NCBI RefSeq assembly: GCF_030068605.1
Contig: NZ_JASJOU010000004.1
Span: 372,001 to 436,000, forward strand
DNA from: Xanthocytophaga agilis
Lineage (GTDB): Bacteria > Bacteroidota > Bacteroidia > Cytophagales > 172606-1
Reading direction: 5' to 3'
DNA length: 64,000 nucleotides
In this document: positions 1 to 64,000 of the stretch, piece by piece
Numbering within the stretch: the first letter of the stretch is position 1
How the letters are laid out: each line of letters begins with the position of its first letter
The notes under the pieces: model-generated
The model's database searches: none
What the model saw: the letters and a program-made list of their open reading frames with translations, nothing else
What the model was told of the DNA's origin: nothing
Program-made: the position numbers and the translations under genes

Positions 1-926
1 TACTTCTGTATCAACTCCTGCTTCCATTGTGCTTCATCTGCCTGAGTGGCATGGTATTCATCTCCAAATCCATCCAGATAGATATAATGAATCTGTCCGC
101 CATTGTCCATGTACAGTTGCTTGGACCGCTCATTGGATATAGCAGGTTTAGTTGAAATGATGTTAGCAGAGGTATTGGTTACAGGTTTATTGTCAGGTTG
201 AGTAAGACGATTGATTTCTGAAACGGCTTGCTGTCCTAGTTGTTTGGTAGCTAGATCCCTACAGTTCAGACAATGTTCAAACGAAAAGAAACCCAGAAAG
301 AGAAGCCCATCATGAAAATTCTGATCTCCATATTCTATACCATAATCACGGACAATAACAAACGAACTGGCATGATAATCACCTGACGTCCATTGTTTCG
401 TATTGGCAATAACAGGGTACTCAAACAATTGGAAATGCTTATACGAAGCAATACTGCCCACCTGCATGAATGCATTACGGATGGTTGCGACAAGCAGTTT
501 ACGTGTATACAGATCTGGAATAGGCCATAAAGGGCCATAGAACCAAAAATCACTGATAAGTTGTGGTAAGAGTTGGTTAGGTTGTTTATATGATCCTGAA
601 ATGTCTCTATAATACAATCCTTCCGGACTGATAGTCAGCTCCCACTGTTTGATAGTTGTAGCTACTTGAGTTGTGTAGGTAAATGTTTGTGGAGTAATCC
701 TGTTCAGCTCTATTTGTTTCCAGAAATCATATCGTATACGTGCTGTTTCGGATAAAGTATCATAATATTCTTCAGCAATAGGTATAATTTCTTTAAATAG
801 TTTGTTTTGTGTTTCCAAAGGTTCTTCTCCCAATACGTTATAGGTCTCCAGAAAGGCTGATACTGCCCAGCTTTTCTTTGTTTTACCATTATTTTGATAA
901 ATAGTATCTCCTTCAAAATGTATCAT
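1..926 (-). CDS. Unknown protein, C-terminus cut off by the window edge
   Basis: An open frame runs without a stop from an ATG at 926 down to base 1, giving 308 codons before the window ends, so the true C-terminus is not visible. I do not recognise the family. The protein starts MIHFEGDTIYQNNGKTKKSW, has no signal peptide or membrane segment, is rich in Trp and Tyr, and has a CLNC pair about two thirds of the way along. A soluble cytoplasmic protein is the simplest reading. The region up to the next gene (1022) is short and AT-rich. Confidence is high that this is a real gene and low for any function. Confidence 0.75.
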   Translation of the reverse strand, partial: MIHFEGDTIYQNNGKTKKSWAVSAFLETYNVLGEEPLETQNKLFKEIIPIAEEYYDTLSETARIRYDFWKQIELNRITPQTFTYTTQVATTIKQWELTISPEGLYYRDISGSYKQPNQLLPQLISDFWFYGPLWPIPDLYTRKLLVATIRNAFMQVGSIASYKHFQLFEYPVIANTKQWTSGDYHASSFVIVRDYGIEYGDQNFHDGLLFLGFFSFEHCLNCRDLATKQLGQQAVSEINRLTQPDNKPVTNTSANIISTKPAISNERSKQLYMDNGGQIHYIYLDGFGDEYHATQADEAQWKQELIQK

Positions 927-1021
927 AATGTATTGTAAATGGGATTGATTGTATCAGAAGTATGTGGCACTACTCTTTTGGAAAGATTAGTAAGATAGGT
1001 AGAGTGTAAACTACAATAAAG

Positions 1022-2821
1022 TTAGTATGATAAAAGATAGTCCGTTAGATTGGTCTCTTCTTCCAGTTCCAGCTTTTTACGTAACCGGTAGCGGGCTGTT
1101 TTCACACTTTCTGGTGAGATACCCAATACAGTAGCAGACTCTTTCAGATTCATATTCAGGCGTACCAGTGCACACAACTTCAATTCACCAGAGCTAAGTT
1201 CCGGATGGCTCTCTTTCAGTTTGGAAAAAAACTCATGATGTACCTGTTCAAAATACATTTTGAAATCATCCCAATCCTTGTCCAGGCTAAAACTGTAGTC
1301 GACCAGTTTCATCAGGCGACTATAAATAGACGAAGGTTCATTTTTTGGTGCAGATTTTAATACTTCACTTACTGTTTCCCGAATCTCTTCCATGATACTA
1401 TTTTTCTGAATCATATTCAGTGTGTGTGTGGTAAGCGATTTATTACGGAATTCCAGTTGTTCGAGTAGCTGTCCTTCCCGCAACTGACTATTGTTTAATT
1501 CTGCCTGCGCCAGAGCCTGCTGAGCTTTGTACAGTTCTTCATTTTTAACAAGCAGTTCTTTTTTCTTGCGAAGGTTACTCCGTTGCTGATAAAGTACCAG
1601 TAGGGCAATAACCAATAATGCTCCCATTCCCAACCCAATCAGATTACGGGTAGATTGAGCCAGCTCTTTTTCTTTTTGTAATAGATTAATCTCTATTTGT
1701 TTCTTCTCGTTTTCATAATTGACACGCAACTTGGTAAGCTGATTGCCGCTTTCCTGAGAGAATAGAGAGTCTTTGATATTTTCATATTGTTGCAGAAACC
1801 GAAATGCATTTTCATAGTTTTTGGTTTGAGCATATACCAGGGCCAAACCGGAACAGGAGTTTTGCAGATCCTGAATCATATTTTTGGTGCTGGACAACTG
1901 ATATGCCTGCTGATAATGGTCGATAGCTTTTGTATACTGCTTCAATTGTATATAGGCTGCACCAAGTCCATTATGTGAAGAAGCAAGCAGGTTTTTTTTC
2001 TGATAGGTTGCATTTAACTCCAACGCTGTCTGATACTTCTGAAGAGCTGTTTCCGGGGAATTTTTCTTCAGATAGATTTTTCCCTGATTATTGTGACAGA
2101 TAATTTCTCCATTGGTGTCGTGTAGCTTTTCGAAGATAGCAAGGGCTTCCTGACTGCTTTTAAGTGCCTGGTCATATTGTTTCTGATTGAGATATACCTC
2201 TGATAGGTTGCTTAAAATTCCGGCTACAGCCTGTTGCCTGTTAATCTGTTTCCAGAGTGTCAGTGCTTGCTGGAAGAATGAAATCGCTTCTCCATTCTCC
2301 TGACGGTTTTTATAAATATTCCCAATATTATTAAGTATCCCCGCTTTTGTGTCTTTATCATCCACATCTTTAAGTAGTCCCAACCCTTGGAAATATCTAT
2401 CCAGTGCCAGAACATCATTTCCCTGCTGCTTATAAACCATCCCCATATTTACGATGCTTTTGGCTTCGCCTTTCAGATCATGAATAGCCTGATATAATTG
2501 TCTGGCTTTGGTAAAATAGGCAATGGCTTCTTTAAACTCACTTTTTTGCCAGTGATATACACCAATGAGTTGCTGACTACGGGCCTGTCCATGCTTATAA
2601 GCCAGTTTGTTAGATAAGGATAATGCTTTATGGGTATAGGAAAGCATTCGTTCCGGATCTGTGCTCCAGTATTCATACGCAAGTTCGTTTAGAAGCTTAA
2701 CCTGTGCTGTATCCGGTTTGGAAAGTTGGATTAGGTTTTTGAGACTATCTGTTTTGCTGTTCTGAGCAATGACTTGCAGTGAAATAGTTGCAAACAAAAA
2801 CAATAGAGCAGTGATCCTCAT
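1022..2821 (-). CDS. TPR-repeat membrane regulator with C-terminal LuxR/GerE-like HTH
   Basis: This 599-residue protein starts with a signal peptide (MRITALLFLFATISLQVIAQ, cleavage near residue 20). About eight tetratricopeptide repeats follow (roughly residues 30-370), then one membrane helix (about 393-412, LIGLGMGALLVIALLVL), a charged coiled coil, and a C-terminal helix-turn-helix of the GerE type (LSSGELKLCALVRL, then ESATVLGISPESVKTARYRL). This arrangement is common in Bacteroidota: TPRs sit in the periplasm, presumably for protein contacts, and the HTH faces the cytoplasm. It is divergent from the response regulator at 3233 and could regulate it, but that is inference. The target genes are unknown. 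Confidence 0.88.
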   Translation of the reverse strand: MRITALLFLFATISLQVIAQNSKTDSLKNLIQLSKPDTAQVKLLNELAYEYWSTDPERMLSYTHKALSLSNKLAYKHGQARSQQLIGVYHWQKSEFKEAIAYFTKARQLYQAIHDLKGEAKSIVNMGMVYKQQGNDVLALDRYFQGLGLLKDVDDKDTKAGILNNIGNIYKNRQENGEAISFFQQALTLWKQINRQQAVAGILSNLSEVYLNQKQYDQALKSSQEALAIFEKLHDTNGEIICHNNQGKIYLKKNSPETALQKYQTALELNATYQKKNLLASSHNGLGAAYIQLKQYTKAIDHYQQAYQLSSTKNMIQDLQNSCSGLALVYAQTKNYENAFRFLQQYENIKDSLFSQESGNQLTKLRVNYENEKKQIEINLLQKEKELAQSTRNLIGLGMGALLVIALLVLYQQRSNLRKKKELLVKNEELYKAQQALAQAELNNSQLREGQLLEQLEFRNKSLTTHTLNMIQKNSIMEEIRETVSEVLKSAPKNEPSSIYSRLMKLVDYSFSLDKDWDDFKMYFEQVHHEFFSKLKESHPELSSGELKLCALVRLNMNLKESATVLGISPESVKTARYRLRKKLELEEETNLTDYLLSY

Positions 2822-3048
2822 AGACAGACGAGGTGTAAAAGTGAATGATAGATGATGGAAGAATGTATTGTATCGCTGGATTGTAGATCTATAAAGAGAG
2901 GCTGCAATCTTGGCGGTTAGAAATAGAGTTGGAACTACGTGTAAGGAAATACCAGATTTCCGGATGGAGTAAAGGCTGTAGGTTCATTTTTTTCTGAGAA
3001 TGGTTTCGTTTTATGCTTTGACAGGCAAATAAAGACTCCAAATACCCA

Positions 3049-3100
3049 TTGTTCACCTTTTGTATACCTGGTTTTGCTAGTTGTTCACTTGCTGTATACC
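3049..3100 (+). promoter_or_regulatory. Direct-repeat regulator site upstream of the H-NOX group
   Basis: Two 20-bp direct repeats lie at 3049-3068 and 3081-3100, both starting TTGTTCAC and ending TGTATACC, with 3 mismatches in 20. Their start-to-start distance is 32 bp, about three helical turns. They end 12 bp before a TTG box at 3113-3115. That placement fits an activator site upstream of the promoter at 3113-3139. Confidence 0.5.
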
Positions 3101-3112
3101 CTTAATAATAGG

Positions 3113-3139
3113 TTGATCTTCAGGAGTGTGATATGTTTG
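3113..3139 (+). promoter_or_regulatory. Bacteroidota-type promoter for the response regulator/H-NOX genes
   Basis: TATGTTTG at 3132-3139 matches the Bacteroidota -7 box TAnnTTTG. A TTG at 3113-3115 lies 16 bp upstream as a -33 candidate, slightly closer than usual. Transcription would start near 3146 and read into the gene at 3233. A 14-codon frame (ATG at 3192) ends in a TGA that overlaps the ATG at 3233. Confidence 0.45.
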
Positions 3140-3232
3140 CATTGTCAATATTGATACAGTTAATCATACTTTCTCTTAAAAGTAAACAACCATGCAACCA
3201 TTTTCAATTATTACCCCAAATCCTTCAGCCAG

Positions 3233-3676
3233 ATGATCTTTAAAACGTATACTTCTTTCTGTCAGACTATTATGTTTATTGACGACAATCCGATTGATAC
3301 TTTTATTCATACTCGGTTATTAAAGCTTTCTGAGTTTCAGGGAAAGCAGTTGGTATATGACAATTGTTTTGCTGCATTAGACTACCTAACCTGTAATCAA
3401 TATGTAGGTGAGTTATTACCCGAACTGATTTTTGTGGATCTACACCTGCCGTTGATGAGTGGACTTGAGTTTGTTGAAAAAATAAAGGCTTTACCTGGAC
3501 TGATAGAAAAGCAATGCCAGGTAGTAGTGCTGTCCAGCACCTATCCTGAACCAGAAATGGCGTTTCAAATGGAGAAATCTGGTGTATGGAAAATTCTGGA
3601 AAAACCATTACGACTCGAAGATCTGAAAAATATATATGAAGAAGTAGAAGGTATGCGGTATGCTATTGCTTCCTGA
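3233..3676 (+). CDS. Single-domain response regulator (CheY-like receiver)
   Basis: A 147-residue receiver domain with no output domain. The acidic pair is D17-D18 (FIDDNPIDT), the phospho-acceptor is D69 (FVDLHLPLMSG), the conserved Ser/Thr is S101 (VVLSS) and the Lys is K124 (EKPL). The first 13 residues are not part of the fold, so Met14 at 3272 is an alternative start. It is followed 62 bp later by the H-NOX gene. Stand-alone receivers usually act by protein contact or as phosphate relays. No histidine kinase gene is visible in this group, so its kinase must be encoded elsewhere. Confidence 0.88.
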   Translation: MIFKTYTSFCQTIMFIDDNPIDTFIHTRLLKLSEFQGKQLVYDNCFAALDYLTCNQYVGELLPELIFVDLHLPLMSGLEFVEKIKALPGLIEKQCQVVVLSSTYPEPEMAFQMEKSGVWKILEKPLRLEDLKNIYEEVEGMRYAIAS

Positions 3677-3738
3677 ATTACTTCTATACCACCTTTTAGT
3701 TTAATCACATACAAAACAATTACCAGACACTCACTCAA

Positions 3739-4281
3739 ATGCACGGAATCATTTTTAATCAGTTACAAAAATACCTTAGAGATCGATCAGGCCCTTCAGC
3801 ATGGCTGGCTCTCCTGAATTCACAAGGATTAGAAAAGAAGATCTATCTGCCAACCCAGATTTATCCGGACCAGGAACTAATCTCGCTGATTTCGGGGATT
3901 GCTGGCAATCAGCAAAAGTCGGTAGAGCAGATACTGGAAGATTTTGGGCAGTTTATCGTAGCAGATTTATTCAAAATATATAGTGGAATGATTCGTCCGG
4001 AATGGAGAACGCTGGATGTGTTGGAGCATACAGAAAATACCATGCATAAAGCGGTACGTCATAGTGATCGTAATGCTACACCTCCGGAGTTGCTTTGTAC
4101 ACGTGTAAACCAGCGGGAAGTAGTAATTGATTATTCTTCCCGAAGACACCTGAGCAGTCTGGGTGTGGGGATCATCAAGGGGATTAGTGCACACTATGGT
4201 GAAAAAACACTGATACAGGTGCGCCATTATCAGGCTGCCAATGGCGAGAAGGCTTGTAAAATTTCGGTGACACTGGTGTAA
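3739..4281 (+). CDS. H-NOX haem nitric oxide/oxygen sensor
   Basis: A 180-residue stand-alone H-NOX domain. It begins MHGIIFNQLQKYL, the usual start of the family, carries the proximal haem ligand as H103 (NTMHKAV), and has the haem-propionate motif YxSxR as Y132, S134 and R136 (DYSSRR), followed by the typical GLI-like helix (LGVGIIKGI). The family binds haem and senses NO or O2, then regulates a partner kinase or cyclase. Here the neighbours are a receiver protein (3233) and a globin (4362), which supports an NO-responsive circuit. Ligand choice cannot be read with confidence from the sequence. Confidence 0.9.
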   Translation: MHGIIFNQLQKYLRDRSGPSAWLALLNSQGLEKKIYLPTQIYPDQELISLISGIAGNQQKSVEQILEDFGQFIVADLFKIYSGMIRPEWRTLDVLEHTENTMHKAVRHSDRNATPPELLCTRVNQREVVIDYSSRRHLSSLGVGIIKGISAHYGEKTLIQVRHYQAANGEKACKISVTLV

Positions 4282-4361
4282 ATCAGAGTTCCATAGTATA
4301 AGTTCAGAGAGGAGTGGGAGAAGCAAAATGTAACTATACGATTATTACTTATTGTTGTACG

Positions 4362-4772
4362 ATGATGACAGACAGGCAGATATTGATTATTAAAAATTCG
4401 TGGAGTGCTGTGATGGTACAATCACAGGAAGCGGGAGAACTGTTTTATCAGAAACTTTTTGAAGAAGCCCCCTTTCTGCATACATTTTTTCGGAATGATA
4501 TAGAACTGCAAGCCCGGAAGTTTACCAGCATGATGACACTATTGGTGCGTAGCATTCAGTATAGTGATAAAGTGACACATGAGCTTGAGGAACTGGCTAA
4601 ACGACATATACGATATGGGGCCAGACCAGAGCACTACGCCATTGTAGGTGATTCGCTAGTATGGATGATGAAGCAACGTCTGGAAGATAGATGGGATATG
4701 GAAACCGAACAGGCGTGGAAGGATATGTATCAACTGATAACAAGAACAATGATGTCAGTATATAATGCCTGA
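4362..4772 (+). CDS. Single-domain globin of the flavohaemoglobin-like family
   Basis: The frame is open from 4314, but the globin fold begins with the ATG at 4362 or the adjacent one at 4365 (MTDRQILIIKNSW), giving about 136 residues. Diagnostic residues are B10 Tyr29 (ELFYQKLF), CD1 Phe43 (TFFRND), a Gln near E7 (Q50), proximal F8 His82 (KRHIRYGARPEHY) and the helix GDSLVWMM. There is no reductase domain, unlike flavohaemoglobin. Lying 80 bp after the H-NOX gene, it may remove or buffer NO or O2, with electrons supplied by an unlinked reductase. That role is inferred. Confidence 0.87.
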   Translation: MMTDRQILIIKNSWSAVMVQSQEAGELFYQKLFEEAPFLHTFFRNDIELQARKFTSMMTLLVRSIQYSDKVTHELEELAKRHIRYGARPEHYAIVGDSLVWMMKQRLEDRWDMETEQAWKDMYQLITRTMMSVYNA

Positions 4773-4922
4773 TATACTTATTGAAAATGGTGAGACAACT
4801 ATGAAACTATGTAATCTGTAAAGCAGAAGAGCTAGCAGATTACAAAAAAAAAACACGGAAAAACAAACGCAGGAAACACCTGCATCCTACTTAATCTATT
4901 TTACATCTTACTACTTACATCT

Positions 4923-5291
4923 ATGTCAAACGTAAAAACATTATTGGATGAATGGTCTGTCAGAGACCTGGAAGATAACTCTTCTTTAAAAATTGCGGTA
5001 GAAAGCTGCACAGAGCTGGGAAATAAGTCATTGCCTGGAATTCAGGTCTACTGGCTGGGGCATATTCTCAACTATGAACCGCTGGCCGTAGAACGCTGGG
5101 CATATCAGGCTTCCAAAGCTGGTGTTACAGATTATTTACTGGAGGATCATTCGTGGATGGTGCATCAGGATCAGTATATTAAGAACTATCTGGTGATAGG
5201 CGATACACTGAAAGCACGTGTAGTCGTAAAAACCCGTAGTTCCAAACCTGTTATAAAAGAATATGATCTTCCTTTTCAGCTGGAAGCATAA
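4923..5291 (+). CDS. Unknown small soluble protein
   Basis: A 122-residue protein with no signal peptide or membrane segment that I cannot assign to a family. The N-terminal half is helical in character (LLDEWSVRDLEDN, EPLAVERWAYQASKAG) and the C-terminal half has alternating strands ending KEYDLPFQLEA. It lies 150 bp after the globin and 39 bp before the gene at 5331 on the same strand, so it is probably co-transcribed with at least the latter and may belong to the same sensory group. Confidence 0.7.
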   Translation: MSNVKTLLDEWSVRDLEDNSSLKIAVESCTELGNKSLPGIQVYWLGHILNYEPLAVERWAYQASKAGVTDYLLEDHSWMVHQDQYIKNYLVIGDTLKARVVVKTRSSKPVIKEYDLPFQLEA

Positions 5292-5330
5292 ATAATAAAA
5301 TCGAAACAATAAACCATTTTTACCCTATCT

Positions 5331-5897
5331 ATGAAAACTGGAGAATATTATTTGCAAGGTGCAATGGAAGTAGGTTCAGGCTTATGGATCAAGCCTGACT
5401 TCACATTTGAGTTTTTTTACAGTTATGGCATGATTGACAGAATAGCCAATGGCAAATGGGAACAAAAAGGAGGGCATTTGGTCCTAAATAATACGCCAAA
5501 GCCAGAGAAAGACTTTATACTGGTTAGTTCTTCTAAGAAAACACGAAAGCAACTGGTGATTCAGATTAGTGATCCCAATAAAATGGTAGTTCGCAGTGTG
5601 TATTGTCAATTACAGACTCGTTCGGGAATGGTACTGGAAGGAAGTAGTGATGCGCATGGGGTTATTGTATTTGATACTGCAGAACCTCTTAGTATAGCAC
5701 TCATTCATGAGTTCTGGCCGGATCGTTATTCTGTTTTTGAGATAGCCAATCCGGAGGAAAACTATTTTGAGTTTACGATTGAACCCCGGATTGTTGATGT
5801 CGAATTTAGTGATCTGACCTTACAGATTGGCGATAATATGTTACAGGGACCACATCCATTACTGAAAGGCCAAGAGTGGACATATGTAATGAGCTAG
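5331..5897 (+). CDS. Unknown beta-rich cytoplasmic protein
   Basis: A 188-residue protein beginning MKTGEYYLQGAMEVGSGLWI, followed by a strand pattern (FTFEFFYSYG, GKWEQKGGHLVLNN) that resembles a small beta-barrel or lipocalin-like sheet. Such proteins occur as hypotheticals in many bacteria, and I know no characterised member. No signal peptide is present. It closes the group that starts at 3233 and is followed by a strong terminator at 5941. Confidence 0.7.
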   Translation: MKTGEYYLQGAMEVGSGLWIKPDFTFEFFYSYGMIDRIANGKWEQKGGHLVLNNTPKPEKDFILVSSSKKTRKQLVIQISDPNKMVVRSVYCQLQTRSGMVLEGSSDAHGVIVFDTAEPLSIALIHEFWPDRYSVFEIANPEENYFEFTIEPRIVDVEFSDLTLQIGDNMLQGPHPLLKGQEWTYVMS

Positions 5898-5940
5898 GTA
5901 GTGTAATGTAAACCAAGAAACATGTTTCCGGTAGTAATGA

Positions 5941-5980
5941 ATACTCTCAGAAGGATTCCTCTGAGAGTATTTTATTTTTT
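5941..5980 (+). terminator. Rho-independent terminator
   Basis: A perfect 10-bp stem (ATACTCTCAG at 5941-5950 with CTGAGAGTAT at 5961-5970) is followed directly by TTTATTTTTT. The loop AAGGATTCCT can itself pair. It ends the operon finishing at 5897. Confidence 0.9.
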
Positions 5981-6183
5981 AGCTATTTAGTTGGGGTATA
6001 GTTTGTTATAAAAACCAGAGAAAAGCATAGCATCAGGGTAGTAAGTGAACGAAATATCTGTTAATATTGGTTTTGGAAGATAGTAGTCGCGCATACTATC
6101 TCTGGCAAGGTCTCTGATACTTTTTATGTTTATTCATACGAATCTTTATTTGTTTACAAACTATTAACCGTCAGTTAGTTAAC

Positions 6184-6615
6184 GTGGAAAATATTTTTAA
6201 GAGTAATGTGTTATGGTCGCAGATTGATGCGAACATGCATTTACGTCATTCTGCCTATGCTGATTTTGCAGCTCAGGCAAGGGTAGAGTTACTGAATCAA
6301 TGTGGACTGGATTATAAAACATTTTCTTCTCTGAAAATTGGTCCCATTCTGTTCAGAGAAGAACTAATCTACTTCCGGGAAGTAGGTCTGAATGAATCCA
6401 TTTCCATAGAGACTTTTGTCACAAAGTCCAATGCAGATATGTCCCGGTGGTCATTTACACAGCATATGTATCGTTCGGACGGAGTAAAAGCAGCTACTAT
6501 ACATGTAGATGGAGCCTGGATGGATGTAGTAAAACGAAAGTTAACCGTGTTGCCTGAAGAGTTTATACAAAGGTTGAGCGAATTGCCTAAAAGCGAAGAC
6601 TTTCAGCAGGTATAA
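6184..6615 (+). CDS. Acyl thioesterase of the hotdog (4HBT) type
   Basis: A 143-residue protein with the 4-hydroxybenzoyl-CoA/acyl-ACP thioesterase pattern: SQIDANMHLRHSAYADFAAQ with the catalytic-region Asp near the start, a long helix (ARVELLNQCG), and beta strands (ILFREELIYFREVGLNESI). It would hydrolyse acyl-CoA or acyl-ACP in the cytoplasm; the substrate is unknown. The start codon is GTG at 6184, with no in-frame ATG close upstream. It is convergent with the aldo/keto reductase and shares a two-way terminator with it. Confidence 0.82.
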   Translation: MENIFKSNVLWSQIDANMHLRHSAYADFAAQARVELLNQCGLDYKTFSSLKIGPILFREELIYFREVGLNESISIETFVTKSNADMSRWSFTQHMYRSDGVKAATIHVDGAWMDVVKRKLTVLPEEFIQRLSELPKSEDFQQV

Positions 6616-6641
6616 AGTTTTCTGGTTGGTGTTGGAAATAG

Positions 6642-6675
6642 AAAAGCCCTGATGATTTGTGTTGTCAGGGCTTTT
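6642..6675. terminator. Bidirectional terminator between convergent genes
   Basis: AAAAGCCCTGA at 6642-6652 pairs perfectly with TCAGGGCTTTT at 6665-6675, giving a T-run on both strands. It lies between the gene ends at 6615 and 6692. Confidence 0.88.
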
Positions 6676-6691
6676 GATTGCAATCGGTGAT

Positions 6692-7729
6692 TTATTTTTT
6701 ATAAAAATCAGGTACAGGTTTGAGATACGGGAAATCACGCTGATGCCAGTAAGGATAAATCGGATCTCTGTCACTGGCAGCATCCAGCTTCTTCACTTGT
6801 TCAGTAGTCAGATTCCAGCCTACTGCACCAAAGTTCTGTTTGAGTTGTTCTTCATTTCTGGCTCCAATGATGATGTTGCTGATTGTTGGACGTTGCAACA
6901 ACCAGTTCAGCGCTACCTGGGCTACAGTCTTCCCGGTTTCTTGAGCTACCTCATCCAGGGCATCCACAATTTTATACAATAGTTCTTCAGACGGAAGTGG
7001 ACCCTGGTCACCACCCTGTGCTACTCGGCTATCGGCTGGTAGTGGATTGTTGCGGCGGTATTTACCACCTAACCGACCAAATGACAACGGGCTCCATACA
7101 ATAGTCCCTACATTTTGATCCAAGCCCAATGGCAGGAGCTCCCATTCAAACTCACGGCTTAACAGCGAATAATGCGCCTGATGGGCTACATAGCGTGCCC
7201 ATCCATAGCGTTCAGAAATAGAAAGAGCTTTCATCAGTTGCCATCCGGAAAAGTTGGAACAGGCAATATATCTGATCTTACCACTTTGCACCAGAGTATT
7301 GAGAGCACTCAACGATTCTTCTATAGGCGTTGTATTGTCAAAGCCATGCAGATGGTAAATATCTATGTAGTCAGTTTGTAACCGTTTCAGACTATCTTCA
7401 CATGCTTTTATCAGATGATGTCTTGATGACCCACGATCATTGGGGTTATTGCTCATCTGAAAGGTAGCTTTTGTCGAGATTAACACCTGATTTCTACGTC
7501 CTTCAATAGCTTTGCCCAAAATTTCCTCCGCCATACCTGCAGAGTAAACATTAGCTGTATCAAACATTGTTAACCCAGCATCCAGGCAAAGGTCTACCAT
7601 GCGGGATGCTTCGGCTACCTGTGTGCTGCCCCAGGCCTTAAAAAAATCATTGCCACCACCAAAGGTTGCTGTTCCCAAACTAAGGACTGGAACTTTTAAT
7701 CCGGATGCTCCGAGTGATCTGTATTCCAT
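6692..7729 (-). CDS. Aldo/keto reductase
   Basis: A 345-residue NADPH-dependent oxidoreductase of the AKR superfamily with a TIM-barrel pattern. The catalytic tetrad is visible as D57 and Y62 (MFDTANVYSAG), K87 (ISTKATF) and H128 (YHLHGFD). The cofactor-binding end is also typical (IIIGARNEEQLKQNFGA). There is no signal peptide, so it is cytoplasmic. It follows the short-chain dehydrogenase at 7794 with a 64-bp gap on the same strand, and the two may form a small redox or detoxification operon. The substrate is not predictable. Confidence 0.93.
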   Translation of the reverse strand: MEYRSLGASGLKVPVLSLGTATFGGGNDFFKAWGSTQVAEASRMVDLCLDAGLTMFDTANVYSAGMAEEILGKAIEGRRNQVLISTKATFQMSNNPNDRGSSRHHLIKACEDSLKRLQTDYIDIYHLHGFDNTTPIEESLSALNTLVQSGKIRYIACSNFSGWQLMKALSISERYGWARYVAHQAHYSLLSREFEWELLPLGLDQNVGTIVWSPLSFGRLGGKYRRNNPLPADSRVAQGGDQGPLPSEELLYKIVDALDEVAQETGKTVAQVALNWLLQRPTISNIIIGARNEEQLKQNFGAVGWNLTTEQVKKLDAASDRDPIYPYWHQRDFPYLKPVPDFYKK

Positions 7730-7793
7730 AGAGTAGATTGTAGTAAAAAATTGATTGACAATGTATATCTGAAAATAATGATTACTGGCTTTG

Positions 7794-8516
7794 CTAAGGG
7801 TTGGTTGACCACAAACCTACATCTTTTACCAACGCCCGGCGATTAAGTTTTAAATGAGCTACCAGTAGTTCAGCAAAGTCTTCTGGTTGTAATACTTTTT
7901 CCGGATTGCCATCTGTCAGATTCAGGCTCATTGCCATGTTTGTTGCAATCGTACTGGGAGTCATAGTAAACACCCGGATATTGGATTTACGAACTTCCTG
8001 CATCAGAGACTCTGATAAGCCTATCAGGCCAAATTTGGAGGCACTATAGGCACTTGTCTGTGCTGCTCCCCGCTGACCAGCTGTAGAGGAGATATTTACT
8101 ATGTCACCACTCTGACGTTGCTGCATTTCAGGAAGTACATTCCGGATGGCATAATAAGCTCCCAATAAGTTTACTTTAATTATATTTTCCCATTGATCCA
8201 CATCCAGATCCATAAACTTGCCAAATTTACCTACTCCTGCATTGTTAATCAGAATGTCAATAGAACCAACTTCTTCTTTTAATCTGGTAATGGCTGCACT
8301 GATAGCTGCATAATCTGATACATCAGCAGTGGTAGTGGCAATCTTGATAGAACTATCTACATGTGCAGCTTTTAACGCTACTTCCTGCAAATCAGATTCT
8401 GTACGAGCCAGCAAAGCCAGATTGACACCTTCATGCGCAAGGGCTAATGCTACAGCTCTGCCCAGACCTTTGCCTGCTCCGGTAATTAATGCGGTTTTTC
8501 CTTTAAGAGATTCCAT
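7794..8516 (-). CDS. Short-chain dehydrogenase/reductase (FabG-like SDR)
   Basis: A 240-residue classical SDR. The glycine-rich nucleotide site is TGAGKGLG (residues 12-19), followed by NNAG (91-94), the catalytic Ser at about 144 (NISSTAG), and Y157 and K161 (YSASK). The best general description is a 3-oxoacyl-ACP-reductase-like enzyme, but the C-terminus ([18 protein letters not shown]) is that of SDRs of unknown substrate. It is cytoplasmic and lies upstream of the aldo/keto reductase on the same strand. Confidence 0.92.
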
Positions 8517-8893
8517 AAAATAAAAAAGTATGTGATTAAGGTTGATGGAATAAGTGTTTCAGAAGTATACCTGATTCTATTGTCTTTTACACAACCAGAG
8601 CCAGAATAATTCCCTTTTGGAAAGTTTCTTCTTCGTTGTGCTTACAAAATTCTGGTAATTTTGAATTTTTACTATATTTTCTGAAGAAAGATAGTGTCTT
8701 ATTCATGGGTAATGTAAAGGGTACATAAAAATAGAATCATTAATAAATTCTATTTATACTGTAAGTAATCCAAAAATTTGGTGTTTTATCTCCTGTTTAG
8801 TATTATTGTCTCATTGTGTGACAATAATAGCCAATATATTCATAATTGGTTTCTGTACCTGTAATCCTTCCTATAACCCCTAACTAGTTTGTT

Positions 8894-10534
8894 ATGAAAA
8901 GACCATTTACTCTGCTACTCTGTATATTTTTACAGAGCATGTATATGTATAGTGTAGCGCAAAAGCCTGCACCTTCACCAGATCCTATTACTTCAGGAGC
9001 TAAAATTGCTGTTGTACAAACAGAATATGGAAAAGTACGGGGATATATTCACAACGGTATATTTACGTACAAAGGAATTCCCTATGCACAGGCTGCCCGC
9101 TTTATGCCTCCTGTAAAACCTGCATCCTGGGAAGGTGTACGCAGTTCTATGACGTATGGTCCTGTTTGTCCACTGATAGATCCTACAACAGCAGTAAACG
9201 ACGAAAGCGAATTCCTGTTTCATCACGACTGGGGATATACCAATGAAGATTGTCTGCGATTAAACATATGGTCGCAGGGTATCAATGATACCAAAAAACG
9301 CCCGGTTATGGTTTGGCTACATGGGGGAGGGTATTCGGCGGGTTCTTCTCAGGAACTACCTTCTTATGATGGAGAAAATCTTAGTAAGAAAGGGGATGTT
9401 GTAGTAGTGTCTGTAAACCATCGTCTGAATATCCTGGGATTTCTGGACTTGTCTGCCTATGGCGAAAAGTACAAATCTTCTGCCAATGTAGGCATGATGG
9501 ATCTGGTAGCAGCACTACAATGGGTAAAAGGCAATATTGCTCGTTTTGGTGGAGATCCTGACAATGTTACCATATTTGGTCAATCAGGAGGCGGTGGAAA
9601 GGTGAGTACACTTATGAATGCTCCTTCTGCAAAAGGATTATTTCACAAAGCTATTATTCAGAGTGGTGGGGGTGGATTGAACTTTAAGGAAAAGTCTATT
9701 TCAGGACGCATTAGTGCGGCAGTTCTTGAGGAACTGGGATTAAAGTCTACACAGATTGACTCTATACAGAAAGTACCCTATGATAAGCTGGCCGCTGCTG
9801 GCAAAAAGGCATTGCGTAAAGTGCAGGAACAGCTAAAAGCAGAAGGCAAAGAAATTCCTGGCTTTGGTTTGGGGTGGGGGCCTACTCAGGATGGAACATT
9901 CTTGCCTTATCAGCCTACTGCACCTGAAGCAATAGCTCTCTCAAGTGATATTCCGCTGATGGTGGGATCTACCAAAAACGAATTTATGGCTTCATTAAGA
10001 GACCCTTCTTTACGAACAGCTTCACAGGATGAAATCAAAGCCCGTTTACAGAAGCAATATGGAGAAAAAACAGATGCCTACCTGTCTGCTGTAAAAAAAG
10101 CCTATCCAGCAGACACTCGTCCAACAGACTTGATTGATATAGATGATATGTTCAGACGAGGTGCTATCAAGCAGGCTGATTTGAAATCAACAGGTAAAGC
10201 TCCTGTGTATATGTATTTGTTTACCTGGCAATCGCCTGTGCAGGATGGAGAGTATAAGGCTGTACATTGTATGGAAATCGCTTTTGCCTTTAATAATATC
10301 AGCCGTTGTGAGGAAATGACCGGAGGAGGCAAAGAGGCTATAACTCTGGCACAAAAGGTAAGTCAGGCCTGGATCAACTTTGCTAAGACAGGCAATCCCA
10401 ATCACAAGGGCCTACCTGTATGGCAAAAATACACACCAGCCAATGGAGCTACTATGATCTTTGATAATCAGTGTGTGGAAAAATACCATCATGACAAAGA
10501 GTTTCTGGAAATCACTCCAAGCCGGATGCTTTAA
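8894..10534 (+). CDS. Secreted type-B carboxylesterase
   Basis: A 546-residue alpha/beta-hydrolase with an N-terminal signal peptide (cleavage near VAQ23). The oxyanion motif is HGGG (143-146). The catalytic triad reads S231 in the nucleophile elbow GQSGG, E363 (STKNEF) and H458 (AVHCMEIAF). Full length for carboxylesterase/lipase type B. It is the first gene of a same-strand run of pectin-active enzymes, so it may remove ester decorations from rhamnogalacturonan, although the family also includes general esterases. The 370 bp before it are AT-rich and contain no gene. Confidence 0.88.
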   Translation: MKRPFTLLLCIFLQSMYMYSVAQKPAPSPDPITSGAKIAVVQTEYGKVRGYIHNGIFTYKGIPYAQAARFMPPVKPASWEGVRSSMTYGPVCPLIDPTTAVNDESEFLFHHDWGYTNEDCLRLNIWSQGINDTKKRPVMVWLHGGGYSAGSSQELPSYDGENLSKKGDVVVVSVNHRLNILGFLDLSAYGEKYKSSANVGMMDLVAALQWVKGNIARFGGDPDNVTIFGQSGGGGKVSTLMNAPSAKGLFHKAIIQSGGGGLNFKEKSISGRISAAVLEELGLKSTQIDSIQKVPYDKLAAAGKKALRKVQEQLKAEGKEIPGFGLGWGPTQDGTFLPYQPTAPEAIALSSDIPLMVGSTKNEFMASLRDPSLRTASQDEIKARLQKQYGEKTDAYLSAVKKAYPADTRPTDLIDIDDMFRRGAIKQADLKSTGKAPVYMYLFTWQSPVQDGEYKAVHCMEIAFAFNNISRCEEMTGGGKEAITLAQKVSQAWINFAKTGNPNHKGLPVWQKYTPANGATMIFDNQCVEKYHHDKEFLEITPSRML

Positions 10535-10555
10535 GGATACAAATTAACATGTACC

Positions 10556-10592
10556 CCCTTCCTTATCTTATATCACATGAGATAAGGAAGGG
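10556..10592 (+). terminator. Strong intergenic hairpin, terminator- or attenuator-like
   Basis: A perfect 13-bp stem (CCCTTCCTTATCT at 10556-10568 with AGATAAGGAAGGG at 10580-10592) and an 11-nt loop lie between the esterase and the GH78-like gene. No T-run follows, so it may stabilise the 3' end of the esterase message rather than terminate fully. Confidence 0.55.
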
Positions 10593-10627
10593 ATTAGTGT
10601 ATATGAACCTTCGATCTGATTCTCACG

Positions 10628-12268
10628 ATGAAACAATATTTTTATTTCTTTGGCTTTATACTGAGTAGTTTTTGTGGGAATGCACAAATTGCTTTTCAGG
10701 CAGAACGGCAGAGTTGGTTGCAAAAGGCGGAACTGTACAAACCCAAACTTGTTGAATCTGAAAAGCATCCTCTTTACCTGGTTAATCTGGTTCAGGATGC
10801 AACTGCATTTCAGGGATGGAAAGCTGTTAAAAGTGCTCCGTTAGATACACTCTATCAAACTTCTATCAAGAAACGGTCAGGTGTTGTTGCCGACTTTGGT
10901 GAACACCTGACTGGATATGTAAGCTTTTCTCTGCAGGCAATCTGGGGGACGTCTGATGCTCCGGCTCGTCTCAAACTAACTTTTGGCGAAGTTCCAGCAG
11001 AATTAGCTACTCCCTTTGATCCATATCCTGGAGGCTTGAGTCGGGCATGGCTACAGGATGAAGTTATAACTGTAATGGAAGTTCCTGCTACCATTACTAT
11101 TCCCAGAAGAATGGCATTTCGTTATGTGAAAATAGAGTTGTTGGGAGCCTCCAATTATTTTGACTTTCGTATCAGCGATTTGGTTTGTAAAGCTACAACA
11201 TCTGTTCCTGCAATGCCTTCCGCTCTGGCTTCTGGTACTTCTGAACAGATTGCGGCTATTGATAAAGTAGGGTTGCTTACGTTAAAGGAATGTATGCAAA
11301 CAGTATATGAAGATGGTCCTAAACGAGATCGGCGGTTATGGATTGGTGATTTGTATCTGGAGTCACTAGCCAATGAATACTCTTTTCGGAACTTTGACCT
11401 GACCAAACGTTGCCTGTATCTGCTGGCTGGTCTGGCTCAGAATGATGGGTATCTGCATTCCAACGTTTTTGAAACACCTGAGCCCCATCCACAAGCTGGC
11501 GCTCCTTTTCTGTTTGATTACTCACTGCTTTATAATGTGACACTCAAAGAATACCTGAGGGCTACTAATGATAGGGAAACGGCCTTTGATTTGTGGCCGA
11601 TAGCAAAGAAACAGATGGAGAACCCTAAAAAATACATGGATCCGTATGGTGTATTTGATGCTGCAACTGCTGCAAAAAACAGATGGTGGTTATTTGTGGA
11701 CTGGAAAAATGATCTGGACAGAACTGCTGCCATTCAGGGTATTATCATTTATTCTATGAAGAATACCTATGAACTGGCAAAACAACTAGGTAAAGAGTCT
11801 GAAGTAGCTGAACTACCCGAAATGATCAAAAAAATGACAGATGGTGCCAGAAAACGAATGTATGATAAGAAGATGGGAGTATTTGTAAGCGGACCAAACA
11901 GACAGATATCTTATGCCTCACAAATCTGGATGATTCTGAGCGGGGTCGCTACAAAATCCGAAGCTCGGAATGCCTTGAAGAAATTACAGACCGAGAAAGA
12001 TGTAGTTCGACCTGGAGGCCCTTACCTGTATCACTACTATATAGAAGCCTTGATTCAAAGTGGCCTGTCAGATATGGCTAAACAAGCCTTGCTTACCTAC
12101 TGGGGTGGTATGATCCGGAAAGGCGCTGATACATTCTGGGAAGTCTATGACCCTTCTGATGACAAAATCTCCCCTTATGGCTTTTATCCTATAAATAGCT
12201 ACTGCCATGCCTGGAGTTGCACACCTGTCTATTTTATCCGAAAATATGCAGATATATTTCAGAAGTAG
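10628..12268 (+). CDS. Alpha-L-rhamnosidase-like glycoside hydrolase (GH78-like)
   Basis: A 546-residue secreted protein (signal peptide ending FCGNAQ). A beta-sandwich half (about 70-195) is followed by an (alpha/alpha)6 barrel. The barrel begins with the GH78-type signature EDGPKRDRRLWIGDLY, the counterpart of the family's DCPQRxR...GDA segment. It is shorter than classical GH78 enzymes, which carry extra beta domains. Expected reaction: removal of terminal L-rhamnose from rhamnogalacturonan or its oligosaccharides. The assignment is good at clan level; the exact linkage is unknown. Confidence 0.78.
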   Translation: MKQYFYFFGFILSSFCGNAQIAFQAERQSWLQKAELYKPKLVESEKHPLYLVNLVQDATAFQGWKAVKSAPLDTLYQTSIKKRSGVVADFGEHLTGYVSFSLQAIWGTSDAPARLKLTFGEVPAELATPFDPYPGGLSRAWLQDEVITVMEVPATITIPRRMAFRYVKIELLGASNYFDFRISDLVCKATTSVPAMPSALASGTSEQIAAIDKVGLLTLKECMQTVYEDGPKRDRRLWIGDLYLESLANEYSFRNFDLTKRCLYLLAGLAQNDGYLHSNVFETPEPHPQAGAPFLFDYSLLYNVTLKEYLRATNDRETAFDLWPIAKKQMENPKKYMDPYGVFDAATAAKNRWWLFVDWKNDLDRTAAIQGIIIYSMKNTYELAKQLGKESEVAELPEMIKKMTDGARKRMYDKKMGVFVSGPNRQISYASQIWMILSGVATKSEARNALKKLQTEKDVVRPGGPYLYHYYIEALIQSGLSDMAKQALLTYWGGMIRKGADTFWEVYDPSDDKISPYGFYPINSYCHAWSCTPVYFIRKYADIFQK

Positions 12269-12410
12269 ATAGCAAAAATACCAACGTGCTATTTATATAT
12301 TGTACAGAATTCACGTCAAAACGAAAAACGCATACAATTATGCTTATGAAGTTTCACAAGACTGGCACAAACATTTCACAATAAGTATGTTATAAAGAGA
12401 GTTTTGGTTA

Positions 12411-12567
12411 CTTCAATCGTAGATGGTGGTGTAGGTGCGTTGGCAATCTTTTCTCCGCGAGGTTGGCCTTTGGCCTTGCGGGTGGGAGGATCGGAGAAAA
12501 GTGTCTTTTTCTTTCCCTACTTTTCTTTTGGACAAGCAAAAGAAAAGTAGAAGTTTAGGAAGAGTGA
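12411..12567. repeat. Structured intergenic repeat, copy 1 (partner at 30291)
   Basis: This non-coding stretch shares long blocks with 30291-30478: CTTCAATCG, GTGTAGGTGCGTTGGC, CGAGGTTGGC, CCTTGCGGG, GGAGGATCGGAGAAAAGTGT and AGGAAGAGTGA, in the same order. It contains two hairpins: CTTTTCTCCG (12448-12457) with CGGAGAAAAG (12492-12501), and a perfect 14-bp arm pair (12517-12530 with 12537-12550). The 430-bp gap from 12269 to 12700 holds nothing else that I can identify. Confidence 0.75.
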
Positions 12568-12700
12568 TGTTTAGAAACAATAAACAATATTAGCATTCAA
12601 AAAATATTCCACATTTTTGTAAATACTCTCAATTCTCTTGGTAAATAATCCATAATGCAGTCTAATAAAGAGTAGAAAGAATGTTAGACCTCTACTCCGA

Positions 12701-14092
12701 ATGAAAAGTCTGAACCCTACTCACCCGATGCTTCGGGTATTAAAAAATGGATTTGTGCTCTCAGTTTTTCTGGGAACTGTTTATACCACCTCCGCACAGA
12801 ATAATCCACCCAAAGGAAACGATTCCAACACGCCTTTGCATCTGTTAAAACCAGATTATCCGGTTCCCTATGGCTCACCTACCATTGAAAGCATCACAAC
12901 TGTATTGAATAGAGTGCATGGATACCTGGAAGGATCAACCCCAATCCAACTGGTTACGAAAAATACCAATGAGGTAGTTACAGAGTATAAAAAAATCAAT
13001 ACAGAAACTATATTAAAACCAGGTGATTTCAGGCTGCTTAGTTATGAATGGGGTGTCACCTATGCGGGTATGTTACTGGCTACAGAAGCTACTGGTGACT
13101 CAAGATACGCCGACTATACCAATAAACGCCTGAAATTCATTGCTGACATAACCCCACATTTTCGTGAGTTAGCTAAAAAGAATCCACAAGCCCAAAGTCC
13201 ATTGCGGTCTGTACTGACCCCTCATGCACTGGATGATGCAGGCGCTATGTGTGCCTCTCTGATCAAGTCTGTAAGAGCAGGCAATAAAGCAGAACTGCGC
13301 CCATTGATAGACAATTACATAGATTATATCACTACCAAAGAACTTCGTTTAGCAGATGGAACACTAGCCCGAAACAGACCTCAGATGCATACACTCTGGC
13401 TGGACGATCTGTTTATGAGTGTTCCCGCTCTGGCGCAAATGGGTAAGCTGACTGGTGACAAAAAATATTACGATGATGCAGTAAAGCAGGTATTGCAGTT
13501 TTCTCAGCGAATGTTCAATAAGGAAAAGGGATTATACATGCATGGTTGGGTAGAAGGCATGACTGTACATCCTGAATTTCACTGGGCTCGTGCCAATGGC
13601 TGGGCTATTATGACCAAAGTAGAGCTACTGGATGTATTACCGGAAGATCATCCGGGGCGAGGCCCTATTTTAGAATTGCTGAAGGCACATGCCAAAGGTC
13701 TGGCGGCCTATCAGTCGGGAGTGGGCTTCTGGCACCAGTTGCTGGACCGGGAAGATTCTTATCTGGAAACTTCTGCAACTGCTATCTATGCCTATTCGAT
13801 TGCCAGAGCTATAAACAGGGGATGGCTGGATTCTCTGGCCTATGCACCTATGGCCTTGCTTGCCTGGAATGCAGTCTCTACAAAGGTAAATGAGAAAGGT
13901 CAGGTGGAAGGAACCTGTGTGGGAACCGGAATGGGGTTTGATCCTGCTTTCTACTACTATCGTCCCATCAATGTATATGCAGCGCATGGATATGGACCTG
14001 TTTTATTGGCAGGTGCAGAGATTATTCATTTGTTGAAGAAGAATACATTTGAAATTAATGATAGCTCGGTGCAGTTAAAAGCTGCCAGATGA
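12701..14092 (+). CDS. Unsaturated rhamnogalacturonyl hydrolase-like enzyme (GH105/GH88 fold)
   Basis: A 463-residue secreted protein (signal peptide ends TTSAQ; Met10 at 12728 is an alternative start). The (alpha/alpha)6-barrel signature includes HALDDAGAM, TLWLDDLFMSVPALAQ with the catalytic-type Asp, and HWARANGWAIM. These enzymes release the unsaturated uronic acid left at the non-reducing end after a lyase cuts rhamnogalacturonan. It overlaps or abuts the following esterase gene, and a second GH105 lies at 15535. The two may act on different oligosaccharides. Confidence 0.85.
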   Translation: MKSLNPTHPMLRVLKNGFVLSVFLGTVYTTSAQNNPPKGNDSNTPLHLLKPDYPVPYGSPTIESITTVLNRVHGYLEGSTPIQLVTKNTNEVVTEYKKINTETILKPGDFRLLSYEWGVTYAGMLLATEATGDSRYADYTNKRLKFIADITPHFRELAKKNPQAQSPLRSVLTPHALDDAGAMCASLIKSVRAGNKAELRPLIDNYIDYITTKELRLADGTLARNRPQMHTLWLDDLFMSVPALAQMGKLTGDKKYYDDAVKQVLQFSQRMFNKEKGLYMHGWVEGMTVHPEFHWARANGWAIMTKVELLDVLPEDHPGRGPILELLKAHAKGLAAYQSGVGFWHQLLDREDSYLETSATAIYAYSIARAINRGWLDSLAYAPMALLAWNAVSTKVNEKGQVEGTCVGTGMGFDPAFYYYRPINVYAAHGYGPVLLAGAEIIHLLKKNTFEINDSSVQLKAAR

Positions 14093-14136
14093 GCCATCAT
14101 AACATTTTGAGTGTGTCCATACAACAAATTACTTTT

Positions 14137-15492
14137 ATGAAAATACAAAGAGACTCTTTGTGGGTAGGGCTATTTCTGTGCATAAGTGTAGCGGCTAACG
14201 CACAGAATGTCGCTGGGTCTGGTAAAGATTCATATCATGTACGGTTTGATTTTGGTTCGGGTAAAGTTGAAAAAGGATTCTTGCCGGTTACTCCGGTTAC
14301 ACTTTACTCGAAAGTATTGGGGTATGGATTTTTGCCAGAGGCCAGTGTACAGGCAGTAAGCAGAGGGGGAAAAGATGCTTTGAAGAGTGATTTTTGTACT
14401 AGCGACAACCCTTTTTTCTTTACAGTAGATGTACCTGAAGGAAATTATGATGTACAGGTTACATTGGGTGATAGCGAGGGTGAGTCTCTCACTACTGTCA
14501 AAGCCGAATGCCGTCGATTGATGATAGAGAAGGTACAGACACAAGCAGGTCATTTTGTTACACAAACGTTTACTGTAAATGTACGAAATAGACGAATTGC
14601 AGATACTTCCGAGGTAAAGCTTAAACCCAGAGAATTAAGTTATCTGCACTGGGATAATCAGTTAACACTGGAGTTTGGGAATACACTGCCTAAAGTTTGT
14701 GCTCTGGAAATTACCCACAACAAAGAGGCAGCAACAGTTTTCCTGGCAGGCAATTCGACAGTAGTTGACCAGGATAGGGAGCCCTGGGCTGCCTGGGGAC
14801 AAATGATTCCTGCCTTTTTTAAATCAGGCAGAATAGCTATTGCTAATCATGCCGAATCAGGAGAGTCTGCCAGTAGTTTTATTAAGGAACGTCGATTGGA
14901 AAAAATACTAAGCCTTATGAAGGCGGGCGATTATCTGTTTATTGAGTTTGCCCATAACGATCAAAAACAAACCGGCCCCAACATCGGTCCTTTTACCAGC
15001 TATAAAAAAGACCTGAAATACTTTATTTCAGAAACACGAAAACGAGGGGGAAGCCCTGTTCTGGTGACTTCCATGCATCGCCGCAATTTTGATTCTACAG
15101 GGCATATTGTCAATACACTGGGAAACTATCCGGAGGCTATGCGACAGGTTGCACGTGAAGAAAATGTGCCTCTGATAGATCTGAATGCTATGAGTAAAAC
15201 CTTGTATGAAGCCTGGGGACCTGAAAAATCGCTGAAGGCATTTGTTCATTACCCGGCTGGTTCTTTTCCGGGACAGGAAAAAGAGTTAAAAGACAATACG
15301 CATTTTAGTACATATGGAGCCTACGAAATAGCAAAGTGTATCGTGGTAGGAATAAAGGCTGCCAAACTGCCAATAGCTCAGTATTTGAAAGAAAACATCC
15401 CTGCATTTGATCCGGCAAAACCAGATGCGGTTGAAACATGGAGTTTACCGCTAAGCCCTCTGGTGCAGGTTATCAAGCCTGATGGCAATTGA
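14137..15492 (+). CDS. Rhamnogalacturonan acetylesterase-like SGNH hydrolase (CE12 type)
   Basis: The frame opens at 14089, where ATGA overlaps the upstream stop, but a normal signal peptide begins only at the ATG at 14137 (MKIQRDSLWVGLFLCISVAA), so I chose that start; it gives 451 residues. An N-terminal beta-sandwich of about 130 residues precedes an SGNH domain. Its blocks are LAGNSTVVDQ (nucleophile Ser), NHAESGES, FIEFAHNDQK (oxyanion Asn) and DNTHFSTYGAYEIA (Asp and His). Expected reaction: removal of acetyl groups from rhamnogalacturonan-I galacturonate, opening the chain to the lyase at 20877. Export to the periplasm or outside is expected. Confidence 0.86.
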   Translation: MKIQRDSLWVGLFLCISVAANAQNVAGSGKDSYHVRFDFGSGKVEKGFLPVTPVTLYSKVLGYGFLPEASVQAVSRGGKDALKSDFCTSDNPFFFTVDVPEGNYDVQVTLGDSEGESLTTVKAECRRLMIEKVQTQAGHFVTQTFTVNVRNRRIADTSEVKLKPRELSYLHWDNQLTLEFGNTLPKVCALEITHNKEAATVFLAGNSTVVDQDREPWAAWGQMIPAFFKSGRIAIANHAESGESASSFIKERRLEKILSLMKAGDYLFIEFAHNDQKQTGPNIGPFTSYKKDLKYFISETRKRGGSPVLVTSMHRRNFDSTGHIVNTLGNYPEAMRQVAREENVPLIDLNAMSKTLYEAWGPEKSLKAFVHYPAGSFPGQEKELKDNTHFSTYGAYEIAKCIVVGIKAAKLPIAQYLKENIPAFDPAKPDAVETWSLPLSPLVQVIKPDGN

Positions 15493-15534
15493 GTATCATT
15501 ACATGACTTACAATCTATTAATCTATATCTCTTT

Positions 15535-16668
15535 ATGAATACGAGAGTTCAAATTGTTATTTTTTTATTTCTGGCTGTTAGTATACATTCTTTTGGACAG
15601 GATCTGCCTAAAAAGAAAAAGATACTCAAATCCATGACAGTGGCCAATGCCTACTTCATGAAAAAATGGCCGGATACGGGTAAACCTATTGTAAGTCCGG
15701 ATCGTACCCGCCCAAGCAATATATGGACACGAGGGGTATATTATGAAGGACTAATGGCTTTGTATCAGATTGCACCTAAAAAAGACTATTACAACTATGC
15801 TGTTTCCTGGGGTGAAAGTCACAAATGGGGATTACGGGATGGTATCAAAACCCGAAATGCAGATAACCAGTGCTGTGGCCAGACGTACATTGATTTATAT
15901 CTGATTGATAAAAAGGAAGAACGTATACGGGATATTAAGGCTTCAATAGATAGTCTGGTAAGTAGTAGTAAGTTTGACGACTGGACCTGGGTTGATGCCT
16001 TGCAGATGGCTATGCCGGTAATGGCAAAGCTCGGTGTGATCTATAATGATACCCGCTATTATGAAAAAATGTACCAGATGTATGACCATTCCAAAAATAT
16101 ACAGGGTGACAAAGGGCTATACAATCCTGCTGATGGTTTGTGGTGGCGGGACAAGGATTTTGATCCTCCGTATACAGAACCTAACGGACAGGATTGTTAC
16201 TGGTCACGAGGTAATGGCTGGGCAGTGGCAGCTTTGGTACGGGTATTGGATGTCATGCCTGCCAATGCTCCTCATCGGGAAGAATACCAGAAAACGTATC
16301 TGGAAATGATGAAAGCATTGGTGCCTATTCAGCGAAAGGATGGATTCTGGAATGTGAGTCTGCATGATTCTACCAACTATGGAGGCAAAGAACTGACAGG
16401 AACAGCTTTGTTTACGTATGGAATGGCATGGGGCCTTCGCAAAGGATTGCTGGATGAGAAAACCTACAAACCTATTATTACAAAAGCCTGGAATGCGCTG
16501 GCAACAGATTGTGTGCACGACAATGGCTTTCTGGGCTATGTACAGGGTACAGGCAAAGAACCCAAAGACGGACAGCCACTGAGTTATGAAAAAGAACCCA
16601 ACTTTGAAGATTTTGGCTTAGGGTGTTTTCTTCTGGCAGGAAGTGAAGTATATAAGTTAAGCAAATAG
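15535..16668 (+). CDS. Unsaturated rhamnogalacturonyl hydrolase (GH105)
   Basis: A 377-residue secreted enzyme (signal peptide ends HSFGQ) of typical GH105 length. Characteristic segments are NIWTRGVYYEGLMAL, DDWTWVDALQMAMPVMA with the catalytic Asp, and YWSRGNGWAVAALVRVL; the C-terminus FEDFGLGCFLLAGSEVYKL is also typical. It is closer to the YteR/YesR group than the enzyme at 12701. It removes the 4,5-unsaturated galacturonate from lyase products. It sits 42 bp after the acetylesterase and 15 bp before the GH106 gene. Confidence 0.9.
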   Translation: MNTRVQIVIFLFLAVSIHSFGQDLPKKKKILKSMTVANAYFMKKWPDTGKPIVSPDRTRPSNIWTRGVYYEGLMALYQIAPKKDYYNYAVSWGESHKWGLRDGIKTRNADNQCCGQTYIDLYLIDKKEERIRDIKASIDSLVSSSKFDDWTWVDALQMAMPVMAKLGVIYNDTRYYEKMYQMYDHSKNIQGDKGLYNPADGLWWRDKDFDPPYTEPNGQDCYWSRGNGWAVAALVRVLDVMPANAPHREEYQKTYLEMMKALVPIQRKDGFWNVSLHDSTNYGGKELTGTALFTYGMAWGLRKGLLDEKTYKPIITKAWNALATDCVHDNGFLGYVQGTGKEPKDGQPLSYEKEPNFEDFGLGCFLLAGSEVYKLSK

Positions 16669-16683
16669 CACGTTTATTAACGT

Positions 16684-19587
16684 ATGATACCTCAAACCAT
16701 ACAATCAACTCGTATGAATTTTTTAGCATATCGATACTATTTGCCCGACAAACTGTTGAGAGTAGTTGCACTTGCATTCCTTATTTCTACAAATGTAAGT
16801 GCCCAACTTGCCTGGCCTGCTGCTACCTATGAACAAAAACCCTGGTCCCGGTGGTGGTGGATGGGAAGTGCAGTCAATAAGAAGGACTTGACTGCATTGA
16901 TGGAGCAGTATCAGAAGGCAGGATTAGGAGGATTAGAGATAACACCTATCTATGGGGTAAAAGGATACGAAGATCAGTTTATTGAGTTTCTATCGCCCAA
17001 ATGGATGGAAATGCTCGAACATACATTGCAGGAGGCCAAAAGACTGAATATGGGTATTGATATGGCGCAGGCATCCGGATGGCCGTTTGGCGGTCCGTGG
17101 GTAACAGACGAAGACGCCTGTAAATACATTGTCTGCCAGACCTATACAGTAAAAGGGGGCGAAAGTTTAAAAGATCCTGTCCAGTTTACACAGAAGCCTA
17201 TTGTGAGAGCCGTAGGACATACTGTAAAGATGACAGAGCTGGTAGAACCGGTTTATAAAAATAAAAATTTACAGGCACTGGCATTGGATCAGGTTCGATT
17301 TGAAAAACCGTTGCCTTTGCAGGCCCTGATGGCATATTCCGATAAGGGAGACGCACTGAACCTGACAGATAAAGTTGGGGCTAATGGCCAGCTAAACTGG
17401 AAAGCTCCTGCTGGTAACTGGACTTTGTATGCCCTTTTTCAGGGATGGCATGGAAAGATGGTAGAACGCGCCGGACCTGGAGGAGAGGGCAATGTGATTG
17501 ATCATTTCTCAGGAACTGCTACCAAAAACTATCTTCAGCAATTTGACAAAGCATTTCAGTCTCATAATCTGACAGGATTGCGGGCTTTTTTCAATGATTC
17601 CTATGAGGTAGATGATGCGCAGGGTGAAGCCAACTGGACACCTTTGTTTTTGCAGGAATTTCAGAACCGCAGAGGCTATGACCTGCGCCAATACCTGCCA
17701 GCCTTGTTTGGAAAAGATTCGGAAGAGCAAAACCAACGGGTACGAAGCGACTACCGGGAGACATTAGGAGAGTTATTGCTGGAAAAATATAGTATGGAAT
17801 GGCATACATGGGCAAAAGATCACGGACGTATCAACCGAAATCAGGCACATGGATCACCTGCCAATATTCTGGATTTGTATGCTGTCAGTGATATTCCTGA
17901 GATTGAAGGCGTTGACATACTACGTATCAAATTCGCTTCGTCAGCAGCCCATGTGATGGGTAAAAAGCTGACTTCATCGGAATCTGCTACCTGGTTGAAT
18001 GAACACTTCCTGTCCTCTCTGGGGGATGTAAAGCAGGCACTGGATCTCTTTATGCTGGGTGGGGTAAACCATATCTTTTACCATGGTACTAACTATTCGC
18101 CTGCAAATGAGTCATGGCCCGGATGGTTATTTTATGCTGCAGTTCATTTTCATCCTTCCAATCCGTTCTGGAAAGATTTTAGTACACTGAACACCTATGT
18201 TACCAGATGTCAGTCTTTCTTACAGGATGGAAAATCAGACAACGATGTGCTGGTCTATTTTCCAATCTATGATATGTATGCAGAGGCTGGCAAACGAACG
18301 GTACAACATTTCGATGGATTAGGGGCAGAGTTTAACGGTACTACCCTGAAAGCCGATGCGCAACTGATGGTGGACAGAGGATATAGTTACGACTTTATTT
18401 CAGATCGCCAGATTGCTAATCTGTCTTCGTCTGCTAATCTGTTACAGACAGGAAATGTCGCCTATCAGACATTGCTGATTCCGGAAGCGCAACTTATGCC
18501 TATAGCCACTCTGGAAAAACTAATCGAACTGGCGCGGAATGGAGCAACAATTGCTATTCATAACAAACTGCCAGTGGATGTTCCAGGATTAGGCAATCTT
18601 TCTCAACGGCAAAAAGCATTGAAAGATCTTCTACAACAGATATCGTTTAAAACTACAGAATCTACCGGGTTACAGATTGCAAAAGTGGGTAAGGGAATGA
18701 TTCTGCTAGGTGATCATCTGGATCAGCTACTTACGGCTGCACATGTTCGCAGAGAAACAATTACAGATGCCGGTTTGCAGTATATCCGCCGGAAAATAGG
18801 AGATCGTACGGTTTATTTTGTTGTTAACCGGACACGGAAGCCATTTGCTGGATGGACTACTCTCCAAAGTCCGGCGCAGTCTGCAGGGATATACAATCCA
18901 ATGACAGGAAAGCTGGGACTAGCAACGCTTCGCAAAACTACCCCAACCAGTATAGAGGTTTATTTGCAACTGGCACCCGGAGAGTCTTGCCTGCTGGAAG
19001 AGTATGCTAATGTGGTTTCCGGAAAATCCTATGACTATTACCAACCTGCCGGAAGTGCTAAACCTTTGGCTGGAGAATGGACAATTCATTTTGCAGAAGG
19101 TGGTCCTTCCTTACCAAAAGATATCAAAACAACCACCCTGAAATCATGGACTGAATTTCCAGCAGAAGGAGTGAAGGCATTCTCCGGAACAGCTACGTAT
19201 TCTATTTCGTTTGCAAAGCCAGATGGAAAAGCAGATGGATACCTGCTATCACTGGATAGCGTGTACACACATGCCCGGATTGAGGTAAACGGACAGCCAG
19301 TGGGTACACTGCTTGGCCCTTCCTACGAGATTGTAATTCCAGCGACATTACTCAAGGCTCAGAACCAATTACAGATCTCTGTTACCAACCTGATGGCAAA
19401 CCGCATTGCTGATAAGGATCAAAAAGGGGAACGGTGGCAGAAGTTTTACAATATCAATGTCTCTGCCCGCAGGAAAGAGAATGTCGGCACAGATGGTGTA
19501 TTTACAGCTGCACACTGGCAACCTCAGAAGTCAGGTATTGTGGGACAGGTATCTCTGACACCTGTACAATTAACCATTCCTAAATAA
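16684..19587 (+). CDS. Alpha-L-rhamnosidase (GH106)
   Basis: A 967-residue secreted enzyme; Met11 at 16714 is an equally good start. The GH106 signature opens the mature protein: PWSRWWWMGSAVNKKDLTAL, GGLEITPIYGV and DMAQASGWPFGGPWV. The TIM barrel continues to about residue 520, and C-terminal beta-sandwich domains end near SLTPVQL. GH106 enzymes remove L-rhamnose from the ends of rhamnogalacturonan oligosaccharides. With the GH105 enzymes it lets the cell strip the disaccharide unit from either side. Full length, no damage seen. Confidence 0.9.
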   Translation: MIPQTIQSTRMNFLAYRYYLPDKLLRVVALAFLISTNVSAQLAWPAATYEQKPWSRWWWMGSAVNKKDLTALMEQYQKAGLGGLEITPIYGVKGYEDQFIEFLSPKWMEMLEHTLQEAKRLNMGIDMAQASGWPFGGPWVTDEDACKYIVCQTYTVKGGESLKDPVQFTQKPIVRAVGHTVKMTELVEPVYKNKNLQALALDQVRFEKPLPLQALMAYSDKGDALNLTDKVGANGQLNWKAPAGNWTLYALFQGWHGKMVERAGPGGEGNVIDHFSGTATKNYLQQFDKAFQSHNLTGLRAFFNDSYEVDDAQGEANWTPLFLQEFQNRRGYDLRQYLPALFGKDSEEQNQRVRSDYRETLGELLLEKYSMEWHTWAKDHGRINRNQAHGSPANILDLYAVSDIPEIEGVDILRIKFASSAAHVMGKKLTSSESATWLNEHFLSSLGDVKQALDLFMLGGVNHIFYHGTNYSPANESWPGWLFYAAVHFHPSNPFWKDFSTLNTYVTRCQSFLQDGKSDNDVLVYFPIYDMYAEAGKRTVQHFDGLGAEFNGTTLKADAQLMVDRGYSYDFISDRQIANLSSSANLLQTGNVAYQTLLIPEAQLMPIATLEKLIELARNGATIAIHNKLPVDVPGLGNLSQRQKALKDLLQQISFKTTESTGLQIAKVGKGMILLGDHLDQLLTAAHVRRETITDAGLQYIRRKIGDRTVYFVVNRTRKPFAGWTTLQSPAQSAGIYNPMTGKLGLATLRKTTPTSIEVYLQLAPGESCLLEEYANVVSGKSYDYYQPAGSAKPLAGEWTIHFAEGGPSLPKDIKTTTLKSWTEFPAEGVKAFSGTATYSISFAKPDGKADGYLLSLDSVYTHARIEVNGQPVGTLLGPSYEIVIPATLLKAQNQLQISVTNLMANRIADKDQKGERWQKFYNINVSARRKENVGTDGVFTAAHWQPQKSGIVGQVSLTPVQLTIPK

Positions 19588-19720
19588 CCTGGTGTTGATT
19601 GATTGTGGCAGAAGCATTGGTACAACTGAAGAAAAATCTATTGAAGAAATATATGCTACCTGTTGCAAGGAATGCCGGAGTGTGATATAGAAGAGTATTT
19701 TCATTGATCAGAGATACCTC

Positions 19721-20788
19721 ATGACACGCAGGGACTTTATTGCTAGTGCTGCCTTATTTCCATGGTTGGGATATGGACTTTCCTCCATACCGGAAGCAGA
19801 GACAGGCGATCCTTCAGTATCGGAGTTCAGTAAACGACTCAGGCCCGTAGGGCGTATACTGGAAATGGAGAACTGGTATGTCTGGTGCAACAGTCCTATT
19901 GAAGGGCCAGATGGGAAAATTCATGTATTCTTTTCACGTTGGAACGCCTCTAAAAAGATGAGTGGCTGGATCAATGGTTCTGAAATTGCTCATGCAGTGG
20001 CTAACTCACCGGAAGATCCATTTCAGTATGTAGAGACTGTGCTGGCACCACGTCCCGGCTACTGGGATGCAACAACCTGCCACAATCCTCATATTCAATA
20101 TATAGATGAAAAATATTGCCTGTTCTATATGGGTAATTCCAATGGGAAAACAGATACCAAGCGAATTGGATTAGCCATTGCAGATTCTTTGTCTGGCCCC
20201 TGGAAACGACCGGATCATCCCTTGCTGGAACCTGGCTCCGCTGGAGCATGGGATGATCATTGTACTACCAATCCTGCCTTTGTCCGGCATCCGAATGGAC
20301 AGTACTGGTTGTACTACAAGTCATGGAATACACAGGAGTATGAAGCTGCCAAAGGACAGCCTATCCGGGGCAATCGCAAGTATGGGCTGGCGATTGCTGA
20401 CAAACTGGAAGGACCATACCGTAAATACGAGGCAAATCCGGTGATCGATTTCTCTGGTAAAGGCAATAACCGCCAGTTTGAAGACGCATTTGTATGGCGT
20501 GAAAAAGGGCGGTTTCAGCTATTGGCACGGGATATGGGTGTATTTAATCAGGAGGTAGGTCTGTTTCTGGATTCAAAGGATGGTTTGCAGTGGAACGAAC
20601 CTCTGATTGCCTGGTGGGAAGCCGAGCATTATATTCAACAACCACCTGCACCGGCACATTTAAAAAGATATGGACGATTTGAACGTCCTCAGGTATTGTT
20701 CCATAAAGGAAAGCCTGCCTATTTATTTACGGCCTCACAGGGTGGCCGGTATATGACTTCCACCGGATTTCTGTTCCGGATTGTATAG
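19721..20788 (+). CDS. Five-bladed beta-propeller glycoside hydrolase (GH43/GH117-like)
   Basis: A 355-residue protein with a twin-arginine-like N-terminus (MTRRDFIASAALFPW), suggesting Tat export. The propeller repeats are visible as ENWYVWCNSPIEGPDGKIHV, TTCHNPHIQYIDEKYCLFYM, CTTNPAFVRHPNGQYWLYYK and QFEDAFVWREKGRFQLL. This order of acidic and aromatic motifs is that of GH43/GH117-type enzymes. It may take off an arabinose, galactose or other side-chain sugar of rhamnogalacturonan-I. The 133 bp upstream contain no gene. The exact family is uncertain. Confidence 0.72.
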   Translation: MTRRDFIASAALFPWLGYGLSSIPEAETGDPSVSEFSKRLRPVGRILEMENWYVWCNSPIEGPDGKIHVFFSRWNASKKMSGWINGSEIAHAVANSPEDPFQYVETVLAPRPGYWDATTCHNPHIQYIDEKYCLFYMGNSNGKTDTKRIGLAIADSLSGPWKRPDHPLLEPGSAGAWDDHCTTNPAFVRHPNGQYWLYYKSWNTQEYEAAKGQPIRGNRKYGLAIADKLEGPYRKYEANPVIDFSGKGNNRQFEDAFVWREKGRFQLLARDMGVFNQEVGLFLDSKDGLQWNEPLIAWWEAEHYIQQPPAPAHLKRYGRFERPQVLFHKGKPAYLFTASQGGRYMTSTGFLFRIV

Positions 20789-20876
20789 ACTATTTTTTGC
20801 CTCTATAGTATATAAAGTTCACATGGTTCGTTTTCAGTTTATTTTTTGATCTCATCACTTTTTAACGTAATCCTGT

Positions 20877-23105
20877 ATGAAAATAAATTACTTTTCTTTG
20901 CTGTATCGTCGTGTACAGTTGATTGTTTTGTTTCTGGGGATACTCTCTGTATCAGACATTCAGGCACAGATCTCTGACCACCACTATGGAAACAAGCGTA
21001 TAAAGGCGGAGGATCTGGATCGTGGCGTAGTGGCCGTGCGATATGATACCAGCAAAGTGTTTATTAGCTGGAGACTGCTTACTTCAGACCCAGAGCAGTC
21101 GGGTTTTGATGTATATCGTATCACAGATCACTGGCGTGTTGCAAAGCTGAATCGAAAGTTATTGAAAACAGTAACGTATTGGATTGATAGCACAGCAGAT
21201 CTGACACGGGACAATACCTACTATATACAACCTGCCTATTATGGATGGTACTTTCCGATAGGGTATGGGGTAAAAGATGGCAATGCATTTACTCTGGAAG
21301 CCAATACATCAATCCGGCAATATCTGTCTGTTCCTTTGGCAGTTCCTTCGGGAGGTACAACTCCGGATAATGTAGCTTATACCTATAATGCCAATGATGC
21401 CTCTGTGGGCGATCTGGATGGAGATGGAGAATACGAAATCATTCTGAAATGGGACCCCTCCAATGCTAAAGATAATTCCCAGAGTGGCTTTACCGGAAAC
21501 GTGTACCTGGATGCCTACAAACTTGATGGAAGGCAGCTCTGGCGCATCGATCTGGGGCGTAATATCCGGGCTGGTGCACACTATACGCAGTTTATGGTAT
21601 ATGACCTGGATGGTGACGGGCGAGCCGAAATAGCCTGTAAAACGGCTGATGGGACCATTGATGGACGTGGAAAAGCGATAGGCGATACCACCAAAGACTG
21701 GCGCAACCCATATGGGTATATTTTATCAGGCCCGGAATACCTGACTGTGTTTGATGGACGAACAGGTGCAGCTTTGTCTACAGTTCAATACGTACCTCAA
21801 CGCCATCCGGTAGCGGGTGACAATCCTACTCCGGATGAAATGCGGGCTGTATGGGGTGATAACTATGGCAACCGAATTGACCGTTTTCTGGCTTGTGTAG
21901 CCTATCTGGATGGAAAACGTCCCAGCCTGGTAATGTGCAGAGGATACTATACCCGTACTGTACTGGTTGCCTGGGATTTTAAGAATAAAAAGCTTACGCA
22001 GCGCTGGTTATTTGATAGTGATGATAGTACAGGAACCTATCTCAGCTATAGGGGGCAGGGCAATCATAATCTGACAGTGGGAGATATTGATGAAGATGGC
22101 AAAGATGAGATTGTGTATGGCTCCTGTGCCATTGATGACAATGGAAAAGGTATGTATACAACAGGACGAGGTCATGGGGATGCTTTGCATATGTCAGACA
22201 TGGACCCTTCCCGACCAGGGCTGGAAGTATTTTCTCCGCATGAGTCGCCCAGTTCCTATGGCAATTATCCACTGGATTTCAGAGAGGCACGTACTGGCAC
22301 CCTGATATGGGGTGGACCTGGTCCTAATCAGGGTGATGTGGGGCGAGGCATTGCTATTGATATAGATCCCCGTTATCTGGGGTATGAAGCCTGGGCAACA
22401 CGGGGTGGGTTGTATTCGGCAAAAGGTGTTCAGATTTCAGCAACTCGTCCTTCTCAGATAAATTTCGCTGCCTGGTGGGATGGTGATCTGCTTCGGGAAT
22501 TGCTGGATGGAACCTCCATCAGCAAATGGAATTATGTAGCGGGCACAAGCAATCTGTTACTGAATGCATTTAGTGTTGGAGCAGCCTCTAACAATGGTAC
22601 CAAAGCTACTCCCTGTTTAAGTGCTGATTTGTTTGGAGACTGGCGTGAGGAAATAATCTGGCGTAATGCCAACAACCAGGAGTTGTTGATATTTACCACA
22701 ACCATACCTACCCCATACCGGATGCCTACACTGATGCAGGATCGTCAGTATCGGTTGAGCATTGCCTGGCAGAACGTAGCCTATAATCAGCCTCCACACC
22801 CCGGATTTTACCTGGGAACAGATAGCACAGGCTCTGTTTCTTCGGCACGCATAAGCCCTGACCTGACTCCCGCAGAGGATTGGGCAGAGGTATCTGTTGG
22901 GCCTAATCCTTCTGTGGATGGATTTGAAATTCAGGTTGGCAAAGGAGTATTTCACTACCAGATCTACGAATCATCCGGCAGATTGGTGGATAGCGGAACA
23001 GGAAAAGACCACCTGACAGTGGGTAAAAAGCTTACTGCAGGTGCGTATATTATCAAAATATCTTCTGGGGATCATTCTAAAGTAGTGAAAGTTGTAAAGC
23101 AATAG
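20877..23105 (+). CDS. Rhamnogalacturonan lyase (PL11) with T9SS sorting domain
   Basis: A 742-residue secreted lyase (signal peptide ends DIQAQ). The eight-bladed propeller of PL11 is clear, with repeated calcium-loop motifs DLDGDGEYEI, YDLDGDGRAEIACKTADGT and DIDEDGKDEIVYG, and the active-site region GRGHGDALHMSDMDP. The last 75 residues form a Por secretion C-terminal sorting domain (SVGPNPSVDGFEI to AGAYIIKISSGDHSKVVKVVKQ), so the enzyme should be exported by type IX secretion and anchored or released. It cuts the RG-I backbone by beta-elimination; the GH105 enzymes finish the products. Confidence 0.93.
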   Translation: MKINYFSLLYRRVQLIVLFLGILSVSDIQAQISDHHYGNKRIKAEDLDRGVVAVRYDTSKVFISWRLLTSDPEQSGFDVYRITDHWRVAKLNRKLLKTVTYWIDSTADLTRDNTYYIQPAYYGWYFPIGYGVKDGNAFTLEANTSIRQYLSVPLAVPSGGTTPDNVAYTYNANDASVGDLDGDGEYEIILKWDPSNAKDNSQSGFTGNVYLDAYKLDGRQLWRIDLGRNIRAGAHYTQFMVYDLDGDGRAEIACKTADGTIDGRGKAIGDTTKDWRNPYGYILSGPEYLTVFDGRTGAALSTVQYVPQRHPVAGDNPTPDEMRAVWGDNYGNRIDRFLACVAYLDGKRPSLVMCRGYYTRTVLVAWDFKNKKLTQRWLFDSDDSTGTYLSYRGQGNHNLTVGDIDEDGKDEIVYGSCAIDDNGKGMYTTGRGHGDALHMSDMDPSRPGLEVFSPHESPSSYGNYPLDFREARTGTLIWGGPGPNQGDVGRGIAIDIDPRYLGYEAWATRGGLYSAKGVQISATRPSQINFAAWWDGDLLRELLDGTSISKWNYVAGTSNLLLNAFSVGAASNNGTKATPCLSADLFGDWREEIIWRNANNQELLIFTTTIPTPYRMPTLMQDRQYRLSIAWQNVAYNQPPHPGFYLGTDSTGSVSSARISPDLTPAEDWAEVSVGPNPSVDGFEIQVGKGVFHYQIYESSGRLVDSGTGKDHLTVGKKLTAGAYIIKISSGDHSKVVKVVKQ

Positions 23106-23180
23106 CTTGATGAGAATCCCAGCTTGGAAAGGAAGGAACATTCCTCTACTGTTCTCCTGAAAAAATTACTCTTACCTTTT

Positions 23181-23294
23181 TGTCCTTCTAGAAGAATCTT
23201 GTGACAAATAGAGACATTGTTGGTTTATGAGAGAAAGAATACACTCCAAATCCAAATACCGCCGGTCTTGTCACAAGATTCTTTTAGAAGGACA
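23181..23294. repeat. Palindromic interspersed repeat, copy A
   Basis: This 114-bp element has 27-bp terminal inverted repeats (23181-23207 and 23268-23294), differing at one position, around a 60-bp core. It belongs to the family also found at 45896, 49783, 60798 and 63134. Its arms have CTA/TAG where other copies have CTG/CAG. Downstream (23300-23420) are single arm-like pieces ending AAGGACA or GAGGACA. An open frame at 23217-23420 is a by-product of the repeat. Confidence 0.85.
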
Positions 23295-23482
23295 GTGAGG
23301 AGAGAGCCTGCCAGGACAAAAGAGGGTAGGAAGATAAAACATTCCTTTAAGAAGGACAAAGAGGGAGAGTTTCTTACAGGAGGACAGGTTGTGGAGAGAT
23401 TATTTCAGAAGGAAAGATGAGGAAAAACGTTTAAATTAAAAGCATTGACATTCCGGTGTGTTAAAATGAGAGAATAATCTTT

Positions 23483-24004
23483 ATGAAGAAGATCTTATTT
23501 ATGACTTTAGGTGTTCTAGGCGTATTCGGTCTGGTAATTTTACTGGCAATCATGGCTTCTTTTTATAGTACTAAAAGAGGTTTATATTACTCTAATATTA
23601 GCCCTACCATAGAGGACGCAAAAGAAAAAGGAGTATTTTATAAAACACTGCTTTTTCTAAATAAAGATACATTAAAGATCGATTCTTTAGAACTATTTCC
23701 TTATGATGCTTGGTTAGAAAGAGAATTTTTAGATATTGAAACAAGAGAATTAGACTCATCAAAAATTATAGTAGTTATTAGTTTTAAACTATATAAGAAA
23801 GGGAAAGAATTTTACCCAAAAGATGGCAATCACTTGCCTCTTTTGGAAAGTAATTATTCGTCGGATTATATATCTAAGCACATCCAAGAAAACACTAATA
23901 GTATGTGTACTGGTTTTTATTTCATTAGAAAAGACTTATCAGATACGCTCATAATTAAAAACCCAAAGTCAAGTCAAGCTGTTAAACTAGTTAAGACTAA
24001 GTAG
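23483..24004 (+). CDS. Unknown membrane-anchored protein
   Basis: A 173-residue protein with one N-terminal membrane helix (ILFMTLGVLGVFGLVILLAI) and a 140-residue domain outside. I do not recognise the family. It has one Cys (SMCTGFYF) and a Lys-rich C-terminus. It is more AT-rich than the pectin genes and sits between two copies of the palindromic repeat, so it looks like accessory DNA. Confidence 0.68.
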   Translation: MKKILFMTLGVLGVFGLVILLAIMASFYSTKRGLYYSNISPTIEDAKEKGVFYKTLLFLNKDTLKIDSLELFPYDAWLEREFLDIETRELDSSKIIVVISFKLYKKGKEFYPKDGNHLPLLESNYSSDYISKHIQENTNSMCTGFYFIRKDLSDTLIIKNPKSSQAVKLVKTK

Positions 24005-24029
24005 GTTTAGACCTTCCTGCCCTTATTAG

Positions 24030-24175
24030 AACAGGTGTAACAAGACCGGCCTCTGGATTTGGAGCAGATTCTCTCAGATACCAAAATTAGTTTTATTTGT
24101 CACATCTGTCCCGACAACTGCCTGCCACGCATCAGCGTGGGCGGGAAGGTTCTTTCAGAAGGACAAAAAGAGAGT
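24030..24175. repeat. Damaged palindromic repeat, copy F
   Basis: The core is recognisable in the same orientation as the copies at 60798 and 63134 (ACAAGACCGGC, then TCTCTCA, TTTTATTTGTCACA), and the right arm ends GGTTCTTTCAGAAGGACAAA. About 40 bp, including a CCACGC...GCGTGG hairpin, are inserted in the right arm between TTGTCACA and AGGTTC. The left arm is decayed. Arm-like pieces continue to about 24240. Confidence 0.65.
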
Positions 24176-24280
24176 ATAGTTCTTTCGGGAAGAAAAGAAT
24201 GTTGTGGGTGCCTTACAGGAGGGCAGGGATGGGAAAGATCCTTTAGTTATCAATTGTAACTGAAGTTTCGGTTACAGAGA

Positions 24281-24508
24281 GATATGACCGGAACTCCAGT
24301 TAAACCAACAAGTGAACAGAATACCAGTCACTCTGAAAAGTGAACATACTTCCGGTTAAAGATAAAAGTGAACAGAGTTCGAATATTTCTGGAAAGTGAC
24401 CATAGTTCCAGTCAAAACAAAAAGCGACCGGAACTCCAGTCAAAGTTGAAAATGAACGGAAGTATGGTCAAAACCAAAAGTGATTCGATTTCTGTTCACT
24501 TTTTATTT
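24281..24508. repeat. Degenerate 28-bp tandem repeat (about eight units)
   Basis: Unit starts are at 24311, 24339, 24367, 24395, 24423, 24452 and 24479, preceded by a divergent unit at 24281. Units begin AGTGA(A/C)C and have a centre like GGAACTCCAGTCAAA. Lengths are 27-29 bp. A stray unit lies near 24575. The gap 24005-24617 holds no gene; it contains repeat copy F and this array. Units are contiguous with no unique spacers, so this is not CRISPR. Confidence 0.8.
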
Positions 24509-24617
24509 TTCTCAACAAGCCTGCGTGTCTATTTTTTCTTATAGGCTTGACCATAATTCGAATATTTTTTACATGTGAACAGAGTTCAGATATGTATATC
24601 CTGATAAGGGTTGTGTT

Positions 24618-26654
24618 TTAAGGGTTGACAAATAGCTCAGCACATTTACTTTTTTCAAGAAAGCCTGTAAAGTCTTGAATAGTGAGTATATCTTTTATTG
24701 CCTGTGACTTATCAGTAGCATGCTGGTAATAGGATTGGGTGATCTTGTAACCCATCCAGTAGCCCAGATCTTTAGGGCGTGAAGTGTCTTTTGAATAATA
24801 TAGCCATCCCTGCCAGTTGTTGTCATCTTTACGGGCGAGAAACTCCTTCCATAGTTCCTGTTTGTGTTGTTCTGCATAGTGATACATTTCCTGATTGCCG
24901 TGTGCCCCACTGATAAGTTCACCGAGAAAGTCGGCTGCCCCTTCGCGTATACATTGAGCAAGCAATGAGTTGTTTTTGCTATATTTCTGTTGGAAGTGAA
25001 TGAGTTCATGAGAAATCAGTTCATCCAGATAGTCAATAGGAATGCGTGGGGTAAAGGTAGCCGTGGGTTGTCCAAACATTTCTGCTCCAATAAGTAAACC
25101 TCCCTTGAAGGTAGTGCCGCCTGTATTCTTTCTGCCAATCACAAAATAAACATCCGGAAACTGAGCTTCGGGATAAAGTTGTTTCAGATTGTGAAAGCAT
25201 ATATAAAACTGTTCTTTGCGTGAGGCAATAGAGAGTGAACTGGCTCGTATTGCTTGGTAGTAATCCAACTCTTTCCGAATTGTTTTGGCAAGTTTGTTAC
25301 CACTTTCGATACGGTTTTTAATAAAGTTTTGTAAGCCTGCACTTCCGGCCTCTATGTATTCTTTCTGAAGGATGCTGCCCTGAATACGAGGATACATTTT
25401 GTCAAATACCTTCCAGAATAGATCTATGTCCTCTGTATGAAACTGTATCTGTTCCGGAGAATTCCACAATCCATTTGTATCTGCACGATCTGATACTGCA
25501 TTGCTTTGCTTCTGTAGTTTTTCCAATGCCTTTTGTACAGTGGAAGCATAGGTGACATAAGGATTTTGGTTGTATACTTTCAGTTCCTGAATAATGACAG
25601 GCAAGTAAATGAATTTACGACCTGTAATGTAATACTGAAGCAGATCCTCTGCTTCCTGGGAATAACCCAGATTATGTGAAATCATAACTTCGCCAGCCCG
25701 TACAAAATGTTCATCCAGACAGGTTTTCCAGTTTTGGTAGGCTTGATCTTCCATGTCCGTTTTGATCGTATCAAATAAAGATTTAGTACTTTCTGTCAAT
25801 TCTGCAGGCAAATCGGCAATAATTGGATTAACAAACGAGTGACCAAACTCATGAATGCTTAGTTCACGCAAACGTTTGGGATTGGCAAACCCCATATCCG
25901 GTAGGGAATCTTTGGCAAACCGCTGAGGGCCAAATGACCCAAAGGCATTGAGGATAGTTGTTTTTCCGGCTGTTGTTAGCTGTAGACCAAACCCCATTCC
26001 TGCCGGAATAGTAAGACTGGGAAGCAGCTGGTAGCCATCAAATTGCCTTCTATAAAATTGCTCCATCGCATCAATGAATCCTTCCGGAGGCATATTCTTC
26101 CTGATCTGTTCCATGGAGTGATCATATAGCCGTTGATTTTCCTGGAAATACTTTTCAAAGTGCACCTCTTTGTAAAACCGATTGGCTGCCTGCAAAAATT
26201 CCTGTGCATGGGAATAAGCTTCCAGCGAATCATTTGTGGAAGAGAAAAACAGCACTTCTTCTTTTGGCATAGAAGCTGGCAGTGTGGCATGAGGAAATTC
26301 CGGTACCTGAATCAGCAACCGGATCAGACTACTACCTCCCAGTGATTCAATAAACCGGGCTACTGTTTGTAAATCCTTATTGGCTTGATAGGATTTATAT
26401 TTCCGATAGAGACTAAGATTAAAGGCATGCCATTCTTTCTTTTTGATTCCATTGAAATAGGTGTCTTCGGTTTGTTCGTATTGAGAGCCTAAAGAACCCA
26501 GAAAGAAGACAAAGCCCAGAAACTCGACATTATGATTAAACTCAATCGCAATACGTTTTTGGGAGATACCCTGGGTTGAGGATTGACTCATACCTGTATA
26601 CGACATGAGCCAGCCAGACAGAACTAAACAAAGGCAGTAAGAAGCTTTTTTCAT
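24618..26654 (-). CDS. Secreted protein with two zinc-metalloprotease domains (DUF4932-like + DUF2268-like)
   Basis: The frame is open from 26690, but the signal peptide starts at the ATG at 26654 (MKKASYCLCLVLSGWLMSY), giving 678 residues. Two separate HExxH zinc motifs occur: HEFGH at about residues 268-272, inside a DUF4932-like domain (RELSIHEFGHSFVNP), and HELIH at about 549-553, inside a DUF2268-like domain (DELISHELIHFQQ, with REGAADFLGEL supplying a likely third ligand). Both could be active peptidases outside the cytoplasm. It follows the 7TM-AraC gene by about 80 bp on the same strand. Confidence 0.8.
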   Translation of the reverse strand: MKKASYCLCLVLSGWLMSYTGMSQSSTQGISQKRIAIEFNHNVEFLGFVFFLGSLGSQYEQTEDTYFNGIKKKEWHAFNLSLYRKYKSYQANKDLQTVARFIESLGGSSLIRLLIQVPEFPHATLPASMPKEEVLFFSSTNDSLEAYSHAQEFLQAANRFYKEVHFEKYFQENQRLYDHSMEQIRKNMPPEGFIDAMEQFYRRQFDGYQLLPSLTIPAGMGFGLQLTTAGKTTILNAFGSFGPQRFAKDSLPDMGFANPKRLRELSIHEFGHSFVNPIIADLPAELTESTKSLFDTIKTDMEDQAYQNWKTCLDEHFVRAGEVMISHNLGYSQEAEDLLQYYITGRKFIYLPVIIQELKVYNQNPYVTYASTVQKALEKLQKQSNAVSDRADTNGLWNSPEQIQFHTEDIDLFWKVFDKMYPRIQGSILQKEYIEAGSAGLQNFIKNRIESGNKLAKTIRKELDYYQAIRASSLSIASRKEQFYICFHNLKQLYPEAQFPDVYFVIGRKNTGGTTFKGGLLIGAEMFGQPTATFTPRIPIDYLDELISHELIHFQQKYSKNNSLLAQCIREGAADFLGELISGAHGNQEMYHYAEQHKQELWKEFLARKDDNNWQGWLYYSKDTSRPKDLGYWMGYKITQSYYQHATDKSQAIKDILTIQDFTGFLEKSKCAELFVNP

Positions 26655-26735
26655 GGGTTTTTTATGAGCAAAAAAAGCCATCCGACACAAGGGTGTCGCT
26701 TAAGAGCATCTTTTCGGACGTCCAAAAACGCGTTT

Positions 26736-27842
26736 TCAGACCTTTTCCCTGATTTTGGGAAGATAGGTAGAGGGTGTTTGTCCAGTGTGGAGTTTGAAAA
26801 CCTGATTGAAAGAAGATTTTGAATTGAAGCCTGATTCCAGAGCCAGAGCTAATAAAGTTTTATGCTGCTCTGCCGGATCATTTATTTTTCGTAGTACTTC
26901 CTCTACCCGATGCGTATTGATAAACGAATGAAAGTTGGTAGCACGATACGTATTGATCAGATAGGAGACATAACGGGAGGGGAGGTGAAGGGCATTTGCC
27001 AGATCTTCGAGTGAAAGTTTGGGTTGTGTATATAGTTTTGTCTCTTTCAACAAGTTTTCCATTCTGGCTAGCTCTGTTCTGTCATTATAATTCGGAAATA
27101 ATGGGGATTCAGATTGGGTTTCGGATTCTGTTAACGGAACATCCGAAGTTTGTGGAGTATCAAAGAATGTAAAGCTAGAATATCCTGTATAGGCTAATGT
27201 AAACAGGAATACAATCATAATTCCTTCCTCAAAAGGAAACACAGGCAATAGAAATACTGCATCCGCTATCCAGAAAATGCTTAGCAGCAGAAAGGTGGCA
27301 AAGAAGCTATAGAGTTTTATCAGAGACTGACGTGTCTGAGAAGAGGCTTTTTGGTTTTTTGAAAGAAGACGTAACTGTTTGCCAAAGAAGATGAGAACAG
27401 CTATTATTCCAATAACAGGTAGTATCTCTGTAAAAAAGAACCAGGCAGGAATACGAAAGAGATCTGTTACTTGTCTTGTGAGCCGGAATCGAATGGTGGC
27501 TGCTGTTTCCATTATAATTTCAGCAACGGCAGGTACATATAGCAGCAGATGCTTTCGGGTAAACTGAAAATCAGAACGGGTGGTAGAAAGAATAAAAAAG
27601 TAAAGGGAAGGAGGAATGATGAGATATGATTCCAGCAACCAGAAGGGAATAGCTGCCGGAGATTGATGGTAATGAATTTGTATCGCCCAATCATTCAGGA
27701 GTTCGAGCGAAATAATCAACAGGATAAGGCCCAGAAAAAGAGAAGGACCTATCCTCTTTCGAAACGAAGTGAGTAATGCCAGACTTAACAGAATGCCCTG
27801 ACAGGAGGCAACCAGCAATAACATGGCTTTCCAGTTTTCCAT
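26736..27842 (-). CDS. 7TM-type AraC-family transcriptional regulator
   Basis: A 368-residue protein with about seven hydrophobic segments over the first 230 residues (for example MLLLVASCQGILLSLALL, LFLGLILLIISLELL, IIAVLIFFGK), a linker, and a C-terminal AraC/XylS DNA-binding domain. The two HTHs are LSLEDLANALHLPSRYVSYL and LALALESGFNSKSSFNQVF. Such proteins sense a signal at the membrane. It is transcribed first, just ahead of the two-zincin gene, and may control it. It is divergent from the glycoside hydrolase at 28039. Confidence 0.88.
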   Translation of the reverse strand: MENWKAMLLLVASCQGILLSLALLTSFRKRIGPSLFLGLILLIISLELLNDWAIQIHYHQSPAAIPFWLLESYLIIPPSLYFFILSTTRSDFQFTRKHLLLYVPAVAEIIMETAATIRFRLTRQVTDLFRIPAWFFFTEILPVIGIIAVLIFFGKQLRLLSKNQKASSQTRQSLIKLYSFFATFLLLSIFWIADAVFLLPVFPFEEGIMIVFLFTLAYTGYSSFTFFDTPQTSDVPLTESETQSESPLFPNYNDRTELARMENLLKETKLYTQPKLSLEDLANALHLPSRYVSYLINTYRATNFHSFINTHRVEEVLRKINDPAEQHKTLLALALESGFNSKSSFNQVFKLHTGQTPSTYLPKIREKV

Positions 27843-28038
27843 AGTTTTAATGACTCACACAGAGATCATTTTTGCAAAATAGATAACAATCATGTAAAGA
27901 AATTGGACTGAATAGATCTGCATCCGGATTGTAAAATAGTCAAGATACAAATAGAAATCCGGAAAATTGATTAGAGGTCTGGTAAAAAGAAAGAAGAATA
28001 CGCTAATACAAACAGGAAATACATTGAAAGTTTATTGC

Positions 28039-30183
28039 ATGCATACATACTGTTTTGTAAAGTACTGTTTTTTGCTGGTTCTGCTATGGCATGTTACCAC
28101 CATTTCTTCCCAGACTCCTATTAACAGGAAGGCAGTAGTCGAAAGACACAAGGTAATCAATACAAAAGCAGATACATTAGCTTCGCTGTCTGTAGGCAAT
28201 GGAAAGTTTGCGTTTACAGTCGATGTAACCGGCCTGCAAACCTTTCCGGAGTTTTATGCCAAAGGAGTACCGCTGGGTACGCAGTCTGAGTGGGGGTGGC
28301 ATAGTTTTCGGGATACAGTCGGTTATCAGTTTAACGAATCGCTGAAAGAATATACCCTGAATGGACGAAAAGTTACCTATAGTGTGCAATGGTCTCAACC
28401 GGAACGCAACAAGCAGGCATCTAACTGGTTTCGACAAAATCCGCACCGGCTGCAACTAGGCAATCTGGGACTGGAGATCTACAAAAAGAATGGTACACTA
28501 GTCTCTGTTCAGGATATTAAAAATACCCGCCAGGAACTGAATCCCTGGACAGGAGAGATTAAAAGTCAGTTTTCAGTAGAAGGAGAACCCGTTGTGGTCT
28601 GGACATATGGACATGCACAACAGGATGAGGTTAGTATAAAAATAAAATCCAAACTGATCGCCCAGGGACGACTCAAGGTAAACCTGCGTTTTCCCTATCC
28701 TACAGGTGATTGGACTGATGTCGGGACGAACTATAAACAAGTTGACAAGCATATATCCAATGTAGAAACTACAAAGCCACAATTGGCTTCTATTCTACAT
28801 CAGTTAGATACCACAACGTATTATACACTGTTGAAATGGAAAGGAAATGCCAGGGTTGCTCAGGCACAAAAACATTATTTTGTAGTCTCACCTGCCGACA
28901 AGGCAGATGTATTTGAGTTATCCTGTTTGTTTTCTCCTGTTTCTATAAGTGATGTCCCCTCTTTTACAGAAACACAGGCCAGTAGTGTACAGGGATGGAA
29001 TGCCTTCTGGAGCAGGGGAGGGGCTGTTGATTTTGCCGGAAGTACAGACCCCCGTGCCCATGAACTGGAACGACGGATCATTTTGTCTCAATACCTGACA
29101 AAGATACAATGTGTAAACTCACAACCCCCACAGGAAACAGGGTTAACATACAATAGCTGGTTTGGCAAGCCACATCTGGAAATGCATTGGTGGCATGCAA
29201 TCCATTTTGCACTCTGGAATCGGCTTGATCTGTTGGAACATAGCCTCAACTGGTATCAGCAGGTGTATCAGGAAGCACAAAATCTGGCAAAGCGTCAGGG
29301 ATATACAGGAGCCCGCTGGCAGAAGATGACCGATCCGGAAGGAAAGGAAAGTCCGTCCTCTGTAGGCGCTTTTCTGATCTGGCAACAACCACACTTTATT
29401 TATTTTGCAGAACTGTGTTACCGGGATAAACAGGATCGGGCAAAGCTGGAGAAATACAAAGATCTCGTATTTGCGACAGCTGATTTTATGGCCTCTTATG
29501 CCTGGTTTGATCCGGCAAAGGGAAAGTATGTGTTAGGAAAAGGAGTGATTCCGGCACAGGAACGTTACAAACCGGAAGAGACTTTTAACCCCACCTATGA
29601 ACTGGCTTACTGGCACTGGGGTTTATCGGTGGCTCAGCAGTGGCGGGAACGCTTGGGAATGCCCCGAAAAGCCGAATGGGATGAAGTATTAACTAAGCTG
29701 TCACCTCTGCCAGAAGCCAATGGGGTATATCTGGCTGCAGAAAGTGCCCCTGATTCATATACTAACCCTGTATATAAAACCGATCACCCTTCGGTACTAG
29801 GCACATGGGGAATGCTGCCTGTTACGCCTCTTCTGGATAAAGCAGCTATGCGGCGTACTTTTGACCTGATCTGGAACACCTGGACCTGGCAGGATACATG
29901 GGGATGGGACTTCCCGATGACAGCCATGACTGCCACCCGGCTTGGACTGCCAGACAAAGCCGTTGATGCCCTGCTAATGCCGATCCGAACCAACACCTAT
30001 TTACCAAACGGACATAACTTTCAGGATGAACGCCTGCGATTGTATCTTCCTGGAAATGGAGGGTTCCTGGCGGCTATTGCTATGATGTGTGCCGGGTATG
30101 ATGGCGCAGCAACGAACAATCCTGGTTTTCCCAAAGATGGAAAATGGAAAGTGAAATGGGAAGGACTGCAAAAAATGCCCTGA
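28039..30183 (+). CDS. Probable secreted (alpha/alpha)6-barrel glycoside hydrolase
   Basis: The frame is open from 27967; the ATG at 28039 gives a proper signal peptide (MHTYCFVKYCFLLVLLWHV, cleaved after ISSQ) and 714 residues. An N-terminal beta-sandwich (NGKFAFTVDVTGLQTFPEFY) is followed by a helical barrel with EMHWWHAIHFALWNR, GARWQKMTDPEGKE and DTWGWDFPMTAMTATRLG. The layout recalls GH65/GH95-clan proteins of unknown specificity. It is divergent from the 7TM-AraC regulator and near the pectin locus, so a plant-glycan role is plausible but not shown. Confidence 0.65.
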   Translation: MHTYCFVKYCFLLVLLWHVTTISSQTPINRKAVVERHKVINTKADTLASLSVGNGKFAFTVDVTGLQTFPEFYAKGVPLGTQSEWGWHSFRDTVGYQFNESLKEYTLNGRKVTYSVQWSQPERNKQASNWFRQNPHRLQLGNLGLEIYKKNGTLVSVQDIKNTRQELNPWTGEIKSQFSVEGEPVVVWTYGHAQQDEVSIKIKSKLIAQGRLKVNLRFPYPTGDWTDVGTNYKQVDKHISNVETTKPQLASILHQLDTTTYYTLLKWKGNARVAQAQKHYFVVSPADKADVFELSCLFSPVSISDVPSFTETQASSVQGWNAFWSRGGAVDFAGSTDPRAHELERRIILSQYLTKIQCVNSQPPQETGLTYNSWFGKPHLEMHWWHAIHFALWNRLDLLEHSLNWYQQVYQEAQNLAKRQGYTGARWQKMTDPEGKESPSSVGAFLIWQQPHFIYFAELCYRDKQDRAKLEKYKDLVFATADFMASYAWFDPAKGKYVLGKGVIPAQERYKPEETFNPTYELAYWHWGLSVAQQWRERLGMPRKAEWDEVLTKLSPLPEANGVYLAAESAPDSYTNPVYKTDHPSVLGTWGMLPVTPLLDKAAMRRTFDLIWNTWTWQDTWGWDFPMTAMTATRLGLPDKAVDALLMPIRTNTYLPNGHNFQDERLRLYLPGNGGFLAAIAMMCAGYDGAATNNPGFPKDGKWKVKWEGLQKMP

Positions 30184-30290
30184 TAAAAATGTTCTGATAA
30201 GTAATGGATTACATGAGTTATCCTGAATTTTAAGGATATCATTCTATTTAAAAAAGCCCAAAAAAGGAGCTACAAAGAGAGTAAAGATAC

Positions 30291-30478
30291 CTTCAATCGC
30301 GAAAGGAAGTGTAGGTGCGTTGGCCTTCTTTCCGCCACGAGGTTGGCTTTGGGCCTTGCGGGCAGGAGGATCGGAGAAAAGTGTCCTTTTTTTGCTAAAG
30401 CACAAATCTGGCTCACCAAACTCTCGTTTGGTGCCCCTCTTTTGGGCAAGCAAAAAAGTAACATGATAGGAAGAGTGA
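30291..30478. repeat. Structured intergenic repeat, copy 2
   Basis: Counterpart of 12411-12567, with the same conserved blocks. It differs by about 30 extra bases that include the hairpin CACCAAA-CTCTCG-TTTGGTG. The 655-bp gap 30184-30839 contains this copy and a terminator (30777) and no convincing gene. The 107-codon frame across it is a by-product. Confidence 0.75.
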
Positions 30479-30776
30479 AGAAAGAGATAATAAACCAATG
30501 TAGGAAAAGACAAGCAAAAAATGAAGAGTCCTGTGGAAGAAAGAAGAAAGGAACTATAAATAAACTCAGGAAGGGGAATTTCTCAAAAGTTAACCAGTGT
30601 CTATACTCTTTTCAAAAACATAGACAGCAGTTGCATAACACAAACTCACAGCAAAATCCGGGATAAGCCATATAATGAAATTTTCTGACAGATAGTAGAT
30701 TACGACTCTTTCGGAAAGAATCCGGAAATACCTCCTTACAACATTGGACTGGCAAGTTAAAAGTTTGGACGGACTA

Positions 30777-30814
30777 TAAAAAGAAAGATGCTGATAGTGA
30801 TAACTACCAGCATC
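30777..30814 (-). terminator. Terminator of the TonB receptor gene
   Basis: Read on the minus strand, GATGCTGGTAGT pairs with ACTATCAGCATC (7 + 4 bp with one mismatch, 4-nt loop) and is followed by TTTCTTTTT. It lies 26 bp after the stop of the receptor gene. Confidence 0.8.
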
Positions 30815-30839
30815 CTCTGTACTCAGCCCAGAGCAGAAC

Positions 30840-33026
30840 TTACAACGATCCGAGGTTGAGATTAATACCACCCAGATACATACTGCCAATAGCATCTGTA
30901 TGAAAATATTCAGCAGATCGTTTGTTGAGAAGGTTTCTGCCTGTTACAAAGATCGTAACGACCTTGCTGGGTGAGTAAGAGAATTTTGCATTGACAAACA
31001 CTTTTGCATCTACTTTGTAGGTATCAACAGCTGTAGATTTAACAGTGTAGCTTGCATTTTGATGAGACAGTGTCTGGTTAGTAAAGAAATACGGATTTAT
31101 GTTCAGATTAAATTTCGTATTAAACTGGTAGTTTATGAAGGCACCACCATACACAGAAGGAGTTGCTTTGTGTGTTTTGGTTGTTCCTATTCCTGAGTTG
31201 ATGTTATTTGTGGCAGGATCAGATCCATCAGAGGTTTGTGCTCCATCGGCTGTGTTGTTGTAATAAGAATAGTCATACAACAATGTTTTCTGCCAGGATA
31301 CAAACGGTTTTATCTGAAGCTGTTTGTGTACATAATTCAAAGAAAGTGTAGTTCCCCATTGGTTAACTGTAAGCGGAATGTTTTGTACATTGATATAGGT
31401 TGTAACCTGTACCGGAGCGCCAGGCTGTATCTGTCTCTGACCTACAATCAGGTTGGTATAATTGCTGGTCTGGATATAGTATGTTTCCAGATCCAGTTGA
31501 AGGTTACTGGCCAGTTTGCTCCGGTAGCCTAGCTCAACCATATCCGATTGCAACTGCTGAAGGTTCTTATTTCCTGTAACCAGCGTAGTGGAATGTACCT
31601 GCTCACTGTTAGCCTGAAGAGCCAGATTAATGTAGTTATCATAGATAAACGGAGAACGGAAAGCCCGTGAATACACTACACGAAACAGATGGCTATCGGA
31701 TGGTTTAAAGGTTCCTGCCAGTTGATATGACAGATACCATTTGTCGGGATAGTTGAACTTATCCATCCGGAGAGCTCCTGCCAGCCGTACTTTATCCTGA
31801 AACAGATTGTATTCAGTTCTTACCGAAGCTGCATGCGTAGTAATGTAATATCGGCCACTTAATACCCCTTCTGAATTTTCCGCACTCCAGAATTTAGTAT
31901 CGTCGTATAACGCTTTGCGGTAACTGTACCCTGGTTTGATAGAGAGGTGTTTCAATTTAACTTCATATTCAAAGGCCGCATCCAGTGCACTGAAGGCGTA
32001 TTTGCTACCTCTCTGACCGATGATAGGGTCTTGTTCGCCTGATATATACGAAACCTGGCTGGTTAACCCGTAAATTACTCCTTTCAGATCTGCATAGGTA
32101 GAGTTGGAACGCATAACAGACATAGGTGTTACCGTATTTTCTGCACTTACTTTCTGAACCTCCGAACCCTGTAACCCTGCTGCCAGATCAAATCGTATGT
32201 TATTGTTTTCCTTGTAGTTAACAAATGCGTTTGCTCCATACTTCTGCATTGACCGGTCTGGTTTGGCAAACAGCGGGGTTATTGTATTGTGAGTTAACTT
32301 ACTGGGTGAATCAACTGTCTGGTCCGTTTTCAGATCATAATAGGATACATCCCGTCCTCTGGACTGATAATTTCCGCTGACAGTTGCAGACAGCTTATTG
32401 GTAAACTGATGTCCTATAGAGGAATTGGCAATCAGGGTATTCAGACTTCCATATTGTGCATTGGCTACTGCCTGAACATTTTTGACGTTGCCAGCATTTT
32501 TCTGTGTAATAATATTGATAACACCAGATACTGCGTTAGGTCCATACATAGCTGCTGCAGGGCCACGCACTACTTCTATTTTCTCTACATCATTCAGGTC
32601 AATGGGGAGTGTCTCCCAGTAGGTACCACCCTGCAGGTAATTGTATACAGGACGATTATCTATCATAACCAGTGTAGTGGAGTTAATCGAATTCATAAAG
32701 AAAGAACTGGGGGGCACATTGTCCAGACCTCTCAGGTGAATGTCATAGTTGCCATTGCTTTGTTCCCGGACAATCACACCTGGAACCAGACGTAGAGCTT
32801 CCATAATGCTGGTTGCTCCTGCTTTTCGGATTTCTTCTTTGGTAAGAACTGAGGCTGAAAATGGGGTATCAAACAAGTTTTCTGATTTCTTGGAAGCTGA
32901 TTCAACTTGTACGTTCATCAGTTCTTCCAGACTCATATTTATATATTGATTGGATGCAGCATTATCCTGGGCCCAGGTAGAGAAGGATATACTAAGCAAT
33001 AAAGCCGAGTAGAAGATTTTTTTCAT
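30840..33026 (-). CDS. TonB-dependent outer-membrane receptor
   Basis: A receptor of 728 residues from the ATG at 33026 (signal peptide MKKIFYSALLLSISFSTWAQ); the frame is open 7 codons further. The plug domain (about 45-165) has the usual segments PFSASVLTKEEIRKAGATSI, MEALRLVPGVIVREQ, VVRGPAAAMYGPNAVSGVIN. The rest is the 22-strand barrel. Length and plug fit cobalamin- or siderophore-type receptors rather than SusC, which is longer and carries a carboxypeptidase-like N-terminal domain. No partner gene is next to it, so the ligand is unknown. Confidence 0.9.
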   Translation of the reverse strand: MKKIFYSALLLSISFSTWAQDNAASNQYINMSLEELMNVQVESASKKSENLFDTPFSASVLTKEEIRKAGATSIMEALRLVPGVIVREQSNGNYDIHLRGLDNVPPSSFFMNSINSTTLVMIDNRPVYNYLQGGTYWETLPIDLNDVEKIEVVRGPAAAMYGPNAVSGVINIITQKNAGNVKNVQAVANAQYGSLNTLIANSSIGHQFTNKLSATVSGNYQSRGRDVSYYDLKTDQTVDSPSKLTHNTITPLFAKPDRSMQKYGANAFVNYKENNNIRFDLAAGLQGSEVQKVSAENTVTPMSVMRSNSTYADLKGVIYGLTSQVSYISGEQDPIIGQRGSKYAFSALDAAFEYEVKLKHLSIKPGYSYRKALYDDTKFWSAENSEGVLSGRYYITTHAASVRTEYNLFQDKVRLAGALRMDKFNYPDKWYLSYQLAGTFKPSDSHLFRVVYSRAFRSPFIYDNYINLALQANSEQVHSTTLVTGNKNLQQLQSDMVELGYRSKLASNLQLDLETYYIQTSNYTNLIVGQRQIQPGAPVQVTTYINVQNIPLTVNQWGTTLSLNYVHKQLQIKPFVSWQKTLLYDYSYYNNTADGAQTSDGSDPATNNINSGIGTTKTHKATPSVYGGAFINYQFNTKFNLNINPYFFTNQTLSHQNASYTVKSTAVDTYKVDAKVFVNAKFSYSPSKVVTIFVTGRNLLNKRSAEYFHTDAIGSMYLGGINLNLGSL

Positions 33027-33318
33027 AGAAGGTTTTAATGTGTGCATTGGTGTTTTGTATAGGTATATCCCTCTAAAATCATTTTAGTGACTTGCTGATT
33101 TTGAGTTGTTCGATGAACGAATGGGATTTGCCAATGTATACAGTAATTGGGGGTATCAGTTTTGCTGGCACTTCTTTAAAAGTGTACTTATCCGGGAATT
33201 GGAGTGAGAGCAAAATGAGTATTTACTGGACAGCGTCGGAGGAAAAACAGGAGCCTATCTGAAGTTACGAGAATAGTTACTAGATTGCAGTGAAAGTATA
33301 CTAGCCTGCTCACATAAA

Positions 33319-34161
33319 ATGATACACTCTGAAACCTCACAAACCACTGTTTCAAAAGATATTCAACCTGCCGACTGTAAGAATTGTGGCAATTTGGTAA
33401 CCGAAACATTCTGTGGACATTGCGGACAACGACAGCTGCAACCCCGATTAACAATCAAGGAATTGCTATCACTGGCCTATGAGTCACTGGTTGATTTTGA
33501 CAGAGGGTTTCTTTTTACAACAACGAAGATGTTTACCCGACCTCAGGGGGTAATAGCTGACTACATTACAGGAAGAAGGATTATATACACCAATCCCATT
33601 AAATATCTGTTGCTTTGGTTAGGTATCAGTACATTTATAGGATTTTCCATACTGGATATGGATGCCTTTACTCAGAAGATGACAGAACAGGTACAAACGC
33701 AAAAGCCCGTTTTTAAAAATAAAAAACAGCAGGAAAAATATCAGACAGCCAACGCAAGAGTTCAGCAGTTTCAGCAATTTATTACTCAGAATCCTCAATT
33801 CATGTATGCTATCCTGATTCCAATTCTGGCCTTAGGTTCCAGTGTGTTTTTTAGAAAGCAGGGATACACCTATGCGGAGCATTTGCTAATGAATACCTAT
33901 ACAATGGCACAGAGCGCCCTGTTTTCTATTCCGGGTTATTTGTTATACCTATATTTTCCAACACACTTTATCATAGATAGCGTACTATCTACATCCATTG
34001 CTGCTATATACTATTCAGTTGTAGGCGCATTGTTTTTTTACAGGAAAAGCTATTTTGCTTCCGCTTTTAAATCTCTGATAAACTATGTAATAGCTTATAT
34101 GCTATTCTTTCTATTAGCGGGAATTGTAGGATTTATCTATGGGGCTCTACTTATGCAATAA
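33319..34161 (+). CDS. DUF3667 membrane protein with zinc ribbon
   Basis: A 280-residue protein. A CxxC...CxxC zinc ribbon near the N-terminus (CKNCGNL...FCGHCGQRQ) is followed by the DUF3667 core (RLTIKELLSLAYESLVDFDRGFLFTT) and several membrane helices (YLLLWLGISTFIGFSIL, YAILIPILALGSSVFF, YVIAYMLFFLLAGIVGF). Such proteins are widespread in Bacteroidota and have no known function. It is divergent from the TonB receptor. Confidence 0.85.
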   Translation: MIHSETSQTTVSKDIQPADCKNCGNLVTETFCGHCGQRQLQPRLTIKELLSLAYESLVDFDRGFLFTTTKMFTRPQGVIADYITGRRIIYTNPIKYLLLWLGISTFIGFSILDMDAFTQKMTEQVQTQKPVFKNKKQQEKYQTANARVQQFQQFITQNPQFMYAILIPILALGSSVFFRKQGYTYAEHLLMNTYTMAQSALFSIPGYLLYLYFPTHFIIDSVLSTSIAAIYYSVVGALFFYRKSYFASAFKSLINYVIAYMLFFLLAGIVGFIYGALLMQ

Positions 34162-34202
34162 TTGGTCTTCAATGAATTTATATATACATTCTATTCTCCA
34201 AA

Positions 34203-34801
34203 ATGACTAATAAGCTACTTCTGAGCATTTTCTGATTCTATACTCTCCAAAAACTTTTTCTCAGATTTATCAGGATATTTTCAAAAGTTGCTCACAGGTA
34301 AAGTCACTGGATACGGTTTCATTAGTGAAGAGGACTCGTAAAATTGTGGTGATTAGTTTTGTGAATAGGGTGAAGGTAATGCCTAAAAATAAGATAGATA
34401 TAGAAATATATAAACATACAGGGAAGATAAAACCAACATATGTAAGCATATGGGATTGGAAAGCCGACAGCTTGTTAGTTAGTTTGGATAGTTCTGTTGT
34501 TCAGGAACGAAAGGAGTTAACGGGTAAGGAAATGAACTCCTTTCTGAATCTTTTTTATAAACGAATAACTCCGAAAGACGGAACACTAGCGGAACAAGCA
34601 TTCTGTTATGAACCTCATCATGGAATCATATTCTATGATGAGTCTGATACACCATTTGCCTATTTTGAAATATGTTTCTCTTGTAGAAAGGCGTATGCCA
34701 GTAAGGGGTTTTATTTTGGCGAGTTTTGCTATGAGCGGCTTAACAGTCTTAACGCTTATTTTAAAGAATGGGGTTGGAAATATATGCTGGACAATCCTTG
34801 A
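34203..34801 (+). pseudogene. Secreted unknown protein with a frameshift in its signal peptide
   Basis: ATG at 34203 gives MTNKLLLSIF, then a TGA. The -1 frame, open from 34214 to the stop at 34801, continues LILYSPKTFSQ, and the joined sequence MTNKLLLSIFLILYSPKTFSQ has the form of a typical Bacteroidota signal peptide. One missing T in the run ATTTTCTG (34227-34234) explains the break. The GTG at 34325 is the only start in the intact frame and would lose about 35 residues. The rest reads as a 150-residue unknown protein (EMNSFLNLFYKRIT, CFSCRKAYASKGFYFG). It could be a pseudogene, a phase-variable gene or a sequencing error. Confidence 0.65.
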
Positions 34802-34873
34802 GACCAGCAATAAGCAAGACTACCGATCTTTTATTCTCGAATAGATTCTCTTATAAGCTACATATAGCCCTAG

Positions 34874-34915
34874 TTATCACGCCGTAGCAGGAAGATTCTT
34901 TCAGAAGGACAAGGA
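34874..34915. repeat. Damaged palindromic repeat, copy G (right arm only)
   Basis: TTATCAC is followed by a 12-bp interruption and then AGATTCTTTCAGAAGGACAA, the right arm of the palindromic family. The interruption falls at the same point as in the copy at 24030. Arm-like pieces with AGGACAAGGAAGGAGAG continue to about 34990. Confidence 0.55.
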
Positions 34916-35027
34916 AGGAGAGTGGTCTCTTCAGGAAAACAGAGAGGGAAATTCCCTTGCACAAAGACAGAGAGTGTGAGAGGGAAGAGAAACGAGATTC
35001 TTCCCTCAAACTTGAAAAGAATCTACT

Positions 35028-35510
35028 TTACTGTGTTGGGTGATTGCTGCTAAACGAATCACGATACATCTTCCAGCCTTTGGGCGTCTTTTTCCAGAGT
35101 ACCAGAAATTTGCCATCATCCATCAAAGCATTGTTGGCATCATATGATTGCCATAAGCCTTCTTCTGTTACATAGTCATCACCCAAACCATACACTTTGG
35201 TCGTAATAAACTTGCCATTGCGAAGACCCATCTGGTGGTAGGCCAACTGGAAGAATTCAAGTGCCCCTTTGGAGCCACAAATAGGCTGCAAATTGGGAGC
35301 AAGGATACAGCAATCATCTGCATAGCGTTCAACAAAAATAGAGGAATCTCCTTTGGTAAAGGCCTGAAAATAGATGGAGTTGCTTTCTGCTATAGCCTTT
35401 CTGGCTTCTTCCAGCTCGGTCTGTGTTTTGGACTGAGCCGATTGACAGCCATACTGTATAAAGGCCAGCCCTATAAGGGATGCAATGATAAACCAGGTGT
35501 TCTTTCTCAT
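35028..35510 (-). CDS. DUF4440/SnoaL-like lipoprotein (NTF2 fold)
   Basis: A 160-residue protein with a lipoprotein signal (LIGLAFIQYGC, lipid Cys near residue 22). The mature domain is an NTF2-like cone fold of the DUF4440 type: EARKAIAESNSIYFQAFTKG, DDCCILAPNLQPICGSKGAL, FLVLWKKTPKGWKMYRDSFSS. Members are small binding proteins or isomerase-like enzymes, mostly uncharacterised. It is probably anchored in the inner or outer membrane, facing the periplasm. Confidence 0.82.
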   Translation of the reverse strand: MRKNTWFIIASLIGLAFIQYGCQSAQSKTQTELEEARKAIAESNSIYFQAFTKGDSSIFVERYADDCCILAPNLQPICGSKGALEFFQLAYHQMGLRNGKFITTKVYGLGDDYVTEEGLWQSYDANNALMDDGKFLVLWKKTPKGWKMYRDSFSSNHPTQ

Positions 35511-35641
35511 AGTATTATGTTTGTAGTAGTTTTAATCTACCACAAACATAGAAAGAACAACAGTCTGGAAATTGTATGAATCGGAATAGGATAGGAGTTT
35601 GAATTCTTTATTGCCTCATCACTTTTTTAGAGTAACACAAC

Positions 35642-35986
35642 TCAGAGGTTTTGCGGAAGAATAGGTTGGTCTGCTTCATAAAAACATTTCCCTAAACGAA
35701 AATATCTATGATCATCCCCATAAACAGTTAGTGAAATTGTATCATTTTTTGTCCTATGAACAAGTTTGAGTTCTTTAACTATAGACCCTTTTACAGGACC
35801 TTTAATGGTAGTAGAATTCATTATATACTTAACAACATCATATCCTCTGATATTGAATGTCGCTTTATTAAAATATGTAACTGATGAAAATCTGTAACCA
35901 GTCAAGTCTATCATGCATTCATTTTTTGAGCTATCCGCACAGGAAAAAAATACCATTAGGCTAGCAACCAATACTTGTAATCTCAT
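35642..35986 (-). CDS. Unknown small lipoprotein
   Basis: 114 residues beginning with a lipoprotein signal (MRLQVLVASLMVFFSC). The mature part is beta-rich (SSVTYFNKATFNIRGYDVVKY, TISLTVYGDDHRYFRLGK) and not recognised. It follows the gene at 36002 by 15 bp on the same strand, so both are probably co-transcribed. Confidence 0.72.
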   Translation of the reverse strand: MRLQVLVASLMVFFSCADSSKNECMIDLTGYRFSSVTYFNKATFNIRGYDVVKYIMNSTTIKGPVKGSIVKELKLVHRTKNDTISLTVYGDDHRYFRLGKCFYEADQPILPQNL

Positions 35987-36001
35987 AGTTAGGAAAATAA
36001 C

Positions 36002-36490
36002 TTAGTTAAAAGAATCAATGTTTCCTATAAACCTTTTATCAATTGACATAAGGATGTCATATTCGGATTCTGAAAAGTTTTTTAACATGACGAAGTTCTC
36101 ATAAGGAACAACCAAAAACTTCTCACTGTCATCTTTAAAGAAAATGATTTCATCAAAAGGTAAATCTTCTTCTATTGCATTAAAGTACACAAGAGGAATA
36201 GTTTTAAGTTTCTCTTTTAATTGTTCTGTTAAATAAAATCCCTGTATAGAACTCTCGTTTCGCGTATGAAAAGGATCATACTTTAATTTTCCTGCTTCCT
36301 TTAAATAGTCCTGTAGGCCAGATTTATCCATATCCTTCTGATCTACAACTCTTTCAAATCCTATTTTTGTAATACCAAACTTTCCCAGATTGTCAATAAA
36401 TAAACTCCAAAACCAGTCAGGAAGGTTGTCCCAGCTATATTCTTCGCTTCTGTTTTTGCGTAGGTTAAAGATTATATACTTATACTCCAT
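36002..36490 (-). CDS. Unknown soluble protein
   Basis: 162 residues without signal peptide (MEYKYIIFNLRKNRSEEYSW). It is acidic, with a mixed alpha/beta pattern (IIFFKDDSEKFLVVPYENFV). It resembles the small cytoplasmic partners that often accompany contact-toxin systems, but I see no diagnostic motif. The 265 bp upstream (36491-36756) carry no convincing gene. Confidence 0.68.
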   Translation of the reverse strand: MEYKYIIFNLRKNRSEEYSWDNLPDWFWSLFIDNLGKFGITKIGFERVVDQKDMDKSGLQDYLKEAGKLKYDPFHTRNESSIQGFYLTEQLKEKLKTIPLVYFNAIEEDLPFDEIIFFKDDSEKFLVVPYENFVMLKNFSESEYDILMSIDKRFIGNIDSFN

Positions 36491-36756
36491 AAGAGTTTAT
36501 TTTTTCAATTGCTGAATGTTTGAGCATCGTCAACCCTACAATTAGGCAATCATTCTGTAGGGGCGTTTTATGAAAGCAGGTTTGTATGATAAAAGATATT
36601 TGGTAGCATAAGTAAGAGCAGTCTACAAAGCTTCGTATAGATTTTAGATAGGCGTATTTGTTGTAATGCAATAAGTACTATGTAAAGAAGGTTCGAGTGG
36701 ATACTCAAACCTGTTCCTCTATATGGTTATTAACAGTAATATCTTTATCTAAAACA

Positions 36757-37389
36757 TCAGTCACTTTGTGGATTATATGGATCGTTAAATAAATTCTTCT
36801 TCGTTGATTGAAGACACTTATGACATATAGGTTCTTTATAAAAGTATTTTCTTTGAAGATATCTACTTCGATCATTTTCATTCTTAAATACTTTTTCTAT
36901 GCTGCCAAACTTACTATAAATCGTTTCAGTTTTTTCAATCCAAAATAACTTATAGACTACTTTACCTGTTTGATCTATAAGCAAATAATAAAGGGAACAA
37001 GAATTGCATCCTCCCCAACCTTCAACTGCAAAGTAGTTTTGGTTATTAGCTTTGTATACTCCAATTTCTAAAATAAAATTATCCAAATATTTGAGTGTAC
37101 CTGATTTTGTTTTTATAGAAGCATATCTTCCATCATGTTTCTGAGAATACAAGACTTTTCCATTAACGATTAAACCTACTGTTTGCGAAAAATATATAGG
37201 CCTCTCCTGGTTTTCATTAAAAATATAATTAGATACAACCATAAATTTGAAGTTTTCCTTTTTAATATAGGATGTGTCTACTTTATATTTATTTTGAGTG
37301 GATATGTAGGAAGGTTTTTTATTTGTATATATACATACAAATAAAAACATAGAAACCAAAGAAAGTGTAAATGTTAGATTAAAAGCCAT
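36757..37389 (-). CDS. Unknown membrane-anchored protein with Cys motifs
   Basis: 210 residues with one N-terminal membrane helix (FTLSLVSMFLFVCIY) and a beta-rich domain. It contains GWGGCNSCSLYYLLIDQTGK and CHKCL, giving two CxxC pairs that could bind metal or form disulphides. Family unknown. It belongs to a minus-strand run of small orphan genes (35.6-39.3 kb) that are AT-rich and look acquired. Confidence 0.68.
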   Translation of the reverse strand: MAFNLTFTLSLVSMFLFVCIYTNKKPSYISTQNKYKVDTSYIKKENFKFMVVSNYIFNENQERPIYFSQTVGLIVNGKVLYSQKHDGRYASIKTKSGTLKYLDNFILEIGVYKANNQNYFAVEGWGGCNSCSLYYLLIDQTGKVVYKLFWIEKTETIYSKFGSIEKVFKNENDRSRYLQRKYFYKEPICHKCLQSTKKNLFNDPYNPQSD

Positions 37390-37543
37390 TTAGTAGTTCT
37401 GCTCTTGGAATTTGAACTTGTGAGTTTTCTTGTGATTCATACAAGATTGCTTTTTTGTATCATTCAGAAGGGTAGCTTTATCAACCTAATTCTATGTTTG
37501 TGATCCGGGTAAAAACCTCCAGGAAAGGCCATCTTAGTTACAG

Positions 37544-38188
37544 TTATTTCGGCTTACCAGGAGACGGATCTAGAGTAATCAATAATTTGGTAAGCTTGCC
37601 GTCATACATCACACTATAATATTCTCCATGAAGAAAAAGTATATACATACTGTCGAGCGGTGGTGTTCTTGGAGTCCGTTCATTTAACTCAGACAGTTTA
37701 TAAAAAATTACTTCATGGTGAAAAGCAGTTTTAGGATGGGCTTTGTATTTTGTAAATCCATTGGTTTTAACTGTATCCTGAAATACGTTACCAAATTTAG
37801 ATACGACTAATGAATCAGATATATTTGTTTTTGCAAACCTTACAAATCCCTGTTTTTTCCCCGAAACCGGATATAGATCAAACTCGGGATATTTAGATTT
37901 AATAATATAGGTTTCTCCAGGACGAAACTTGACTATATAGGAATAAGGATCAGAATCTTCTAATTCTATCCTATTAAATACAAAAACAAGAATATCCAGC
38001 TTTTGAGGGTTAATTTTTACCTTATGGACTTTCTTATCATACGAAAGAATATCATCATTTATCCTAACAAAATAGGGCAAATAGGGCTCCTTGGTCTGAT
38101 CAAATTTGAAATAGGCATATTGTTCTTTCTGAGCATTAAATACTAATGAAAAAGCAATAAATAAGATAATAGAGAATAGCTGCTTCAT
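37544..38188 (-). CDS. Unknown secreted protein
   Basis: 214 residues with a signal peptide (MKQLFSIILFIAFSLVFNAQ) and a beta-rich body (YFVRINDDILSYDKKVHKV, FRPGETYIIKSKYPEFDLYP). The early strands may form a small beta-sandwich that positions a polar head. The family is not recognised. It is separated from its neighbours by about 150 bp upstream of 37389 and 40 bp before 38232. Confidence 0.7.
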   Translation of the reverse strand: MKQLFSIILFIAFSLVFNAQKEQYAYFKFDQTKEPYLPYFVRINDDILSYDKKVHKVKINPQKLDILVFVFNRIELEDSDPYSYIVKFRPGETYIIKSKYPEFDLYPVSGKKQGFVRFAKTNISDSLVVSKFGNVFQDTVKTNGFTKYKAHPKTAFHHEVIFYKLSELNERTPRTPPLDSMYILFLHGEYYSVMYDGKLTKLLITLDPSPGKPK

Positions 38189-38231
38189 ACTTAAAGTTTG
38201 TCACTGCCGATATTTGAACAATAGACTAGTA

Positions 38232-38615
38232 CTATTTCAATGGTTCAACAAAGATAATAGTATCTATTTCAGCTATTGGAAGTTTAAAAAATGTTTCTCT
38301 ATAGCCATCTTTTCTAAATATTCCATAAACACTGCTAACCTTATTTTTATTCTTAAGATATCTTTTAAAAAATACATTCACAGGAATGGCGATAGTACCA
38401 TTTTTAGAGGAATGATATACCGGACGATTACTAAAGCGAGTTCCTTCTTCCTCCTCATATGGATTAGAAGAAGTTGTAATCTCATAATCAGTTACTTTCA
38501 TATTTGTCTTTAAATCGACGAATGATAAACTGACATTTTTAGGTAAATAAATTTTAGCTGTAAATCCAGAAACTACCAACAAGCATAGAATAGGTATAAG
38601 TAAGATGTTCTTCAT
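38232..38615 (-). CDS. Unknown secreted protein
   Basis: 127 residues with a signal peptide (MKNILLIPILCLLVVSGFTA). The mature part reads as a carboxypeptidase-regulatory-like beta-sandwich (NVSLSFVDLKTNMKVTDYEI, GTIAIPVNVFF, GYRETFFKLPIAEIDTIIFV), which suggests a single small extracellular domain. It lies 43 bp upstream of the secreted gene at 37544 on the same strand. Confidence 0.68.
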   Translation of the reverse strand: MKNILLIPILCLLVVSGFTAKIYLPKNVSLSFVDLKTNMKVTDYEITTSSNPYEEEEGTRFSNRPVYHSSKNGTIAIPVNVFFKRYLKNKNKVSSVYGIFRKDGYRETFFKLPIAEIDTIIFVEPLK

Positions 38616-38757
38616 AAAGAGTATTTTGAACCTGATTGTTGTTTTTCATAGGCTTCGCCTACACTAGCATAACTGCCTGGAAATGGGGCTGACACCGGCT
38701 ACCAAAAAGAGCACGGTAGTTTGCCAATGCAGTGATAAGCTAGTAGTAGGTTATTTA

Positions 38758-39339
38758 CTATTTAAAGACAATCTGAGGCCGCAACTCTTTAAGCTTATCT
38801 TTTAACCTTTCAGAAAGCTGATCGTCACTTATGCAAAGCACTTCTATTTTAGCCATTTGAGTGATAGGGCTATCCATATCCAACTTAAAATTTGAATTAC
38901 TGCAAAAGCACAGATACCTCAGATTTTTGAGATGGAATACTTCTTCAGGAATTTGACTGAACTCATTCATTCCCAATTCCAGCTTTTTTAGACTTTTTAA
39001 TTTCCCAACAACTTCCGGTACTACCTGCAATTCATTATATCGGAGATCCAACTCATTCAAATAGGGAAGTCTAGCTACGGAAGCAGGAAGGTCTTTCAGA
39101 TTGGAATGTCTAAGCTCCAGTTTTTGTATTCTTTGTATTGGTTCGGGGAAGTCAGATTCTAAACAATAAAGAACAAGTTCTTTGTTTTTTGCGATGCGTT
39201 TATAGATATGCTTTCGGTCATTTTTACTAAAAGTAATTGCTAAACCTGCATTGTTTTGCCAGATCGTTAATCCCAACTTCACATTTTCATCCGTTGTAGA
39301 AAGTAATAACCGTTTCAGATTTTCTATTTCATTCTCCAT
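38758..39339 (-). CDS. Leucine-rich-repeat protein
   Basis: 193 residues. About five leucine-rich repeats are visible in the second half (IQKLELRHSNLKDLPASVAR, LNELDLRYNELQVVPEVVGK, LKKLELGMNEFSQIPEEVF, LRYLCFCSNSNFKL). The N-terminal 50 residues (NLKRLLLSTTDENVKLGLTI) are a separate small domain that also occurs alone at 57390. No signal peptide, so it is a cytoplasmic protein-binding module. The gap 39340-40189 (about 850 bp) holds no gene I can support. Confidence 0.8.
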   Translation of the reverse strand: MENEIENLKRLLLSTTDENVKLGLTIWQNNAGLAITFSKNDRKHIYKRIAKNKELVLYCLESDFPEPIQRIQKLELRHSNLKDLPASVARLPYLNELDLRYNELQVVPEVVGKLKSLKKLELGMNEFSQIPEEVFHLKNLRYLCFCSNSNFKLDMDSPITQMAKIEVLCISDDQLSERLKDKLKELRPQIVFK

Positions 39340-40189
39340 ATATACTAATCAATGCTAGAATTATAGTAAATTGTCTGTTTATTGTATTGCTTCTAACCCA
39401 TAGCCTGTCTGTTTCTTATCGTTATCCACCTTGTGTTATACTCTTTTGTAAAATGAAGGATGAAAACTTACCTGGTAGGTTTAGATATGATATTTGGAAG
39501 GGTTGTTTTCAACTTGCATCCACAGATATAGTTTATACTGTTAGTTGGAAAGATAATGTTCTGTTCTAATTGTCTGACTTTTAGTGTGATATATTCCAAA
39601 CAGAATACTACTTAAGCATTTCTGCGTGATTGTAACTATCTATTTTTGTTTTACACCTGTAGTTGTTCTCTAACTTTTGTTACACAACTTAATTACTGAG
39701 AATGTAGGTAATTTCCTTCCTGAATAAGCCGTTTCGTATTGCAGGGAATACATTGTGATATATACATATCCTTCTTACATTCATACCTCCTGTCTGTATT
39801 TTTGATCTTTTCCGGAGAATTGTAATTTCATAACGAAATCAGCACAGTCAACAGGTGTAGATAGCAGAAAGAAGTACCTGATACTCTTGGCCCTGATACA
39901 AATACGTTACACAAAGATTACATGAAAGGGGCTAATTTTAAAAGTAGAAACAAAAAGAATGGCTGAAAAACATCTCTAAGGCTAACAGTGTCTAAATCCT
40001 CCAGACAATGGTCTTAGCCTGTATCTGAATGTCTTCTTTAATAGTTGTAAAATTATCTCCATAAAAATAATGGTATTTCTATTGAGCTTATCTATCAATC
40101 ACTAACGGGTATTGGGCTTTACATACAGAAGCCCAAGTGATCCCACACGTCTATATTATAATCATCTGATATATTATACTATCTACTCT

Positions 40190-41800
40190 ATGCAAATTTC
40201 TATCAAAGCACGCTTGATTATTGCCTTTACACTGTTAATTGCGGCAAGTGGTTTTATTTTCTACTTAGGAAATCGAAATGCCAATGCCCTTAATAACTGG
40301 GTAACAATCATTATAAAAACACATGCAAACCGAATCAAGCTGGCGGGAAAACTGTCAGAAGATCTTCAGTACATAACTAAAAATGAAAAAAATCTGATCA
40401 TCATTACCAAGCCTGAAGTATTACAGGAAATGGCAAAAGAGGGAGAAGAAAGAATAGAGGAGATGGAGCAACGCCTGGACGAGTTAAAGGGACTGGTAGA
40501 TCAGCAAGGCAAAGAGGATGTAGATAACTTCATGGTAAAATGGCATGAATACCGGAAAATTTATGGCAGAGTGAAAACACTGGCAGTAGTCATTAATACA
40601 GACTCCAGCAACAAGGCGGCCCTTGAACTTTCTAATGGTATTGCCAATACTACTGCTAATGAAGCCATTGCTGTTATGAACAAACTGGTTAGAAACAATG
40701 AAGCAGAGTTAGCTAAGATTGATGCGGATACCAATCAGATTTATGCAGATGGACAGAGCAATATGACCTATCTGCTTGTATTCAGTACAATTGCTTCTGT
40801 TGGACTTTCTTTATGGATTATTATATCGATCTCCATGTCGGTTAACACTGCCAAAGAAGCAATCAAAGCTCTTTCGGAAGGGAACCTTACTATTCAGATC
40901 AAGCAAACCGGTAAAGACGAACTGGGTGAGCTGATTGAATACCTGCGGGCTATGACCAGCAAACTGAAAGACGTATTGTCTTATGTTTCTACTGCCTCTG
41001 AAAGTATTGCTTCTGCCAGCCAGCAGATTGCGGCAGGTGCCTCAGAACAGGCAGCATCCGCAGAAGAGGTTTCTTCTTCTATGGAACAAATGGCTTCCAA
41101 TATTGATCAGAATACAGACAATGCGCAGCAAACCGAAAAAATCGCTCAGAAAGCTTCGGAAGACATTCGTGAAGGAAGCCAGGCTGTGAATCAGACGGTA
41201 AATTCTATGAAACAGATTGCGGATAAGATTTCCATTATTGGCGAGATTGCCCGTCAGACCAATCTGCTTGCGCTGAACGCAGCAGTAGAGGCAGCCCGTG
41301 CGGGTGAACATGGAAAAGGATTTGCGGTCGTAGCTGCTGAAGTACGTAAGCTAGCCGAAAGAAGTCAGCTGGCAGCAATAGAAATTGACGTTTTATCAAA
41401 ATCCAGTGTAGAAATTGCTGAAAGATCAGGCAAAGTGCTTGAACAGATTGTACCGGATATCCAAAAGACGTCTCGTCTGGTGCAGGAAATCTCAGCATCA
41501 AGCATGGAACAAAACTCAGGTGCAGAGCAAGTCAATAATGCTATTCAGCAGCTAAGTCAGGTAGTGCAGTCCAATGCCGCTGCTTCCGAAGAATTATCTG
41601 TGCAGGCAGAGCAATTAAGAGAAGCCATCGCATTCTTTGACATCGGTTCGGTAAAACAGCATACTTCACGTAGCACCAGCACTAGCAAGACTAAAGGTAG
41701 TTCTCATGCAACGTTACCTAAAAAAGGCAAATCCAAGGGTGTAACGCTGGATATGCATGAACATAGCGAGGTTTCAGATGCAGATTATGAACGATTTTAA
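40190..41800 (+). CDS. Methyl-accepting chemotaxis protein
   Basis: From the ATG at 40190 ([19 protein letters not shown]) the receptor has 536 residues; the frame opens 26 codons earlier. Two membrane helices (residues about 10-28 and 185-205) flank a four-helix-bundle sensor, then a HAMP domain ([20 protein letters not shown]) and the signalling hairpin whose tip is [20 protein letters not shown]. Methylation-type helices with many Gln/Glu pairs flank the tip. The C-terminus is DYERF, which matches the CheR-tethering pentapeptide pattern (aromatic at positions 2 and 5). The next gene is cheR. Confidence 0.93.
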
Positions 41801-41814
41801 ACGATAAGTTCCGG

Positions 41815-41854
41815 TTGGAGGCCTGTTGTCGGTACAGGCACACACGGCCTCCAA
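41815..41854. other. Intergenic hairpin between receptor and cheR genes
   Basis: TTGGAGGCC (41815-41823) pairs perfectly with GGCCTCCAA (41846-41854), and the loop contains a smaller stem (CCTGT...ACAGG). No T-run follows, so read-through into the next gene is likely. It could process or attenuate the transcript. Confidence 0.5.
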
Positions 41855-41915
41855 TTACTCAAAAAATATCTTTTGTCTTACGAAATAAGCCTGTTGGTGT
41901 TTCCTTTTTACTACT

Positions 41916-42764
41916 ATGGAAGCATGGAAGATTGCCAGACTAACCGAAAAAGAATTTGACAAGTTAAGTCATTTTATCTTTGGTCAGTACGGAATTAGAA
42001 TGAATCCTTTAAAGAAACCTATGCTGGAAAGCCGACTGCAAAAGCGGTTACAGGCGTTGGGTATGTCCTCTTACCATCAGTATTGTAACTATCTGTTTAG
42101 TTCGCAGGGACAAGCGAATGAGCTTATCCCGCTTGTTAATGTAGTCACTACCAATAAAACCGATTTCTTTCGGGAGTCTGCCCATTTTGATTTTCTAACC
42201 CAGTATTTTCTGCCACAGGTATGTCCTTATGTATCCAGTCAGCAACCTTTACGAATCTGGAGTGCGGGTTGCTCTTCCGGTGAAGAGCCTTATACTATGG
42301 CGATGGTGATGCATGAGTTTGCCAGGCGCTGTCCTTCTGCCTTGCATTATTCTATTCTGGGAACGGATTTATCCCCACGGGTACTCGAACTGGCAACAAC
42401 TGCTGTCTATACGCCTGAACAGGTTGCACCTATTCCCATGCAGCTGCAACAGCGATATTTTCTACGCAGTAAAGATCCTAAAAAGCCTGTCACTTACCGG
42501 ATTGTACCTGAATTACGAGAGACGGTAAGCTTCCGGCAACTGAACTTCATGAACAGTACCTATGACATACCCGGACATTGTGATATTGTGTTTTGTCGCA
42601 ATGTGCTGATCTACTTTGACAAGCCTACCCAGGAAAAGGTGATTGCACGTTTGTGTGCCAAGCTAAGAGAAGGTGGTTTGTTGTTGCTTGGCCATTCCGA
42701 ATCTACGTCTGGCATGAATCTTCCGCTTGAACAGATACAACCGGCTATTTATAGAAAAATATAG
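41916..42764 (+). CDS. cheR: Chemotaxis protein methyltransferase CheR
   Basis: 282 residues of normal CheR length. The N-terminal helical domain (EKEFDKLSHFIFGQYGIRM) is followed by the Rossmann-like methyltransferase domain with the SAM motif IWSAGCSSGEEPYTMAM and the later motif DIVFCRNVLIYFD. It uses S-adenosylmethionine to methylate receptor glutamates. It lies 115 bp after the receptor, so the pair likely works together. No cheB, cheA or cheW gene is in the window. Confidence 0.93.
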   Translation: MEAWKIARLTEKEFDKLSHFIFGQYGIRMNPLKKPMLESRLQKRLQALGMSSYHQYCNYLFSSQGQANELIPLVNVVTTNKTDFFRESAHFDFLTQYFLPQVCPYVSSQQPLRIWSAGCSSGEEPYTMAMVMHEFARRCPSALHYSILGTDLSPRVLELATTAVYTPEQVAPIPMQLQQRYFLRSKDPKKPVTYRIVPELRETVSFRQLNFMNSTYDIPGHCDIVFCRNVLIYFDKPTQEKVIARLCAKLREGGLLLLGHSESTSGMNLPLEQIQPAIYRKI

Positions 42765-42977
42765 GTAACCAGGTATATGTTTCTTACCATGATAACTTAG
42801 AACTTGTCTTACTAGTTATCTTATTGCTTATAAAACCTCTCCTTTTATCTTCTCGCAATCACACCACGGCGATCACGCAAACTTGCTGCCCTTGGTTTGG
42901 TACAAACAATACCAACTATGTTCATTATAACATAGGATACGATACATGTTGTATTACTAAAATATATTCCTTATTAA

Positions 42978-43042
42978 TTAGTTGACAATTTCAACCTTTT
43001 TTGCGTGCTTTGCTGAAGTATTAGTTGATATAGTCAACTAAT
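42978..43042. promoter_or_regulatory. Two palindromic operators upstream of the GNAT-MarR genes
   Basis: A perfect palindrome with 9-bp arms and 5-bp centre, ATTAGTTGA-TATAG-TCAACTAAT, lies at 43020-43042. A weaker site with the same half-site and spacing, TTAGTTGA-CAATT-TCAAC, lies at 42978-42995, about four helical turns upstream. MarR proteins bind such palindromes, and a MarR gene is the second gene downstream, so autoregulation is likely. Confidence 0.65.
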
Positions 43043-43141
43043 TGTAGATGACTTCTGCCTGGTATACCAATCAAACTTTAGCTCCTGTACTCATTACAGA
43101 TAGCTATATCGATAATTATTTATCTCTTACATACTAACTTT

Positions 43142-43642
43142 ATGACAACAGTTTCATTAGCAGACATCCAGATCCGGACCACCTTACAGCCCGGAGATCT
43201 GGGATATATAGCGTATATACATGGAGATTTGTACGCAAAGGAATGTAACTATGGGATAAACTTTGAAGCATATGTACTGGATGGATTGAAAGAGTTCGGT
43301 CAGCAATATGATGCTGCTAAGGATAAGGTCTGGCTTTGCGAACACAAAGGTAGAATAGTGGGTTGCCTGGTAGCACAGCATCGTGCACAACAGGTACAAT
43401 TACGGTATTTTATCTTCCTTCCTGAGTATAGAGGTATCGGTCTGGGTAAATACCTCATGCAGGAGTTTGTACGTTTTATGCACGAAAAAGGAATATCCCA
43501 TGCGTATTTATGGACGACAGATGAGCAACATACTGCTACTGCATTGTATACCCGCTATGGATTTGTTCTGACAGAAGAAAAACCGTCTGAAAGCTTTGAC
43601 AAACCGCTTACAGAGCGGCGTTATGACCTGACACTTGCCTGA
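43142..43642 (+). CDS. GNAT-family N-acetyltransferase
   Basis: 166 residues with the acetyl-CoA motif A (FLPEYRGIGLGKYLMQEFV) and motif B (AYLWTTDEQHTATALYTRYGF). It would acetylate a small molecule or peptide with acetyl-CoA in the cytoplasm; the substrate is unknown. It is the first gene of a two-gene operon with the MarR regulator 26 bp downstream. HTH-GNAT fusions of these two families exist in other bacteria, and here they are separate. Confidence 0.9.
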   Translation: MTTVSLADIQIRTTLQPGDLGYIAYIHGDLYAKECNYGINFEAYVLDGLKEFGQQYDAAKDKVWLCEHKGRIVGCLVAQHRAQQVQLRYFIFLPEYRGIGLGKYLMQEFVRFMHEKGISHAYLWTTDEQHTATALYTRYGFVLTEEKPSESFDKPLTERRYDLTLA

Positions 43643-43668
43643 ATACCAACTACTGACAAGAGATTTGT

Positions 43669-44100
43669 ATGAAAGATAAACAACATATCATAGACGATAT
43701 CAGAGCCTTTAACCGCTACTATACCGGGCTGCTTGGCCTGCTGAATAACCACTTGCTGGACAGTGACTATTCACTGGCGGAAGCACGTATCCTGTATGAG
43801 ATTCATAGTCTTCAACCTGTTAGCGCCTCTCAGATTATGTCTAATATAGTGATTGATAAAGGATACTTGAGTAGGGTATTGAAGCAGTTCGAGAAAAGTG
43901 GCCTTATTTCAAAGCAGGTATCCAGTGAAGATGCCCGCATCACCCTGGTCTCACTGACAGCTACAGGCCAAACACTCTTTAACAAACTTAATGCTTCATC
44001 CGAAGAGCAGATTGCAACACTCCTCAACAAACTTACCGGCAAAGAGCAGCAACAACTGGTAGGGCACATGCAGGCTATCCGGACGTTACTGAGCGATTGA
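43669..44100 (+). CDS. MarR-family transcriptional regulator
   Basis: 143 residues, the usual MarR length. The winged helix is clear: LSDSDYSLAEARILYEIHS-like region (residues 22-45), recognition helix SASQIMSNIVIDKGYLSRVLKQFE, and wing SGLISKQVSSEDARITLVSL. The N- and C-terminal helices dimerise. It most likely represses its own operon through the palindromes at 42978-43042; its ligand may be the acetyltransferase substrate. Confidence 0.92.
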   Translation: MKDKQHIIDDIRAFNRYYTGLLGLLNNHLLDSDYSLAEARILYEIHSLQPVSASQIMSNIVIDKGYLSRVLKQFEKSGLISKQVSSEDARITLVSLTATGQTLFNKLNASSEEQIATLLNKLTGKEQQQLVGHMQAIRTLLSD

Positions 44101-44207
44101 TGCTGGATGCAGGAATACTTTCTGCCTGTTAACTAACCACACAAGCCAAGGAAGGGGTGAATCGATATACGAGAGTATTTCTGTCTACCTGTCTGATCAG
44201 GTGATTG

Positions 44208-45155
44208 TTATTTATCGAATAGCACTAGCTTGCTGTCTCTGTTTCCAGCTTGTCTGTGCATCAATAACTTTCCGTTTTGTGTTCTTTTCAGAAGATTAGA
44301 CATATTGCCTTTGAATCTTCCTCCTTTGGCTGAATCGCCCCACCCGCCTTTATATTGAGCAGTTACAAAAACATACTCCCCAAGATCATATATCCGATTA
44401 TAATAGTGCTTTACACGAAAGGATATGTCTGGTGTATAGGTTTTGAGCATCTTCGGCCTGATATGATCCATTCCTACCCGAATCGAATCAAAGTTTGACA
44501 GAAGGATGGCGTCCTGTGTAAATCCGTCAGCTCTCGCATTGCCGTCACCATTCGCTACGGCTTTTAACACCACTGCGTCAAATTCTTCAATTTCAGCCAA
44601 CAATGTCTTATTTACCTTAGCTATAGCGGTGAAGTTCGTTTCCTCAACCTGAACATCCGCATACGGCACAATTTCAGGTTCAATATAGGTGTCTGCTCCA
44701 AACGTCTCTGATAGAATACTCAATTTTCCATTGTTGTCGCTTTTCCATAAGACCATATAATGTCCTTTGTATTCACCTTGTGGATTTTTAGTGGATGAGT
44801 AATGGAAACTAAAAGTGCCTAATTCGAGTAAATGACCAGAATATATCTCCACAGTAGTTATTTTTTTCTTGTATGTCTTCATATCTCCTGCCGTAAACCA
44901 GTCCTTAAAAAATTGGTTTAATGCTTTCAATTCAAAAATGGCAGGCTTATACTCAGGAAAAAAAGTAAACTGACTAGCGTATAAGCTGGTCAAAGCATTC
45001 ACATTTTCCGTTACATATAGCTGCTCTATTCTACTGTTTATGGCTTCCAGTTCTACTCGGGAAGCATCTACATTCTTAGTGATACGTTGGCTCTTTACAT
45101 CAATAGGTAAAGCACCTGCTAACATGATAATTAGTAGTATTCTGATCAGTTTCAT
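44208..45155 (-). CDS. Secreted protein with two NTF2-like (DUF4440) domains
   Basis: 315 residues with a signal peptide (MKLIRILLIIMLAGALPIDV). Two cone-fold domains follow: one at about 32-155 (AINSRIEQLYVTENVNALTS, HYMVLWKSDNNGKLSIL) and one at about 185-305 (EIEEFDAVVLKAVANGDGNA, YKGGWGDSAKGGRFKGN). Each resembles DUF4440. It is convergent with the MarR gene. Function unknown; the tandem arrangement hints at a fused dimer. Confidence 0.75.
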   Translation of the reverse strand: MKLIRILLIIMLAGALPIDVKSQRITKNVDASRVELEAINSRIEQLYVTENVNALTSLYASQFTFFPEYKPAIFELKALNQFFKDWFTAGDMKTYKKKITTVEIYSGHLLELGTFSFHYSSTKNPQGEYKGHYMVLWKSDNNGKLSILSETFGADTYIEPEIVPYADVQVEETNFTAIAKVNKTLLAEIEEFDAVVLKAVANGDGNARADGFTQDAILLSNFDSIRVGMDHIRPKMLKTYTPDISFRVKHYYNRIYDLGEYVFVTAQYKGGWGDSAKGGRFKGNMSNLLKRTQNGKLLMHRQAGNRDSKLVLFDK

Positions 45156-45470
45156 ATGTGTGATAAAGTGGAGTAGTATATTTGCACTTACTCAAAAGTA
45201 CCAAGCCGTTACTCATGAGGAAATTAGATTGACTAACGGAGGACAGGGGTGTATCAATTACCCGTTTTTATTGACGAAAGGAAAGGTTTCCCGGTGCTGC
45301 CGGCTATGACACATCACAGCTACGACAGATAATGGTTAGCAACTATTTATTGGTTTACTTGTAATTGATTTATCGCATTAATGTAGACTACATCAATCTT
45401 TCCTTTCAATAGCAAGGTATATAATTTGGCTATTGAGCAGACGTAGTACAATACGTGCAAACATTTAAAA

Positions 45471-45785
45471 ATGACACTACCTAAAAAAGGATTTAGAACT
45501 CTTACTATAAATGGAGAACTTTTTGTGTGGAGGGTTCGGAAGAGAATTTCCGTACTAGAGGAAATCGGAGGTCCATTGATTGTCCCCGTTCAGTATATGA
45601 AAGGTGGACAACTATTATTAATCAACACTGGGTATAAAAGATTGCAGAGTATTGGGAACCCCAATCTGATAAAACAAATAACGCCGTCTCTTATTGAAAA
45701 GTGTATCAGGAAGGCTATAAATGAGGGCTGGCGTTATAGGCAAAAAGGAAAGCCAATGGAAATCTCAGCTGAAGAACTGGATTAA
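45471..45785 (+). CDS. Unknown small protein
   Basis: 104 residues, compact and basic, beginning MTLPKKGFRTLTINGELFVW and with a helical end (SLIEKCIRKAINEGW). It resembles small Bacteroidota hypothetical proteins with a WxV beta start; no function is known. The 315 bp before it (45156-45470) contain no other gene. Confidence 0.7.
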   Translation: MTLPKKGFRTLTINGELFVWRVRKRISVLEEIGGPLIVPVQYMKGGQLLLINTGYKRLQSIGNPNLIKQITPSLIEKCIRKAINEGWRYRQKGKPMEISAEELD

Positions 45786-45895
45786 GGTGTATCTGTGTAA
45801 GTATGTAATTTCTTAATCAAGACAAGGCTACAACCTTATCTTGTCCATATCTTTTATGGAAAAGTGGTTTGTAAATAAAGAAAAAACACTATTTC

Positions 45896-46009
45896 TGTCC
45901 TCCTGTAAGGATCTCGTGACAAATAGAGCCATGTTGAGTTTTTGAGAGAAAAATATATCTCCAGTCGGAAAGGCCGCCAGTCTTGTCACAAGATTCTTTC
46001 AGGAGGACA
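45896..46009. repeat. Palindromic interspersed repeat, copy B
   Basis: 114 bp with 27-bp inverted ends (45896-45922 and 45983-46009), three mismatches. The arm ends are TGTCCTCC/GGAGGACA where other copies have TGTCCTTC/GAAGGACA, a paired change on both arms. The core is in the same orientation as in copies A and C. Confidence 0.85.
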
Positions 46010-46178
46010 AAAAAGAGAGGTTTTTACTAAAACCTTCAAAATTGAAAAAGTTATGGAACAGGATAAGAGCTACAACTCGCATAGATAAGATTATGAAATA
46101 CAGTAATGTATAAAGGAGAAATAAACATAATTGAAGTAACCGCTGCATTTACCCACAAGCTAGCCATCATCAACAAAA

Positions 46179-46694
46179 ATGAATAAATCAGAAAGAAAGA
46201 AGTTTTTACAAGAACTTCGGGACAAGGAAGAAAAACAAGCAGCGCTCTCTGAAAAACGGTTTATGTATGAGGATATAGGCTGGCGTGGCATTGGCCAGAA
46301 GATTCTACAGATTGTATTCAGACCTTCTTTTGAAGATAATAAGCTGTGGGACATTCGAAAGCAGGGTGAAACGTATGTTTTGTTTGAAAGCACGTTTGCT
46401 GAAGGAGAAAGATATATTCTAAACCCTGGATATGACCTTTTAGAATGTCCGTCAAATGAATTAAAAAGTCTGGTAGATACACTGAAGGCAATAAAAATAA
46501 CAATTGGAATTCCTGAAAGTGATATGTTTAGTCTGGATGGAACGTCCTACGAAGTCTGCTTATATGATCATCAGCAATCCATTCGTCTCCAGTGGCACAA
46601 TAAACCTCATGAGGATTGGCAAGAAATAGCCTTGATAGTTGTAAAGGCTATTGAAAAATTTAGTTCTTTACAAAGGAAAAATGATGAGATCTAA
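46179..46694 (+). CDS. Unknown soluble protein
   Basis: 171 residues. A charged N-terminal helix (MNKSERKKFLQELRDKEEKQ) precedes an alpha/beta domain (ETYVLFESTFAEGERYILNP, SYEVCLYDHQQSIRLQWHN). No signal peptide. It is similar in style to the small orphan genes at 36.0 and 57.5 kb; family not recognised. Confidence 0.7.
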   Translation: MNKSERKKFLQELRDKEEKQAALSEKRFMYEDIGWRGIGQKILQIVFRPSFEDNKLWDIRKQGETYVLFESTFAEGERYILNPGYDLLECPSNELKSLVDTLKAIKITIGIPESDMFSLDGTSYEVCLYDHQQSIRLQWHNKPHEDWQEIALIVVKAIEKFSSLQRKNDEI

Positions 46695-46761
46695 TTGAAT
46701 AACAGTTCCCATTAAGCTACTTAATCGCCTTTAGGTATAGGCCATAACTAAACAGGATAGT

Positions 46762-47334
46762 ATGGAGTTAAGAAAAAGTAAGCTAACATATATATTGATT
46801 TTTGTGCTTTTATTTTTCTCTTGTCAGGAGGATACTGATGCTGTAAAAAGCAATAATCGATGTTCGGATGTTTCTGTGCGGTTAATGTATTCTATAGTAG
46901 AGTCTCAATTGAATCTTCTCAAGAAAATTGCTGAAAATGTGAAGGGAGTAGATAGTGCAGCTATAAGAGATTTGAATTACTATATATCAGACTTTACTAA
47001 CATTAATAATCAGTTTATCATTGCTGCTGGAGGATTTGTTCCTGGCTATACTATCAATCTGGTAGATCCATGTCGAAAAGATGATAAGATAGTCTCTTTA
47101 GCACGGATGAATTTTAATAAATTGAAATACAAAAATTTTGTTGCTGTTCTTCTTAAAGCAAAGTTGTTAGAAGAGGGACAGGATAAGAATTTGTATTTTA
47201 TTATTGATTCTCATTTTTGTAAGGAAAATTGCGTTTTTTCTGATAGTAGTATGGCTAATCAAACTGTTAGTGAGATTATGTTGGAGAACATGATTCTACA
47301 GGCAACTATTTTGGATTTAGCACTAAATTTTTGA
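46762..47334 (+). CDS. Unknown lipoprotein
   Basis: 190 residues with a lipoprotein signal (ILIFVLLFFSC, lipid Cys near residue 21). The mature helical domain contains a likely disulphide-prone set of Cys (NNRCSDVS, DPCRKDD, HFCKENCVF). It is followed by a secreted unknown gene at 47396, so the two may form an operon. Function unknown. Confidence 0.72.
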   Translation: MELRKSKLTYILIFVLLFFSCQEDTDAVKSNNRCSDVSVRLMYSIVESQLNLLKKIAENVKGVDSAAIRDLNYYISDFTNINNQFIIAAGGFVPGYTINLVDPCRKDDKIVSLARMNFNKLKYKNFVAVLLKAKLLEEGQDKNLYFIIDSHFCKENCVFSDSSMANQTVSEIMLENMILQATILDLALNF

Positions 47335-47395
47335 TATGCTAGATATGAAAATATTTTCATGAAGAATGAGTATAAGCCGAATTTCGTACTAACAT

Positions 47396-48118
47396 ATGAG
47401 AGTTTGTGTTTTGTTTGGATTTATTCTTTGCTCCTTTTACTGCTGGGGTCAAGAGCTTGAATTATCGGGGAAAATCTATGGATATGATGCAGATAAAAAT
47501 AATAAACTTTATTATACTACAAATGGAAAGTCATTTAATGAAAAGAGGTTTATTACCTATGATTCTACCCGAACTTACTCACTATGTTTGTCTGGAAAGG
47601 AGATAAAGAAGAAACGTAGTAAAACTCTTGACTTCTCTCTTACTCCTGATGCAAGTCCCAAAGCGTCGTATTCTTGTATTTATAAGATTAATTTGGCTGA
47701 GATAAAGCAATCGGAAGATTTTAAATCCCAAAAGCTTGTTCGCATGAAAGCAAATGTATCATTAGATGCTAATTGCCTCATAGTAGTAGATCGAAAAATA
47801 AAAAAAGATGGTATTGAACAACTTTCCGGAATTTATAAAATGAGTGTAGGGGATACAATCTTTAAGTTTTTCTTTAGAGGTATTAAAGGGCAAGAGGTTA
47901 GTTTGCAAAAGATTGTAAATAGTTCTGTAGTAAACAAGGCAAAGGGATTCTGGTCATATGAACCAGATAAAAAAATTCTGAAGATCAAATTGGATGAAGT
48001 ATTTAATCCAGAGCTTGACTGCTATGTAGATATGGAGTTAATGAAAGTATATACATTCAAATGGAAGGAGGAAGCAGGAGGAATTCTTGTCTCTGATCAG
48101 GGAACGTTAAGGAGATAA
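47396..48118 (+). CDS. Unknown secreted protein
   Basis: 240 residues with a signal peptide (MRVCVLFGFILCSFYCWGQ) and a Lys-rich beta body (ELELSGKIYGYDADKNNKLY, GDTIFKFFFRGIKGQEVSL). Not recognised. It ends at the border of the island that begins at 48227 on the other strand and shares the terminator at 48173. Confidence 0.7.
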   Translation: MRVCVLFGFILCSFYCWGQELELSGKIYGYDADKNNKLYYTTNGKSFNEKRFITYDSTRTYSLCLSGKEIKKKRSKTLDFSLTPDASPKASYSCIYKINLAEIKQSEDFKSQKLVRMKANVSLDANCLIVVDRKIKKDGIEQLSGIYKMSVGDTIFKFFFRGIKGQEVSLQKIVNSSVVNKAKGFWSYEPDKKILKIKLDEVFNPELDCYVDMELMKVYTFKWKEEAGGILVSDQGTLRR

Positions 48119-48172
48119 TAACTCTCAATAAATGATTACTTAGTTTCTGAGAGAATAATACTACTAAAACCA

Positions 48173-48202
48173 AACAGGTTCGGACACACATCCGAACCTG
48201 TT
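48173..48202. terminator. Bidirectional terminator at the island border
   Basis: A perfect 11-bp stem (AACAGGTTCGG at 48173-48183 with CCGAACCTGTT at 48192-48202) with an 8-nt loop, followed by GTTTTAT on the plus strand and TTGGTTTTAG on the minus strand. It separates convergent genes ending at 48118 and 48227. Confidence 0.85.
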
Positions 48203-48226
48203 GTTTTATACCGTCACCAGTGCCCT

Positions 48227-48613
48227 TTAGGCAAATTGCAATACCGCTTCCAGGCGTGCTTCATATTTCTTTCGGTGGACTGCTTTATCGGGGAGGCAGC
48301 CATCGTTGTAGAGATAGAAACATCTGTCCTCTTCAAAAGATAGTCCCTTGCTGGTTGGTTGAAAACCTGCTTTGTCTTTGAAGAAAGGTGTGAGTTTTTG
48401 TATTTCCTCTTTCGAAATCTCAAGGCGATAGCGTGCTTGTTTGCGTATGAGGTCTCTCCATTCCTCATAGGGTATGCGGCTCTGGCGTTCTCCTAGTGGG
48501 AGGTAATAGCGGTTAAACTCATAGGCATAGCCGTCTATCAGCAGAAAGCCATAAATGTGATCTCTTCTGCGAATCTTAATTTTGTCGTCTTTGCGAGTGT
48601 AAGTCCTTGTCAT
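48227..48613 (-). CDS. Unknown protein of the phage-like island
   Basis: 128 residues, very basic, rich in Arg/Lys/Tyr (MTRTYTRKDDKIKIRRRDHI, RIPYEEWRDLIRKQARYRL). Last gene of the island. Not recognised; a nucleic-acid-binding role would fit the charge but is a guess. Confidence 0.65.
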   Translation of the reverse strand: MTRTYTRKDDKIKIRRRDHIYGFLLIDGYAYEFNRYYLPLGERQSRIPYEEWRDLIRKQARYRLEISKEEIQKLTPFFKDKAGFQPTSKGLSFEEDRCFYLYNDGCLPDKAVHRKKYEARLEAVLQFA

Positions 48614-48625
48614 CGTACTATTGGT

Positions 48626-49132
48626 TTACTGTGTTACATGATTATTAGCTGGTACTGAGCCTCTCCATTCAATGTTGTGTTCGGGAATGCCTGCCTGTTT
48701 GAGCCAGGTTGGGACAAAGAAGCTGGGACAGGCTTTGTTGGCAAATTGGTTATGTCCGGCAATTTTTACATGAGGGGCGTAGGTAAGCACCTCATGAATA
48801 ATGGCTAACATCGTTTCGATTTGCTGAAGGGTACGTGTGTCTTCCGGTTTTAAAGTTTTGTCCAGACCGCCTACATAGCATAGATGGCGGGAGATAGAGT
48901 TGATGCCTGTTACACCATTGGTGATCTCGAACGAGTCTATAATCTGATCATTGTTGTGTTTAATGAACTGGTGACGGGAGCCATCAAGCAGGATCAGGTC
49001 AGAGTAGCCGACTTGTTTCCAGCCGTTGCCGTAGGGGTTGGGTGCAGTGTGCCAACGTTTGACGTCTTCTGGCGAAACCCAGCGTCCGGCAGGAGTGGCG
49101 GTACAGTGAATGATCAGGTATTGAAAGTGCAT
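48626..49132 (-). CDS. N-acetylmuramoyl-L-alanine amidase (phage-type endolysin)
   Basis: 168 residues, an amidase_2 domain of the T7-lysozyme type: first zinc His in IIHCTATPAG, then GYSDLILLDGSRH, ITNGVTGINSIS, and HNQFANKACPSFFVP with the second His and the Cys ligand. It cleaves the bond between N-acetylmuramate and L-alanine in peptidoglycan. No signal peptide, as expected for a phage endolysin that needs a holin; a small membrane protein is encoded at 49544. Confidence 0.88.
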   Translation of the reverse strand: MHFQYLIIHCTATPAGRWVSPEDVKRWHTAPNPYGNGWKQVGYSDLILLDGSRHQFIKHNNDQIIDSFEITNGVTGINSISRHLCYVGGLDKTLKPEDTRTLQQIETMLAIIHEVLTYAPHVKIAGHNQFANKACPSFFVPTWLKQAGIPEHNIEWRGSVPANNHVTQ

Positions 49133-49234
49133 AGGCTTGTAGTTAGAGAATAGTTATCTTATAGTATCACCAACCTGAATGGTGGGAAACAAGTCGTTGG
49201 TGAGAACACGCAACGACGGGAAATGGAATAGTGG

Positions 49235-49498
49235 TTAAGCTGATGGCAGGTTGTTGAGTGTCTCCTTCAGCTCGGTGACTTCTGTATGCAATACCTCGTT
49301 TTCGCCTTCCAGCTCCTCGATTCGCTCTCTGAGTGTTTCCATTTCCATCTCTTGGTTACTAAGCCTATACTGAAGGTGTAGGTTTTCGTTTTCAAGCCGT
49401 TTTTTCTCGGAAGCCAGGTGATCGTTGGCAAGGGTAAGGTTTTTCATAAGCAACTTTTGGTCAAGAGCTGATATATTGGAAGCAGAGGTAGCAGACAT
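49235..49498 (-). CDS. Small coiled-coil protein
   Basis: 87 residues, almost entirely a leucine-rich coiled coil (LANDHLASEKKRLENENLHL, RERIEELEGENEVLHTEVTE). Small proteins like this act as oligomerisation scaffolds. It lies between the amidase and the holin-sized gene. No family name. Confidence 0.68.
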   Translation of the reverse strand: MSATSASNISALDQKLLMKNLTLANDHLASEKKRLENENLHLQYRLSNQEMEMETLRERIEELEGENEVLHTEVTELKETLNNLPSA

Positions 49499-49543
49499 AG
49501 AAACAAGCTGTGTTTTGGTGGTTTAGATTGTGAATGAGTAACG

Positions 49544-49729
49544 TTATTTGGGGTCTCTCATGGAGAAGAAACCGACTGTTGAAATAAAGGCTAGCAGCGA
49601 AACGAACGATTGTGTGTCGATGCGATTCATCAGCCAGAGAATGTATCCTGAGAAGGTAAATAAACCCAGGGTTGAGGTTTTCCAGTTGTCTAACACAAAC
49701 TGGAGGTAATCGTATATTGATTTTGCCAT
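49544..49729 (-). CDS. Small membrane protein, holin candidate
   Basis: 61 residues from the ATG at 49729 (MAKSIYDYLQFVLDNWKTST); the frame extends further upstream but there it runs into a palindromic repeat and is not coding. Two hydrophobic segments (TLGLFTFSGYILWLMNRI and SFVSLLAFISTVGFFSM) span the membrane. Size, topology and neighbouring endolysin suggest a holin or a phage-related membrane helper. Confidence 0.62.
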   Translation of the reverse strand: MAKSIYDYLQFVLDNWKTSTLGLFTFSGYILWLMNRIDTQSFVSLLAFISTVGFFSMRDPK

Positions 49730-49782
49730 AGGGGTTATTTGGGTTAAATACACTTCCACTGTCCTTCTAAAAGCTCTTTCCC

Positions 49783-49891
49783 TGTCCTTCTGAAAGAATC
49801 TTGTGACAAATAGAGCCTTGTTTGTTTTGTGAAAAAAACACTCCAAAAGGAAAGGCCGCCGGTCTTGTCACAAGATTCTTTCAGAAGGACA
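49783..49891. repeat. Palindromic interspersed repeat, copy C (inside the island)
   Basis: 109 bp with perfect 27-bp inverted ends (49783-49809 and 49865-49891). A partial extra arm (TGTCCTTCTAAAAGCTCTTT, about 49760-49779) sits beside it. It lies between the holin-like gene and the gene at 49971, so the family is also present in the phage-like island. Confidence 0.88.
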
Positions 49892-49970
49892 AAAAAGAAG
49901 AGTGTTTTTGTGGAGAAGAGAAATAGAGACAGTCTCTTATATTGACCTCTTCTGTACCAACTTTAGCCAT

Positions 49971-50225
49971 TTACGGCCCTTTACACGTATCCACAATCTG
50001 AAAAACAGGTGCATAGGTAAAGCTCTTCACATGTTTGATCTTTTCTACATCTAATGGCTGAATTGGGTGGGAGACTACCTGTCTGGCTACGATGGACTCT
50101 ATCTGGCTGTAGTCAATCACCTCGCATTCGTATACCTCAGATGGATTAAGTCTATGCTCTATAAAGACTCCAATAGCCAGACCGAAGACGAAACACAGGG
50201 CGCTTAATAAAAGTCGTAGTTGCAT
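49971..50225 (-). CDS. Small membrane-anchored protein
   Basis: 84 residues with one N-terminal membrane helix (LLLSALCFVFGLAIGVFI) and a short outside domain ending in VDTCKGP. Its size and position near the amidase recall phage lysis accessory (spanin-like) proteins, but no defining motif is seen. Confidence 0.6.
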   Translation of the reverse strand: MQLRLLLSALCFVFGLAIGVFIEHRLNPSEVYECEVIDYSQIESIVARQVVSHPIQPLDVEKIKHVKSFTYAPVFQIVDTCKGP

Positions 50226-50362
50226 AATTTGTATGTATGGTTAGAAAGTGGATAAGGGAATTGGAGCAGGCATCTTTCGCAAAAAAAGAAACAGTAAACT
50301 AAAAGTCTACTGCTTCTCCAGTTAGTATTTCTCGTTTTAATCCTTACTTTTTGCTACCTGGA

Positions 50363-50779
50363 TTAGGCGGGTAGCGTCGCCTTGTGGGTGGTGATAGTCG
50401 ACATCGAACCATCCACTACTGATAACCGTTGCTCGATCTCATCCAGCTGCGATTCATAGAGCACTACCGCCGTTGTACCGTATTGCTGCTTGCGCTGCTG
50501 TGCTGTAAAGAGCTTGTATTCCGCTTTTACTTTGCGGTTTTCCATTTCGGTTTTGGTCGTACCTTCCGGCAATACGGCGATGATGGATGTAAGTGAATCT
50601 ACTTCAGCTTCAGAGGAGGCTAAGGTAGCTTCGATGTCAGAGGCCCGGTCAGCAGCATTTTCACGGCTACGAGTCAGGGAGATCTGCTTGAACTCCAGAT
50701 CGCTTTTGAGGTCTGAAAGTTGGTCAAGGACTTTGTCACAGTCTGTTCTTGAGGTTAATAATGTTAAAGTTAATGCCAT
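50363..50779 (-). CDS. Unknown helical protein of the island
   Basis: 138 residues from the ATG at 50779 (MALTLTLLTSRTDCDKVLDQ). Long amphipathic helices (LDQLSDLKSDLEFKQISL, NRKVKAEYKLFTAQQRKQQY) predict a coiled-coil bundle. No homology recognised. Upstream, between 50780 and 50972, lies GC-richer sequence without a gene. Confidence 0.65.
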   Translation of the reverse strand: MALTLTLLTSRTDCDKVLDQLSDLKSDLEFKQISLTRSRENAADRASDIEATLASSEAEVDSLTSIIAVLPEGTTKTEMENRKVKAEYKLFTAQQRKQQYGTTAVVLYESQLDEIEQRLSVVDGSMSTITTHKATLPA

Positions 50780-50972
50780 AGCTTTGTTTGGTTGATGGAA
50801 AATGTGAGTATACAAAGGGTCAGGAGAGTGGGGCTTTGGGTTGTGCTGCTGTCAAGGTTCCGGATCGCTTGCAGGCAGAGAGGTAAGCCCCTTTTCTGAC
50901 CGATTTAGTGATACAAAGGTCGGCATTATCCAAACGCCAGTCCAACCGTACTTGCGATAATCGCAACTACGT

Positions 50973-51248
50973 TTATGGTTGGTTTTCAGTGGTTTGTAGT
51001 GTGTTTTTGCGTTTGTTGCCAGAAGGGCGAATGGGTTCGCCTTCTCCGGTGATCAACCAGTTCAGATCTGTGTGAAAAGTGGTTTGTAGCGACCACAGGA
51101 AAAAGCAGGAGGGCAGCGAACGTCCCTTTTCCAGCGAGGACAGATTGCCTTGTGCCGTTCCGGTACGTTGAGCAAACTCCCATTGGGGTATTTGCAGGAT
51201 TTCTACCCGTAAATGATAAATACGTTGGCCGATATGTTGTAAACTCAT
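50973..51248 (-). CDS. XRE-family HTH protein (possible island repressor)
   Basis: 91 residues from the ATG at 51248 (MSLQHIGQRIYHLRVEI). The HTH_3 fold is clear: IPQWEFAQRTGTAQGNLSSL, EKGRSLPSCFFLWSLQ, TDLNWLITGEGEP. This is the typical lambda-cI/Cro-like N-terminal domain without a cleavage domain. It may repress the island, for example at the operator near 55840. Confidence 0.82.
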   Translation of the reverse strand: MSLQHIGQRIYHLRVEILQIPQWEFAQRTGTAQGNLSSLEKGRSLPSCFFLWSLQTTFHTDLNWLITGEGEPIRPSGNKRKNTLQTTENQP

Positions 51249-51300
51249 CGTGATCAAAGGGTTAGTAGCGTTTGTAGGATTCGTAGGGTTTGAAAGGTTT

Positions 51301-51500
51301 TTAACCTGTATGCCAGTTATCGAAAAGAGCAACCGGAGTTCCAGTTATCCAGAGAAACAACTGCAACTCCGGTTATATAAAAACCTAATTGGAGTCACAG
51401 TCGTTTTGCTGCTTAACCTGTATACAGGTTAGGGGTGAGCAAGAGTCAACACTGCAACCGGAGTTACGGTTGGTTTCAGAAATAACCTGGATACAGGTTG
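51301..51500. repeat. Short repeats and a 16-bp palindrome at the nuclease gene end
   Basis: ACCGGAGTT occurs at about 51332 and 51453, and its complement AACTCCGGT at about 51366. AACCTGTATACAGGTT (51416-51431) is a perfect 16-bp palindrome, with near-copies AACCTGGATACAGGTT (51485-51500) and AACCTGTATGCCAGTT (51303-51318). Part of this lies in the C-terminus of the nuclease gene, where it encodes two TCIQV blocks. Confidence 0.65.
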
Positions 51501-51882
51501 CCTGATGCCTGCTTACTGGATGATTGCAGTGTGTATGAATACCCTCTATCAGGTGCTGAAACTCTTCCAGACTGCGCACAATCTGGTAAGAACCTCCCTG
51601 TGATTCTACCAGTTTCTGAAACTGCTTTTGTTCAGAGGTTTGATACCCTACAAGGTTTTTGAGTTCAATAAAGTAGCTTTTGCCTGCAAAGAAGTATTCC
51701 AGGTCAGATACGCCTTTCACTATCCCTAAAGCTTTGTTTAAAGCACCTTTGATGGCATTATGGCTGTTGTTGTTATGGGTATGTAGTAATCCTCTGTAAG
51801 CAGGAAACGTATTCCAGTGCCATTGAAAGCATAAAGCTTGGATACGGGTTTCGGACGGTTGTATGGGAGTAGTCTGTTGCAT
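51385..51882 (-). CDS. VRR-NUC endonuclease
   Basis: 165 residues with the VRR-NUC (PD-(D/E)xK) fold: GVSDLEYFFAGKSYFIELKN carries the Asp and the E-x-K, followed by GYQTSEQKQFQKLVESQGGS and YQIVRSLEEFQHLI. VRR-NUC nucleases are common in phages and act on branched or structured DNA. The last 45 residues are a repeated, low-complexity tail (ATCIQVISETN, LTCIQVKQQN). Its position next to a large palindrome invites a role in processing that DNA. Confidence 0.85.
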   Translation of the reverse strand: MQQTTPIQPSETRIQALCFQWHWNTFPAYRGLLHTHNNNSHNAIKGALNKALGIVKGVSDLEYFFAGKSYFIELKNLVGYQTSEQKQFQKLVESQGGSYQIVRSLEEFQHLIEGIHTHCNHPVSRHQATCIQVISETNRNSGCSVDSCSPLTCIQVKQQNDCDSN

Positions 51883-51934
51883 GAATAAGAGTTGTAAACA
51901 GGTTTTGAAATCATATATGAAAGTAAAGTCAGAT

Positions 51935-51976
51935 GCTGGTTCAAAGTTGGCTCAAAGCTGGTGCAAGTTGACTCAT
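51935..51976. repeat. Four iteron-like 10-11 bp direct repeats
   Basis: Head-to-tail units GCTGGTTCAAA (51935-51945), GTTGGCTCAAA (51946-51956), GCTGGTGCAA (51957-51966) and GTTGACTCAT (51967-51976), consensus G(C/T)TGG(C/T)TCAAA. The period of one helical turn and the neighbouring palindrome and ATPase gene fit replication-initiator binding sites. Confidence 0.55.
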
Positions 51977-51986
51977 TTGTTCGTAA

Positions 51987-52042
51987 GGTGGGTTGGTGCA
52001 TATATACCCCCCTATAAGGGGGTATATATGCACCAACCCACC
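51987..52042. repeat. Perfect 25-bp inverted repeat, possible replication origin
   Basis: Arms at 51987-52011 and 52018-52042 are exactly complementary (25 bp), with loop CTATAA. Each arm holds GGTTGGTGCATATATACCCC or its complement. It lies in the gap between the ATPase gene (ends 52080) and the nuclease gene (starts 51882). It could extrude as a cruciform, act as an origin, or serve as a strong transcript barrier. Confidence 0.8.
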
Positions 52043-52079
52043 CTATGAACTAACAACATCATTGAACCAATAAGTAGTG

Positions 52080-53255
52080 TCAGTCAGTAGAACTGGTTAA
52101 GTAATACATGCCTGTGTTACGTTCACCTTCCAGGCGGATATAGCCAAATTCAACTGCTTCGCTAATCAGGCGCTTTACCTTACTTTCATTCTGAGCAGAC
52201 ACTTCCAGTAACAGTCGCTTAAAGTCAGCTGAGGGAATCTGGGTACTCATCTGGCGGGTAAATACCTGATGAATTACTTCTTTTAGCTTGATGGTATTTC
52301 CGTTTTTAGAAACCTGAGGTTGTGCTGCGGACACGAAAAAGTGATGTCTGGCATCCCACTTGAAATATTGCTCTACTGGCAAATGACTATGGGATAGTTT
52401 GCCCATATCAAAGTCAGAAGTCAGTTGACGCATGCCATCGGCCTGCTCCATCATCTGAAGCAGTAAGAACGCCCGGCTATACCGATGCAGAAACGAGCCA
52501 AAATGACCTGCTGCTGTGGTGGTGTTTTTGTTGGGATGAAGTGTACAGATGATAGCCAGATTAAATTCTGAGGCCAGTTTTCTGATCCATCGAACCACCA
52601 GAACCGCATCCTTTGAGTCATTCATGTCGGTGGTCAGATCCAGGCAACCATCCAGTATCAGGTAGTCAAAGGGTGCTCCCTGTTTAAGTGATTCTGTCAG
52701 TAGAAGCCGTATCTCACTGCGTTTTTGCTCAGCGGTTTCCAGTTCAAGCATGGAGCGTACCTCTACATTGCGAAAACGGTTATTGCGGATTAACGACTCA
52801 TTGATAGAAACCCTTTTGAGCGTTCGTCCCAGTGAACAGGCCACATCATCTAATGGGCGTTCAAAATCGATGAATAATCCGCGACTGTCAGCGGTAGCTG
52901 CCGGATAATGAAAATCTACCAGACTGTGCGGATAGGGAGTGTTCGTCACATGGCAGATAAAGCCTGCCATTAGATCTTCAATCAAATTGGATTTTCCTGA
53001 GCCAGGAGCGCCAATTACAGTAACAAACTCGCCTTTGTTTATCAGCTTGCTTTCTCCGATGCTTAGTGCAGGTTTGGTGTTGCGTACCTGATAGGCTAAG
53101 GTTATCTCAATACTTTGTTTAACAGCAGCGGTAGAATGTGTAAATTCGTTTCTGAATTCATTTTTGCTGTTAAATTGTCCGTTTATCTGCCCAGAAAACT
53201 GTTGCATTTGTTCATTACGAAATTGAGATACCCGGCGTGAAAATTCGTCTTGCAT
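52080..53255 (-). CDS. AAA_25 replication ATPase (RepA/DnaB-like)
   Basis: 391 residues. Walker A is VIGAPGSGKSNLIEDL, Walker B FDYLILDGCLDLTTDMND, with later sensor LAIICTLHPNKNTTTAAG; this is the RecA-like AAA_25 domain of phage and plasmid replicative ATPases. A winged-helix end follows (SKVKRLISEAVEFGYIRLEG). It probably loads or acts as a helicase for the island. The frame begins with a Gln-rich N-terminus (about 45 residues). The possible origin lies directly downstream. Confidence 0.85.
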   Translation of the reverse strand: MQDEFSRRVSQFRNEQMQQFSGQINGQFNSKNEFRNEFTHSTAAVKQSIEITLAYQVRNTKPALSIGESKLINKGEFVTVIGAPGSGKSNLIEDLMAGFICHVTNTPYPHSLVDFHYPAATADSRGLFIDFERPLDDVACSLGRTLKRVSINESLIRNNRFRNVEVRSMLELETAEQKRSEIRLLLTESLKQGAPFDYLILDGCLDLTTDMNDSKDAVLVVRWIRKLASEFNLAIICTLHPNKNTTTAAGHFGSFLHRYSRAFLLLQMMEQADGMRQLTSDFDMGKLSHSHLPVEQYFKWDARHHFFVSAAQPQVSKNGNTIKLKEVIHQVFTRQMSTQIPSADFKRLLLEVSAQNESKVKRLISEAVEFGYIRLEGERNTGMYYLTSSTD

Positions 53256-53327
53256 AAAGAAAAAAAGAAAATGAAAAGTGGTGTTAGATTGGAAAAAAGG
53301 TACTGTATTGAAAGTTTATAAATTGTA

Positions 53328-53747
53328 TTAAAAAGGGACGGTTTGCTGTTGTTCATAGTAAGTGAGCAGCATATCCATCAGCGTTTCATTAGCCTCGTCC
53401 AGTGACTGATTATGCCGCTTAAGAGCATCATTGGCAATCCATAGTTTTTGGTAATGTTTGATCTGTAAAGGAGCATACAACAACTGCTCACATAAGCACT
53501 GGATAGTCAGTTCACTGACCTGGATAAACTGGACAAGTACATCGAAATCAGCCTGGATAGCAGTATACCGGCGAAAGGCTTTTTCATCGTGCATAAAGTC
53601 CGCTTGTTGTGATTTGTTGAGTTGTTCCAGCTTGTCGAGTGCTTTTTTCTTGATCAGTTTCAATACCCTGTTAAAGTCATCTACAGCCAGTTGAGCTGCC
53701 AGTGGCAAACTATACTCAGACTGCTTTTTCTTCGATGAGTGGCTCAT
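53328..53747 (-). CDS. Small helical protein translationally coupled to the helicase
   Basis: 139 residues from the ATG at 53747 (MSHSSKKKQSEYSLPLAAQL). Its ATG overlaps the TGA of the helicase gene (ATGA), and AAAGGAGG stands 7 bases before it, a strong Shine-Dalgarno, unusual in this window. The protein is helical and Gln/Lys-rich (QCLCEQLLYAPLQIKHYQKL). Probably a partner of the helicase; family unknown. Confidence 0.75.
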   Translation of the reverse strand: MSHSSKKKQSEYSLPLAAQLAVDDFNRVLKLIKKKALDKLEQLNKSQQADFMHDEKAFRRYTAIQADFDVLVQFIQVSELTIQCLCEQLLYAPLQIKHYQKLWIANDALKRHNQSLDEANETLMDMLLTYYEQQQTVPF

Positions 53748-55336
53748 CGTTTGCCTCCTTTCGGGGCTGTTTTTCGGGTAGAGATACCTGCCGCTTTCAG
53801 CGTATAATCTACCCAGTGCGATTGGTAGCCACGCAGTCGGGCAAACTCTTCGAGCATCGGACGGGGATTTTCCCGCTTGAGGATACAGCTGATAATCCAC
53901 TGGACAGGGTATTGTTTGCGTTTATTTTTCGGATCACCCATTGATGCCCGCATAATCAGTTCGATGACATTCATTGTATGCCATTCTTTCTGCATCAGAT
54001 AGGTCCAGTCTACCACAATTTCCTGTGTTTCTACCTCATACACATACGTTCCATTCACTAATTTGCGCTTAAAGGTATGCTGGCAATAGGGACAGGTTTG
54101 CGTGCTCAGCGCTACAATAGACTGACACTCCGGACACGACTTGACAGGTGCATGCTGAAGCACTGCTGCATAACCATTGCGGAAAATAGATTCCCAGTTA
54201 TAGGGTTCATGCCAAAAGCCTAACTCTCTGATATTGTTACCCATGTCTATAATGATAAACTCCTCCTTGGTGGCTGTCGTACGTGATCCGCGTCCACACA
54301 TTTGCAGATAGAGAGACAATGAACGGGTAGCCCGGTTTAAGACAATACACTCTATCGTTGGCTCATCAAAGCCCGTAGTCAGAATACCACAGTTCACCAG
54401 AATGGCATCAGGCGTATGAGCAAACCACTGCAGTGTTGCGTGACGTTCATCAGTCGGGGTGTCTGAAGTGATGTATCTGACCTGGTCATGTACTTGCAGG
54501 AAGGCTTGGGTAGTGCGCAGTGTATGTAGCTTGTTCACACAAAAGATCACCGTCTTTTTACCTTCCGCATGCTTTTGCCAGTTGGAAACACACCCCTGAT
54601 ACAGGGCCGGTTTGTCAAAGTCGGCATAGAGTTCATTGATTTTATAGTCCCCATCAAACGCTCTACCCGCTTTAATCTCCATAGGGACAGCAAAATAACG
54701 TGGCAACGCCAGATGTCCTGCTTCGATCAGGCTATGAATCTGAGTTCCGACTACAATGTCATTAAAGTAGGTGTTTAAGGGAATTCGCTTACTGGCAGAC
54801 AGGGGAGTAGCCGTAGCGCCTACAATAGGCGTATCCGGATGCAGCTGGATTACTTTCCGGAAATTACCTTTGTGCGCTTCGTCTATAATGAGTAGCTTAA
54901 GATCCGGTAATGACCAGCCTTTCTGTACTCTCCGGTAATAGGTCTCTGCCATTGCCACTATTACCTGTGTAGTTGGCATCTGTTTGCTGCTGGCATCTAC
55001 TATACCAGCCTGCAATCCGGATCGTTCCAATGTAGCTGCCGCCTGATGCAATAGTTCCATGCGATCCACCAGGATCAATACACGTGCCTCAGGTGTTGTC
55101 TCTAACGTACGCCGTGTCATCTCCGCAAAGGTGACCGTCTTACCGGCTCCCGTAGGCAGGCACAAGATCAGACGACTGGCACCGGATTGGTGCCGTCTGG
55201 TCAGTTCTGTAATACTACTTTCCTGATAATCCCGTAAGGAGAAAGCTTGCTTGTTTTTAGGCAACTCACTGGCTGGTAAGGGCAAAGCTTCGCCATTCAC
55301 GCTAGTGGCGTGAGTCAAATTATCCGTTTGTTGCAT
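53744..55336 (-). CDS. DEAH-box superfamily 2 helicase
   Basis: 530 residues with all SF2 motifs: Q/Ia region, I (LPTGAGKTVTF), II (LLIIDEAHKGN), III (VGATATP), V/VI (TTGFDEPTIE, QMCGRGSRT). A C-terminal zinc ribbon (CPECQSIVALSTQTCPYC) follows the helicase core. It matches phage and plasmid DNA helicases of the type III restriction/SSL2 group. It is the first large gene after the HTH_17 regulator, 3 bp downstream of it. Confidence 0.9.
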   Translation of the reverse strand: MQQTDNLTHATSVNGEALPLPASELPKNKQAFSLRDYQESSITELTRRHQSGASRLILCLPTGAGKTVTFAEMTRRTLETTPEARVLILVDRMELLHQAAATLERSGLQAGIVDASSKQMPTTQVIVAMAETYYRRVQKGWSLPDLKLLIIDEAHKGNFRKVIQLHPDTPIVGATATPLSASKRIPLNTYFNDIVVGTQIHSLIEAGHLALPRYFAVPMEIKAGRAFDGDYKINELYADFDKPALYQGCVSNWQKHAEGKKTVIFCVNKLHTLRTTQAFLQVHDQVRYITSDTPTDERHATLQWFAHTPDAILVNCGILTTGFDEPTIECIVLNRATRSLSLYLQMCGRGSRTTATKEEFIIIDMGNNIRELGFWHEPYNWESIFRNGYAAVLQHAPVKSCPECQSIVALSTQTCPYCQHTFKRKLVNGTYVYEVETQEIVVDWTYLMQKEWHTMNVIELIMRASMGDPKNKRKQYPVQWIISCILKRENPRPMLEEFARLRGYQSHWVDYTLKAAGISTRKTAPKGGKR

Positions 55337-55339
55337 CGA

Positions 55340-55705
55340 TTAGCGGGTTGAGGTAGCTAGCAGATTAGAAGTTTGCGACTGATGAGTTTGCGACAGATGG
55401 CGTTGGATTTCTTCCTCCATTTCCTGAAGGGTTTTGTGCTTGCCATCCTTGATCCATTGGTAAAGGTCACGGGAGCTGAAGTAGAGCTTTTTGCGCTGCT
55501 TCATAAAAGGGATGAGTCCATCGGCAGCCAGATGATAAATGGTCGATTTAGCCAGGCCTGTAATTTCCATAGCCAGCTCTATTCCGCCCAGGCGTTCATT
55601 GTCCTGTAATAGGTCGGATACTTGTGAGAGATTGGGTCTGATGTCAGACAATAGGATTTCAATGCGTGATAAACAGCTGATAACTTCTTTGTAGGAAGTG
55701 TGCAT
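55340..55705 (-). CDS. HTH_17 (excisionase-like) DNA-binding protein
   Basis: 121 residues. The MerR-like HTH_17 fold is visible: RLGGIELAMEITGLAKSTIY, HLAADGLIPFMKQRKKLYFS, RDLYQWIKDGKHK. Bacteroidota mobile elements often carry such a gene just upstream of their helicase, where it serves as excisionase or master regulator. It is the first gene of the island and its control region faces the operator at 55840-55862. Confidence 0.87.
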   Translation of the reverse strand: MHTSYKEVISCLSRIEILLSDIRPNLSQVSDLLQDNERLGGIELAMEITGLAKSTIYHLAADGLIPFMKQRKKLYFSSRDLYQWIKDGKHKTLQEMEEEIQRHLSQTHQSQTSNLLATSTR

Positions 55706-55839
55706 ATACGTTTGGGGTTAGTGGTGAAAAACGATCAGAAATAATCGACCAGAAACCCGCTGAGAGAACGATGTAAAACAGATAAAAAAATATGAGATAG
55801 TAACAGTGTGTTGATGTGTCCAGGAGAGACACTACGAAA

Positions 55840-55862
55840 AATGACAAGTCTGAACTTGCATT
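55840..55862. promoter_or_regulatory. Imperfect palindromic operator upstream of the island
   Basis: AATGACAAGT-CTGA-ACTTGCATT is a palindrome with one unpaired base. It lies between the island's first gene (starts 55705, minus strand) and a plus-strand promoter (55858-55884), suitable for controlling both directions. Confidence 0.45.
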
Positions 55863-55884
55863 TCTAAACTTTTCACTATCTTTG
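55858..55884 (+). promoter_or_regulatory. Bacteroidota-type promoter reading away from the island
   Basis: TATCTTTG at 55877-55884 fits TAnnTTTG, with TTG at 55858-55860 as the -33 element (16-bp spacing). No long open frame follows on the plus strand until about 57390. Confidence 0.5.
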
Positions 55885-55889
55885 TATAG

Positions 55890-56151
55890 CACCGCAGCAG
55901 ATAAGATTCCTATGAAGTTGTTTTCCTGTTTGTTATCTATCTTTCAATAGCTTTTTATAACAGTTTTTCCTTTGCATAGTCAACTCATTACAGCAGTGTT
56001 TATTTAATTAATCTGTTTGTAAGTGATAAAAATAAAACACTTTTCTGTTAGCGCAGAAGAGAGGTTTATTCCGCCAAGGGATGGTCAAGTTTCCTAGGCC
56101 TAAACATCCTTTGGTATCAGGGAGCTCGTTCTCGTAACGGGCTCTTTTTTT
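55890..56151 (+). ncRNA. Candidate structured small RNA
   Basis: A promoter ends at 55884 and a terminator lies at 56122-56151, so a transcript of about 260 nt is predicted. It contains a stable hairpin: CCAAGGGATG (56074-56083) with CATCCTTTGG (56105-56114), whose loop has GTTT...AAAC. The only frame at its 5' end is a 12-residue peptide (MKLFSCLLSIFQ). I cannot match it to 6S RNA, tmRNA or RNase P. Confidence 0.45.
56122..56151 (+). terminator. Rho-independent terminator of the candidate RNA
   Basis: GAGCTCGTT (56122-56130) pairs with AACGGGCTC (56136-56144), 9 bp with one G-U, loop CTCGT, followed by seven T. Confidence 0.85.
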
Positions 56152-56639
56152 GCCCCCTCAGTACTGTAAGACAAACAAAGGATAGTGATTGTTAGAAATC
56201 TATAACCTTGTTTTTGTCCTAAAAATACATCCGGAACAGTGATTTTCTTATGGAAACAAATATAGTAGATCGAACAATATCTGCCAAACATTTTTGTGTA
56301 AAAAAGCTACTTTTTATCTGAAATTGTGCGAAAATTATTGATGGGTTAGTTGTTGTATTATTCTGTGGAAAGAAATGTTTAAACATTATAATAAGAAAAT
56401 TTTCTGTATTTTGCTGATATTCAGATGGGATAAGATGAGATGTTTATAACTGTGTAATAACAAGATCCCATAAGAAGCAGAATACGATTGATTTCATCCA
56501 AAATTAAACTATGTTCTGAATAGTTGATCTAGGAAAAAGCCAAAAAATGGCTATGGTATGGAGGCATGGTCCGCGATCTATATGAAATATTCAATTTAAG
56601 GCCCCAAAGAGGCTCTATAAGCTAAAATATCCGTGCGGT

Positions 56640-57190
56640 CAATACAGAATGCGATTTTGCCTTAAAATCGCTCTCATGTGTTCTAAAAGCGTGAGAGAGG
56701 GTAGATTTGACCAGCAATAGGGCATTAGAGGCATAAAATGTAGGGGCGATTGGCAGATCGCCCTGGTTCCATACACGAATGCTCAGGTTTATCAGACAAC
56801 TATTTCGGATTGATCCCATGCTGTACCTGTGGGAAACAGGGCGACTGCCAGTCGCCCCTACATTCCTGTGTTGGATTACAAATCCAAATAGTACCTACAC
56901 GAAATCAGCGTCCTACGGAATCTGATTAAACCAAATGTTCGGATGTCCAAAAACCGAAAAACGTCGATTCCTAAACCGCCTGAGAATGGCGTATACGCGT
57001 TCTGGGTCAGGATTTCTCTCAAATACGCGATTCTAGCGCGTTTCAGGTTATATATTTTTTTAGGGGTCTGGGCGATTTGGCTCAGAAATGCGATTTAAGG
57101 CATGAAAGATCGTTTATAAGCCATTTTTCGTTACGAGTCGATTAATAGTTCCGAAACATAGCAAAATCGCTCTAAAGGCTTCTAATGGTC
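56640..57190. other. Non-coding stretch with many small palindromes
   Basis: No gene is visible from 56152 to 57389. The stretch holds GCGATTTT-GCCTT-AAAATCGC (56651-56671), the REP-like element (56737-56864), the palindrome GCGTATACGC (56989-56998), and AAAATCGCTCT twice (about 56664 and 57163). These repeated GCGATTT/AAATCGC pieces suggest decayed repeats rather than a protein gene. Confidence 0.5.
56737..56864. repeat. REP/MITE-like element with 28-bp inverted ends
   Basis: The ends are 56737-56765 (AATGTAGGGGCGATTGGCAG...) and 56837-56864, whose complement reads AATGTAGGGGCGACTGGCAG... . Each end is itself a small hairpin (GGGCGACT...AGTCGCCC). Similar GTAGGGGCGA palindromes are widely scattered in bacterial genomes as mobile repeats. 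Confidence 0.75.
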
Positions 57191-57389
57191 TGTAATGCCT
57201 TTTAAAAAGCAAGGGTAGGAGAAAGCTTGTTTTTGAGTGATTTTTGTTATGTGCTGATTTTCAGTGTATTATATTTTTGGCTTTTTTGCTTTGGAAAATA
57301 TGCTTTTTGAGTTGATAATTTTTTACAAAATCATCTTATAAAAAACGGAAGAAATGACTATTTTTAAGAGTTAAATCATTTCTTTCTGT

Positions 57390-57533
57390 ATGTTGCATTT
57401 TACTCAAACTGAAGCCGACAATCTATTTAAACTACTCAATTCTGACCAGCTGGAAAATATCCGGTTAGGCTTGGAACTTGCTCAATCACAGAATATAGAT
57501 ATTCAATATGTATGTACTCAGCCAAAGAACTAA
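57390..57533 (+). CDS. Small orphan domain, possibly a truncated LRR-protein gene
   Basis: 47 residues (MLHFTQTEADNLFKLLNSDQ, then LENIRLGLELAQSQ). The segment NLFKLLNSDQLENIRLGLEL resembles the N-terminal domain of the leucine-rich-repeat protein at 38758 (NLKRLLLSTTDENVKLGLTI). No repeats follow; the frame stops at 57533 and overlaps the start of the next gene. It is either a stand-alone small protein or a remnant. Confidence 0.5.
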   Translation: MLHFTQTEADNLFKLLNSDQLENIRLGLELAQSQNIDIQYVCTQPKN

Positions 57534-58156
57534 TAGATCAGATTCGGATCAATCCAAATCTGGTAGGAACAAAATCTGTTTTCTGCTTAAAGGCGTTTTT
57601 TGATGGCTGGTATTTTCGAAAAGTGCCACCAGTCTCAGAAGCATATTTAGAATATAAATTCCAATCCTGGATTGAAGAAAAACTGGAGGCAGGTCCGCAT
57701 TGTACATGTTCCTGGGCAAGGATAATCTGTCTAGTAAATCAGGATGAGTATGACGCTTTCTTTCATTTCTTTGAGTTGTTTGATCGTTTTTATCAGGAAG
57801 TAGACCTTCAAGCATATGAAGAAGTCCCTTATTCCAGAGTAGCCCCTTATGATCACTATTCGATAGAAGCACTACTTGAAAAACTTCAAACACGAACACC
57901 TATGTATATTGGTCACAATACACTTACTTGTTTGGATTCGTTTCTACGTGGTTGGTATCTGAGAGATCCGGATGGAATTACCGATTGGCATATCATGGAA
58001 GGCTTTGAAAGTTGGCTCATTGCGAAAAATAAATTCTATCCTGGACCTCCTTCCTGGCAAAAGATTATTTCCTATTATAGTTCCAACTATTCACCTGGTT
58101 TGTTTCATTTTTTCGAAGAATATAATGAATATATCCAAACGATAAAGAAACAATGA
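57512..58156 (+). CDS. Unknown protein with two copies of a ~95-residue domain
   Basis: 214 residues. Two copies of one domain are visible: residues 5-98 (GTKSVFCLKAFFDGWYFR, SWARIICL, AFFHFFELFDRFY) and 118-210 (PMYIGHNTLTCLDSFLRGWY, SWQKIISY, GLFHFFEEYNEYI). Shared pattern: (M)(Y)hG-x5-L-x2-F-x2-GW, F-x2-W, W-x2-II, FF. No signal peptide. The first gene of the accessory cluster; not recognised. An immunity or sensing function is a guess from context. Confidence 0.72.
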   Translation: MYSAKELIDQIRINPNLVGTKSVFCLKAFFDGWYFRKVPPVSEAYLEYKFQSWIEEKLEAGPHCTCSWARIICLVNQDEYDAFFHFFELFDRFYQEVDLQAYEEVPYSRVAPYDHYSIEALLEKLQTRTPMYIGHNTLTCLDSFLRGWYLRDPDGITDWHIMEGFESWLIAKNKFYPGPPSWQKIISYYSSNYSPGLFHFFEEYNEYIQTIKKQ

Positions 58157-58246
58157 GAATGCTATATTACTGATTTTCGTAAGGGATATTTCTTACGTTG
58201 GCAACATTGAGCAATGCCTATTGATTAGAAAAACATTTGCACATTC

Positions 58247-58885
58247 ATGGAAAACATTTACCAATTATTAGATAGAATTAAACCTTGTCCTGGGATGTAT
58301 CTGGGAAAAAATAGCATCAGTGCGTTAGCTCAGTTTATTGGAGGGTACGACTATGCCTTCCATAGTCTGGGTATAGATAATCCTGAAATGCCACCATTTC
58401 ATATGTTTCATGAATGGTCAGCTTATCGGTTCAAATGGAGTGAGTCCACAGCAGGGTGGAAAAATATCATTCTGGAGGAATGTGAAGGTGATGAGGCTCG
58501 GGCACTGGATGTTTTCTACCAGGTATTGGAGGATTTTAAACGTTTGGTTCCAATTGCTATTACAAAAGTAATTATACAACAGGAAAATAGAGCATTTTAC
58601 TATTCGCCCGCTTGCAAGATTAAACGAGGTCATCCTTCGAGTCAGTCTATATTGGAAAAAGAAGCTCCTGACAGTATTTATCTGATCGAGTTTTCTGATC
58701 TTTTTGGGTATTATAATTATTGGGTTCAGGGTATAAAAGTTCTTGATATGGATCGGTGGCGATATAAACAAAGGACTGAGGCACTTAAACAAATAAAAAT
58801 GGAGTTTGGAGAGACTCTGTATATGGTTGAGATTGGGCAGGGTGAAGTAGAGCGTCTATTTGAAAAACTGGTGATGAATAGCTAA
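58247..58885 (+). CDS. Unknown protein with one copy of the same domain plus a C-terminal extension
   Basis: 212 residues. The N-terminal part (residues 4-100) carries the domain of the previous gene (RIKPCPGMYLGKNSISALAQ, FIGGYDYAF, GWKNIIL). The second half (ITKVIIQQENRAFYYSPACK, ALKQIKMEFGETLYMVEIGQ) is unrelated and unrecognised. Same strand, 90 bp after the previous gene. Confidence 0.7.
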   Translation: MENIYQLLDRIKPCPGMYLGKNSISALAQFIGGYDYAFHSLGIDNPEMPPFHMFHEWSAYRFKWSESTAGWKNIILEECEGDEARALDVFYQVLEDFKRLVPIAITKVIIQQENRAFYYSPACKIKRGHPSSQSILEKEAPDSIYLIEFSDLFGYYNYWVQGIKVLDMDRWRYKQRTEALKQIKMEFGETLYMVEIGQGEVERLFEKLVMNS

Positions 58886-58899
58886 ATCTTATATATAGT

Positions 58900-59250
58900 A
58901 TGACAGAAGAGAAAAAGCACGAGGTGTTTGCTTTTTTTAAGCAAAATAGTATTTTGAAAGATCTGCCTATAGATCCTGATAAGATGTATGTCAACAATAC
59001 AACGCTAAATTATATGGTAGATCTGTACCAGTTTAGACGTATACATGCAGTGGAACGGAAAAGTGAGAAAGCCTTGACTCTATGTGATGATATACTGGCT
59101 GGTTTGTCTTACATGCAGGGAGAGGAGTTGTATTTTGTCTCCTATAACGATGATTTGGTGAGTGTCTATGGTCTTGTGGATGAAGTGATGAAACACATAT
59201 ATCTATTTCCTGTCAGTGGTGCTAATGATGGATATAAAACTGAGCAGTAA
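58900..59250 (+). CDS. Unknown small acidic protein
   Basis: 116 residues, 14 bp after the previous gene on the same strand. Helical with aromatic content (TTLNYMVDLYQFRRIHAVER, LAGLSYMQGEELYFVSYNDD). No signal peptide, no family recognised. It ends the short plus-strand run of the accessory cluster. Confidence 0.68.
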   Translation: MTEEKKHEVFAFFKQNSILKDLPIDPDKMYVNNTTLNYMVDLYQFRRIHAVERKSEKALTLCDDILAGLSYMQGEELYFVSYNDDLVSVYGLVDEVMKHIYLFPVSGANDGYKTEQ

Positions 59251-59274
59251 AATACAGAGTACTTTTTAGATTAA

Positions 59275-59424
59275 TTAACCAAATGGCAGAATGGAAAGAT
59301 AAAGTTCTATCAGATTGTGTATCCTACAGGAATTAATATAAATGCAGATGTAGTCTGTGAGCCTAAAGGTTGAAATCGATATAGTATTCAAAATGGGGTT
59401 GGGGTTATTAAGCTGGTGGTTTAG
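59275..59424 (+). pseudogene. Remnant coding stretch with an internal TGA
   Basis: One frame reads LTKWQNGKIKFYQIVYPTGI...VVCEPKG, then TGA (59371-59373), then NRYSIQNGVGVIKLVV and TAG. The sense of the sequence continues across the TGA (G-stop-N-R-Y), as if a Trp codon had mutated, and there is no ATG. It looks like the C-terminal scrap of a larger gene, in a 260-bp gap (59251-59509) with nothing else. Confidence 0.35.
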
Positions 59425-59509
59425 TTAACTCCGAAAGGAAATACCCTTTAAATAAGAATAATATTCTTAGTATTACTTTACTACTCCTTTTCATTATCTT
59501 GATAATGAA

Positions 59510-59989
59510 TCAGTTATCGCAAAGAGGGACGCCATTAACCTCTATACCCGTCGTTATATTTTTGAGCTGCTGGCTGATTAGGCCCATTGCTTGGAAATAC
59601 AGCATGACATTAGCGGGTTTAATGGTAGTCTGTGTAGTATTGCTTATCATCAATGGATTCTGATGTGTATAAATTTGTTGAGGAGCCAGATGGAGTCCTT
59701 GTTGTTTCAGCTCAAAGATAAACTCAGGAGAAAACCATTCGTCTATATGGACCGCTTTCTGAAGATGTAACTGAAAGGTATCATAGGAGTCAGCTATCAG
59801 GTGCATTTGCCTTTGAGCTACATCCAGCCAGAATATGTAGCCTTTTGTGTCCTGTAGAAAAGCATCTCCCAGACTGGTAATCATCATTACATGTTTATCC
59901 TTGCCAATAAGCCATTGCCAGTTATGAAACAATACACTTGTATCTATGGCTGAAATGTCAATGGTCAGGTCGTTCCAGGATAACTGCAT
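59510..59989 (-). CDS. Tdi1/DUF1851-like immunity-type protein
   Basis: 159 residues that follow the C-terminal domain of T6SS immunity protein Tdi1 (DUF1851): ITSLGDAFLQDTKGYIFWLD, MHLIADSYDTFQLHL, PANVMLYFQAMGLISQQL. Such proteins neutralise ADP-ribosyltransferase-type toxins in other systems, but related domains also occur without a toxin. No toxin gene is adjacent in this window. It follows the acyl-carrier-like gene by 30 bp. Confidence 0.62.
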   Translation of the reverse strand: MQLSWNDLTIDISAIDTSVLFHNWQWLIGKDKHVMMITSLGDAFLQDTKGYIFWLDVAQRQMHLIADSYDTFQLHLQKAVHIDEWFSPEFIFELKQQGLHLAPQQIYTHQNPLMISNTTQTTIKPANVMLYFQAMGLISQQLKNITTGIEVNGVPLCDN

Positions 59990-60019
59990 ATATCGGAATG
60001 GTATGATTTGCTCCGAAAG

Positions 60020-60595
60020 TTAATCAAGTCCCAGATCATCCACAAACCGGGTATCCAGTCTGATGCGATGAATAGGTACACCTAGACAGTGTGTGGTGAT
60101 GCCCATAATGGTTTTCTCTACTTCATAGCGATTGCAGACAACAGGCAACGAGACCAGCTTTGTGTAGTTTAGTGCAAATACATAGTCAATAAAGTGTCGG
60201 ATTGTATAGGGTGTAGACTGTTTATACTCTCCCCAGGTAAAACCCATAAACCGGAACTCTGACGGTCTTTCATCTTTATGAACTCTGGGAACTAACCATC
60301 CGGTGTCAGCTTCTATTGTATCCCATAGTGTATCCGTTGCCGGAAATACATTGATACTATGTGCTGATGGGAGGAATTTTTCTTTGGGTATATGAAATGT
60401 TTGTTCAAAATACGTTCGAAACTGATAAAATAACCGTTGTGACTTACAATGAGGAGTCGGAGATAATGCCACCTGACGAAGTATCGCCTCTGTAGCGTCG
60501 CTGACTGTAACTATATTTTCTGCTTCCAGATCTGGAATCGAGATAGCAAAAGCATTTTCCCATTCTATTAGTAGTTCTACACTGTCAAGGCTCAT
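60020..60595 (-). CDS. Acyl-carrier-like protein with permuted domain order
   Basis: 191 residues. The protein starts MSLDSVELLIEWENAFAISI, which is the second half of an acyl carrier domain beginning at the DS phosphopantetheine site (Ser5), and runs to TVSDATEAIL. It ends EKTIMGITTHCLGVPIHRI, then FVDDLGLD, which is helix I and loop of such a domain up to the point where DS would follow. Joined end to start, these make one complete carrier domain. The middle (about 42-155, QRLFYQFRTYFEQTFHIPKE) is unknown. Transcribed together with the Tdi1-like gene. Confidence 0.6.
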   Translation of the reverse strand: MSLDSVELLIEWENAFAISIPDLEAENIVTVSDATEAILRQVALSPTPHCKSQRLFYQFRTYFEQTFHIPKEKFLPSAHSINVFPATDTLWDTIEADTGWLVPRVHKDERPSEFRFMGFTWGEYKQSTPYTIRHFIDYVFALNYTKLVSLPVVCNRYEVEKTIMGITTHCLGVPIHRIRLDTRFVDDLGLD

Positions 60596-60797
60596 AGGAG
60601 TGCCGTTTGGTGATTAGTTATACAGAGCTATAGGGCTTATCTTGTCTTATATCTTTTTCATTTAAGGGGTTTAAGGAAAAATTTCTTTTCTCACTCTTTT
60701 ACCCTTTTTTATTCTTATCAAGAAAGTGTCCTTTCTCTTCCGATTTCCTTTTTATCCTCTTGAAAGTAGCAACCTTCTGTATCTCCTTCATTCGTTC

Positions 60798-60915
60798 TTT
60801 GTCCTTCTGAAAGAACCTTGTGACAAGACCGGCGGCCTTTCCGACTGGAGATATATTTTTCTCTCAAAAACTAAACATGGCTCTATTTGTCACAAGGTTC
60901 TTTCAGAAGGACAAA
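60798..60915. repeat. Palindromic interspersed repeat, copy D
   Basis: 118 bp with perfect 29-bp inverted ends (60798-60826 and 60887-60915) and the core in the opposite orientation to copies A-C. The arms carry AACCTTG/CAAGGTT where others have AATCTTG/CAAGATT, a paired change. The 540-bp gap 60596-61138 contains nothing else that I can name. Confidence 0.88.
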
Positions 60916-61138
60916 AAGAGGAAAGCGGGTGTTTTTTTGTTTGCAGAATTCATTTTCAGGAAAGATATGGAACACAATGAATTATATATTGTCTAAATAG
61001 ACTTAGATAGTAAAAAAAGAAGAATTACTAAAAAATGGAAATTCTGGTCTTCTTTTAGATATGTCCTATCTAATTCTTTCCGCGTGTTTTGCTACCTTGG
61101 TTGCATACAAATAGTGAGAGAGAAAGAGACATTAATAT

Positions 61139-61615
61139 ATGCAAAACGCCAATATAATAAAGTTTGATCGTCATTGCCTGGATTTATTTGAACTTTCAGA
61201 GGATGAAACCAATTTTCTTATGCACTGTGGTTTACAAGATCGTCCTGATTTATTTATTAGCTTTTATGACTCTTGTACCCAATGGCATTATCGTTTCTTT
61301 GAGGAAGAATCCTATATTGCTATAGGAGAAAGTGATAGTGGCGCCTATTATTGTATTCAAGTTGAAACCCGCGAAATATGGCGACTTCCTGATGCAGATA
61401 ATCAGGAGATCAAACAATATCTTAATGCTGATTTGATGTGCATGAATTTATCTTTTCAGGCTTTGGATACATTCTATGAATCAATAGCCTCAAATCGTAA
61501 AAGTGACATAGAGTTATTGATAAACGAACTTCACAAAATAGATCCCAAAGCCATTCAAGAAGAACTGAGTTTGTGGAATATTTTTACTTGGGAGTGGAAA
61601 ATAGAATTCTGGTAA
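61139..61615 (+). CDS. SUKH-like immunity-type protein
   Basis: 158 residues with the SUKH (SMI1/KNR4) superfamily feel: SYIAIGESDSGAYYCIQVET, then REIWRLPDADNQ, and MNLSFQALDTFYESI. This order is seen in SUKH-4-type immunity proteins of contact toxin systems. No signal peptide. No toxin is visible nearby, so its job is inferred from family only. Confidence 0.58.
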   Translation: MQNANIIKFDRHCLDLFELSEDETNFLMHCGLQDRPDLFISFYDSCTQWHYRFFEEESYIAIGESDSGAYYCIQVETREIWRLPDADNQEIKQYLNADLMCMNLSFQALDTFYESIASNRKSDIELLINELHKIDPKAIQEELSLWNIFTWEWKIEFW

Positions 61616-61700
61616 TAGTATTTGTGATTTAGTAAGTGCTTACCAGCAATCTTGGTTCAAACCAGAAAGAACAAATCTGTTAAGATATATCTTGTTACTA

Positions 61701-61919
61701 CTATCTACTTCTCAGCATTGCCAGTATCTCTGCTGCGTTGTTGGATTTAGTACTGGCAGATGCTGTATCAGCCGGAACAGCAGTACTATCTGTCGTTGTG
61801 CTATCACTTTGGTTCATATCTGTATCTTTGTTGGCAGAGGAGCCACAGGATGCCATCAGGTAAAGTGTCATACCGACTACACCATAGAAGGCTGGTTTTA
61901 TAACAGAATAGATTTTCAT
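61701..61919 (-). CDS. Small Ser/Thr-rich lipoprotein
   Basis: 72 residues with a lipoprotein signal (GVVGMTLYLMASC, lipid Cys near residue 25). The mature part is a low-complexity, Asp/Ser/Thr/Ala-rich stalk (DMNQSDSTTTDSTAVPADTA) with a short helix at the end (AAEILAMLRSR). Probably surface- or periplasm-exposed; function unknown. Confidence 0.68.
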   Translation of the reverse strand: MKIYSVIKPAFYGVVGMTLYLMASCGSSANKDTDMNQSDSTTTDSTAVPADTASASTKSNNAAEILAMLRSR

Positions 61920-62095
61920 GATCGGGTTTGTCTAAGTGAATAATCGAATATCCTTACAAATTTTTATGTGTTATAAGATGTTGAAAATCTAATTGTTACA
62001 AAAACTGCGCCCGATGGTTTGAAAGATGTTCCGGTTACTTTTTAGCGTGGTGATCATAGAGTGGTGTATTTTAAGTTCCAACAAATCCATACACT

Positions 62096-62965
62096 ATGCT
62101 CTCTGTAAAACTGTACATAGGCTATTGGCTGATCGCATTAATACTGATTGCCATTTTACCTGCTCAGGCACAACAACCCAAAACAGATATTTTACTGCTT
62201 GGATCAGATCACCTGGCGCAGATTTATAAAAAAGACAATCCCAATACTGATGTTTTGACTCCTTCCAGACAAAAAGAACTGGCTGAAGTGATTCGCACAA
62301 TCAATGCTTATCACCCTGACCTGATTCTGGTAGAACGGTTGCCGGAAGAGCAGACCGAACTCGACAGCCTGTATACCTTGTATCAGCAAAACAAACTGGA
62401 TATTGCAGATATGGACGGTGGGAGAGGTGAGATATATCAGCTGGCTTTTCCATTAGCCAAAAAAGCCAATCTCAAAAAAATATACGGTGTCAATGCTCCC
62501 GGTGGTACTTCACAGAGTATACTGGATAATGGAGAGCACATTGATCTGTACAAACAGGCTACTACTGATCTGAGAAAAGTTGTCGGAGAAAAATATACGG
62601 CCCTGGGCAACAATAGCCTTTCGCTGAAAGACTATATGATTTTTCTGAATAAGCCGGAATGCTATAATTTGATTTACAGATTACGCTATATGGTGCCTGC
62701 ACGGGTTACAAACGGGAAGTTTAAAAATCCGGATGCAATGGTAGATACCGCTTTTGTAAATCCTAAATATATCGGTGCTGAATTGATTTCTGTATTTAAA
62801 AACAGAGATTATAAGATCTATTCCAATATTGTAACTACTCAGATGCAAACCCATGCCAAACGGATTCTGGTGATCATAGGAGTAGCCCATATAGGATCAC
62901 TGAAAAGCATTTTCCGGGATGATATAGAGTATACTCTGGTAGACGCCGATAAATACCTGAAATAA
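62096..62965 (+). CDS. Secreted DUF5694-like protein
   Basis: 289 residues with a signal peptide (IALILIAILPAQAQ). The mature part has the TraB/erythromycin-esterase-like layout of DUF5694: ILLLGSDHLAQIYKKDNPNT, YHPDLILVERLPEEQTELD, IADMDGGRGEIYQLAFPLAK, and a final VIIGVAHIGSLKSIF. The conserved His/Glu sites suggest a metal-dependent hydrolase, but no member has a known reaction. Its start ATG is 175 bp from the lipoprotein gene. Confidence 0.8.
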   Translation: MLSVKLYIGYWLIALILIAILPAQAQQPKTDILLLGSDHLAQIYKKDNPNTDVLTPSRQKELAEVIRTINAYHPDLILVERLPEEQTELDSLYTLYQQNKLDIADMDGGRGEIYQLAFPLAKKANLKKIYGVNAPGGTSQSILDNGEHIDLYKQATTDLRKVVGEKYTALGNNSLSLKDYMIFLNKPECYNLIYRLRYMVPARVTNGKFKNPDAMVDTAFVNPKYIGAELISVFKNRDYKIYSNIVTTQMQTHAKRILVIIGVAHIGSLKSIFRDDIEYTLVDADKYLK

Positions 62966-63133
62966 TCGTCTATTTTCTACTCCCAGGTTAGTGTTATTAC
63001 TCTGGATAGTGAAAAACAAGTCGTTGGTGATAACACGCAACGACGGACAACAAGGATGACTCGCTGTTCTCCTGAAGGGAAAGGAATACTCCACTCCCTT
63101 TTTGTCTTTCTGAAAGAACCTATCTCTCCTTCC

Positions 63134-63247
63134 TGTCCTCCTGAAAGGAACTTGTGACAAGACCAGCGGCTTTTCCTACTGGAGATATTTTTTTCTCTCA
63201 GAAAGTAAACACAACTCTATTTGTCAAGAGATCCTTTCAGGAGGACA
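63134..63247. repeat. Palindromic interspersed repeat, copy E
   Basis: 114 bp with 27-bp inverted ends (63134-63160 and 63221-63247), partly diverged in the inner arms, core oriented as in copy D. A single extra arm (TTGTCTTTCTGAAAGAACC, about 63098-63116) lies upstream. The gap 62966-63718 (about 750 bp) contains this element and no convincing gene. Confidence 0.82.
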
Positions 63248-63718
63248 AAGAGGGAGTGTTTAGGGTATTCTAGCCCCGAAGGCACTTTCAGGGAGTTTCA
63301 CTGGCTTGGGCTTTTTTGTAGTAGAATACTTCCAAGAACAACACACATCCAAATCTGCACTAATACATGTATAGTAGTTTACCTTCTACAAAAATCTTCA
63401 CAAAAATCTATACAGACATACGAATTTGTATATTTGTACGTTAGAAAGAAACTGTTGGCCAGAATGTGTTCCTGCACACTGGTCACACAACAAACCTATA
63501 GTCTAAATACGAACTTAGACTACCATACAACCTCTCCCAAGAATAGTACAGATGCTCTGCGTCAAGATTTACAACAAATAACCATTTGGTGAGTAGTAGT
63601 TTAATAAAGCTAGACTGTCTATCTTTTTAATTCTGCTATCATACCTGCAATCTTAAATTCGGATAACGTAATCTGTATACTTAATTTTGTAAAGTTTCTG
63701 TTAATCTACTTGTAAAGA

Positions 63719-64000
63719 ATGAAAAAAATAGTTGGAGTGAGCCTGCTGATGTATGCATGCGTAGGAATGATTCAAGCCAGTGGACAATCCTTGGAGCTAA
63801 AAGATACCGTATACCAGGAAGAGTCTGTATCTGGTGTCAACTCCAGGATAAGCCTGAATCAGACTTCAGAACTTTTAACAACGAGAGAATATTCGTTATC
63901 GGACAACTATTCGTTAAAAGACACTCCTTCCAGATGGTTGCTCCAGTCAGAGCCTGCTCAAAAAACAGAATCAACATCTCCGTATGTGATTCATCCGGTG
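63719..64000 (+). CDS. Start of a secreted protein, cut off by the window edge
   Basis: 94 codons from the ATG at 63719 to the window end, still open. The signal peptide is MKKIVGVSLLMYACVGMIQA (cleavage near SGQ). The visible mature part is Ser/Thr-rich (TSELLTTREYSLSDNYSLKD). Family cannot be judged from this piece. Confidence 0.7.
   Translation, partial: MKKIVGVSLLMYACVGMIQASGQSLELKDTVYQEESVSGVNSRISLNQTSELLTTREYSLSDNYSLKDTPSRWLLQSEPAQKTESTSPYVIHPV

Follow-up and report, generated by a model that had tools for sequence, protein, structure and literature searches.

The window, a stretch of 64,000 nucleotides from Xanthocytophaga agilis, contains between positions 48227 and 55705 a row of 12 open reading frames (ORFs) that are all located on the minus strand. 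The initial annotation described these as twelve co-oriented genes without capsid, terminase, tail or integrase genes, and this description proved correct, since no virion or integrase gene was found in this interval above the Pfam and PHROGs thresholds. Thus the capsid, terminase and tail genes expected of a temperate phage were not found in the block above these thresholds. The GC content is 0.436-0.459 over most of its length and 0.33-0.38 directly alongside, and reaches 0.48 in other parts of the window. The genome that carries the window measures 9.77 Mb and was compared with that of a sister species; DNA common to other copies of the block extends beyond position 55705, to approximately 57.2-57.5 kb. 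For four genes the probable start (53747, ~51248, 50779 and 49729) differs from the ORF list. The features are, in the direction of reading:

56961..57200, minus strand, iteron-like conserved non-coding block with AATCG/CGATT words, present in 8 copies with 81-100% DNA identity
56028..56145, minus strand, RNA-like block upstream of the replication operon, with three hairpins of which the last is a T-run terminator
55340..55705, minus strand, HTH_17 protein, AlpA-type regulator or excisionase-like, 121 aa (PF12728, 32.3 bits, cut-off 27)
53744..55336, minus strand, DEAH helicase, 530 aa (ResIII/DEAD, PF04851, 2e-21; phrog_16, DNA helicase, 2e-78)
53328..53747, minus strand, 139-aa protein with homologs in copies G1C22, G1C18, G1C2b and partly G0C16
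52080..53255, minus strand, AAA_25 ATPase (PF13481, 34.3 bits, cut-off 27)
51385..51882, minus strand, nuclease, 165 aa (phrog_824, 5e-26; phrog_93, endonuclease, 1e-8; phrog_5702, resolvase, 7e-8)
50973..51248, minus strand, XRE regulator with a predicted start (phrog_8, 1.5e-9), its 3' end bordering the cargo slot
50944..50973, minus strand, palindrome at the XRE stop codon (fold z -5.2), where the cargo slot is empty
50363..50779, minus strand, cc138, a three-helix coiled-coil protein and hallmark of the family, with 25 matches in the two genomes
49971..50225, minus strand, 84-aa protein, conserved in many copies, with a hydrophobic segment at its N terminus
49544..49729, minus strand, 61-aa holin-like membrane protein, by size and two hydrophobic stretches
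49235..49498, minus strand, 87-aa coiled-coil protein, in a subset of copies
48626..49132, minus strand, Amidase_2 endolysin-type protein (PF01510, 27.3 bits, cut-off 26; phrog_822, 4e-41)
48227..48613, minus strand, 128-aa protein, at 3 mapped loci (window, G1C22 and G0C16, where it adjoins XRE)

Most of the domain labels that had been assigned earlier (HTH_17, helicase, AAA_25 and Amidase_2) passed Pfam, but the VRR-NUC label found no Pfam match in the 165-aa protein, for which a nuclease function is supported by PHROGs and which may be of the PD-(D/E)XK/VRR type. The XRE label fell below the Pfam cut-off (HTH_19, 21.3 versus 30.2 bits) and is backed by its PHROGs match. The protein that had been called holin-sized has the appropriate size and hydrophobic stretches, but no PHROG and no credible phage match were found for it and Pfam gave only a sub-threshold MASE6 hit; its full-length copies are 90-100% identical and the partial copy in G1C44 80%. 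The HTH_17 protein scored slightly below the Pfam cut-off for Phage_AlpA and matched phrog_66 (excisionase and regulator) at 6e-5. The best relative of the helicase in the phage collection is a Cellulophaga phage helicase (34% identity), and the amidase shows 49% identity to a Bacteroides phage amidase. No viral relatives were found for the AAA_25 ATPase, which may be RepA/DnaB-like and whose match to phrog_2666 (terminase large subunit) was sub-threshold (0.0015) and covered the P-loop stretch only. In other copies, its position is occupied by a VapE-type primase-helicase (sibling PF05272, 2e-30), of which the C8a version is 31% identical to its nearest protein in the phage collection. The 139-aa protein matched a tail-assembly-chaperone family in PHROGs below threshold (0.037). 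The 84-aa protein gave no weighty Pfam or PHROGs match and, judged by its position, might be spanin-like. For cc138, the structure model has a pLDDT of 91.9 and a fold search returned no match at E 0.001.

The genes are arranged in two rows. The left, operon-like row consists of HTH_17, helicase, a swappable replication gene, nuclease and XRE, and is preceded by the terminator-ended RNA-like block. The right row comprises cc138, the membrane proteins and the amidase, and in most copies a palindrome lies before it. Palindromes of at least 10 pairs, with changed arms, were found upstream of 17 of the 21 cc138 copies, two siblings reaching a fold z of -6.8 and -8.0, and the palindrome in the window is probably an operator or terminator. 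The RNA-like block was present in all 14 copies in which BLAST matched the HTH_17 protein of the window, and absent from the loci of the third replication type. It matched no Rfam family at its cut-off, and the window copy has a fold z of -2.4. MAFFT and RNAalifold returned no structure for all 14 blocks together, because two groups misalign. Within group B (n = 9) covariation was modest, with 2 pairs changed on both sides, a number reached in 69 of 500 shuffles, and a covariation score reached in 17 of 500. Reading the stems of the window and its ortholog by hand gave 3 two-sided changes; the corresponding row of the stored alignment is shifted, and most of its stem cells fail. The group B model recovered each of the five blocks of group A, with weak scores (E 0.02-0.06) for four. 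A point of comparison for an RNA-like block upstream of replication genes is the CI RNA of P4, an element with the core genes psu, sid, delta and alpha, and by analogy the block may resemble this RNA. Further upstream, the iteron-like block of the window carries 6 AATCG/CGATT words versus 1.25 in shuffles (equalled in 1 of 300), and its C4a counterpart showed no enrichment (23 of 300 shuffles); it may be an origin or a region bound by a regulator.

The X. agilis genome has 10 loci, and the sister species 12, in which four or more of the twelve genes occur. A chance grouping is thereby excluded, since the genes co-occur in 22 loci, and the proposal holds that regulator genes, replication genes and genes of lysis type form a small coherent element: in two species these genes lie together rather than at separate loci. 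The block is therefore one copy of a multi-locus, phage-derived island family and not a lone decayed prophage. The family-wide core ends on the right at the stop codon of the amidase gene. The set of cc138 sequences comprises 20 of 25 matches, and that of amidase sequences 16 of 31, with two intact ones among those omitted. Nine sites are orthologous between the species, with flanks of ~90-99% identity, in some cases on one side only. The core genes are under purifying selection, as 65 of 68 comparisons gave a defined dN/dS value and all of these lay at 0.00-0.32; 10 of the 68 concern the non-orthologous pair G0C4b/G1C18, and stop-containing codons were skipped. Replication genes have been retained and exchanged among copies. 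Some copies are broken: the amidase gene of G1C55 is fragmented, and C4a and C8d are truncated.

The gap between XRE and cc138, 0.2 kb and thus empty in the window copy, forms a cargo slot that extends over 2-19 kb at 13 of the 21 loci. In at least five slots it contains defence genes, namely McrB/McrC, a type IV restriction enzyme with HNH and PDC-S26, Vsr and a methyltransferase with MzaB/D/E, Hachiman HamA/HamB, or a CBASS cyclase-E2 with a phospholipase. PADLOC results were evaluated individually for 20 ORFs, and the pooled scan lists 25 of 220 families, thus the remaining slots may hold defence genes as well. At least five cargoes contain remnants of the XRE 3' end, four in one cargo and one each in four others, counting only matches at E 3e-4 or stronger, and these sequences suggest repeated insertion at a single point. 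The slot contents differ in several orthologous island pairs. Across the siblings, the slot thus behaves as a defence hotspot, a fixed position with variable defence genes.

Structural genes beyond the block, which the initial annotation had named as a possible objection, found no support. The large terminase family PF03354 had no match in either genome, and so no resident helper is visible, in a control search that was positive in only 3 of 14 genomes; phrog_2, which we take to be the terminase large subunit, gave only three weak partial matches (1e-5 to 1e-7). None of the 50 PHROG rows listed, out of 59, bears a head, packaging or tail label, many of them being without a described function; these rows are for 102 of the 182 non-core sibling ORFs (at least 120 aa, one per cluster, with one cluster and four segment-border ORFs omitted). 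Like a satellite, the block thus shows no virion structural genes and has its own regulation and replication genes (HTH_17, XRE, helicase and AAA_25), and the islands may use the virion of a helper. A temperate phage stripped of its head and tail genes would account for the phage-like gene content and the truncated copies. This decayed prophage, one of the earlier suggestions, is nevertheless unsupported, because the core is under purifying selection and the listed sibling PHROG rows carry no virion labels. Moreover, the layout is found again in 22 loci, defence cargo occupies the interval that separates the replication genes from the lysis genes, and cc138 is unmatched in 50,697 phage records and in a pattern-based scan of viral contigs, which makes such an origin improbable.

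No integrase was found near the window copy, the closest match on the contig being ~190 kb away. The search for direct repeats that had been advised yielded only a dispersed repeat of ~115 bases, mainly inverted and located at 45.9 and 60.8 kb, together with short chance matches; all of these were rejected as att sites. An adjacent integrase occurs in one of the 22 loci, G0C8b, where a tyrosine integrase of 451 aa precedes the RNA block by ~220 bases and lies between repeats of the 3' half of tRNA-Met that are 37.6 kb apart, the intact tRNA-Met being located elsewhere. Thus, only this sibling has the integrase and terminal attL/attR arrangement of a satellite. For a 7.8 kb segment next to G0C8b the sister genome gave no long match, so that this island resembles a newer insertion; the segment does not provide an empty-site test, because it lies inside the 37.6 kb island. 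In an empty-site test of G1C18, the flank mapped to scattered pieces of G000. Among 49 loci scanned, no intact tRNA was found at the island ends, apart from one tRNA-Cys located away from the end. The initial annotation contained neither the multi-copy family and its cargo slot nor the RNA-like block and this integrase-bearing sibling. Conjugative transfer of an integrative mobilizable or plasmid-like element could explain the integrase and tRNA-derived repeats of G0C8b, the replication genes and the AlpA-like regulator, but a selected endolysin-type cassette makes little sense for conjugation and no relaxase was present among the Pfam and PHROG rows of the window genes, so that we give this origin hardly any credence.

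The islands could also be ancient phage remnants that were fixed in the genus as immobile, regulated docks for defence genes, perhaps with suicide lysis. The orthologous sites, the strong purifying selection on core genes, the single locus with an integrase and the defence cargo all agree with such a domesticated scaffold. However, G0C8b, with its integrase and att-like repeats, looks newer, and replication genes that are kept and swapped between copies are ill-suited to a static scaffold, which would have no need for them; we regard this explanation as rather unlikely. On balance we favour, with some confidence, the reading that the block, which lacks an integrase and holds no cargo, belongs to a satellite-like family of virion-less, phage-derived integrative islands that have an amidase/holin-like lysis cassette of their own. 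Regarding mobility, the nine sites common to both species fit vertical inheritance equally well, and the rarity of the integrase, the broken copies, the lack of a TerL match, the loci of the third replication type with no RNA block and the presence of lysis-type genes also speak against a mobile satellite. In such a satellite-like island, the RNA-like block and XRE would keep both gene rows off until an incoming phage or other signal frees them. The AlpA-like protein, together with an integrase acting in cis or supplied by a sibling, might then excise the island, which would be replicated by its own helicase and ATPase or primase. The amidase cassette may help lysis, and a helper virion or recombination could move the island. 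Integrase-less copies might be retained for their usefulness as docking sites and exchange parts by recombination.

A more far-reaching possibility, which we put forward tentatively, is a new class of Bacteroidota satellites with its own lysis cassette and about a dozen members per genome, in which copy groups would be insulated, each by its own regulatory RNA stem and operator palindrome, and the XRE 3' end would serve as a recombination dock at which defence cassettes accumulate and pass from copy to copy. In one open-licence library, no literature on such elements in Xanthocytophaga was found. The data describe a Bacteroidota genus with at least 10 virion-less islands per genome that are kept by selection, carry lysis-type genes and hold a readable record of cargo insertion at one point. 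Two questions thereby become testable: the loading of defence genes into a chassis, and the way in which numerous related elements in one cell escape mutual exclusion.

The islands share with PICI/PICMI-type satellites, as generally defined in the excerpted text of PMC13376191, an AlpA-type regulator, a VapE primase in siblings, an integrase with att-like repeats in G0C8b and the absence of visible virion genes. They differ in their Bacteroidota host, the at least 10 loci per genome, their own amidase and holin-like genes and the lack of an adjacent integrase in most copies. The PICMI core is given in the excerpt of PMC10803314 as int, alpA and a DUF3987/DUF5906 primase together; the window copy has HTH_17 only, no nearby integrase, and AAA_25 in place of the primase. 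Satellites are said, in the excerpt of PMC11389934, to have no means of cell lysis, unlike the island family with its lysis-type genes. E. coli P2/P4 provide known cases of defence hotspots in satellites, according to the excerpt of PMC9122126, and P4-like satellites, as far as described in the excerpts of PMC9122126 and PMC8628076, likewise have no full virion of their own and a variable slot for defence genes; the islands differ in having this slot at the XRE 3' end and in carrying lysis-type genes. The nearest relatives of the window helicase and the C8a VapE primase link the islands to Cellulophaga and Flavobacterium phages (phi18:1, phi46:1, mumin and mymlan), yet these are phages and the islands yielded no virion gene. 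Finally, restriction, CBASS, Hachiman and Mza genes lie in a chromosomal cluster as they do in defence islands, but here at a fixed point within a repeated chassis that has replication genes of its own.

The ORF listing of the window places the twelve co-oriented genes proposed in the initial annotation at 48227-55705, all on the minus strand. The GC content is 0.436-0.459 over most of this block versus 0.33-0.38 immediately beside it, and reaches up to 0.48 elsewhere in the window. A tRNA search of the window found none, and an Rfam scan gave no family at its cut-off. Outside the block, at 8894-33047, genes resembling those for polysaccharide degradation form a run together with regulators, as noticed by eye in the ORF listing. 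Searches of G000, the 9.77 Mb genome whose contig C4 carries the window at 372001-436000, and of a sister species of Xanthocytophaga (G001) revealed a multi-copy family rather than a single isolated element. For the AAA_25 protein there were 4 matches in G000, 6 in G001 and a weak partial match in 2 of the other 57 genomes searched. The family hallmark, a three-helix coiled-coil protein (cc138), has 13 and 12 matches, and the amidase 15 and 16; neither was found in six further members of the genus or family, one of which is represented by a genome only 72% complete. Full-length helicase matches numbered five and six, the remaining ones being distant helicases, and four or more of the window's twelve genes were present in 10 of 15 mapped G000 segments and 12 of 14 in G001. 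The island gene order is HTH_17, helicase, replication gene, nuclease, XRE, a variable gap (slot), cc138, an 84-aa protein, a holin-like protein, (an 87-aa coiled coil) and amidase, with one or more genes missing in many loci. The replication position is filled by three kinds (copies are named by contig, those of G001 beginning with G1):

Kind 1: AAA_25 protein, as in the window
Kind 2: BT4734/PriCT_2/VapE-type primase, ~730 aa, by domain matches, in C29, C6, C8a, C8b, G1C5, G1C61 and G1C62a
Kind 3: two-protein pair, ~411-470 and 347 aa, in C1, C4c, G1C29 and in part G1C44

Judging from position only, the pair of kind 3 would be replication proteins.

Nine sites pair between the two genomes by flanking DNA of roughly 90-99% identity, some on one side only. 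For the window, the ortholog is G1C22, with flanks 97.1 and 94.7% identical and an element ~89% identical. The core island genes are under purifying selection: dN/dS, defined in 65 of 68 gene comparisons (10 of the 68 from the non-orthologous pair G0C4b/G1C18), ranged from 0.00 to 0.32 and was mostly below 0.15. Among the three undefined cases, the 61-aa holin-like gene of C20/G1C44 appears decayed. The window copy is a mosaic, as its helicase is 98% identical to that of G1C22 and 81% to that of G1C18, while its XRE is 51% identical to that of G1C22 (74 residues) and 100% to those of G1C18, G1C55 and C4a. The simplest account would be homologous exchange between copies. Separately, DNA that flanks two different G000 islands is joined at a single G001 site (seen among G0C4a, G0C4b, G1C22 and G1C55), which is what chromosome rearrangement via recombination between copies would produce.

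The slot and the turnover of its content are evident from the 21 loci in which XRE and cc138 are both present. Six of these loci, the window among them, have ~0.2 kb between the two genes, two have ~1 kb and thirteen have 2-19 kb. The contents of the gap differ within the orthologous pairs C8a/G1C5, C16/G1C2b, window/G1C22 and C29/G1C62a; the exception is C10/G1C33, with a largely conserved 11-12 kb slot of ordinary-looking genes. The following defence genes were found:

C8b slot: McrB-like AAA_5 protein and McrC (Pfam McrBC, 2e-60)
C16 slot: type IV restriction enzyme (1e-233), HNH, PDC-S26 (PADLOC)
G1C2b slot: Vsr, cytosine methyltransferase, MzaB, MzaD, MzaE (PADLOC)
G1C5 slot: HamA (5e-109), HamB (7e-247) (PADLOC)
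G1C44 slot: cyclase with E2 part (2e-117), phospholipase effector (2e-96) (PADLOC)
C8a slot: lone AriA/PtuA-like ATPase (PADLOC), counted as tentative

PADLOC called the McrB-like protein of C8b a type II enzyme and made no call for McrC. The G1C22 slot encodes what we read as a Dyp-peroxidase-like protein, without a PADLOC match. By plain count, a recognised defence system is present in at least five of 13 filled slots, or at least six of 13 counting C8a, the other filled slots having been scanned partly, or only pooled with 25 of 220 families listed.

A palindrome upstream of cc138 begins at the XRE stop codon in five of the six compact copies, and ~40 bases later in C29. In filled copies, extra pieces of the XRE 3' end lie within the cargo or at its far end (E 3e-4 or better): four in G1C5 and one each in G1C62a, G1C29, G1C44 and C16. 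In G1C62a the displaced end abuts the palindrome and the intact XRE has another 3' end. These remnants resemble the pattern that repeated DNA integration at a gene 3' end, displacing the old end, would leave. A PF00589 search of both genomes gave 11 matches in each, none inside any slot; the G1C5 slot has a RAYT-like transposase ORF, and two transposase rows occurred among the PHROG matches of non-core island ORFs. Cargo loading could follow a site-specific or a homologous route.

Beyond the two genomes, a cc138 profile was searched against 390 genomes from the order, and 34 of them, G000 and G001 included, have relatives. In 8 of 15 loci with such relatives (one of the eight being the query's own), a gene for an XRE-like protein lies no more than 1 kb upstream in the same orientation, and therefore XRE and cc138 look like an ancient pair that the slot came to separate. 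The window XRE as query found none of those eight proteins. Searching 50,697 phage records and 72,556 plasmids for cc138 gave no match at E 0.01, and neither did a pattern-based scan of viral contigs. The structure of cc138 is predicted with confidence to be a three-helix coiled coil, with no specific match in a fold search. XRE-like and cc138-like genes also lie close together in loci L163-L177 of family f12 of the order, where a single genome can have as many as five cc138 relatives and some adjoin methyltransferase or restriction-like genes.

Three non-coding stretches may be regulatory. The one in which we have most confidence, a putative regulatory RNA or attenuator (56028-56145, minus strand), is ~120 bases long, lies upstream of HTH_17 and has a hairpin and T-run at its end. 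All 14 copies with an HTH_17 match to the window protein possess this block. A model built from nine copies was run over 69 loci (1.36 Mb); its best 14 hits were the nine source copies and five others at E 0.0002 to 0.06 (next 0.25), with no hit in loci of the third replication type. Single folds of six blocks gave z of -2.5 to -0.7, and the nine source copies showed pairing in 91.5% of cells with only modest covariation. Comparing the main stem of the window and G1C22 by hand, three two-sided changes keep pairing; the stored alignment does not display these because that row is shifted. Second in confidence is the cc138 palindrome, a putative operator or terminator, with at least 10 pairs in 17 of 21 printed copies, absent from this place in C6, G1C61 and G1C22 and imperfect in C10. 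Its arms vary between groups yet remain complementary, and three folded examples gave z of -5.2 to -8.0. Third, the block at 56961-57200, common to eight copies and AATCG/CGATT-rich in seven, is a candidate origin.

The earlier reading that virion genes are lacking holds for what was scanned. PHROG scans covered 102 of 182 non-core island ORFs, in two scans at a threshold of 1e-5, and no head, packaging or tail label was present among 50 of 59 rows listed, many without described function. PF03354 (TerL) had no match in G000 or G001, with matches in 3 of 14 control genomes; phrog_2, which we take to be TerL, gave three weak partial matches. Within the block, there were sub-threshold matches of AAA_25 to a terminase family (0.0015), taken as a P-loop match, and of a 139-aa protein to a tail-chaperone family (0.037), taken as chance.

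One sibling, C8b in G000, bears an integrase:

C8:294523-295878, same strand, directly upstream of the C8b RNA block: 451-aa integrase
C8:295917-295963: tRNA-Met 3' half, 47 bases
C8:258288-258334: repeat of this half with one mismatch

The identical one-mismatch form is part of intact tRNA-Met genes at G000:C2 and G001:C11. The two repeats enclose 37.6 kb comprising the island and other genes, and 7.8 kb of this interval have no long match in G001. Neither end carries an intact tRNA-Met, and therefore insertion into an earlier fragment, or later rearrangement, is indicated. A distant AAA_25 relative in G001 (34%) is also adjoined by an integrase. Abutting the left repeat (L183:6425-8209, G000:C8:256.4-258.2 kb) are a tRNA-Pro, then a second integrase and an HTH_17-like ORF, probably a nested or tandem element. 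For the window copy, the integrase/att test was negative, and we therefore did not file it under any satellite family; it may function as a satellite does, or as a satellite's stranded relative would.

In a working model, the RNA and XRE would regulate the island, an AlpA-type protein and integrase would excise it, its own genes would replicate it, the amidase and holin-like protein could help lysis, and a helper's virion would transfer it. Amidase residues H9, Y43, H127, K133 and C135 are kept in 16 of 16 aligned copies, which fits a T7-lysozyme type active site. Satellites are said, in a passage of PMC11389934, to have no means of lysing the cell; if the islands are satellites, they differ in having lysis-type genes. 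Finally, a dispersed repeat of ~115 bases with inverted ends (TTGTCCTTCTGAAAGAACC...) occurs at window 45844-46014, 49765-49900 and 60789-60971; the mapped segments of both genomes, 1.01 Mb in all, contain 69 matches to it, and ORFs that we read as RAYT-like transposases lie near some islands.
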